Below are positions 1 to 33,304 of a stretch of 33,304 bases of DNA, in pieces (positions within the stretch are counted from its first letter, which is position 1; every line of letters begins with the position of its first letter). Below the pieces are notes generated by a model, which was not told the DNA's origin, did no database searches, and was given only the letters and a program-made list of their open reading frames with translations. A program made the translations under genes and the position numbers. This stretch comes from Chloroflexota bacterium (lineage in GTDB: Bacteria; Chloroflexota; UBA6077; JAJPHF01), in the NCBI GenBank assembly GCA_019686175.1, contig JADGHJ010000012.1:1-33304 (forward strand), written 5' to 3'.

Positions 1-632
1 ACCTCGCCGGTGCCAGGCTCGCGCCAGGCGAGCGCCGCCGTGATTCCCAAGCGCCCTTCGTTGAACAGGAACGGCTCGGTCCAGACCACATCGGGGCTGA
101 CGATCGCCTGCCGGTACCAAGAGCGCTCGCGCGGATCGTAGCCCGCGGCCAGGGGACGGTGGAGGGGGAGCCGCAGTCCCAGCGGGGTCACCACTTCTTC
201 GTGGGGCAACCCACTGTTCACGCCGGGCGCGGAGCGGTTCAGCACCACCGAGCCGTCGCGGTCGCGCCACGCCCCCACGAAGCGACCGGTGGCATGGTCA
301 CTGTAGCTCACCCACGCCAGCCCGCGCGTGTAGCGCAGCCGCTCGACGAAGTGCTCGCCCAGGCGATCCAGGTCGTCGGCCGGCAACAGGCCCCGCCGCA
401 TCTCCGCTTCGAACTCGCGCAAGATGAGGACGGCGGGCTCGACGAGCCCGCGCAGCTGCAACGCCGCGGCGCCGGAGACCGCGCGGAAGTGCATGTCGGA
501 CAGCTCGCGGATCGACGCGCTGGTGCTGCGAAAGGCCACGAGGCTGATAGCACCGACGGTGAGCAACAGCAGCCCTGTCAAGAGGACGAGCAGGGTCACG
601 CGCAGTGGCACGCGCCGGGGTCGTGGTAGCAT
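1..632 (-). CDS. Membrane sensor protein with dCACHE-like extracytoplasmic domain (partial; runs off left edge)
   Basis: Own reverse-strand translation from ATG at 632: MLPRPRRVPLRVTLLVLLTGLLLLTVGAISLVAFRSTSASIRELSDMHF...AAGYDPRERSWYRQAIVSPDVVWTEPFLFNEGRLGITAALAWREPGTGE. N-terminal TM helix plus the YDPRxRxWYxxA signature typical of dCACHE domains. Absent from the ORF track because it has no stop within the window. Confidence 0.8.
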   Translation of the reverse strand, partial: MLPRPRRVPLRVTLLVLLTGLLLLTVGAISLVAFRSTSASIRELSDMHFRAVSGAAALQLRGLVEPAVLILREFEAEMRRGLLPADDLDRLGEHFVERLRYTRGLAWVSYSDHATGRFVGAWRDRDGSVVLNRSAPGVNSGLPHEEVVTPLGLRLPLHRPLAAGYDPRERSWYRQAIVSPDVVWTEPFLFNEGRLGITAALAWREPGTGE

Positions 633-969
633 CGACACTTAACCGTCATGCGCTGCCAGCTTGGCAGCGTAGATGATCACCAGGACCACCAGCGCCGTGG
701 CGCTCGACGGCACCGCAGCCAAACGGCCCGCCGCCGTCGCTACCAGTGTACGGTACCTGTTCGCACCATACCAGCACCTCCATTCATGGGGAGGCTGCCA
801 GGCGCTGCTTGCTAGACGCCCTGCGAGCGGCAACCATTAGCACCAGTTGCGCGTGCCCGCAGTGGGCAGGCGCGGCCGCCGCTCGGCATACTGAATACAG
901 GAGCGACTGGAATTTGCCCGCCACTGGGCCGTAGGCAGTGCTCGACGGCCAACCACCACAGAGGCGACG

Positions 970-3108
970 GTGCACGTTACGATCAACGGTAACACCCAAT
1001 TCCTGATCGCCGACGAGATCGGGGACATCGTCCCGGGTAGCGAGCAGGGGTTCTATCACTCCGATATCCGTTTTCTGTCGGAGTATCTGTTGGAACTCAA
1101 CGGCCGCCGGCTGCGGCCGCTGGCCACGCGGGTACTCGAGCACTTCCACTCGGTTCACCTGCTCTCCAATCCGGTGGGCGACGAGCTGGAAACGGAGAGC
1201 CTCACCCTGTTGCGCCAGCGCCTGCTCGACGGGGTCTTGCACGAGGACCTGGAGCTGCAGAGCTATCTCGATCGGCCCGTGCTGCTGCAACTCCAGTTCA
1301 CGTTCGCGGCCGACTTCCTGCACATCTTCCAGGTCCGGGGCCATATGGGACCTCAGGAGCCGGCAGCGGCGGCCCGCGGCACGCTGGTGCGGCCGCTGCC
1401 CGACGGGCGGGGGATCTACCTGAGCAAGTCCGATGGACGCGAGTTCCCCTGTGTCGAGATTCGCTTCTCGCAGCCGCCCTCGTATCCCCGCCCCAACGTC
1501 GTGCGCTTCGTGGTGACGCTGCCGCCGCGCGGCACCTGGCGGCTCTGCACGGACGTGCTGCCCCGCGCGACCGCGGGCCCGGTGTCGCGCGCGCAGTTCA
1601 CCTGCGAGCGCCCGCGCACGACCTTGCCGCCCCGGACGGAGCGGCCCGACTCGCTGCCGCTGCGCGAGGCGCCGCGGCTGGACACCGACTCCTACGTGCT
1701 GCAGGAGGCCTACGAGCGCGCGCTGCGGGACCTCTGGTCGCTCCACTTCAGCGGCAACCTGCAGCAAGCCGAGGGGGCTGTGCTGGCGGCCGGGATTCCC
1801 TGGTTCATGGCGCTGTTCGGCCGCGACAGCTTGATCTCCGCCTACCAGGCGCTGCCCTATTACCCCTACGTCGCGGCTAGCGTGCTGCGGGCGCTGGCCC
1901 GGCTACAGGGGACCCAGGTGAACCCGCGCACCGAGGAGCAACCAGGCAAGATCCTGCACGAGCACCGGCCGGAAGCGCTGCTTGGCGATCGCGCTCCCAT
2001 TCCCGCCTTCCCCTATTACGGGACCATCGATGCCACGCCGCTGTTCTTGATCGTGCTGGCCGCCACCTATCGGCACACCGGCGACGCGGCACTGGTCGAC
2101 GAACTCTGGCCATCGGCCGAGCGCGCGCTGGCCTGGATCGATGAGTACGGCGACCGCGACGGCGACGGCTTCCTAGAGTACCTCCGCTCCACTGATGAAG
2201 GATTAATCAACCAGGGCTGGAAGGACTCCTGGGACAGCATCCGCTTCCGCGACGGCACGGTCGCCCAAGGGCCGATCGCGCTGTGCGAGGTGCAAGGCTA
2301 TGCCTACGCCGCCCGGCTGGCGATGGCCGAGCTGTGTGAGGCCCGCGGTGACGCCGCCCGGGCGGCGCAGCTGCGCGCGGCGGCCACGGCGCTCGCGGCT
2401 CAGTTCGAACGCGTCTTCTGGCTGCCCGAGCGGGGCTACTACGCGCTGGCCCTCGACGGGCGCAAGCAGCCGGTCGACGGCCTGGCGTCGAACGCGGGGC
2501 AGGCACTGTGGACCGGCATCGTGCCGCCCGAGCGCGCGCCACGGGTCGCGGAGGTGCTGCTCGGCCCCGAGATGTTCAGCGGCTGGGGCGTGCGCACCAT
2601 GGGTGCCCGCGAGGGCGGCTATAACCCCGTCGGCTACCACACTGGGACGGTGTGGCCTCACGACAACTCGCTCATCGCGGCGGGGCTAGCCCGGTACGGT
2701 CTGTTCGAGGAAGCCGCGCGGATCATCCAGGCACAGCTCGCCACCGCCGCCCACTTCCCGAACTACCGCTTGCCCGAGCTCTTCGCGGGTTACGGCCGCG
2801 ACGAGTTCAGCTTCGTGGTCGAGTACCCGGTGGCCTGCAGCCCCCAGGCATGGGCCGCGGGTGCCGTGCTGCTGTACGTCACGACCATGCTCGGCCTGGT
2901 AGTCGACGCGCCCCGACGCCAGATCCGGCTGCGTCCGTTCCTGCCGCCAGGCATCAACCACCTGCGCCTACGAGGCGTGCGGCTGCCCGAGGGTGAACTC
3001 GACGTCGAGCTAGTGCGGGAGTACGGCGAGCTCCAGAGCCGGCTGCACGAGGCGCCGCGCGGCTGGCGGGTCGAGGGTGCCATGTGGCGCGACACGCCGT
3101 TCTGGTAA
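970..3108 (+). CDS. Amylo-alpha-1,6-glucosidase / glycogen debranching enzyme-like protein
   Basis: 712 aa; N-terminal NTQFLIADEIGDIVPGSEQGFYHSDIRFLSEYLLELNG (GDE N-terminal bis-like) and C-terminal (alpha/alpha)6 glucosidase-like motifs (WFMALFGRDSLISAYQ, GYHTGTVWPHDNSLIAAGLARYG). GTG start. Confidence 0.88.
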   Translation: MHVTINGNTQFLIADEIGDIVPGSEQGFYHSDIRFLSEYLLELNGRRLRPLATRVLEHFHSVHLLSNPVGDELETESLTLLRQRLLDGVLHEDLELQSYLDRPVLLQLQFTFAADFLHIFQVRGHMGPQEPAAAARGTLVRPLPDGRGIYLSKSDGREFPCVEIRFSQPPSYPRPNVVRFVVTLPPRGTWRLCTDVLPRATAGPVSRAQFTCERPRTTLPPRTERPDSLPLREAPRLDTDSYVLQEAYERALRDLWSLHFSGNLQQAEGAVLAAGIPWFMALFGRDSLISAYQALPYYPYVAASVLRALARLQGTQVNPRTEEQPGKILHEHRPEALLGDRAPIPAFPYYGTIDATPLFLIVLAATYRHTGDAALVDELWPSAERALAWIDEYGDRDGDGFLEYLRSTDEGLINQGWKDSWDSIRFRDGTVAQGPIALCEVQGYAYAARLAMAELCEARGDAARAAQLRAAATALAAQFERVFWLPERGYYALALDGRKQPVDGLASNAGQALWTGIVPPERAPRVAEVLLGPEMFSGWGVRTMGAREGGYNPVGYHTGTVWPHDNSLIAAGLARYGLFEEAARIIQAQLATAAHFPNYRLPELFAGYGRDEFSFVVEYPVACSPQAWAAGAVLLYVTTMLGLVVDAPRRQIRLRPFLPPGINHLRLRGVRLPEGELDVELVREYGELQSRLHEAPRGWRVEGAMWRDTPFW

Positions 3109-3119
3109 CGGTGCAACCC

Positions 3120-3491
3120 CTACGGTAGCGGCGGGCCCGTCTCGCCTGCCGGCTCTGGCAGCGCGGGGATCACGCCACGGCGCTGGGCACTGGCCAGCCA
3201 GGCGGCCAGGTCGGCGCTGGTGTACACCCAGCGCCACCCTTGCGCCCAGCGGCCGACCACCTCCCAGACGAACCGCGCCCATACGGCGCGGGGAACGGCG
3301 TACCCGAGGTGGTCCGCCAGGATCGAACGGGCGAGGTCCGCGGCCCCCGGCCCGCCGTATCCCCAGCCCCAGCCATCCACGCTGTCATTGCTGATCCGTG
3401 CCAACGGCCACCAGCCCGTAGCATCCTGGACGACGACGATACACGGGCCGAGGCCGTGCAGGCTATCCGAGTAGCCGCGGTAGATCTTCAC
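3120..3491 (-). CDS. DUF6166-like protein
   Basis: C-terminal part of the 258-aa track ORF; likely GTG start at 3491: VKIYRGYSDSLHGLGPCIVVVQDATGWWPLARISNDSVDGWGWGYGGPGAADLARSILADHLG...RFVWEVVGRW. The YRGY / WGYGGxGxAxLAxxIL / FxWEVV pattern is recalled from the DUF6166 family. Confidence 0.7.
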   Translation of the reverse strand: MKIYRGYSDSLHGLGPCIVVVQDATGWWPLARISNDSVDGWGWGYGGPGAADLARSILADHLGYAVPRAVWARFVWEVVGRWAQGWRWVYTSADLAAWLASAQRRGVIPALPEPAGETGPPLP

Positions 3492-3783
3492 GCGAGTCGG
3501 TCCTGCCTCTGCACGTGGGTGTTCCGCCCCGCCAGCGGGGCCATCGCTCTCAGGATAGTCGAGGCGGGCGCCCCCTGCCCATCGGGGTTGGCGGTGCAGG
3601 ACGCGGCTTGGAACGGTGAATGCCGTATCCTTAGGGAGCAGCGGGCCGAGCGTGGCCCCGCGGCGCACCGGGACCGCGCAATGGCCGGCCACGGTTGCGC
3701 CCGCGTGGGCGCCAGGCTTAGCATGAAGCCACGACCCGTCGCCGTGTCGGGGCCCACTGCACGCGCAGCGCCGAGGAGGTCGC

Positions 3784-5088
3784 ATGCCCGACGTCACCAC
3801 TACTTCCGCCATCGCCACCGGCCACCTCGCAGTGCAGGATTCACGCACCGGGAAAGCGTACGAGCTGCCGATCCGCGAGGGCGCCATCCGTGCCACTGAC
3901 CTACGTCAGATCAAGACGGACGCCAAAGATTTCGGGCTGATGAGCTACGACCCGGGGCTGGTCAACACCGCCGCGTGCCGGAGCGCCATCACCTTCATCG
4001 ACGGCGACGCCGGCAAGCTCTGGTACCGTGGCTACCCCATCGAGGAGCTGGCCGAGGGCGCGACCTTCTTGGAGGTGGCGTACCTGCTGCTCCACGGGGA
4101 GCTTCCTACCCCGGCGCAGCTCGACGCCTGGACGCAGGCGGTGCGGGCGGAGAGCGAGGTCCCGGACGGGATCGTCGCCCTCGTCCGCTCGTTCCCGCGG
4201 GAAGCGCACCCGATGTCCGTGCTGCTGGCGGCCGTCGGGGGCCTGGGAGCCTACCATCCCGAGTCCAAGGCGATCCAGCAGCCCGAGCAGCGCCTGCGCG
4301 ACATCCGGCGGCTCATCGGCGTCATGCCCACGCTGGCCGGCTTGATCTACCGCCACCTCACCGGCCGCGAGCCGCGCCGCTTTCCGGCGACCGGCGACTA
4401 CGCGCGTGACTTGCTCACGGCGCTGTTCGCTGACGACGAGCAGTATACGCCCGATCCGCGCGTGGTCCGCGCGATGAACGTGCTGCTGATCCTGCACGCG
4501 GATCACGAGCAGAACTGCAGCACCAACGCCGTGCGCAACATCGGCTCGGCGGACACGGACCCCTACTCCTGCATCGCGGGCGGCGTGGCGGCGCTCTACG
4601 GCCCCCTGCACGGCGGGGCGAACGAGGCCGTGCTCCGCATGCTGCACCAGATCCAGACCGTCGATCGCGTGCCGGGCTTCGTGGATCGGGTCAAGCGCGG
4701 CGAAGGCCGCCTCATGGGCTTCGGCCACCGTGTGTACAAGAACTACGATCCCCGCGCACGCATCATCAAGCGTACGGCCGAAGAGGTGTTCGCCGCCCAG
4801 GGCATGAACCCGCTGCTCGACGTGGCCGTCGCCCTGGAGAAAGTCGCCCTCGAGGACGCCTACTTCATCGAGCGCAAGCTGTACCCGAACGTGGACTTCT
4901 ACAGCGGGCTGATCTACGAGGCGCTGGGGCTGCCGCCCGGGATGTTCACCGTCATCTTCGCCGTCGCCCGCACCAGCGGCTGGCTCGCCCAGTGGCAGGA
5001 GATGGTGGAGGACGACGAGCAGAAGATCGCGCGCCCACGCCAGATCTACATCGGCCCCGGGCTGCGCCACTACACGCCGCGTGGCTGA
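3784..5088 (+). CDS. gltA: Citrate synthase
   Basis: 434 aa; LWYRGYPIEELAEGATFLEVAYLLLHGELPT, MSVLLAAVGGLGAYHP, ALYGPLHGGANEAVLRML, MGFGHRVYKNYDPRA, all characteristic of citrate synthase. Confidence 0.96.
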   Translation: MPDVTTTSAIATGHLAVQDSRTGKAYELPIREGAIRATDLRQIKTDAKDFGLMSYDPGLVNTAACRSAITFIDGDAGKLWYRGYPIEELAEGATFLEVAYLLLHGELPTPAQLDAWTQAVRAESEVPDGIVALVRSFPREAHPMSVLLAAVGGLGAYHPESKAIQQPEQRLRDIRRLIGVMPTLAGLIYRHLTGREPRRFPATGDYARDLLTALFADDEQYTPDPRVVRAMNVLLILHADHEQNCSTNAVRNIGSADTDPYSCIAGGVAALYGPLHGGANEAVLRMLHQIQTVDRVPGFVDRVKRGEGRLMGFGHRVYKNYDPRARIIKRTAEEVFAAQGMNPLLDVAVALEKVALEDAYFIERKLYPNVDFYSGLIYEALGLPPGMFTVIFAVARTSGWLAQWQEMVEDDEQKIARPRQIYIGPGLRHYTPRG

Positions 5089-5140
5089 GCCCACCACGGC
5101 CGGACGCCGGGCCACCGGGGACAAGGGGAGCGGGACAGTC

Positions 5141-5851
5141 ATGAATGCGCTGCGTGCTTATGAGCAGCGCCTGCGCGACGCGCTGGGGCTGGCAGGGCGG
5201 CCGGTCGGCGTGGCCTTCCTGGAGCGGCCGCCGGCTGAGATTCCGCCCTTCGCCGGCAGCGCCCCGGCGGGCTGCCACTTCTGGCGGCTCGCCGCCGAGG
5301 GACGCACGTTCTACACCGTTCCTGCAGACCATCACCACTGCCCCATCGGGAGCTACACCCACAACGTACCGCTACCCGAGGCGCGCGCCGCCGAGCTGCA
5401 GCGGACGCTCGACTGGATGGCCGACCTCGGCTACCTGCGCCCGGAGGAGGTACCCACGCTCCCGCGGCTGGCGCGGCCCCCGGGCGCTATCGTCTATGCG
5501 CCGCTCGGCGCGATGCCGGTCCCGCCGGACGCCGTCCTGCTGGCGAGCCGGCCGGGCCGCCTGATGCTGCTCCAGGAGGCCGCCTTGCACGCCGGCCTGG
5601 GCGCCGCCTTCCCGTTGCTGGCGCGCCCCACCTGCATGGCGCTGCCGGCCGCGCTCGACCGCGGCCTCGTGCTCAGCGCGGGCTGCATCGGCAACCGCAT
5701 CTACACCGATCTCGGCGACGACGAGCTGTACGTGGTGCTACCCGGGCGCGACCTGCCACGGGTCGTGGAAGCGCTGGACACGGTGGTCGCGGCGAACGCG
5801 GCGCTCGCCGACTACCATCGCGCCCGCCGTCAACAGCTCAGCGCCGAGTAG
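5141..5851 (+). CDS. DUF169 domain-containing protein
   Basis: MNALRAYEQRLRDALGLAGRPVGVAFLE...GCHFWRLAAEGRTFYTVPADHHHCPIGSYTHNVPLP; DUF169/COG2043-like Cys-containing pattern. The track ORF starts at 5081; ATG at 5141 is the more likely start. Confidence 0.8.
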   Translation: MNALRAYEQRLRDALGLAGRPVGVAFLERPPAEIPPFAGSAPAGCHFWRLAAEGRTFYTVPADHHHCPIGSYTHNVPLPEARAAELQRTLDWMADLGYLRPEEVPTLPRLARPPGAIVYAPLGAMPVPPDAVLLASRPGRLMLLQEAALHAGLGAAFPLLARPTCMALPAALDRGLVLSAGCIGNRIYTDLGDDELYVVLPGRDLPRVVEALDTVVAANAALADYHRARRQQLSAE

Positions 5852-5955
5852 TGGCCGCGCCGGCGTATGAAGCCGTGGGCTGCGCGCATGGTACGATCTA
5901 TGGCAGGAGAGGCCGCGGCCCACTGCGGCGCGGATCTAGACGAGGACGGTGAACA

Positions 5956-6609
5956 ATGGCGAACGAGGGCAACGCGCCGGGGACCGGTCCGCTGGTGACG
6001 TTCACGGATGTCGCCCGGCAGAAGCTGATCGAGGTGCTGGACGAGAAGCAGCTCCGGGGCCAGGCGGCGGTGCGCCTCGCCGTCCAGGGCCGGGGGCCCA
6101 ACGGCCTGGAGTACGCCATGGCGCTGGAGCCCGAGGGCCAGCCCGATCCGACTGATACCGTGGTGGACGTCGGCGACTTCCAGGTGTTCGTCGACGCCGA
6201 GTCAGCCCCGCAGATCCAGGGTGCCACGGTGGATTATGTCGAGGATCTGATGGGCGGCGGCTTCCAGATCCACAACCCCAATCCGTTGTGGAGCGACCCA
6301 CTCGCCCAGGGCATCCAGGAGTTGATCGACACGCGCATCAACCCCAGCGTGCGCATGCACGGCGGCCACGTCACGCTGATCGACGTGAAGGACAACCTCG
6401 TGTATGTGCGCCTGGGCGGCGGCTGCCAGGGGTGCGGCATGGTGGACGTCACCCTCCGGCAGGGGATCGAGGCCCTGATCAAGCAGCAGTTCCCGCAGAT
6501 CGAGGCCGTCGTCGACACCACGGACCATCGCGGCGGCACCAACCCCTACTACCAGCCCGCCAAGGGTGCCGCCGGGCAGAGCCCGTTCTACGCTCCATCC
6601 AAGGGATAG
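5956..6609 (+). CDS. nfuA: NfuA-type Fe-S cluster carrier (degenerate A-type N-domain plus NifU C-terminal domain)
   Basis: 217 aa; NPSVRMHGGHVTLIDVKDNLVYVRLGGGCQGCGMVDVTLRQGIEALI with the CxxC of the Nfu domain; N-terminal HesB/IscA-like region lacks the A-type cysteines. Confidence 0.85.
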   Translation: MANEGNAPGTGPLVTFTDVARQKLIEVLDEKQLRGQAAVRLAVQGRGPNGLEYAMALEPEGQPDPTDTVVDVGDFQVFVDAESAPQIQGATVDYVEDLMGGGFQIHNPNPLWSDPLAQGIQELIDTRINPSVRMHGGHVTLIDVKDNLVYVRLGGGCQGCGMVDVTLRQGIEALIKQQFPQIEAVVDTTDHRGGTNPYYQPAKGAAGQSPFYAPSKG

Positions 6610-6615
6610 GCGCGC

Positions 6616-7917
6616 TCAGCGAGGCTGTCCCACCACCGGTAGCGCGAGCCGCGCGGGGCCCGCGGCCAGACATTCCGCCGCGGCAGGGGGCGCATCGGCA
6701 GGGCCAATCAGGAAGCCGAGTCGGGCGTGCGCCTCGCGTAGCGCGGCCTCCACCGCCTCGGGCGTGTCGCCGCGGGCGAACAGGAAGCCGAGGTAACGGT
6801 CGCCCTCGGGCAAAGGCACCACCGGCTGGCCGAGCGGGATCGTGATCTCCAGCCCCTCGATGCCCGGCACCCGCCGCGCGGTCTCCTCGCCTTGCACGCC
6901 GTACAGGACGCCCGCCCGCGGAATGGGCAGCATCATCACCCCGGCCGCCGCGCGCTCGCGGACCAGCAGCCCCGTGAGGTCCAGGCCCACGGCATGGCGC
7001 AGGATCAACTCTTCCAGACTGATACCGGCGCCGAAGCGGAGCGTCCGGGAGCAGAGGCCGCCGATCGAGCGCGCGGCGATCTCCAGCACGTACGGCCCGC
7101 CCGGCCCGACGCGCAACTCGGCGTGCAGCGGCCCCTCGCGTAGCCCCAGCGCCGCGGCCGCGCGCGCCACCCTGTCCGCCACCGCGGCTTGCAGGACAGG
7201 CGGGTGGCGCGAGGGCGTGATGTACAGTGTCTCCTCGAAGTACGGCCCGTCGAGCGGGTCCGGCTTGTCGAACACCGCCAGCACGTGCAGCTGGCCGGCC
7301 ACCAGCAGCCCCTCCAGCGCGACCTCCGGTCCCGGCAGGAACGACTCCACCAGAATGTGCCGCTGGTTGGCGTCGTCGGCGGCGAGCAGCGCCGCGATGC
7401 GCTGGAACGCCGCCACGAACTCGGCGGGCGTGTCGGCGCGGATCACGCCGCGGCTGGCGGCCAGGGCGGTGGGCTTGAGCACGCAGGGGTACGGCGCGAC
7501 GGCCGCCGCCCGCGCCGGATCGGCGTCCACCGTCCAGCGCTGGAAGGCCGGGCCGGGCAGGCCCGCGTGGGCCAGAACTCGCCGCAGGCGGTACTTGTCT
7601 CGGGTGGCGCGCACGGCGTCCGGGGCGTTGTGTGGCAAGCCCAGCGCCGCCGCGGCCAGCGCGGCCAGCACCGCCGTGTCGTCGTCCACGCCGATGACCG
7701 CGTCGAGCGGTACGTCGCGGGCGAAGCGCACGATGCGGCGCACCGCGCGGTCGGGCCGCCGGAAATCGAGCGCGAGGGTGGTATTGCGAACGTGGCCGGC
7801 CAAGGCTTGGCGCCGCTCCGAGCCGACCACCACCTCGACGCCCAGGCGGCGCGCCGCAGTGAGGAACGGCCGCGCACGATAGGTGCGCGTGCTCATGAGC
7901 AAGAGGACACGCGGCAT
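6616..7917 (-). CDS. ATP-grasp domain protein, L-amino acid ligase (LAL)-like
   Basis: 433 aa; PCVLKPTALAASRGVIRADTPAEF and HILVESFLPGPEVALEGLLVAGQLHVLAVFDKPDPLDGPYFEETLYITPS (ATP-grasp), C-terminal GVMMLPIPRAGVLYGVQGEE...LGFLFARGDTPEAVEAALREAHARL resembling LAL C-terminal domain 2. ATG at 7917 abuts the TAG at 7920-7918 of the upstream gene. Confidence 0.82.
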   Translation of the reverse strand: MPRVLLLMSTRTYRARPFLTAARRLGVEVVVGSERRQALAGHVRNTTLALDFRRPDRAVRRIVRFARDVPLDAVIGVDDDTAVLAALAAAALGLPHNAPDAVRATRDKYRLRRVLAHAGLPGPAFQRWTVDADPARAAAVAPYPCVLKPTALAASRGVIRADTPAEFVAAFQRIAALLAADDANQRHILVESFLPGPEVALEGLLVAGQLHVLAVFDKPDPLDGPYFEETLYITPSRHPPVLQAAVADRVARAAAALGLREGPLHAELRVGPGGPYVLEIAARSIGGLCSRTLRFGAGISLEELILRHAVGLDLTGLLVRERAAAGVMMLPIPRAGVLYGVQGEETARRVPGIEGLEITIPLGQPVVPLPEGDRYLGFLFARGDTPEAVEAALREAHARLGFLIGPADAPPAAAECLAAGPARLALPVVGQPR

Positions 7918-9378
7918 CTACACTCCCGCCTCGGTGATGGTCAGCGGACCGAACTGGTCCGCGGTGGGCTCCGCTCAGCAGAACCAGGGCTCGGTGAGCC
8001 GTGGCACCGCCGGCGTGGCGGCCAGTCGGTCGCGATCAAGCGGCGGCACGGGGCGGGCCGCGGTGGCATGCGCCAGCGCGCGCAGCCGGGCGAACGTCTC
8101 CACCGCCGGCTCGCCGTCGCGCGCCGCCTCCTCCACCAGCGCAGCAGCTGCGGTTGCTAGGGCGTCCATGCGTGGATCGGGATGGTGCCAGCGGTAGGCG
8201 AACGCCTCCGGATCGAACGCCCCCAGGTGCGGCGCCAGCGCGGCCGTGCCGAGCAAGCTGGAGCCGCGCGGTACCAGCAGCCGGATGGCGAGCTGGACGG
8301 GGTCGACGTGGCGCACCAGCGCGTGCCGCTCGATGAAGGCCAGCAGCTCCAGGTAGTCGTCGAGCGTGGTCCAGGGCGTGAACGGGACGAAGGTCGGCCG
8401 CAGTGGGACGCCCACGGCGCGCGTCAGCCCCAGCGCGATCACCACATCCTGCGCGGTGTGGCCCTTCTGCAACGGCGCCAGGATGTGGTCGTGGACCGCC
8501 TCCACTGCCGAGACGATGAACAGGCAGCCCGCGGCCCTGAGGGCCGGCAGGTGCTGGCGGTGCTCCAGCAGGTGCTCGATCTTGATCGTGGCGTCGAAAG
8601 TGAGGTGCGGCCACGCCGCGTGCAGCTCGGCGACGAGTCGCAGCGAGTGGCGGATGCCGTTGAAGAAGTCCGGATCCCCGAAGGTGATGTGCTCGGCACC
8701 CAGCGCCACAAGCTGCGCGATGTCGGCCAGCACGACCTCCGGGTCCACGATGCGCAGCCGCCCGCCGTAGACGGGGGTGAGCGGGCAGTGGAGGCAGCGG
8801 TGGGCGCAGCCCCGGCTGGCCTCGACGTAGCCTACCCGCCGCTGACCGTCCGGGGTCTCCACGTGCGCGTAGCGGTCGAGCTCCGGCAGCCCGTCGCGTG
8901 CCGGCAGGCGCCAGTGCTGGCGCCCCAGGTACACGCCGCCGTCCGCCTCACGCAGCCGCACGCCCGGGACAGGCGCCTGGGACGCTGGCCCGCCGCACGC
9001 GTTGGCCCGACCCGCTGCGATCCGGTCGGCGAGCGCCACCAGGGGCGTCTCGTACTCGCCCCCGATCACGCTGTCGGCCCAGCGCCCGAGCACCACGTCG
9101 CCGTGCAGCGCCGCGTACAGCCCGTAGAAGCAGATGTGCGCGTCGGGATTGAGCGCGCGCACGCGCTCGGCCAGCCGCACCCCCAACCGCATCGCCGTGT
9201 GCATGGGGGTCGAGATGCCGACGAGCCGCGCCGCGCGCACTGCCGTGGGGTCCAACCGCTCGACCGCCAGATCCTGGCAGCGGACGGCGTGGCCGGCCGC
9301 ACGCAGGTGCGCCGCGGGGCTGGCCAGGGCGAGCGGCTGGTGCCCCAGCTCGTAGGTCGACAGCAGGAGGACATTCAT
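7918..9378 (-). CDS. B12-binding radical SAM protein, predicted CUAEP-tail selenoprotein (TGA at 7977-7975 read as selenocysteine)
   Basis: ATG at 9378 (MNVLLLSTYELGHQPLALASPAAHLRAAGHAV...), B12-binding-like N-domain, radical SAM CxxxCxxC (ASRGCAHRCLHCPLTPVYGG). In frame after the TGA: ...RLTEPWFC-U-AEPTADQFGPLTITEAGV-TAG (7920-7918). 486 residues including Sec; the track version stops at 7975. Confidence 0.85.
7944..7962 (-). promoter_or_regulatory. Putative bacterial SECIS hairpin
   Basis: RNA sense: UGA-gcggagcccacc-GCGGACC-aguuc-GGUCCGC. Perfect 7-bp stem, 5-nt loop with G at loop position 2; the loop begins 20 nt downstream of the UGA. Confidence 0.68.
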
Positions 9379-11192
9379 CTCGGCGACTCGCTCAGCCGTT
9401 CCGCCTCGGCGAGCAGCTCCTCGATGTAGCCCATGCCCGCGCGCCAGAACCCGGGATCGGCGATGTCGATCCCGATGGAGGCCAGCAGCTCGCGTGGCCC
9501 CACCGAGCCGCCAGCGCTGAACAGCTGCCGATACTTGGCGACGAACGCCGGCCCCTCCTGCTGGTACAGGCGGTACAGGCCGAGGGTCAGGAACTGCCCG
9601 AACGGATAGGCGTAGACGTAGAACGGGCTGTGGATGAAGTGGGGGATGTAGCTCCACCACAGCCGGTGGCCGTCGGTCAGCTCCAGCGAGTCGCCGAACA
9701 TCGCCTGCAGCTCGTCCTGCCAGATGGTGCCCAGCGTGGCGCTGTCCAGCTCCCCCTGCTGGCGCCGAGCGCGGTGCGCGCGCTGCTCGAAGCGGTACAT
9801 CGCGACCTGCCGGAAGGTAGTGGCGAACAGGTCCTCGATCTTACTCGCGAGGAACGCCAGTCGCTGCTGGCGATCGGTGAGCTGCCGCAGCAGCGCGTCG
9901 AACACGAGGATCTCACCGAACACGCTCGCCGTTTCCGCCAGGGCCAGAGGCGGGTGGTAGACGAGAATGCTCTGCACGCTGGAGAGCACGTCGTGGATGC
10001 CGTGGCCCAACTCGTGGCCCAGCGTCATCACGTCGCGCGGCTTGCCCGTATAGTTGAGCAGGACATAGGGATGCGTGTCCGGCGTGTTCGCCGCGCAGAA
10101 GGCGCCGCCGCGCTTGCCGTCGCGCAGCGCCGCGTCGATCCACCGGCGCGCGAAGAAGCGCTCGACGATCTCGCCGATCTCGGGCGCGAACGCGGCATAA
10201 GCCTCGACCACCAGGCGGCGCGCGTCGTCCCAGGGAATATCTTGCGGGCTCCCGGGCAGTGGTGCGTAGCGGTCCCAGACGTACAGTTTGTCGAGCCCCA
10301 GCAGCCGCCGCTTCAAGTGGTACCAGCGTGCCACCAGCGGGTAGCCCTCCACGGCGGCCGCCACCATGGCCTCGACGATCTCGCTGGTCAGCTCGTTGCT
10401 CAGGTGGCGTGCCGTCTCGGGCTCGGGATAGCCGCGCAACCGGTCCTCGATCGCCTTGTCCTGCAGCAGGGTGTTGTAGATGAACACGAGCTGGCGCTCG
10501 TACTGCCGCAGGCCCGTGGTGAGGCTCTCGGCGGCACGTTGCCGCAGGCCGCGGTCGGGGTGGTACAGGTACGCCAGCAGCGCCGATTGGTTCAGTCGCT
10601 CGGTGCGGCCCTCAACCTCCAGGGTGAACTGCATGGTGGAGGTCAGCTCGTCGAACAGGCGCGCGAAGGCCGCGCCGCTGGTGACCTCCTTCTCGTTGAG
10701 CACGCGCTCCTCGGGCTCCGAGAGCTGGTACGGCTTGCGCTGCAGCACCTTCTCGATGTAGTGCCGCACGCGGCGCAGGCCCTCGCTCGCTACGGCAGCG
10801 CGCAGGCGCTCGGCATCGAGTTGGGCCAACTCCAGCTCGAAGAACAGCAGGTGGTTCTGGATCTGCGTGCCGCGCTCCAGGACTTTGGCCACCAGGGCGC
10901 CGTGGCGCGGGTTCGCCGCATCGGCGGCGTGCACCAGGTGCGCGTAGGTCGCTGGCGGGGTCGCGCGAGTGAGGATCGTCTCGTAGCGTTGGAACGCCTC
11001 GGCGAGCGCGGCGTCGTCGAGGCTGGCCAGCCGGCCCTTGTAGTCGGTCTCGAAGGCGCGGGCGAGCGCCAGCACCGCGTCGAGGTCCGCGTCCAGCCTG
11101 GGATCGTCGATGCCGGCGTACAGCTCCGAGAGGTCCCAGCTCGGGAGCTCCCGGGGGGCACCAGGCTCGGCCACGGGGGTGGTCACTACCAT
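9375..11192 (-). CDS. M3 family oligoendopeptidase (PepF-like)
   Basis: 605 aa; zinc motif in VMTLGHELGHGIHDVLSS (HExGH) and M3-typical FHSPFYVYAYPFGQFLTLGLY. The 3' end overlaps the radical SAM start as ATGA (9378-9375). Confidence 0.93.
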   Translation of the reverse strand: MVVTTPVAEPGAPRELPSWDLSELYAGIDDPRLDADLDAVLALARAFETDYKGRLASLDDAALAEAFQRYETILTRATPPATYAHLVHAADAANPRHGALVAKVLERGTQIQNHLLFFELELAQLDAERLRAAVASEGLRRVRHYIEKVLQRKPYQLSEPEERVLNEKEVTSGAAFARLFDELTSTMQFTLEVEGRTERLNQSALLAYLYHPDRGLRQRAAESLTTGLRQYERQLVFIYNTLLQDKAIEDRLRGYPEPETARHLSNELTSEIVEAMVAAAVEGYPLVARWYHLKRRLLGLDKLYVWDRYAPLPGSPQDIPWDDARRLVVEAYAAFAPEIGEIVERFFARRWIDAALRDGKRGGAFCAANTPDTHPYVLLNYTGKPRDVMTLGHELGHGIHDVLSSVQSILVYHPPLALAETASVFGEILVFDALLRQLTDRQQRLAFLASKIEDLFATTFRQVAMYRFEQRAHRARRQQGELDSATLGTIWQDELQAMFGDSLELTDGHRLWWSYIPHFIHSPFYVYAYPFGQFLTLGLYRLYQQEGPAFVAKYRQLFSAGGSVGPRELLASIGIDIADPGFWRAGMGYIEELLAEAERLSESPR

Positions 11193-11328
11193 GTTGCAAC
11201 TTCCTCAATGTCGGGCGAATGCTGCTCTCCTACTCCACATTCTAGCCCCCGGCGGCTGACACACCGGCCATGGGCGGCCGGCCGCGCCAGAAGGGTAAGA
11301 TAGGCCACAGCGTGGAGGAGACGATATC

Positions 11329-11793
11329 ATGCGGATAGAAGCGCGCCTCGCCGAGCTCGGCTACCAGTTGCCGCCCCCGTTCGTGTACCCGAGCCCGAAC
11401 CGCCGGGGCATCGTGCAGGTGGGCGAGTTGGTGTTCGCCTCGGGCCACCCGCCGACCGAGTTCCACGGCGTGCCGATCCGTGGGAAAGTCGGCCGCGAGC
11501 TGAGTGAGGCTGAGGGCTACGCCTGCGCCCGCTCGTGCGCGCTGAACATCCTTGCCTCGCTCAAGCAGGCTGTCGGCGATCTGGACCGGGTGCGCCAGGT
11601 GGTGAAGGTCGTCGGCTATGTGAACTCGGCTCCCGGCTTCGAGCGGCAGTTCGCGGTGATCGACGGGGCCTCGGACCTGTTCCTAGCCCTGTGGGGTGAC
11701 CAGGGGAGCCACACCCGCTCGGCGATCGGGGTGTTCGAGCTCCCGCGCGGGTACCCGTGCGAGGTCGAGGCGGTGTTCGCGCTGGGAAGCTGA
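11329..11793 (+). CDS. RidA (YjgF/YER057c/UK114) family protein
   Basis: 154 aa; RRGIVQVGELVFASGHPPTEFHGVPIRGKVG...ACARSCALNILASLKQAVGDLDRVRQVVKVVGYVNSAPGF. Confidence 0.88.
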   Translation: MRIEARLAELGYQLPPPFVYPSPNRRGIVQVGELVFASGHPPTEFHGVPIRGKVGRELSEAEGYACARSCALNILASLKQAVGDLDRVRQVVKVVGYVNSAPGFERQFAVIDGASDLFLALWGDQGSHTRSAIGVFELPRGYPCEVEAVFALGS

Positions 11794-11800
11794 CTGAGCA

Positions 11801-12046
11801 ATGGAGCAGGTGCTGCAGGTCGTCGGAGCCGTGCTGATCCTGGTCGCCTACGTGCTGGCCCAGATTGGCGTGGTCCGACCCGACGCCTACCTCTACCTTC
11901 TCCTGAACCTGAGCGGATCCACGCTGCTGGCCGTGCTAGCCTGGAGCGGGCAGCAATGGGGGTTCCTGCTACTGGAAGGCGTGTGGGCCCTGGTCTCGCT
12001 GTGGAGCCTGGGGCGCCGGCTTCGCGGCGCGGAGACCTTTGGCTGA
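11801..12046 (+). CDS. Small membrane protein, CBU_0592-like
   Basis: 81 aa with three hydrophobic segments; LILVAYVLAQIGVVRPDAYLYLLLNLSGSTLLAVLAW...LLLEGVWALVSLWSL pattern. Confidence 0.7.
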   Translation: MEQVLQVVGAVLILVAYVLAQIGVVRPDAYLYLLLNLSGSTLLAVLAWSGQQWGFLLLEGVWALVSLWSLGRRLRGAETFG

Positions 12047-12059
12047 GACTCCGTCTCAG
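12043..12059. repeat. Perfect inverted repeat CTGAGAC-TCC-GTCTCAG overlapping the stop codon region
   Basis: Read directly: ggCTGAGACtccGTCTCAGgg; 7-bp stem, 3-nt loop; no following T-tract. Confidence 0.6.
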
Positions 12060-12082
12060 GGTGAAGCACAGGATACAGGCCG

Positions 12083-12826
12083 ATGGACCAGCAGGGGAGA
12101 GGCATGGGCGCGATCCGCGCGGTGTTCTTTGATGTTGGCGGCACGCTGGTGTATCCCCACCCCTCGTTCCCGGGAGTGATCGCGCGCGTGCTCGCGCAGC
12201 ATGGATTCCCGGTGCCCGAGGAGCAGATCGCGGCTCTAGAGCCGATCGTGTTGGCGGAGATGGCGACCCTCCACGCCGCAGGTGGTGGCTTCACCCGCTC
12301 GGAAGCAGAGTCGCGCCAGTTCTGGCACGGGCTGTACTGCCGCTTCCTGGACCATCTCGGCATTCCGGCGGGAGGCGATCTGCCCCGTCATTTGTACGAC
12401 GAGTTCATCAAGTACGAGACCTACCGGCTCTACCCCGACACTCTGCCGGCGCTGGAGGCGTTGCGGGCGCGTGGCGTGGCCCTGGGCATCATCTCCAACT
12501 GGGAGAGCTGGCTGGAGCCCCTGCTGCTCCACCTGGAGATCCACGGCTTCTTCGCCGCTACCGCGATCTCCGGCCACCACGGCGTCGAGAAGCCCGATCC
12601 GCGTATCTTCGAGCTGGCGGTGGCGAGCCTCGGCGTGCCACCCGCGGAGGCCGCGCACGTGGGCGACAGTGTGCGGCACGATGTGGAGGGCGCGCGCCGG
12701 GCCGGGCTGGTGCCGGTGCTGATCGACCGTCGGGGCCAGCGCGATGGGGGCGACTACCTCTGCATCTCCGATCTGCGCCAGTTACCCGCGGTGCTGGGCC
12801 TCGACGTGCCCGTGAGCGAGCGGTGA
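12083..12826 (+). CDS. HAD family hydrolase
   Basis: 247 aa; AVFFDVGGTLVYPHPSF (DxGGT motif, FDVGGTL), LGIISNWE, GVEKPDPRIFELAV, HVGDSVRHDVEGARRAG. Confidence 0.9.
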   Translation: MDQQGRGMGAIRAVFFDVGGTLVYPHPSFPGVIARVLAQHGFPVPEEQIAALEPIVLAEMATLHAAGGGFTRSEAESRQFWHGLYCRFLDHLGIPAGGDLPRHLYDEFIKYETYRLYPDTLPALEALRARGVALGIISNWESWLEPLLLHLEIHGFFAATAISGHHGVEKPDPRIFELAVASLGVPPAEAAHVGDSVRHDVEGARRAGLVPVLIDRRGQRDGGDYLCISDLRQLPAVLGLDVPVSER

Positions 12827-12893
12827 GCCTGCACCGACTCATTGCGCGGCCCGCGTCAGGCGCCTCGCTGGCGCCAAGGCCCTGTCGTTGCTG

Positions 12894-14489
12894 ATGCGCC
12901 GAATCGCCGCCGCCGCCGCCATCATCTTCCTGGGCAACGTGGCCAGCCGGATCCTCGGGCTGACACGGGAGATGGTGTTCGCCGCGTTGTTCGGCACCTC
13001 TGGCGCCATGAGCGCCTACCGGACGGCGGCACGCGTCCAGATCATGGTCTACGACCTGCTGGTGAGCGGCGCCATCAGCGCGGCGCTGGTGCCGGTGTTC
13101 AGCCAGTACGCGGAGGAGTCGCGGGCCGCCCTAGGGCAGGTCGTGAGCGTCGTGCTCAGCCTGCTGGCGCTGGTGCTGGGGGTGGTGGTGCTAGTGCTGA
13201 TCGTCGCCGCGCCCGCCCTCGTCGGCCTGCTCGGCGCTGATGCCCAGTACTTCGATCTGACCGTAACCCTGACCCGCTGGGCCCTGCTGTCGGTCGTGCT
13301 GCTGGGCATCGCCGGCGTGCTCACGGCAGCGCTGCACGCGCGCCGCGACTTCAAGTGGGCGGCGCTAGCCACCGCCGCGTACAACGTGGGCATCATCGGC
13401 GCCGCGCTGGTTCTCACGCCGCTGTGGGGCGTCGAGCCCGACGGGAGCCGGCCGGACGCCAGCGTGGTCGCCCTAGCACTGGGGCTGGTGGTCGGCGCGG
13501 CGCTCCAGGTGCTGGTCCAGGTGCCGGGCCTGCGCGACCTGCCCTGGCGGCTGGCGGTGCAGTGGCGCCATCCGGGCGTCCGCACCGCTGTGCGCCTGTA
13601 CACGCCGGTGGCACTCGGCTTCGCGGTGACCTATCTGGGCGTGTTCGTGGACACCCGGCTAGCCTGGCGGACGGGCGAGGAGTCGCTAGCTATCCTGCAA
13701 GCGGCTACCACGCTGATCCAATTCCCGCTGGGGCTGGTGTCGAGCGCCGTGGCGCTGGCTGCTCTCCCGACACTGGCCCGGGCCGCGCACAGCGGCGCCA
13801 CCGACCAGTACCTGGCCACCTTGCGGTTCGCCACGCGGCTGGTGCTGCTCCTCATCCTGCCGGCCACGGTCGGGTTGATCGCCCTGCGCGAGCCAGTCGT
13901 AGCCTGGCTTTTCCAGCGCGGCGCGTTCACCGCGGCGGCCACGGAGGCCACGGCGCGCGCCTTCCTGTTCTACGCGCCGCAGTTGCCCCTCGTGGCCCTC
14001 GACCAGCTATTCATCGCCGCCTACTACGCGCGCCAGAACACGCGCACGCCGATGCTCGTCGGCGTGGGCACCGTGCTGCTCTACTTGGTCACCGCGCCCG
14101 CACTCTGCACCTGCGTCGACCTGCCGGCACTCGGGCGGGCGGATATCTACTTGGGACGGGACGGGCTGGCGTTGGCCAACGCCCTCCAGAACGGCATGCA
14201 CGGCGTCTTGATGTACCTCCTGCTGCGGCAGCGGTTCCCTGCGCTGGCGGAGGGGTTGGGCGGCTATCTTGCGCGAGTTGGGAGCGCCGCGGTAGCGATG
14301 GGAGCCTTGCTCGTGGCGGTTGAACCGGCACTGGGCACCTGGGCCCGCGGGGCACCGGGGCCAAGCGTCGTGGCAGGCGGGCTGCTCGGCCTCGCCTGCT
14401 ACGCCCTGCTGTTGCTGCTGCTGCGGGTGCAGGAGGCCGCGCAGCTGGTCGCCCTGGCCCGCGCACGCCTGCGCCTTCGCCCGGGATAA
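12894..14489 (+). CDS. murJ: Lipid II flippase MurJ / MviN family
   Basis: About 531 aa polytopic; FLGNVASRILGLTREMVFAALFG, SGAISAALVPVFSQY, LLALVLGVVVLVLI, FLFYAPQLPLVALDQLFIAAYYARQNTRTPM. Confidence 0.92.
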   Translation: MRRIAAAAAIIFLGNVASRILGLTREMVFAALFGTSGAMSAYRTAARVQIMVYDLLVSGAISAALVPVFSQYAEESRAALGQVVSVVLSLLALVLGVVVLVLIVAAPALVGLLGADAQYFDLTVTLTRWALLSVVLLGIAGVLTAALHARRDFKWAALATAAYNVGIIGAALVLTPLWGVEPDGSRPDASVVALALGLVVGAALQVLVQVPGLRDLPWRLAVQWRHPGVRTAVRLYTPVALGFAVTYLGVFVDTRLAWRTGEESLAILQAATTLIQFPLGLVSSAVALAALPTLARAAHSGATDQYLATLRFATRLVLLLILPATVGLIALREPVVAWLFQRGAFTAAATEATARAFLFYAPQLPLVALDQLFIAAYYARQNTRTPMLVGVGTVLLYLVTAPALCTCVDLPALGRADIYLGRDGLALANALQNGMHGVLMYLLLRQRFPALAEGLGGYLARVGSAAVAMGALLVAVEPALGTWARGAPGPSVVAGGLLGLACYALLLLLLRVQEAAQLVALARARLRLRPG

Positions 14490-14562
14490 CCCTTGCCGGG
14501 CGCCCCAAGCGCTCCGCTAGGCTTCTTCGGCGGAAGTTGCAATCCGGCGCCCTGAGCGCACA

Positions 14563-16347
14563 GTGGGGGGCACGGTGCAGACCCCAGAGGAGCCAATGGC
14601 GATGGCCGCGGAACTGGCCGTCCTCGAAGCCCTGGGCGGCCTGGCCCGCATCACGGCCGAAGAGCTGGACACGGCCGCCGCGCTCGGCGCCTTCTCGGGC
14701 GCGATGGCCCGGGTTATCCCCCACGACTGGGTGAACGTGGCCTACCTGGAGGCAGACGGCCAGCGGTTCCATCTCCTGGGCACCTTCCTCACCCAGGCCA
14801 CCGGCCAGGTGCCAGCCCACTACACGGCCGACGTCCACACCGATGGCTCGCCGTTCCGGCACACGCTCCGCACGGGCGAGCCGCGCGTGGTGAACGACTA
14901 TCCCAGCGATCCGCTGTGGGCACAGGCCGAACCGCGCGTGCGGGCGCTAGTCGAGCAGATGGGACTGCGCGCGGGGCTGAGTGTCGCCCTGCGCCTCCGC
15001 GGCCGCGTCATCGGCGCCCTCATCTTCGCTAGCCGCCAGCCGGGCTGCTACCGGCCGGAGCACGTCGAGCGCGCGCAGCACTTCGCCGACTACCTCGCCC
15101 CGTTCGTGGAGAACCTACGGCTCTACGCGATCGAGCGCCAGCAGCGGGCGCAGCTCGCCGCGTTGAACGCCATCGGCCAGACCCTGGCCGCGAGTTTGGA
15201 GGTGGCCGACGTGTTTCCCGTGTTCGCCACCGCCGCGCGCACCCTGGTGCCGCACGATCGCGTGGGTGTGGCGCTGCTGAGCGAGGACGGCACGACCTTG
15301 GAGCGCCTGGCGTTCGCCGCCCATGACCAGCACCAGGTGTCGTGGGGAGACTGCCTGCGGTTGGCCGACACGGGCCTGCGCGTGGTGATCGAGCGTGAAC
15401 ACGGCCTGTGGAGCGCCGACGCCTACCACGACCCCCGGGTCGTGCTGCCGCACGACCGCGCCGCTGTGGAGCGCGAGGGCATCCGGAGCGTGATCTGTGT
15501 CCCGCTCCGAGCGAAGGGGCGCGCGTTTGGGATCTTGACTTTCGCCTGCACGGAGCCGGGCCGCTACAGCGAGAGCGAGCTGCGAGCGGCGCAGCAGATC
15601 GCCGACCAGATCGCGCCCTTCCTCGACAACGTGCGTCTCTACCGCCAGGTGCGGGCACTCGTCGCGGCGGAGGAGCGCAACCGATTGGCGCGCGAGGTCC
15701 ACGATACCTTGGCCCAAGGCCTCACCGCGATCGTCCTCCAGCTCGACACAGCCGAGGCGCTGTTGCCGCCCGATGCGCCGGCCACTCCCATGGTGGTGCA
15801 GGCGCGCGAGCTGGCACGACACGCGCTGGCCGAGGCCCGCCGGGCCGTGCGAGGCCTCCAGCCCAGTGCCCTCGTGAACCGGACGCTGGTGGAAGCGCTG
15901 GAGGACGAGGTGGCGCGCTTCCAGCAGCGCAGCGGCATCCCCGCCTCGTTTGAACGCCCCGCCCAGCACCTCGCGCTGGCCGACTCACAGGCGACAGCGC
16001 TGCTGCGGATCGCGCAAGAAGCCCTCCACAATGTCGAGAAGCACGCTCGCGCGCGGTGTGTGCGGGTGCGCTTGGCGTTCGATCCGAGCGCCGCGCCTCC
16101 CGTGGCCTCGCTGGTCGTGGAGGACGATGGAACCGGGTTCGAGCCCGGCCAGGAGCAGCCGACGGGCGACGGGGGCTACGGTATTCCCACCATGCGCGAG
16201 CGCGCGCGGCTGGTCGGGGGGAGCCTGATCGTGGACAGTCGGCCAGGGGCTGGCACCCGTCTCACGGCGCGGGTCCCTCTCGACAGCCCGGCTACGCCCG
16301 TCGTCCCGACCACGCCGGCCCCGTCCCTCGGGGCGGACGCCCCTTAG
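14563..16347 (+). CDS. GAF domain sensor histidine kinase (HisKA_3/NarL-class)
   Basis: 594 aa; two GAF-like segments, EERNRLAREVHDTLAQGLTAIVLQLD (HisKA_3 H-box), ALLRIAQEALHNVEKHARA (N-box), VEDDGTGFEP, GYGIPTMRERARLVGG. Confidence 0.92.
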   Translation: MGGTVQTPEEPMAMAAELAVLEALGGLARITAEELDTAAALGAFSGAMARVIPHDWVNVAYLEADGQRFHLLGTFLTQATGQVPAHYTADVHTDGSPFRHTLRTGEPRVVNDYPSDPLWAQAEPRVRALVEQMGLRAGLSVALRLRGRVIGALIFASRQPGCYRPEHVERAQHFADYLAPFVENLRLYAIERQQRAQLAALNAIGQTLAASLEVADVFPVFATAARTLVPHDRVGVALLSEDGTTLERLAFAAHDQHQVSWGDCLRLADTGLRVVIEREHGLWSADAYHDPRVVLPHDRAAVEREGIRSVICVPLRAKGRAFGILTFACTEPGRYSESELRAAQQIADQIAPFLDNVRLYRQVRALVAAEERNRLAREVHDTLAQGLTAIVLQLDTAEALLPPDAPATPMVVQARELARHALAEARRAVRGLQPSALVNRTLVEALEDEVARFQQRSGIPASFERPAQHLALADSQATALLRIAQEALHNVEKHARARCVRVRLAFDPSAAPPVASLVVEDDGTGFEPGQEQPTGDGGYGIPTMRERARLVGGSLIVDSRPGAGTRLTARVPLDSPATPVVPTTPAPSLGADAP

Positions 16348-16410
16348 TCCGGTGCTGGCCGCAACCGCGCCCGATCGTGGCAGCGGAGACTGGCAGCAGG
16401 CCGCGCGAGA

Positions 16411-17406
16411 TCAGCCCCCCGCCGCGCTACTCCCGAGGCCTGGCAAGTAGCTTCGATCGACGTAACGGGCCAGCTCAGGGCCCATCGGGAGCTGGTAGCC
16501 GAACTGGAGGCGCAGGTCGAGCACGCTCTGCAGGCCAGCGAGATCCAGCTCGGGCCTGACAAGCAGTTGATGAAGACGGTCTGCCGCCACCTCGGGGCTA
16601 ACGTTCAGCTCGGCAGCGAGCAGCCGCTGGGCCTCATCGGGATGGTCCGCCACCCATTGACGGCCCGCCCGCCAACCGCGCAAGAAGCCACGGACGAGAT
16701 CGCTGTTGGCCCGCGCCCAGGTACGGTTCACGGCGATCACCGTGCCCGGATAGTGCGGCAGGACCTCGCGCTGGTCGCCGAGATAGCGCAGGCCCGCCTC
16801 ACGCGCCCGGGCGTCCCATGGCGGGTTGAGGATACCGGCGACCGTATCGCCCTGCGTGATCGACGCGAAGCGCGCCTGCGTGGCGCCCACCGGCACGAGC
16901 GTGTAGTCGCCGCGCTCGAGATCAAGGCCCTGTGCCAGCAGGATCGCCCGCAGCACGAGCGCGAAGGCGGTGTCCACGGCATCCACCGCCAGCGGGCGGC
17001 CGCGGAGATCCTCCCAGCTCGCGACCTCGGGCCGCGCGAACACGGGCAGCGTCGGGGATGACTCGACCTGGGCGATCGCCACGATCTCCGCGCCCTCGCG
17101 GCCCGACCAGGCCAGCACGTTGTCGAACGCCGTGAACGCGATATCGTAGGTGCCGTCGCTAAGTCCGCGCATCTGGACGGTGGAGTTGGGAGTCACGATC
17201 AGCTCTACGTCCAGTCCCTCGACGGCGAACAGGCCGCGCGCTCGCGCCGCCACCGTCGCGGCGTCGGGCGTAAAGACGATCACTCGTATAGGACGCAGCT
17301 TCGACCCACCGCTCTCGCCAGACTGCTGCGACGGGCCTGCGGCCAGCAGCAGTGGTGTGAGGGGTGGTAGCCCGAGGAGCAGCACAACGAGCAGCAGGTG
17401 GCGCAT
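16411..17406 (-). CDS. ABC transporter substrate-binding protein (NMT1/SsuA-like)
   Basis: 331 aa; signal peptide; FTPDAATVAARARGLFAVEGLDVELIVTPNSTVQMRGLSDGTYDIAFTAFDNVLAW typical of NMT1/THI5-like solute-binding proteins. Confidence 0.87.
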   Translation of the reverse strand: MRHLLLVVLLLGLPPLTPLLLAAGPSQQSGESGGSKLRPIRVIVFTPDAATVAARARGLFAVEGLDVELIVTPNSTVQMRGLSDGTYDIAFTAFDNVLAWSGREGAEIVAIAQVESSPTLPVFARPEVASWEDLRGRPLAVDAVDTAFALVLRAILLAQGLDLERGDYTLVPVGATQARFASITQGDTVAGILNPPWDARAREAGLRYLGDQREVLPHYPGTVIAVNRTWARANSDLVRGFLRGWRAGRQWVADHPDEAQRLLAAELNVSPEVAADRLHQLLVRPELDLAGLQSVLDLRLQFGYQLPMGPELARYVDRSYLPGLGSSAAGG

Positions 17407-17436
17407 CGGGAGCCCTCCACAGCTTGCAGAATAGGG

Positions 17437-18255
17437 TCACCCTGTCCGAACGCCGGCGCGGATGCGGCGTGCGCCTACGTACAGCGCATCCAGCCGCGCA
17501 TTATAGTCGGCCGCGCGGGGATCGAGGCTCTCGATGCAAACGCCGCGCGGCGGATCGCCCAGCGCGTGGATGAAGTGCGTGGCGTCTAGTGCCAGGGCGA
17601 CGTGCACCACACCCCCCTCGCGCGCGAAGAACAACAGGTCGCCGGCCGCGATCTCTCCACGCGGCACACTGGTTGGAAGCGCCGCCCACTGCTGGTCCGC
17701 GTCGCGGGGCAGCCGCACCCCGCACAACCGGAAGGCCAGCTGCACTAGCGCCGAGCAGTCGATCCCGTCGGTCGTGACGCCGCCCCAAAGATACGGTGCT
17801 CCCACCAGCGAGTGGGCCCAGCGCACGCTCTCCTGGGGAGGCCGTGGGGGGAACGGCCGCTCGCAGGGCGCGAGCCAGCCCGCCGCCCGAGCGATCGTGG
17901 CCACGCCCCCACCAGGCAGTAGCACTGCCACGTGCACGCCATCGGCGCTAGCAGCAGGCAGGACCGTGCCCAGGTAAGCGTGCCTCGGCGTGCCCGCCGC
18001 GTCGCCCTCCAGCTGGACGCGCGGCCGGGCGACCACGAAGACCTGGGTGCGCGGAGATGGCGACGGCGCCAGTGCGGCGCCGCGAACCCAGCCGCGGTAG
18101 TCGGGCAGCCGCACCAGCGCCCAACCCCCACGCCGCGCCTCGACCTCGACTGGACAGCCCAGCAGGGCCTGGGTCACCCGCTCCTCGTCAGGCCCTTCGC
18201 GCGGGTACGCCCACACGTCCACGACGCTGCACGCCACCGCCAGCGGCTCGGACAT
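17437..18255 (-). CDS. NlpC/P60 (C40) cell wall hydrolase with SH3-like N-terminal domains
   Basis: 272 aa; SVRWAHSLVGAPYLWGGVTTDGIDCSALVQLAFRLCGVRLPRDADQQW ... AAGDLLFFAREGGVVHVALALDATHFIHA (Cys/His catalytic motifs). Confidence 0.92.
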   Translation of the reverse strand: MSEPLAVACSVVDVWAYPREGPDEERVTQALLGCPVEVEARRGGWALVRLPDYRGWVRGAALAPSPSPRTQVFVVARPRVQLEGDAAGTPRHAYLGTVLPAASADGVHVAVLLPGGGVATIARAAGWLAPCERPFPPRPPQESVRWAHSLVGAPYLWGGVTTDGIDCSALVQLAFRLCGVRLPRDADQQWAALPTSVPRGEIAAGDLLFFAREGGVVHVALALDATHFIHALGDPPRGVCIESLDPRAADYNARLDALYVGARRIRAGVRTG

Positions 18256-18288
18256 CGTTCTCTCGATCGGTTCGGGCCTGCGCGGCTA

Positions 18289-18747
18289 TCAGGCCGCCGG
18301 TGCCGCGGCGGCCGCTCGCATAGCCGCTTCGATGCGCTCGAAATCGGCCGGGGAGATCACGTGCACGTTTCCCTGGAACGCCAGGTGCCAGTGCTCGGCT
18401 GGCCACTTACGCGGGAACTCTAGCTCGCCGAGCAGCCCCACAACCGGCACGTACCGCTCCTCGGGCAACACCACCACGGGCTCGATGCGCACGCGGAACG
18501 GATAGTCCTCGCCTTTCTTGCGGCCGTCCCACACGGGCGTGTGCTCCTCCCAGTACGGCGAGGTGATCGTCGCGGTGAAGGCGAACGCCTGGCGCCCGGT
18601 CGCGTACAAGACCATCCGATCGCCCGGCTGCATACGCTCGGCCTTCTTGCGATGCCGGCTCTTGATGCCTTGCATCGCGAAGCCCAGCGAGCGGGTAATG
18701 GCGATGTTTTCTGGCGAGGTGACGATCAGCCAGTGGTTCACAGCCAT
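18289..18747 (-). CDS. EVE domain-containing protein
   Basis: Start at M in MAVNHWLIVTSPENIAITRSLGFAMQGIKSRHRKKAERMQPGDRMVLYATGRQAFAFTATITSPYW; EVE/PUA-like fold pattern. The track start at 18771 seems too far upstream. Confidence 0.82.
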   Translation of the reverse strand: MAVNHWLIVTSPENIAITRSLGFAMQGIKSRHRKKAERMQPGDRMVLYATGRQAFAFTATITSPYWEEHTPVWDGRKKGEDYPFRVRIEPVVVLPEERYVPVVGLLGELEFPRKWPAEHWHLAFQGNVHVISPADFERIEAAMRAAAAAPAA

Positions 18748-18860
18748 CGGCGCTCTTCTCCTCCGGCGCACGGCACGAGATCTCGTCGCAGGCTACCACA
18801 GGGGGCAGTGCTGACGGCGCGCGAGCGCTGGAAGCGAGATGCGGTCGTGACGCGGACGTG

Positions 18861-19643
18861 CTACTCGCGATTCAGCAGCCGCGCCTCGGCACGGCGCGCC
18901 TCGCCTTCGAGCAGCTGCCAGATGCGCGCGGTCGCGGCTTGGAAGCCGGGGTGGGCCAGAGTTTCGGCGCTGCGCGGGCGTGGGAGATCGATATCCACGA
19001 AATCCTTGATGCGCCCCGGGCCGGCCGTGAGGACGACCACGCGGTCGCTGAGCAGGACCGCCTCCTCGATGCTGTGCGTGACGTAGACGACGGTCTTGCC
19101 CGTCTGCTCCCAGACTTGCAGCAGTTCGAGTTGCATCAGGCGACGGTTGAGCGCGTCGAGGTGCGCGAACGGCTCGTCCATGAGCAGCACCTCGGGATCG
19201 TTGGCCAGCGCCCGGGCGATCCCGGCGCGCTGCTGCATGCCGCCCGAGAGCTGGCGGGGGAAGAACTGCTCGAAGCCCTCCAGCCGCATCTTGCGCAGGA
19301 AACGCTGGACGATGCCGCGCCGCTCCTCCTCGGGGCGGCCGCGGAACTCCGGGCCGAGCCCGACGTTGCGGTCGACTACCCGCCAGGGCAGCAGGCGTGT
19401 GTCCTGCCAGACCATGGCCGTGCGCGTCTGCGCGCGCTGCTCGCCCAGGAACGCCACGCTGCCGCTCGTGGGCGCCTCGAGCCCGGCGATGATGCTGAGC
19501 AGGGTGCTCTTGCCGCAGCCGGATGGTCCCACCACGGCCAGGAACTCCCCGTCGCGCACATCGAGGGTGATGCCATCCAGCGCTCGCAGGCGGCCGCGGC
19601 CCGTGTTGAACTCCTTGACCACATCGACGAGTCGCACCAGCAT
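18861..19643 (-). CDS. ABC transporter ATP-binding protein (TauB/SsuB/NrtD-like)
   Basis: 260 aa; Walker A GPSGCGKSTLLSIIAG, signature LSGGMQQRAGIARAL, Walker B VLLMDEPFAHLDALNR, VTHSIEEAVLLSDRVVVL. Confidence 0.94.
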   Translation of the reverse strand: MLVRLVDVVKEFNTGRGRLRALDGITLDVRDGEFLAVVGPSGCGKSTLLSIIAGLEAPTSGSVAFLGEQRAQTRTAMVWQDTRLLPWRVVDRNVGLGPEFRGRPEEERRGIVQRFLRKMRLEGFEQFFPRQLSGGMQQRAGIARALANDPEVLLMDEPFAHLDALNRRLMQLELLQVWEQTGKTVVYVTHSIEEAVLLSDRVVVLTAGPGRIKDFVDIDLPRPRSAETLAHPGFQAATARIWQLLEGEARRAEARLLNRE

Positions 19644-19842
19644 TGCCGCCTCCTCGCTGGCCCGCGCCGGCTTCTACCGGCAGCGTGGAACACCCCCGCT
19701 CCTATAGCCGCGCGGTACACCCCGTGCCCGTCCCAGGATGCCGTGCCAAGCCGACGACTGATGTGCAAAGTATAGGGCCGAGCGGTGGTCCCACGCTGCT
19801 CGCACCTCGCCCCGTGGGCGTCGCGGCCAGCACGCCGGGCAG

Positions 19843-20817
19843 CTACAACCAATCCAACCGTTTGAACACGATCGTCATCAAGCCGGCCACTAGCAGCATC
19901 GCCAGGCAGATCGCCAGGAACGCGTGCGGCGTCTCCGCTGGCGGCAGGAACGACGCGGTGTAGTTCATCCCGTAGACACCCGCGATCAGTGTGGGCACCA
20001 TCACGATCAGCGTGAGCGCCGTCATGCGCTTCACCGTTTGGTTGAGTTGGTTGGACACCGCTGACAGGTACATGTCGAGGCTCGCCGCCAGCAGGTCCCG
20101 ATAGGTATCCAGCCCGTCCAGCACGCGCAGGACGTGGTCATAGACATCCACGAAGTAGGGCCGCATCGGCTCGGGGAACAGGGGTAGGTCGCGGCGGATG
20201 ATCTCGTTGAGCACGTCGCGCGTGGGCCCGAGCAAGCGGCGTAGGCGTACCACCGTCTTCCGCAGGGCGAACAGCTCGCCGACCACCGCGGCGTTCGGGC
20301 GCGGGTAGATACGCTCCTCCACGTCTTCGACCCACTCGGCGACCGCATCCTGGACCTGCATGTACTGATCGACCAGGCTGTCGAGCAGCGTGTACGCCAG
20401 ATAGGCGACGCCATCGCCCACCCGATTCACGCCGCGGCTCCAACGCCGGCGCGCTTCATCGATCAGCGGGAGCGGACCATCGTGCAGCGTGACCACATAG
20501 TTTTGCCCCCAGAACATCTGGAGTTCGCGCGTCTCGATCCGATGATCGTGCGCTTCGGCAGCGTACAGCACGATGAAGTAGTAGTCGGGGTACTGGTCGC
20601 ACTTGGGCCGTTGGTGGCGGTGCGCGGCGTCCTCCAGCGCCAGCTCGTGGAAGGCGAACTCCTGGCGCAGCAGCTCGATCTCGCGCGGGCCCGGATCGGC
20701 GATGTCCAGCCACAGCAGCGTGTTGGGCTGCTCCCGCAGGTCCGATATCGTCTCGACCGGCACCGCCTCTTGCCAGCCGTGTGCTGGCGATTCGACCGTC
20801 AGGTGCGAGCTACCCAT
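19843..20817 (-). CDS. corA: CorA family magnesium transporter
   Basis: C-terminal TLIAGVYGMNYTASFLPPAETPHAFLAICLAMLLVAGLMTIVFKRLDWL contains the GMN motif; start chosen at MGSSHLTVESPAHGW (track ORF extends to 20862). Confidence 0.9.
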   Translation of the reverse strand: MGSSHLTVESPAHGWQEAVPVETISDLREQPNTLLWLDIADPGPREIELLRQEFAFHELALEDAAHRHQRPKCDQYPDYYFIVLYAAEAHDHRIETRELQMFWGQNYVVTLHDGPLPLIDEARRRWSRGVNRVGDGVAYLAYTLLDSLVDQYMQVQDAVAEWVEDVEERIYPRPNAAVVGELFALRKTVVRLRRLLGPTRDVLNEIIRRDLPLFPEPMRPYFVDVYDHVLRVLDGLDTYRDLLAASLDMYLSAVSNQLNQTVKRMTALTLIVMVPTLIAGVYGMNYTASFLPPAETPHAFLAICLAMLLVAGLMTIVFKRLDWL

Positions 20818-20873
20818 GCGCCCTACGCTCGGAGCTGCCTCGAGGCTAGCGACAGGCGGCACACCGCGGCCGA

Positions 20874-21695
20874 CTACCGGTCCGCCTCGATCGGATGCTG
20901 CACGATGGGCCCCAGCGCCGCCGCCTCGCGCCCCAGGAGCCGACGCGCCACGGCGGCAAACGGCGCGGCGGGCCCTGTCGTGAAGCAGCGATTGGCGAGC
21001 TGCGCCGTCGACGGCGTGGAGGTTGATACCAAGCGCTCCACTTGCCGGACCACTCCTGCGTTACCGTCGAACAGGCGCACATTGGGACCGGCGACCGCCT
21101 GGACCAGCGGGGCGAGGAACACGTAGTGAGTACAGCCCAGCACCACCGCGTCCACCCCGGCGGCCACAGGTTCGGCCAGCGCCCGAACGACTAGGGCGCG
21201 GGTGCGCGGGCTGGCGAGGACCCCGGCCTCCACCTGCTCGGCCAGGCCAGCACACGGACGGGTCCACACTTGGACGTGCGGCGGCACTGCGGCGAGCAGC
21301 GCGGCATAGCCCAAGCCGCCGGCGGTTAGCGGCGTGACCAGCGCGGCGATCTGTCCGCTGGCGGTCGCCGCCGCGGCCGGCCGGATCGCCGGTACCGTCC
21401 CGACCACGGGGACCCCCGTCGCCGCGCGCACCTCGGCCAGGGCAGCCGTACCGATGCTGTTGCAGGCGGCCACGAGCAGGGTAGCGCCCTGTGCCACCAG
21501 CAACTGGGCAAGCGCTCGGGCTCGTGCGGCCACTTCAGCCGCCGAGCGGGCGCCATAGGGAAAAGCCGCCGTATCCGCCGCGTAGATCAGCGGCATCGCG
21601 GGCAGCGCCCGGCGTAGCTCGCGCCAGAGCGACAACCCGCCCACGCCGGAATCGAACAGCCCGATCACCGGCGGATCGGGGGCGACGCCTGGCAT
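20874..21695 (-). CDS. murI: Glutamate racemase
   Basis: 273 aa; PVIGLFDSGVGGLSLWRELRR, AACNSIGTAAL, LGCTHYVFLAPLV. Confidence 0.93.
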   Translation of the reverse strand: MPGVAPDPPVIGLFDSGVGGLSLWRELRRALPAMPLIYAADTAAFPYGARSAAEVAARARALAQLLVAQGATLLVAACNSIGTAALAEVRAATGVPVVGTVPAIRPAAAATASGQIAALVTPLTAGGLGYAALLAAVPPHVQVWTRPCAGLAEQVEAGVLASPRTRALVVRALAEPVAAGVDAVVLGCTHYVFLAPLVQAVAGPNVRLFDGNAGVVRQVERLVSTSTPSTAQLANRCFTTGPAAPFAAVARRLLGREAAALGPIVQHPIEADR

Positions 21696-21704
21696 CCCCG
21701 CCGC

Positions 21705-23399
21705 TCAGGCCGGGAGCGTCGGCCCGGTGACAGCCCCCTCGCAAGCAGGCCCGACGAGTTGCGCGTACTTGTACAGCGCGCCGCCGGCGTAGCGCGGCGG
21801 CGGGGGGCTCCACTCGGCCAGCCGGCGCTGGATCTCGGCGTCGTCCAGCTCCACGTCCAGCCGCCCGTGCTCGGCGTCCAGCACGATGATGTCGCCATCG
21901 CGCAGGATGGCGATCGGCCCACCCACCTGGGCCTCTGGCCCCACGTGGCCGACCATCAGCCCCTTGGTGGCGCCGCTGAACCGGCCGTCGGTGATGAGCG
22001 CGCACTCCTCGCCAAGCCCCTGCCCAACGAGGGCGGCAGTGGTGGAGAGCATCTCCCGCATCCCCGGCCCGCCCTTGGGGCCCTCGTAGCGGATCACCAC
22101 CACGTCGCCCGCCTGGATGCGCCGCTGCTCGACGGCGGCGAACGCCTCCTGCTCGCTGTCGAACACCCGCGCTGGCCCGCGATGCTGGAGCTTCTTGACG
22201 CCCGCGACCTTGATCACGGCGCCCTCTGGCGCCAGGTTGCCGCGCAAGATACGCAGCCCGCCCGTCTTGCGCAACGGGTTGTGCACGGGACGCAGCACCT
22301 CCTGGCCCGCCGGGGGCGGCGGCACGGTGGCCAGGTTCTCGGCCAGCGTGCGGCCCGTCACTGTGAGGCAGTCGCCGTGCAGCAGCCCCGCATCGAGCAG
22401 CACCTTCAGCAGGACCGGCACGCCACCGATCTGGTGCAGGTCGAGCATCATGAAGCGGCCGCCCGGCACCAGGTCGGCGATGTGTGGCGTGCGTTCGGCC
22501 ACCCGCTCGATGTCGTCCAGCGTGAGCTTGACCCCGGCCTCGTGCGCGAGCGCCGGGAGGTGCAGCGCGGCGTTGGTCGAGCCCCCGGTGGCGGCGACCA
22601 CCGCGATGGCATTCTCGAACGCCTTGGGCGTCAGGATATCGCGCGGGCGGAGGTTCATCTCCAGCAGGCGCATGACCTGACGACCGGCCTCCTCGGCGAA
22701 GTGGTCGCGGCTGGTGTCCTCGGCGGGCGGCGAACTGCTGCCGGGCAAGGCGAGCCCGATCGCCTCGGCCACACAGGCCATGGTGTTGGCCGTGAACTGG
22801 CCGCCGCACGAGCCGGCGCCCGGGCACGCGCTGCACTCCAGCTCGTACAGGTCGGCCTCGCTCATCCGCCCCGCGCTGACCGCGCCCACCGCCTCGTACA
22901 CGTCCTGGATGGTCACCGCGCGCCCGCGGAAGCGGCCGGGGAGGATCGTCCCCCCATAGAGAAACACGCTCGGCAGGTTCAGGCGCGCCATGGCCATCAG
23001 CATGCCGGGCAGGCTCTTGTCGCAGCCGGCCAGGGCGACGAACGCATCGTAGCAGTGGGCGCGGATCATGAGCTCGACGGAGTCGGCGATGACCTCGCGA
23101 CTCACCAGCGAGGCCTTCATCCCCTCGTGGCCCATGCCGATGCCATCGCTCACCGCGATGGTGACGAACTCGCGCGGCGTGCCCCCGGCCTGATCGACCC
23201 CGCGCTTGGCCGCCTGGGCCTGGCGACTGAGGGCCAGGTTGCAAGGGGTCGCCTCGTTCCAGCTGCTGGCGACCCCCACGAAGGGGCGCTGCAGATCATC
23301 GTCGTCGAGGCCCATGGCTCGCAAGAAGGCCCGGTGCGGGGCGCGCTCGATCCCGCGCGTGACCTCATGGCTGGGAAGCCTGCGTTCCGTCTGCACCAT
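21705..23399 (-). CDS. ilvD: Dihydroxy-acid dehydratase
   Basis: [91 protein letters not shown] at 23399 preferred. Confidence 0.95.
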
Positions 23400-23599
23400 C
23401 TCGGCCGTCCTCCTCACCCACCGACCGCGCCGCCGGTGCCCCTGGCCACGCCAGCCCGGACACTTGGCTTCGCGGCAGCTTCCACTATAGCAGGGCGTGG
23501 CGCCCCCTCGCAGGACGCCTTGCGGACCAGCAGCCAGCGCGGTATAAGCGGGGCACGAGCCGGACCGACCGGTGCGTCAGCACGGGGGAGGGGGTACGG

Positions 23600-24649
23600 A
23601 TGGTCGCGACGCAATCGTTCCTGACGCTGCCAGAGCTGCGGCGGGCCGCCAAGCGCAGTCTTCCGCCCGAGGTGTGGGACTACGTGAGTGGCGGCGCGGA
23701 GTCGGAGACCACGCTGCGCCGTAACCGCCGGGCGCTCCAGCACTACCAGTTCCGGCCCCGGGTCCTGCGCGATGTCCACGACATCGACCTAAGCACCAGC
23801 TTCCTGGGCATCCCCCTCCGCCTGCCGGTGATGATCGCGCCGATGGGCTCCATGTATCTGGTGCACCCGGAGGGCGACGTGGCGCTGGCCCGGGCAGCGG
23901 CGCAGGTCGGCTCGGTGCACTGGTTGAGCACGATGACCCACAGCGCGCCGGAGGACGTCGCCGCGGCTGCCGAGGGCCGCGTGATCTTCCAGCTCTACTT
24001 CCGCGGCGACAATGCCTGGGCCGAGGAGCTGATCCGCCGCATCGAGGCCGCGGGCTTCCGCGCGCTGGCCCTGACCGTGGACAGCGCCATGTACGGCCGG
24101 CGCGAGCGGGACCTCGAACGCCGCTACGACCCTCGCGGCGTCGGTAACCGCGTGCTCAACGTACCGCTGGACCGCGGCCTCCGGCAGACCAAGCTGAGCT
24201 GGGCCGATGTGGAGTGGCTGAAGAAGACCACCCACCTGCCGCTCATCCTCAAGGGCATCCAGTGCGCCGAAGACGCTCGTTTGGCGGCCGAGCACGAGGT
24301 CGCTGCGGTGTACGTCTCCAACCACGGCGGTCGGCAGCTCGACCACGCGCCCGCCAGCATCGAGATCCTGGCCGAGTGCGTCGAGGCGGTCGCCGGCCGG
24401 GCGGAGGTGATCGTCGATAGCGGCTTCCAGCGCGGCACCGACGTGCTGAAGGCGCTCGCGCTGGGCGCGCGGGCTGTGTGTGTCGGCAAGCTGGCCGCCT
24501 GGGGCCTGGGCGCGGCAGGGGCCGAGGGGGCGGCGCGCACGTTGGAGATCCTCGCCACGGAGTTGCGCGTGGCCATGGCTAACTGCGGCGTGAGGCGCTT
24601 GACCGAGCTGACCCCCGCGCTCGTGCGGCGCGTCTGCGATTGCCGCTGA
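23600..24649 (+). CDS. FMN-dependent alpha-hydroxy-acid oxidizing protein
   Basis: 349 aa; VWDYVSGGAESETTLRRNRRALQHYQFRPRVLRDV, LPVMIAPMGSMYLVHPEGDVALARAAA, YVSNHGGRQLDHAPASIEIL, VIVDSGFQRGTDVLKALALGARAVCVGK. Confidence 0.92.
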   Translation: MVATQSFLTLPELRRAAKRSLPPEVWDYVSGGAESETTLRRNRRALQHYQFRPRVLRDVHDIDLSTSFLGIPLRLPVMIAPMGSMYLVHPEGDVALARAAAQVGSVHWLSTMTHSAPEDVAAAAEGRVIFQLYFRGDNAWAEELIRRIEAAGFRALALTVDSAMYGRRERDLERRYDPRGVGNRVLNVPLDRGLRQTKLSWADVEWLKKTTHLPLILKGIQCAEDARLAAEHEVAAVYVSNHGGRQLDHAPASIEILAECVEAVAGRAEVIVDSGFQRGTDVLKALALGARAVCVGKLAAWGLGAAGAEGAARTLEILATELRVAMANCGVRRLTELTPALVRRVCDCR

Positions 24650-24761
24650 TCTCGCTGCGCGGATGTATCCAGTATCATGTGACGACAGCGCCCGCGACCG
24701 CTTGCCGTGTCGGTGTCCACGGCCGCCGGGCGGCTGACGGCTGCCGAAGGAGTAACAGTCG

Positions 24762-27095
24762 ATGACCACGGTGGAACACCCCCCGCCGGTGGGCGAGCTC
24801 GGTTTGGCCCGCACCCGCGTCGAGGACCTGCGCCTGATCACGGGCGAAGGACACTACGTGGAGGACATCACGCTGCCCGGCACGTTGTCGCTGGCCTTCG
24901 TCCGCTCGCCGTACCCCCACGCCCGCATCGCGCGCATCGATGCGACAGCGGCCGCCGCCGCGCCGGGCGTGGTCGGCGTGTTCACGGGCCGGGACATCCC
25001 CGCGATCTTCCCGATCCCGCTGCTGCCGATCGTGCCCAACCCGCGCGTCCCGCCGTACGAGCCGCTGGCCATCGAGGTGGTGCGGCACGTCGGCACCCCG
25101 GTGGCAGCAGTGGTGGCCGAGTCGCGGGCGGCGGCCGTCGATGCCGCGCAGTTGGTCGAGGTGGATTACGAGCCGCTGCCAGCGGTCGCTGACGCCGAGG
25201 CGGCGCTGGCCGACGGGGCCCCGCTGGTCTGGCCGGAGTTCGGCAGCAACGTCTGCTTCCAGGTGCGGATGCGCGACGGCAACCCGGAGCAGGCGTTCGC
25301 GCAAGCGGCCCACGTCGTGGCGCTGACCATCCGCTTCCCGCGCCTGGCGCCGGTACCGATGGAGCCACGGGCGATCCTGGCCCAGTACGATAAGTACACT
25401 GGCGAACTGACCGCCTGGGTGACCACGCAGGCGCCCACCGGCACGCGCGACCACCTGGCGCTGGCGCTCGACCTGCCGCAGAACCGCGTGCGGGTGATCG
25501 CGCCCGACGTCGGGGGCGGATTCGGGGCCCGCAGCCCGGCCTACCCGGAATTCATCGTCGCGGCCCACCTGGCACGGCGGCTCGGGCGGCCGTGTCGCGC
25601 GGTCAACACCCGCTCGGAGGACGTGGCGACCACGACGCACGCCCGTGACGAGGTGGTGCGGATAGAGGGCGCGTTCGACGCCGAAGGGCACCTGCTCGCG
25701 CTGCGGGGCCGGGTGGTCGCCAATCTAGGCGCGTTCCTGTACACCAACAGCATCGTCACGCCGCCGCGCATCGCCGCCATGATGCCGGGCTGCTACAAAG
25801 TCGAGCACGCCGACCTCGAGGTGTTCGCCGTCTTCACGCACACCAACCCCACCGGTCCCTACCGTGGCGCCGGGCGGCCCGAGGCAGCCGACTGCATCGA
25901 GCGGCTGATGGACGCTGCTGCCCGCCAGCTCCGCCTGGACCCCATCGAGCTGCGGCGCAAGAACTTCATCGAGCCCAATGAGTTCCCACACCGCATCCCC
26001 ACCGGGCCGGTGTACGACTCGGGCAACTACCCGGGCGCGCTAGAACAGGTCATCGCGCTGAGCGGCTACCACGACCTGAAGCGCCAGCAGGCGGAGGAGC
26101 GCGCGCGTGGCGAGCGCACGCTGATGGGCGTGGGGCTGGCAACCTTCGTGGAGCCTAGCGCGGCCGGCTGGGAGAGCGGCTTCGTGCGCATCGAGGCCTC
26201 CGGCCGCGTCTCGGCCGCCACGGGCTCGTCGGCCCACGGTCAGGGCCACGAGACCACCTTCGCGCAGATCCTGGCTCACCACCTCCAGATCCCCTTCGAG
26301 CACATCGTCGTCCGCCACGGGGACACCCACGTCGGGCCGCCCGGGGTGGGCACATTCGGCAGCCGCAGTACAGTGCTGGGCGGCACGGCGCTCGTCCAGG
26401 CCGCGCAGCAGGTGGTCGAGAAGGCCAAGCGTATCGCCGCCTCGCTGCTGGAGGCGAGCCCGGACGACGTGGAGCTACGTGAGGGGACGTTCCGGGTAGC
26501 CGGCGTGGCGGGGCGCACGGTGACCTGGGCGCAGGTGGCCGCCGCGGCCTACGGGCGCGGCAAGCTGCCGCCCGGCGAGACGCTCGGGCTGGAGGCCAGC
26601 GCCTACTACAACGCGCCGCGCGAGACGTTCGGCTTCGGCGCGGCGGTGGCCGTGGTGCGGATCGACCCCGACACGGGCGAGACGCGCGTCGAGAAGCTGT
26701 ACTGCGTCGACGATTGCGGCACCGTCATCAATCCACTCCTGGTGGAAGGGCAGATCCAGGGCGGCACGGCCCAGGGCCTCGGCCAAGCGCTGCTGGAGCA
26801 GGTCGTGTACGAGCCCGACGGCACGCTGGTCACCGGCTCGCTGATGCACTACGCGCTGCCCCGTGCCCGCACCATGCCCGAGCTGGTCATCGCCGAGCAG
26901 GTGACCCCCTCCCCGCTCAACCCCCTGGGGGCGAAAGGGGTCGGTGAGTCCGGCACCATCATCGGCACCGTGCCGATCATGAACGCGGTCGCCGACGCGC
27001 TGGAGCCGCTGGGAATCCAACACCTCGATATGCCATACACCGCAGAGCGCGTCTGGCAGGCGATCCAGGCCGCTCGGCAGCAGCACCCCTCGTAA
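24762..27095 (+). CDS. Xanthine dehydrogenase-family molybdopterin-binding subunit (CoxL-like, form II type)
   Basis: 777 aa; DVGGGFGARSPAYPEFIVAAHLARRLGRPCRAVNTRSED, PTGPYRGAGRPEAADCIERLMD, VGESGTIIGTVPIMNAVADAL. The loop reads PYRGAGR, not the CO-oxidising AYxCSFR. Confidence 0.93.
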   Translation: MTTVEHPPPVGELGLARTRVEDLRLITGEGHYVEDITLPGTLSLAFVRSPYPHARIARIDATAAAAAPGVVGVFTGRDIPAIFPIPLLPIVPNPRVPPYEPLAIEVVRHVGTPVAAVVAESRAAAVDAAQLVEVDYEPLPAVADAEAALADGAPLVWPEFGSNVCFQVRMRDGNPEQAFAQAAHVVALTIRFPRLAPVPMEPRAILAQYDKYTGELTAWVTTQAPTGTRDHLALALDLPQNRVRVIAPDVGGGFGARSPAYPEFIVAAHLARRLGRPCRAVNTRSEDVATTTHARDEVVRIEGAFDAEGHLLALRGRVVANLGAFLYTNSIVTPPRIAAMMPGCYKVEHADLEVFAVFTHTNPTGPYRGAGRPEAADCIERLMDAAARQLRLDPIELRRKNFIEPNEFPHRIPTGPVYDSGNYPGALEQVIALSGYHDLKRQQAEERARGERTLMGVGLATFVEPSAAGWESGFVRIEASGRVSAATGSSAHGQGHETTFAQILAHHLQIPFEHIVVRHGDTHVGPPGVGTFGSRSTVLGGTALVQAAQQVVEKAKRIAASLLEASPDDVELREGTFRVAGVAGRTVTWAQVAAAAYGRGKLPPGETLGLEASAYYNAPRETFGFGAAVAVVRIDPDTGETRVEKLYCVDDCGTVINPLLVEGQIQGGTAQGLGQALLEQVVYEPDGTLVTGSLMHYALPRARTMPELVIAEQVTPSPLNPLGAKGVGESGTIIGTVPIMNAVADALEPLGIQHLDMPYTAERVWQAIQAARQQHPS

Positions 27096-27192
27096 GCACC
27101 CGGCCCTCGACCACCCGGCAGCCGTAGCCGCGCCGATGGCGAGGGCCGTCGTCTGCCCGCCGCCCAGCTCCCAGGCCACCACCCGCACCCGC

Positions 27193-27240
27193 GAAGTTGA
27201 GCATGATGATATATAATGTTTTGGAAGTTGATAAGATGAT
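27193..27240. promoter_or_regulatory. AT-rich promoter-like region with 8-bp direct repeats (GAAGTTGA) and TATAAT
   Basis: GAAGTTGAgcatGATGAT (27193-27210) and GAAGTTGAtaaGATGAT (27224-27240), with TATAAT at 27212-27217 between them, within otherwise GC-rich DNA. Confidence 0.45.
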
Positions 27241-27286
27241 TGTGCGGTAGTGTGGTCGGAGACCGCCTGCCGCCGCGGAGGTTGTC

Positions 27287-27487
27287 ATGGCTACGAACGT
27301 TTCCGCAGTCCGCGCCGCACACGCGCCCCAGACGACCTGGGTGGCCCGGCTCGGCGACGCCCTGAATCGGTTCCTCGATCATTGGGGCAGCGGCCCAGAG
27401 CTGGTCTGCGGTGACACGGACTCCAGCCTGCTGGCGATCGCCCGCGATGTCCGCAGCGAGGGCTGGGTGACCCGTCGCGCGGCATAA
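27287..27487 (+). CDS. Small hypothetical protein (66 aa)
   Basis: ATG with well-placed Shine-Dalgarno (GGAGG-ttgtc-ATG), downstream of the AT-rich promoter-like region; MATNVSAVRAAHAPQTTWVARLGDALNRFLDHWGSGPELVCGDTDSSLLAIARDVRSEGWVTRRAA. Confidence 0.55.
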   Translation: MATNVSAVRAAHAPQTTWVARLGDALNRFLDHWGSGPELVCGDTDSSLLAIARDVRSEGWVTRRAA

Positions 27488-27546
27488 CTCCACGCGAGCG
27501 GCTACAATCGCCCTAGCACGAATCCCTTGGAGGGAGAGGCAGGGCG

Positions 27547-28530
27547 ATGAAGACGCTCGTGGTGGACCTGCGCGACCGGGTAGAGCTGGCACGCCCGCGC
27601 ATTCCCGACGTTCTGTCGGTCCAGTTCGTCGGCCGCGAGCCAGCGGCCCTGCAGGCGGCGCTGGCCGACACCGAGATCCTGCTCACCTCCCCCTGGCTCC
27701 CGGTCACGCCTACGCTCCTCGATGCGGCCCCACGGCTGCGCTTCATCCAGCTCCCCAGCGCCGGGTTCGACAAGGTGGACCTGGCGGCCACCCGCACCCG
27801 CGGCATTCCGGTGGCCAACGCCGCGGGCGCGAACGCCTCGACGGTGGCGGAGTACGTGTTCCTGGTCGCCATGGCCCTGCAGCGCCGCCTGTTCGAGTGC
27901 CACGCGGGTGTCAGCGCCGGCGAGTTCGCGTCGGCCAAGAGCCGTCTGATGGCCGCCGGGCTGCACGAGCTGGCGGGCAAGACGCTCGGGATCATTGGGC
28001 TGGGCCGCATCGGCAAGCACGTCGCGCGCCGGGCCGCCGCGTTCGATCTGCGCACGCTGTACTACGACATCGTGCGCCCCTCTGCCGAGGAAGAGGCCGC
28101 GCTCCAGGTGACCTTCGCGCCGCTGGACGCACTGCTGCGCGCGGCGGACATCTTGACGGTCCACGTGCCGCTCGATGCCAGCACTTACCACCTGGTGGGC
28201 GAGCGGGAGCTAGCGCTGCTGAAGCCCACCGCGCTGGTGATCAACGCCGCGCGGGGCCCGATCGTCGATCCTGCACCGCTGGCGCAGATGGTGGAAGATG
28301 GCCGCCTGGGCGGTGCCGCCGTGGACGTGTTCGAGGAAGAGCCAGCCCCACCCAGCGACCCACTGGTCCGCCTGGCGCGCACAGGGCATCCCCGTCTCAT
28401 CCTCACGCCCCACGTAGCTGGTGTGACGAGCGAAGCTACCGCCCGCGGGCTCCAGCAGGCGTTCGACAACGCTGCCCGCTTCGCTCGCGGCGAGCCCCCG
28501 CAGGACATCGTGAACGGCGTGGCCGTCTAG
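27547..28530 (+). CDS. D-2-hydroxyacid dehydrogenase (NAD-binding)
   Basis: 327 aa; LAGKTLGIIGLGRIGKHVARRAAAFDLRTLYYD, LTVHVPLDASTYHLVGERELALLKPTALVINAARGPIVDPAPLAQMV, PRLILTPHVAGVTSEA. Confidence 0.94.
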   Translation: MKTLVVDLRDRVELARPRIPDVLSVQFVGREPAALQAALADTEILLTSPWLPVTPTLLDAAPRLRFIQLPSAGFDKVDLAATRTRGIPVANAAGANASTVAEYVFLVAMALQRRLFECHAGVSAGEFASAKSRLMAAGLHELAGKTLGIIGLGRIGKHVARRAAAFDLRTLYYDIVRPSAEEEAALQVTFAPLDALLRAADILTVHVPLDASTYHLVGERELALLKPTALVINAARGPIVDPAPLAQMVEDGRLGGAAVDVFEEEPAPPSDPLVRLARTGHPRLILTPHVAGVTSEATARGLQQAFDNAARFARGEPPQDIVNGVAV

Positions 28531-28667
28531 CTGGGACGTGCTCCACGGCCCTGCGGACCGTCAGTCCATGCCGCGCGCAGCGAGCGGGGCGGCGCCGGCC
28601 GAGCGGCGAGGAGGCCGGCTGGCGGCGGCGGACACGGGTCTCGCCCGCCTCTGCCGCCGCGCAGCGG

Positions 28668-29714
28668 TTACGGCATGTCCGGCTCGAAGGCGAAGCGCAT
28701 GTTCGTGTTGGGGAGCTGGCCGGGGCGGTTGAGACCCAGCTCGTTGGCGTTGTTGTACTGCCGGATCCACACGCTATCGGCCGCCTGGGCCGCCAAGTCG
28801 CCGGGCAGTCCGACGCCGGTGATCAGCGTCTTGAACCACTCCGCCATCAACAGCCCCTCGGTGCAGCGGCACTCCTGTCGGTAGTGCATGATGCCTCGCT
28901 GATAGCGCTGGTACACGAACCCCTGGTTGGTGGGATCGTAGGCCGGCCGACTGATGACAGCGCCCCAGATCTCGAGGTTGGCGAGAGTGACCAGGTTGGG
29001 CGGGACCGTGCCCTCGGGCACCGTGGTGCGGAACGTGGTCCAGAACTGGACGGGCAGGCCGTTCCACTCCTCGGGCGCGTTGGCCTGGATGAACGCTTCG
29101 ATGTCGGTGGCGTAGGTCGGGCTTCCCACGGGCGGCGTGGCGTTCTTCAGCTCCTCATCCACATCAGGGAACACCGAGCCGTTGATGCGCGTGTAGGGCA
29201 TCAGGCCCGGATCGAGCAGGTTGAGCGTGCCCACGCCCTGTGGCTGGATCTCCATGACCAGGCGCTGGAAGAACTGGACCTGCGAGCCATTGAGCAGGAA
29301 CTTGCGCGAGATCGGGTAGCCGAAGGTGCGTACGGCGCCACGCGCGTTGAAGTACTCCCAGAACTGGTCGTCACGGATGCAGAACCCGGTCTGCGGGAAG
29401 CAGCGCTCGGCCGCTACGGGGCCCAGCGGTGGGGCCGTGGGTGTGGGAACAACGACTGTCGGGGCCGGGGTAGGACTGCCGCGCGGGCTCGGCGGCTGGA
29501 CCACCGGTGTCCGCGGGCTGGGCGGTAGGGCCGGCCGCGTGGGCGTGAACTGTGGCGCGGGGGCAGCGGCCGTCACTTGTGGCGCCGGCGCGGCCTGCGC
29601 CACCGCGGAGGTTCCCCAGGCGTCGTGCGGCGGTGTGGCGCGGTCCCAGAACCAGAAGGCAGCAGCCAGGACGACCAGGACGAGCGCGGGCAGGACCCGC
29701 AGCAGGACGCGCAT
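28668..29714 (-). CDS. Secreted/anchored hypothetical protein with Pro/Thr-rich linker and LGFP-like motif
   Basis: 348 aa; N-terminal hydrophobic anchor, linker PALPPSPRTPVVQPPSPRGSPTPAPTVVVPTPTAPPLG, then DDQFWEYFNARGAVRTFGYPISRKFLLNGSQVQFFQRLVMEI. Confidence 0.75.
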   Translation of the reverse strand: MRVLLRVLPALVLVVLAAAFWFWDRATPPHDAWGTSAVAQAAPAPQVTAAAPAPQFTPTRPALPPSPRTPVVQPPSPRGSPTPAPTVVVPTPTAPPLGPVAAERCFPQTGFCIRDDQFWEYFNARGAVRTFGYPISRKFLLNGSQVQFFQRLVMEIQPQGVGTLNLLDPGLMPYTRINGSVFPDVDEELKNATPPVGSPTYATDIEAFIQANAPEEWNGLPVQFWTTFRTTVPEGTVPPNLVTLANLEIWGAVISRPAYDPTNQGFVYQRYQRGIMHYRQECRCTEGLLMAEWFKTLITGVGLPGDLAAQAADSVWIRQYNNANELGLNRPGQLPNTNMRFAFEPDMP

Positions 29715-29948
29715 CGCTTTCTTCCCCTCCCAGCGTCAGATTGCAAGGTTGCCGTGCGGCGACGGGCCGCGGCCCGGCTCCGGCGGCTCGCCGCCACGGA
29801 GCAGGGACCGTACCAGGTGCGCGGTTTGCCGCCACGCGGGACCGGTCTGTATAGTAGCCCGGCTGGGGCGGCCCCACGAAGAGGGCAAGCCCCGTCGGTG
29901 GACAGTGTGCGCCCCCCACACGAGACATGGGCGCGCGGAGCGGAGCGC

Positions 29949-30665
29949 GTGGAGCTGGGCCACTACCTCGACATCGTGCGCCGGCGCTGGTGGCTGGTGG
30001 CACTGACCACGCTGGCTGCCCTGCTGGTCGCCGGGCTGCTGGCCTACCGCGGCGCCTCGGCGTACAAGGCGACCGTGCGGGTCGCGGTCAGCGTGCCGGT
30101 GCCACAGGATTGCCTGGTCGGGCAGCAGCGGGAGTACGACTGCAACTATTACGCCTGGCTGGCCTCGGAATACCTGGCAGACGATCTCAGCGAGCTGGTA
30201 CGGAGCAGAGCGTTCGCCGAGGACGTCGGCGCGCTGTTGGGAGAGCCCTTCGATCCGAAGAGCATCAGCGACGTGGTGCGCACCCGCAAGACGCACCGCA
30301 TCTTGAGCATCACGGTAGCCGCGAACACGTTCGACCGCGCCCACCGGCTGGGCAACGCGATCGTAGAGACGCTGCGCACCAACTCGGGCAAGTACCTGGC
30401 CCAGCTGGCGGCGCAGTCCGGTCAGGTGGTGGTCATCGATCCGCCGGAGACGCAGCGCGGCGACGGCCCTGCGGCAGTGGCGCTGGAGATCGGCTTGCGG
30501 ACCCTGCTCGGCTTGCTGTTCGGGCTGGCGCTGGTCTTCGCGCTGGACTACTTCGACCCGACGCTCCGCAACGAGCGGGATGTCACGCGCACGCTGGGGC
30601 TACCGGTCCTGGGCGAGATCCCCGGCCTGCACAACGGGCGGCGCCCCGCCGCGACGCGCGGATGA
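29949..30665 (+). CDS. Wzz/chain-length-determinant-like protein
   Basis: VELGHYLDIVRRRWWLVALTTLAALLVAGLLAY ... LGLLFGLALVFALDYFDPTLRNERDVTRTLGLPVLGEIPG: Wzz topology. GTG at 29949 or 29898; the track ORF start at 29577 is too far upstream. Confidence 0.82.
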   Translation: MELGHYLDIVRRRWWLVALTTLAALLVAGLLAYRGASAYKATVRVAVSVPVPQDCLVGQQREYDCNYYAWLASEYLADDLSELVRSRAFAEDVGALLGEPFDPKSISDVVRTRKTHRILSITVAANTFDRAHRLGNAIVETLRTNSGKYLAQLAAQSGQVVVIDPPETQRGDGPAAVALEIGLRTLLGLLFGLALVFALDYFDPTLRNERDVTRTLGLPVLGEIPGLHNGRRPAATRG

Positions 30666-30669
30666 CGCG

Positions 30670-31458
30670 GTGCAACTGACGGACTATTTGGCGGTCGTCC
30701 GCAAGAACTGGTGGCTGATCCTGCTGGCGGCAGTGGTCACCGCGCTCAGTGCCCTCGCCTTCTCCAAGCTGCAGACGCCGGTGTACCGGTCCTCGGTGGT
30801 GCTGCAAGTGACGGGGCGGGTAGACTACGGGACAACGCTCGCGCTCAACAACCAGCTGCGCCAGCTCACCAACCGCATCCGGACACGCAACCTCGCGAGC
30901 GAGGTGGACAACCGGTACCAGTTCGACCTGGGGGCCGAGCGGCTGCTCGAGAAGGTGCATGTGCAGGCGTTCTCGGACAGCACCAGCATCCAGATCGACG
31001 TCGACGATAGCAGCCCGGCCCGCGCGCGCCAGATCGCCCGGGGCTTCGCCGAGGTGTTCGCCGAGCGCGAGGCCGCGGCTATGGAGGGGGTGCCCACCTC
31101 GGAGCGGCGCGTCGTGGAGATGCTCGACGAGCCGACGCCGCCGCGCTTGCACTGGCCGCAGACCCGGGTGTTCGTCCTGTCCGGCCTGCTCCTCGGGCTG
31201 CTGATCGGGCTGGTGCTAGCGTTCGTGCGCGAGTACCTGGACGATTCGCTGAAGAGCCCGGCAGAAGTCGAGCGCTACCTCGGGTTGCCGACGCTCGCGG
31301 TCATCCCGCGCGCCCCAGCCGGCGTCCCGGCCCGGGGCGCGAGCAAACGGCCGGTGCCTGCGACGCCCCTGCCCCGGCGGGAGGAGGCGGGGGCGGGAGC
31401 ACCGCGTCGGCTCGGTCGGCGCGCGCCGCGTGGTCGGCGGCCGGGCGGCCGCAACTAG
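30670..31458 (+). CDS. Second Wzz-like polysaccharide co-polymerase subunit with basic C-terminal tail
   Basis: VQLTDYLAVVRKNWWLILLAAVVTALSALAFSKLQTPVYRSSVVLQV ... VFVLSGLLLGLLIGLVLAFVREYLDDSLKSPAEVERYLGLPTLAVIPRAP. GTG at 30670, 5 nt after the previous stop region. Confidence 0.85.
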   Translation: MQLTDYLAVVRKNWWLILLAAVVTALSALAFSKLQTPVYRSSVVLQVTGRVDYGTTLALNNQLRQLTNRIRTRNLASEVDNRYQFDLGAERLLEKVHVQAFSDSTSIQIDVDDSSPARARQIARGFAEVFAEREAAAMEGVPTSERRVVEMLDEPTPPRLHWPQTRVFVLSGLLLGLLIGLVLAFVREYLDDSLKSPAEVERYLGLPTLAVIPRAPAGVPARGASKRPVPATPLPRREEAGAGAPRRLGRRAPRGRRPGGRN

Positions 31459-31473
31459 AAACGGAGGCCTGCC

Positions 31474-32184
31474 GTGGTGTTGAAAGCGGTCCGGCGTGGC
31501 GCGGCGCGGCCGGAGAGCCGCGAGCCTGCCGAATTGATCACCTTGCGCGATCCGCGCTCGCCCATCGCCGAGGCGTATCGCGCCCTGCGCACCAACATCC
31601 AGTTCAGCAGCCTGGACACGGTGCTGCGCACGGTCCTGGTGACCAGCGCCGGGCCAGCAGAGGGCAAGTCCACCACCCTTGCCAACCTGGCGGTGGTCAC
31701 GGCCGAGAGCGGCACCCGGGTGCTGGCAGTGGACTGCGACCTGCGCCGGGCCAACCTCCACACGCTGTTCGGCCTCGACAACACCGAGGGCCTCACGAAT
31801 TTCATTCTCGCGGAGGGGAACGGCCCCCTGCCGGCGCAGCCGACGGGCGTGCCCAACCTCCAGGTCCTGACCACCGGGCCGTTGCCACCCAACCCCTCGG
31901 AGCTGCTCGCCTCGCGCCAGATGGCCCGGGTGCTCGACGTGCTGCGCGACGCGGCCGACCTCGTGCTGTTCGACGCGCCCCCGGTGGTAGCGGTGACCGA
32001 CGCGGCGATTCTGGCACCGCGCATGGACGGGGTGCTGCTGGTGGTAGACGCGGGGACCACGCGACGCGACTGGGCTCGCCGCGCCCGCGCGCAACTGGAG
32101 AAGGTGAACGCCCGTCTGCTGGGCGTCGTGCTCAACAACGCGCAGGTGGACACACAGCTCTACGGCTACTACGCGCAAGTGTAG
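31474..32184 (+). CDS. CpsD/CapB-family tyrosine-protein kinase (BY-kinase)
   Basis: 236 aa; SPIAEAYRALRTNIQFSS, Walker A SAGPAEGKSTTLANLAVV, VLAVDCDLRRANLHTLFGL, DLVLFDAPPVVAVTDAAIL, C-terminal LYGYYAQV. Confidence 0.93.
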   Translation: MVLKAVRRGAARPESREPAELITLRDPRSPIAEAYRALRTNIQFSSLDTVLRTVLVTSAGPAEGKSTTLANLAVVTAESGTRVLAVDCDLRRANLHTLFGLDNTEGLTNFILAEGNGPLPAQPTGVPNLQVLTTGPLPPNPSELLASRQMARVLDVLRDAADLVLFDAPPVVAVTDAAILAPRMDGVLLVVDAGTTRRDWARRARAQLEKVNARLLGVVLNNAQVDTQLYGYYAQV

Positions 32185-32216
32185 CGCCGGGGAGCCTAGA
32201 GAGGACGCAGCGAGCG

Positions 32217-33284
32217 GTGAAGGGTCTGGTGCTGAGTGGTGGCCTGGGCACGCGCCTGCGGCCACTGACCTATACAGGGGCGAAGCAGCTGGTGCCGATC
32301 GCCAACAAGCCGGTGCTGTTCTACGCCCTGGAGAGTCTGGTGGCGGCGGGCATCACCGAGATCGCCATCGTGGTGGGCGACACCCACGCCCAGATCCGCG
32401 CGGCGGTGGGCGATGGCAGCCAGTTCGGGGCCCGCGTGACGTACATCGAGCAGGACGCCCCCCGCGGCATCGCCCACGGCATCGCGATCGCCCGCGACTT
32501 CCTGGGCGACTCCCCGTTCGTCCTGTTCCTCGGGGACAATTTCCTGCGCGAGGGCATCGTCCCCTACGTCGAGCGCTTTCGCCAAGGGGAGTGCAACGCG
32601 CAGATCCTGCTGTATCCCGTGCCCAACCCACAGGACTTCGGCGTGGCGATCCTCGAAGATGGGCGAGTCGTGCGTGTGGTGGAGAAGCCGCGCGAGCCCC
32701 CGAGCGACTTGGCGGTCATCGGGATCTACATGTTCGACCACCATGTCTTCGAGATCGTGCCGCGGCTGCGGCCGTCCGCGCGGGGCGAGTTAGAGATCAC
32801 CGATACTATCCAGGGGCTGATCGATGCCGGCTACCGGGTGGAGGCGCCGATCGTCCAGGGCGCCTGGATCGATACCGGCAAGAAGGCCGATATGTTGGAA
32901 GCGAACCGGCTGATCCTGGAGATCCTCCAGCGCGACGTCCCCGCACACGTCCTCGACGGGGACAGCCAGGCGCACGGGAAGGTGGTCATTGCCGCCGAGG
33001 CACAGGTGGTGAACAGCGTGATCCGGGGGCCGGCGATCATCGGCCCGCGGACGCGGATCGTCAACGCCTACGTGGGACCGTTTACCTCGATCGACCACGA
33101 CTGCGAGATCGTGGCCTGTGAGATCGAGCACAGCATCGTCCTGGAAGGGACCCGCCTGTGCGACATCCCGCACCGTATCGAGGATAGTCTCATCGGGCGC
33201 CACGTCGAGATCCACCGCTCGCCCCACAAACCGAAAGCGTACAAATTGATGCTCGGCGATTACAGCCGTGTGGAGGTGGTGTGA
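32217..33284 (+). CDS. Glucose-1-phosphate thymidylyltransferase, long RmlA-like form
   Basis: 355 aa; MKGLVLSGGLGTRLRPLTYTGAKQLVPIANKPVLFYALESL, VLFLGDNFL, GAWIDTGKKADMLEANRLIL, left-handed beta-helix-like C-terminus. Confidence 0.94.
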   Translation: MKGLVLSGGLGTRLRPLTYTGAKQLVPIANKPVLFYALESLVAAGITEIAIVVGDTHAQIRAAVGDGSQFGARVTYIEQDAPRGIAHGIAIARDFLGDSPFVLFLGDNFLREGIVPYVERFRQGECNAQILLYPVPNPQDFGVAILEDGRVVRVVEKPREPPSDLAVIGIYMFDHHVFEIVPRLRPSARGELEITDTIQGLIDAGYRVEAPIVQGAWIDTGKKADMLEANRLILEILQRDVPAHVLDGDSQAHGKVVIAAEAQVVNSVIRGPAIIGPRTRIVNAYVGPFTSIDHDCEIVACEIEHSIVLEGTRLCDIPHRIEDSLIGRHVEIHRSPHKPKAYKLMLGDYSRVEVV

Positions 33285-33304
33285 TGGGGCGACGGCTGCT
33301 AGTC
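33284..33304 (+). CDS. Start of next gene (partial; MGRRLLV...), possibly a nucleotide-sugar enzyme
   Basis: ATG at 33284 overlaps the preceding TGA (TGATG); only 7 codons visible. Identity inferred from context only. Confidence 0.35.

What the first reader, a model, noticed from the sequence alone, without database searches (positions are those of the whole stretch)
7918..9378. Hidden selenoprotein: in-frame TGA inside a CUAEP-tail radical SAM protein
The radical SAM ORF is cut by the ORF caller at TGA 7977-7975 right after ...RLTEPWFC. Continuing in frame gives U-AEPTADQFGPLTITEAGV then TAG, so the tail reads C-U-A-E-P. Established knowledge: a family of radical SAM proteins is named for exactly this CUAEP (Sec) or CCAEP (Cys) C-terminal tail. 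Seen directly: the tail sequence, the frame, and a TAG at 7918-7920 immediately abutting the next gene's ATG (7917-7915). Standard annotation would truncate this protein by 19 residues and lose its vicinal Cys-Sec pair.
Basis: partly seen in the sequence, partly recalled or inferred. Interest (0 to 1): 0.92.

Follow-up and report, generated by a model that had tools for sequence, protein, structure and literature searches.

The report
Selenocysteine-tailed radical SAM enzyme
A gene that looks as if it ends at a stop codon is in fact read through to insert selenocysteine, giving a radical SAM enzyme of an already named family; neither its reaction nor that of the small gene cluster it travels with is known.

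Summary
Confirmed. On the minus strand (9378 to 7918) a radical SAM gene carries an in-frame TGA (7977-7975) and continues U-AEPTADQFGPLTITEAGV to TAG. It scores 660 bits against NCBIfam NF040546, 'CUAEP/CCAEP-tail radical SAM (seleno)protein' (cut-off 500), so the family is already named. All 79 homologs with a readable tail have Cys or TGA at this codon, followed by AEP (39 TGA, 40 Cys). The host genome has tRNA-Sec (UCA), SelA, SelB and a SelD with its own in-frame TGA. SelB is found in 35 of 40 genomes of TGA-tailed homologs and 14 of 40 Cys-tailed ones. New here: a SECIS-type hairpin at a fixed place after the TGA, with compensatory changes in TGA genes and lost in most Cys genes; at least 5-9 Sec/Cys switches; relic hairpins in Cys-tailed Thermogemmatispora; and a conserved neighbourhood (ATP-grasp amino-acid ligase, NfuA-like Fe-S carrier, four-Cys DUF169). 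The sister family is ArsL (arsinothricin synthesis, also ending in vicinal Cys), but this is not ArsL and no ArsL-cluster arsenic genes lie beside it. Sec insertion is nearly certain by inference; the reaction is unknown. My best guess is ArsL-like chemistry followed by amino-acid ligation.

The parts
7918..9378 (-). CUAEP-tail radical SAM selenoprotein, 486 aa, stop TAG 7918-7920 included
   Evidence: NF040546 659.8 bits, cut-off 500; AlphaFold model mean pLDDT 94.3
7975..7977 (-). In-frame TGA read as selenocysteine (Sec468)
   Evidence: Cys or TGA in 79/79 homologs with a readable tail; TGA is an ordinary stop elsewhere in the window
7944..7962 (-). SECIS-type hairpin GCGGACC-AGTTC-GGTCCGC; loop 7951-7955, loop G 21 nt after the A of TGA
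   Evidence: MFE structure; 89% of cells paired and 42 cells changed on both sides versus 15.6 in shuffles for TGA genes, 41% paired for Cys genes
7921..7980 (-). C-terminal tail: vicinal Cys467-Sec468 pair, then Ala-Glu-Pro and 15 further residues
   Evidence: C467, C/U468, A469, E470, P471 invariant in 63-row alignment A1
8785..8808 (-). Radical SAM CX3CX2C motif, Cys191, Cys195, Cys198 ([4Fe-4S] ligands)
   Evidence: present in 80/80; Pfam PF04055 42.5 bits
6616..7917 (-). ATP-grasp amino-acid ligase (ATP-grasp_4, LAL_C2), starts directly at the TAG of the selenoprotein gene
   Evidence: Pfam; a homolog lies beside the gene in 50 of 81 loci
5956..6609 (+). NfuA-like protein (HesB/IscA domain plus NifU domain), convergent
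   Evidence: Pfam PF01521 and PF01106; homolog nearby in 30 of 81 loci
5141..5851 (+). DUF169 protein with four invariant Cys (45, 67, 165, 182)
   Evidence: PF02596; homolog nearby in 22 of 81 loci; invariant Cys

Best explanation
This is a genuine bacterial selenoprotein of the NF040546 family. Its UGA at 7977-7975 is decoded as selenocysteine by SelB and tRNA-Sec, directed by the hairpin just downstream, and translation ends at TAG 7920-7918 (this part 0.95). The enzyme has a cobalamin-domain-like N-terminal fold without a DxHxxG motif, a radical SAM core, and a C-terminal vicinal Cys-Sec pair. By inference (about 0.35) it works like its sister ArsL: it cleaves SAM and transfers a fragment, probably 3-amino-3-carboxypropyl, to a substrate that the Cys-Sec pair holds or reduces. 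The amino-acid product is then joined to another amino acid by the adjacent ATP-grasp ligase. The NfuA-like and DUF169 proteins serve the Fe-S cluster or the electron or metal supply.
For: Family score 659.8 bits. Cys/TGA-AEP tail in 79/79 readable homologs from many phyla. Host tRNA-Sec with UCA anticodon and encoded CCA, SelA 574 bits, SelB 356 bits, SelD 385 bits with its own TGA in GAG-U-ACK. SelB over cut-off in 35/40 TGA-tailed and 14/40 Cys-tailed genomes, Fisher p 2.3e-6. Hairpin covariation in TGA genes only. For the mechanism: full-length homology to ArsL (Alicyclobacillus ArsL scores 364 bits on the CUAEP model) and vicinal Cys at both C-termini; ATP-grasp ligases beside both; fold like AprD4, TsrM and OxsB.
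Against: No direct proof of selenium in the protein. Five TGA-tailed genomes lack a SelB match over cut-off, perhaps because they are incomplete MAGs. The window hairpin alone is no more stable than shuffled sequence (z -0.59); the case rests on the comparison between genomes. For the mechanism: none of the ArsM, ArsN1, ArsR, ArsI or transporter proteins of the ArsL clusters is found beside the CUAEP genes except one MFS match, and the ATP-grasp ligases of the two families are only about 25% identical, so the shared association may be convergent.
Confidence: 0.9

Rival explanations
1. TGA is a true stop; the protein ends at ...EPWFC and the downstream AEP reading is untranslated or a pseudogene remnant.
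For: Standard gene calling gives this, and the public T. roseum record is truncated in the same way.
Against: AEP is conserved after the codon in 79/79 homologs and the hairpin covaries; an untranslated stretch would not keep codon-phase conservation.
Confidence: 0.02
2. The TGA is a sequencing error for TGC/TGT, or the organism reads TGA as another amino acid throughout.
For: None beyond possibility.
Against: 39 other genomes in many phyla have the same TGA, and so do same-order relatives. TGA ends many other genes here, including the peptidase gene just upstream.
Confidence: 0.01
3. It is an ArsL orthologue that makes hydroxyarsinothricin from As(III).
For: Sister family, 312 bits to NF040542; vicinal Cys at both C-termini; ATP-grasp ligase beside both.
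Against: Below the ArsL cut-off of 450; no RCCLKC tail; no arsM or arsN1 beside 80 CUAEP loci.
Confidence: 0.06
4. The Cys-Sec pair is not a substrate or redox site but ligates an auxiliary Fe-S cluster or metal, which the NfuA-like protein supplies.
For: NfuA-like gene beside 30 of 81 loci and YggX-type Fe-trafficking protein beside 13; Cys285 (76/80) and Cys83 (73/80) could add ligands.
Against: Only the two tail residues and the radical SAM triad are invariant Cys/Sec positions; Sec as an Fe-S ligand would be unusual.
Confidence: 0.25
5. It is a cobalamin-dependent radical SAM methyltransferase.
For: Fold matches TsrM and OxsB, both cobalamin enzymes; weak Pfam B12-binding match of 30.9 bits.
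Against: Below Pfam's cut-off of 32.1; no DxHxxG in any of 80 sequences; the best structural match is AprD4, a diol dehydratase.
Confidence: 0.12

Closest known systems
NF040546 rSAM_CUAEP (CUAEP/CCAEP-tail radical SAM (seleno)protein, NCBIfam)
   Same: Full-length match over the curated cut-off, radical SAM triad, Cys-Sec-Ala-Glu-Pro tail
   Different: Nothing that would set it apart; it is a Sec-form member
ArsL, NF040542 (arsinothricin biosynthesis radical SAM protein, RCCLKC tail)
   Same: Same domain order and shared motifs along the whole core; both end in vicinal Cys; ATP-grasp ligase near both
   Different: Tail sequence differs, about 60 extra residues before the tail here, Sec in place of Cys, no arsenic genes nearby
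AprD4 (PDB 6fd2) and TsrM (PDB 6wte)
   Same: Fold: cobalamin-domain-like N-terminal part plus radical SAM core
   Different: About 20% identity over the aligned parts; a CU tail was not looked for in them
TrsS (NF045646) and rSAM_SeCys (TIGR04167), other radical SAM selenoproteins
   Same: Radical SAM selenoproteins listed in the 2026 review PMC13188914
   Different: Neither model matched this protein; NF040546 was not found in that review

Membership tests
NF040546 CUAEP/CCAEP-tail radical SAM (seleno)protein | Score over the curated cut-off of 500 bits | tested here: met
   659.8 bits over profile 1-467 of 468
NF040546 CUAEP/CCAEP-tail radical SAM (seleno)protein | C-[C/U]-A-E-P tail | tested here: met
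   Cys467-TGA468-Ala-Glu-Pro
NF040546 CUAEP/CCAEP-tail radical SAM (seleno)protein | Radical SAM CX3CX2C motif | tested here: met
   C191-X3-C195-X2-C198; motif in 80/80
Bacterial selenoprotein | In-frame TGA aligned with Cys in homologs | tested here: met
   40 of 79 readable homologs have Cys, 39 TGA
Bacterial selenoprotein | SECIS hairpin just downstream of the TGA | tested here: met
   7-bp stem with AGTTC loop and covariation across TGA genes; the dedicated bSECISearch program was not available
Bacterial selenoprotein | selA, selB, selC, selD in the host genome | tested here: met
Bacterial selenoprotein | Selenium in the mature protein | not testable with these tools
   needs 75Se labelling or mass spectrometry
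ArsL (NF040542) | Score over the curated cut-off of 450 bits | tested here: not met
   312.4 bits
ArsL (NF040542) | RCCLKC tail | tested here: not met
   alignment with two RCCLKC proteins
ArsL (NF040542) | Arsenic genes (arsM, arsN1) in the neighbourhood | tested here: not met
   no tblastn match in 80 loci or in the window stretch around the gene
Cobalamin-dependent radical SAM enzyme | B12-binding domain over cut-off and DxHxxG motif | tested here: not met
   30.9 versus 32.1 bits; motif in 0 of 80; cobalamin binding without DxHxxG, as in TsrM, is not excluded

The most novel reading that the evidence does not exclude
The CUAEP enzyme, ATP-grasp ligase, NfuA-like protein and DUF169 form a widespread, undescribed pathway in which a selenocysteine at the C-terminus of a radical SAM enzyme takes part in ArsL-like 3-amino-3-carboxypropyl chemistry, making an unusual amino acid that is then joined to another amino acid.
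Probability: 0.25. Interest if true: 0.75.

Novelty: new member of a known kind. Interest (0 to 1): 0.42.

Why it matters
Radical SAM enzymes that use selenocysteine are few, and none of this family appears to have a published function (nothing found in the paper library). The comparison gives a testable SECIS element, natural Sec/Cys pairs for activity comparisons, and a conserved gene set that points to one pathway in Chloroflexota, Nitrospirota, Rokubacteria, Poribacteria and others. It also shows that annotation still cuts some of these proteins short.

Tried and rejected
Pseudogene, sequencing error and alternative genetic code were rejected (see rivals). ArsL membership was tested and failed. 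Arsenic neighbours were sought with eleven proteins of two ArsL clusters; only the ATP-grasp ligase, plus one MFS match, was found. A Pfam scan of 77 other neighbours gave no further strongly recurrent family. The DUF169 model (pLDDT 94.1) had no significant match among solved structures (best E 0.1). Rfam found nothing in the window. Folding energy of the window hairpin alone was not significant. The key papers by Haft and colleagues on new selenoprotein families are not held, so a published account of this family there cannot be excluded.

Full report
Observation. On the minus strand of the window a reading frame opens with ATG at 9378 and runs through CX3CX2C (Cys191, 195, 198) to ...RLTEPWFC, where it meets TGA 7977-7975. 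In frame it continues U-AEPTADQFGPLTITEAGV and stops at TAG 7920-7918, which abuts the ATG of the next gene.

Family. The full-length protein scores 659.8 bits against NCBIfam NF040546, CUAEP/CCAEP-tail radical SAM (seleno)protein, curated cut-off 500; the next family is ArsL, NF040542, 312.4 bits against a cut-off of 450. So the kind of protein is already named by NCBI's curators. A search of the paper library for CUAEP found nothing, and NF040546 was not found in a 2026 review of prokaryotic selenoproteins, PMC13188914. The two papers most likely to treat it are not held.

Conservation across the TGA. One scan of one-genome-per-species contigs gave 80 homologs. One (L082) has a TGA at the codon but then unreadable bases; the other 79 have C-[C/U]-A-E-P, 39 with TGA and 40 with a Cys codon. 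In an alignment of 63, Cys467, the Cys/Sec468 position, A469, E470 and P471 are invariant. Relatives in the same order and class as the host also carry TGA.

Host machinery. The host assembly (4.36 Mb, 97.5% complete, 5.1% contamination) holds tRNA-Sec (73 bits, ARAGORN anticodon tca, CCA encoded), SelB 355.7 bits, SelA 574.5 bits, and SelD 385.3 bits with one in-frame TGA of its own in ...GAG-U-ACK.... The stretches around these genes have the same G+C as that around the CUAEP gene, 71-73%. Among genomes of homologs, SelB over cut-off was found in 35 of 40 with the TGA tail and 14 of 40 with the Cys tail, Fisher p 2.3e-6.

SECIS. After the TGA, at a fixed place, lies GCGGACC-AGTTC-GGTCCGC, a 7-bp stem with the loop G 21 nt after the A of TGA, inside the range known for bacterial SECIS elements (general knowledge). 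Folding of this one sequence is not unusual for its base content (z -0.59). The comparison is decisive: counted from the loop, TGA genes have on average 6.05 contiguous pairs and Cys genes 2.45 (40 and 40 rows, the window included among the former; p 7e-11). On a gap-free alignment of 32 TGA genes 89% of cells pair, against 71% in shuffles and 55% or less when the partner is slid; 42 cells have both sides changed, against 15.6 in shuffles. In 40 Cys genes 41% pair, no better than shuffled. Relatedness inflates such counts, but the slid controls share it. Four of the five Cys-tailed Thermogemmatispora keep 4-8 pairs (L056 eight, with TGT), and all five genomes keep SelB, which reads as a recent Sec-to-Cys change with a relic hairpin. 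On a tree built without the tail the label changes at least 9 times, at least 5 on well supported branches (quick method).

Neighbourhood. Homologs of the window's ATP-grasp gene lie beside 50 of 81 loci, of the NfuA-like gene beside 30, of DUF169 beside 22; the peptidase, glycosidase and Rid-like genes of this window are local, and the citrate synthase gene recurs once. In 40 of 52 counted cases the ATP-grasp gene is downstream on the same strand. The ligase belongs with L-amino-acid ligases (ATP-grasp_4, LAL_C2). The NfuA-like protein has the HesB and NifU domains. DUF169 of this set has four invariant Cys and a confident model without solved relatives. A YggX-type Fe-trafficking gene lies near 13 loci.

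Mechanism. AlphaFold gives a confident model (mean pLDDT 94.3, the tail blocks 73-81) whose best solved matches are AprD4, TsrM and OxsB. That is a cobalamin-domain-like N-terminal part with a radical SAM core; the DxHxxG motif is absent in 80 of 80. Alignment with two RCCLKC-tail (ArsL) proteins shows shared motifs along the whole core and vicinal Cys at the end of both, with about 60 extra residues before the tail here. [quoted passage not shown] ArsL clusters of Alicyclobacillus and Priestia also hold an ATP-grasp gene, but none of their arsenic genes is found at CUAEP loci. I therefore take ArsL-like SAM cleavage, with a soft, thiol-binding acceptor or a redox role for Cys-Sec, and later ligation to an amino acid, as the most likely scheme, at about one in three. 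Shown: the sequences, the conservation, the hairpin, the Sec machinery and the neighbours. Inferred: Sec insertion itself, the reaction and the pathway.

Verdict. The value lies in the SECIS evidence, the Sec/Cys switches and the conserved gene set.

Noticed in passing
L018 (G000:C70:376-1296, minus): The host's SelD is itself a selenoprotein gene, with one in-frame TGA in ...SHGAG-U-ACKLSP...
   Followed up: partly
window 5141-5851: DUF169 protein with four invariant Cys and one invariant His; the confident model has no significant match among solved structures.
   Followed up: partly
L056:5375-5414 (and L024, L025, L039): Cys-tailed Thermogemmatispora genes keep a relic SECIS-like hairpin after TGT/TGC in genomes that still have SelB: probably a recent Sec-to-Cys change.
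   Followed up: partly
L102:2436-3668 and L103:2483-3706: ArsL-type clusters on Alicyclobacillus and Priestia plasmids carry an ATP-grasp ligase gene and an AhpD-like gene, suggesting that arsinothricin may be further joined to an amino acid there.
   Followed up: partly
L101:8935-10371: The annotated T. roseum CUAEP protein ends before the Sec codon; the DNA continues WFC-TGA-AEP.
   Followed up: yes
window 7895-7945, minus: The selenoprotein's TAG abuts the ligase's ATG and a GGGAG lies within the tail codons, so ligase translation may depend on Sec read-through; similar tight spacing was seen only in L021 and L022 among TGA-tailed loci.
   Followed up: no
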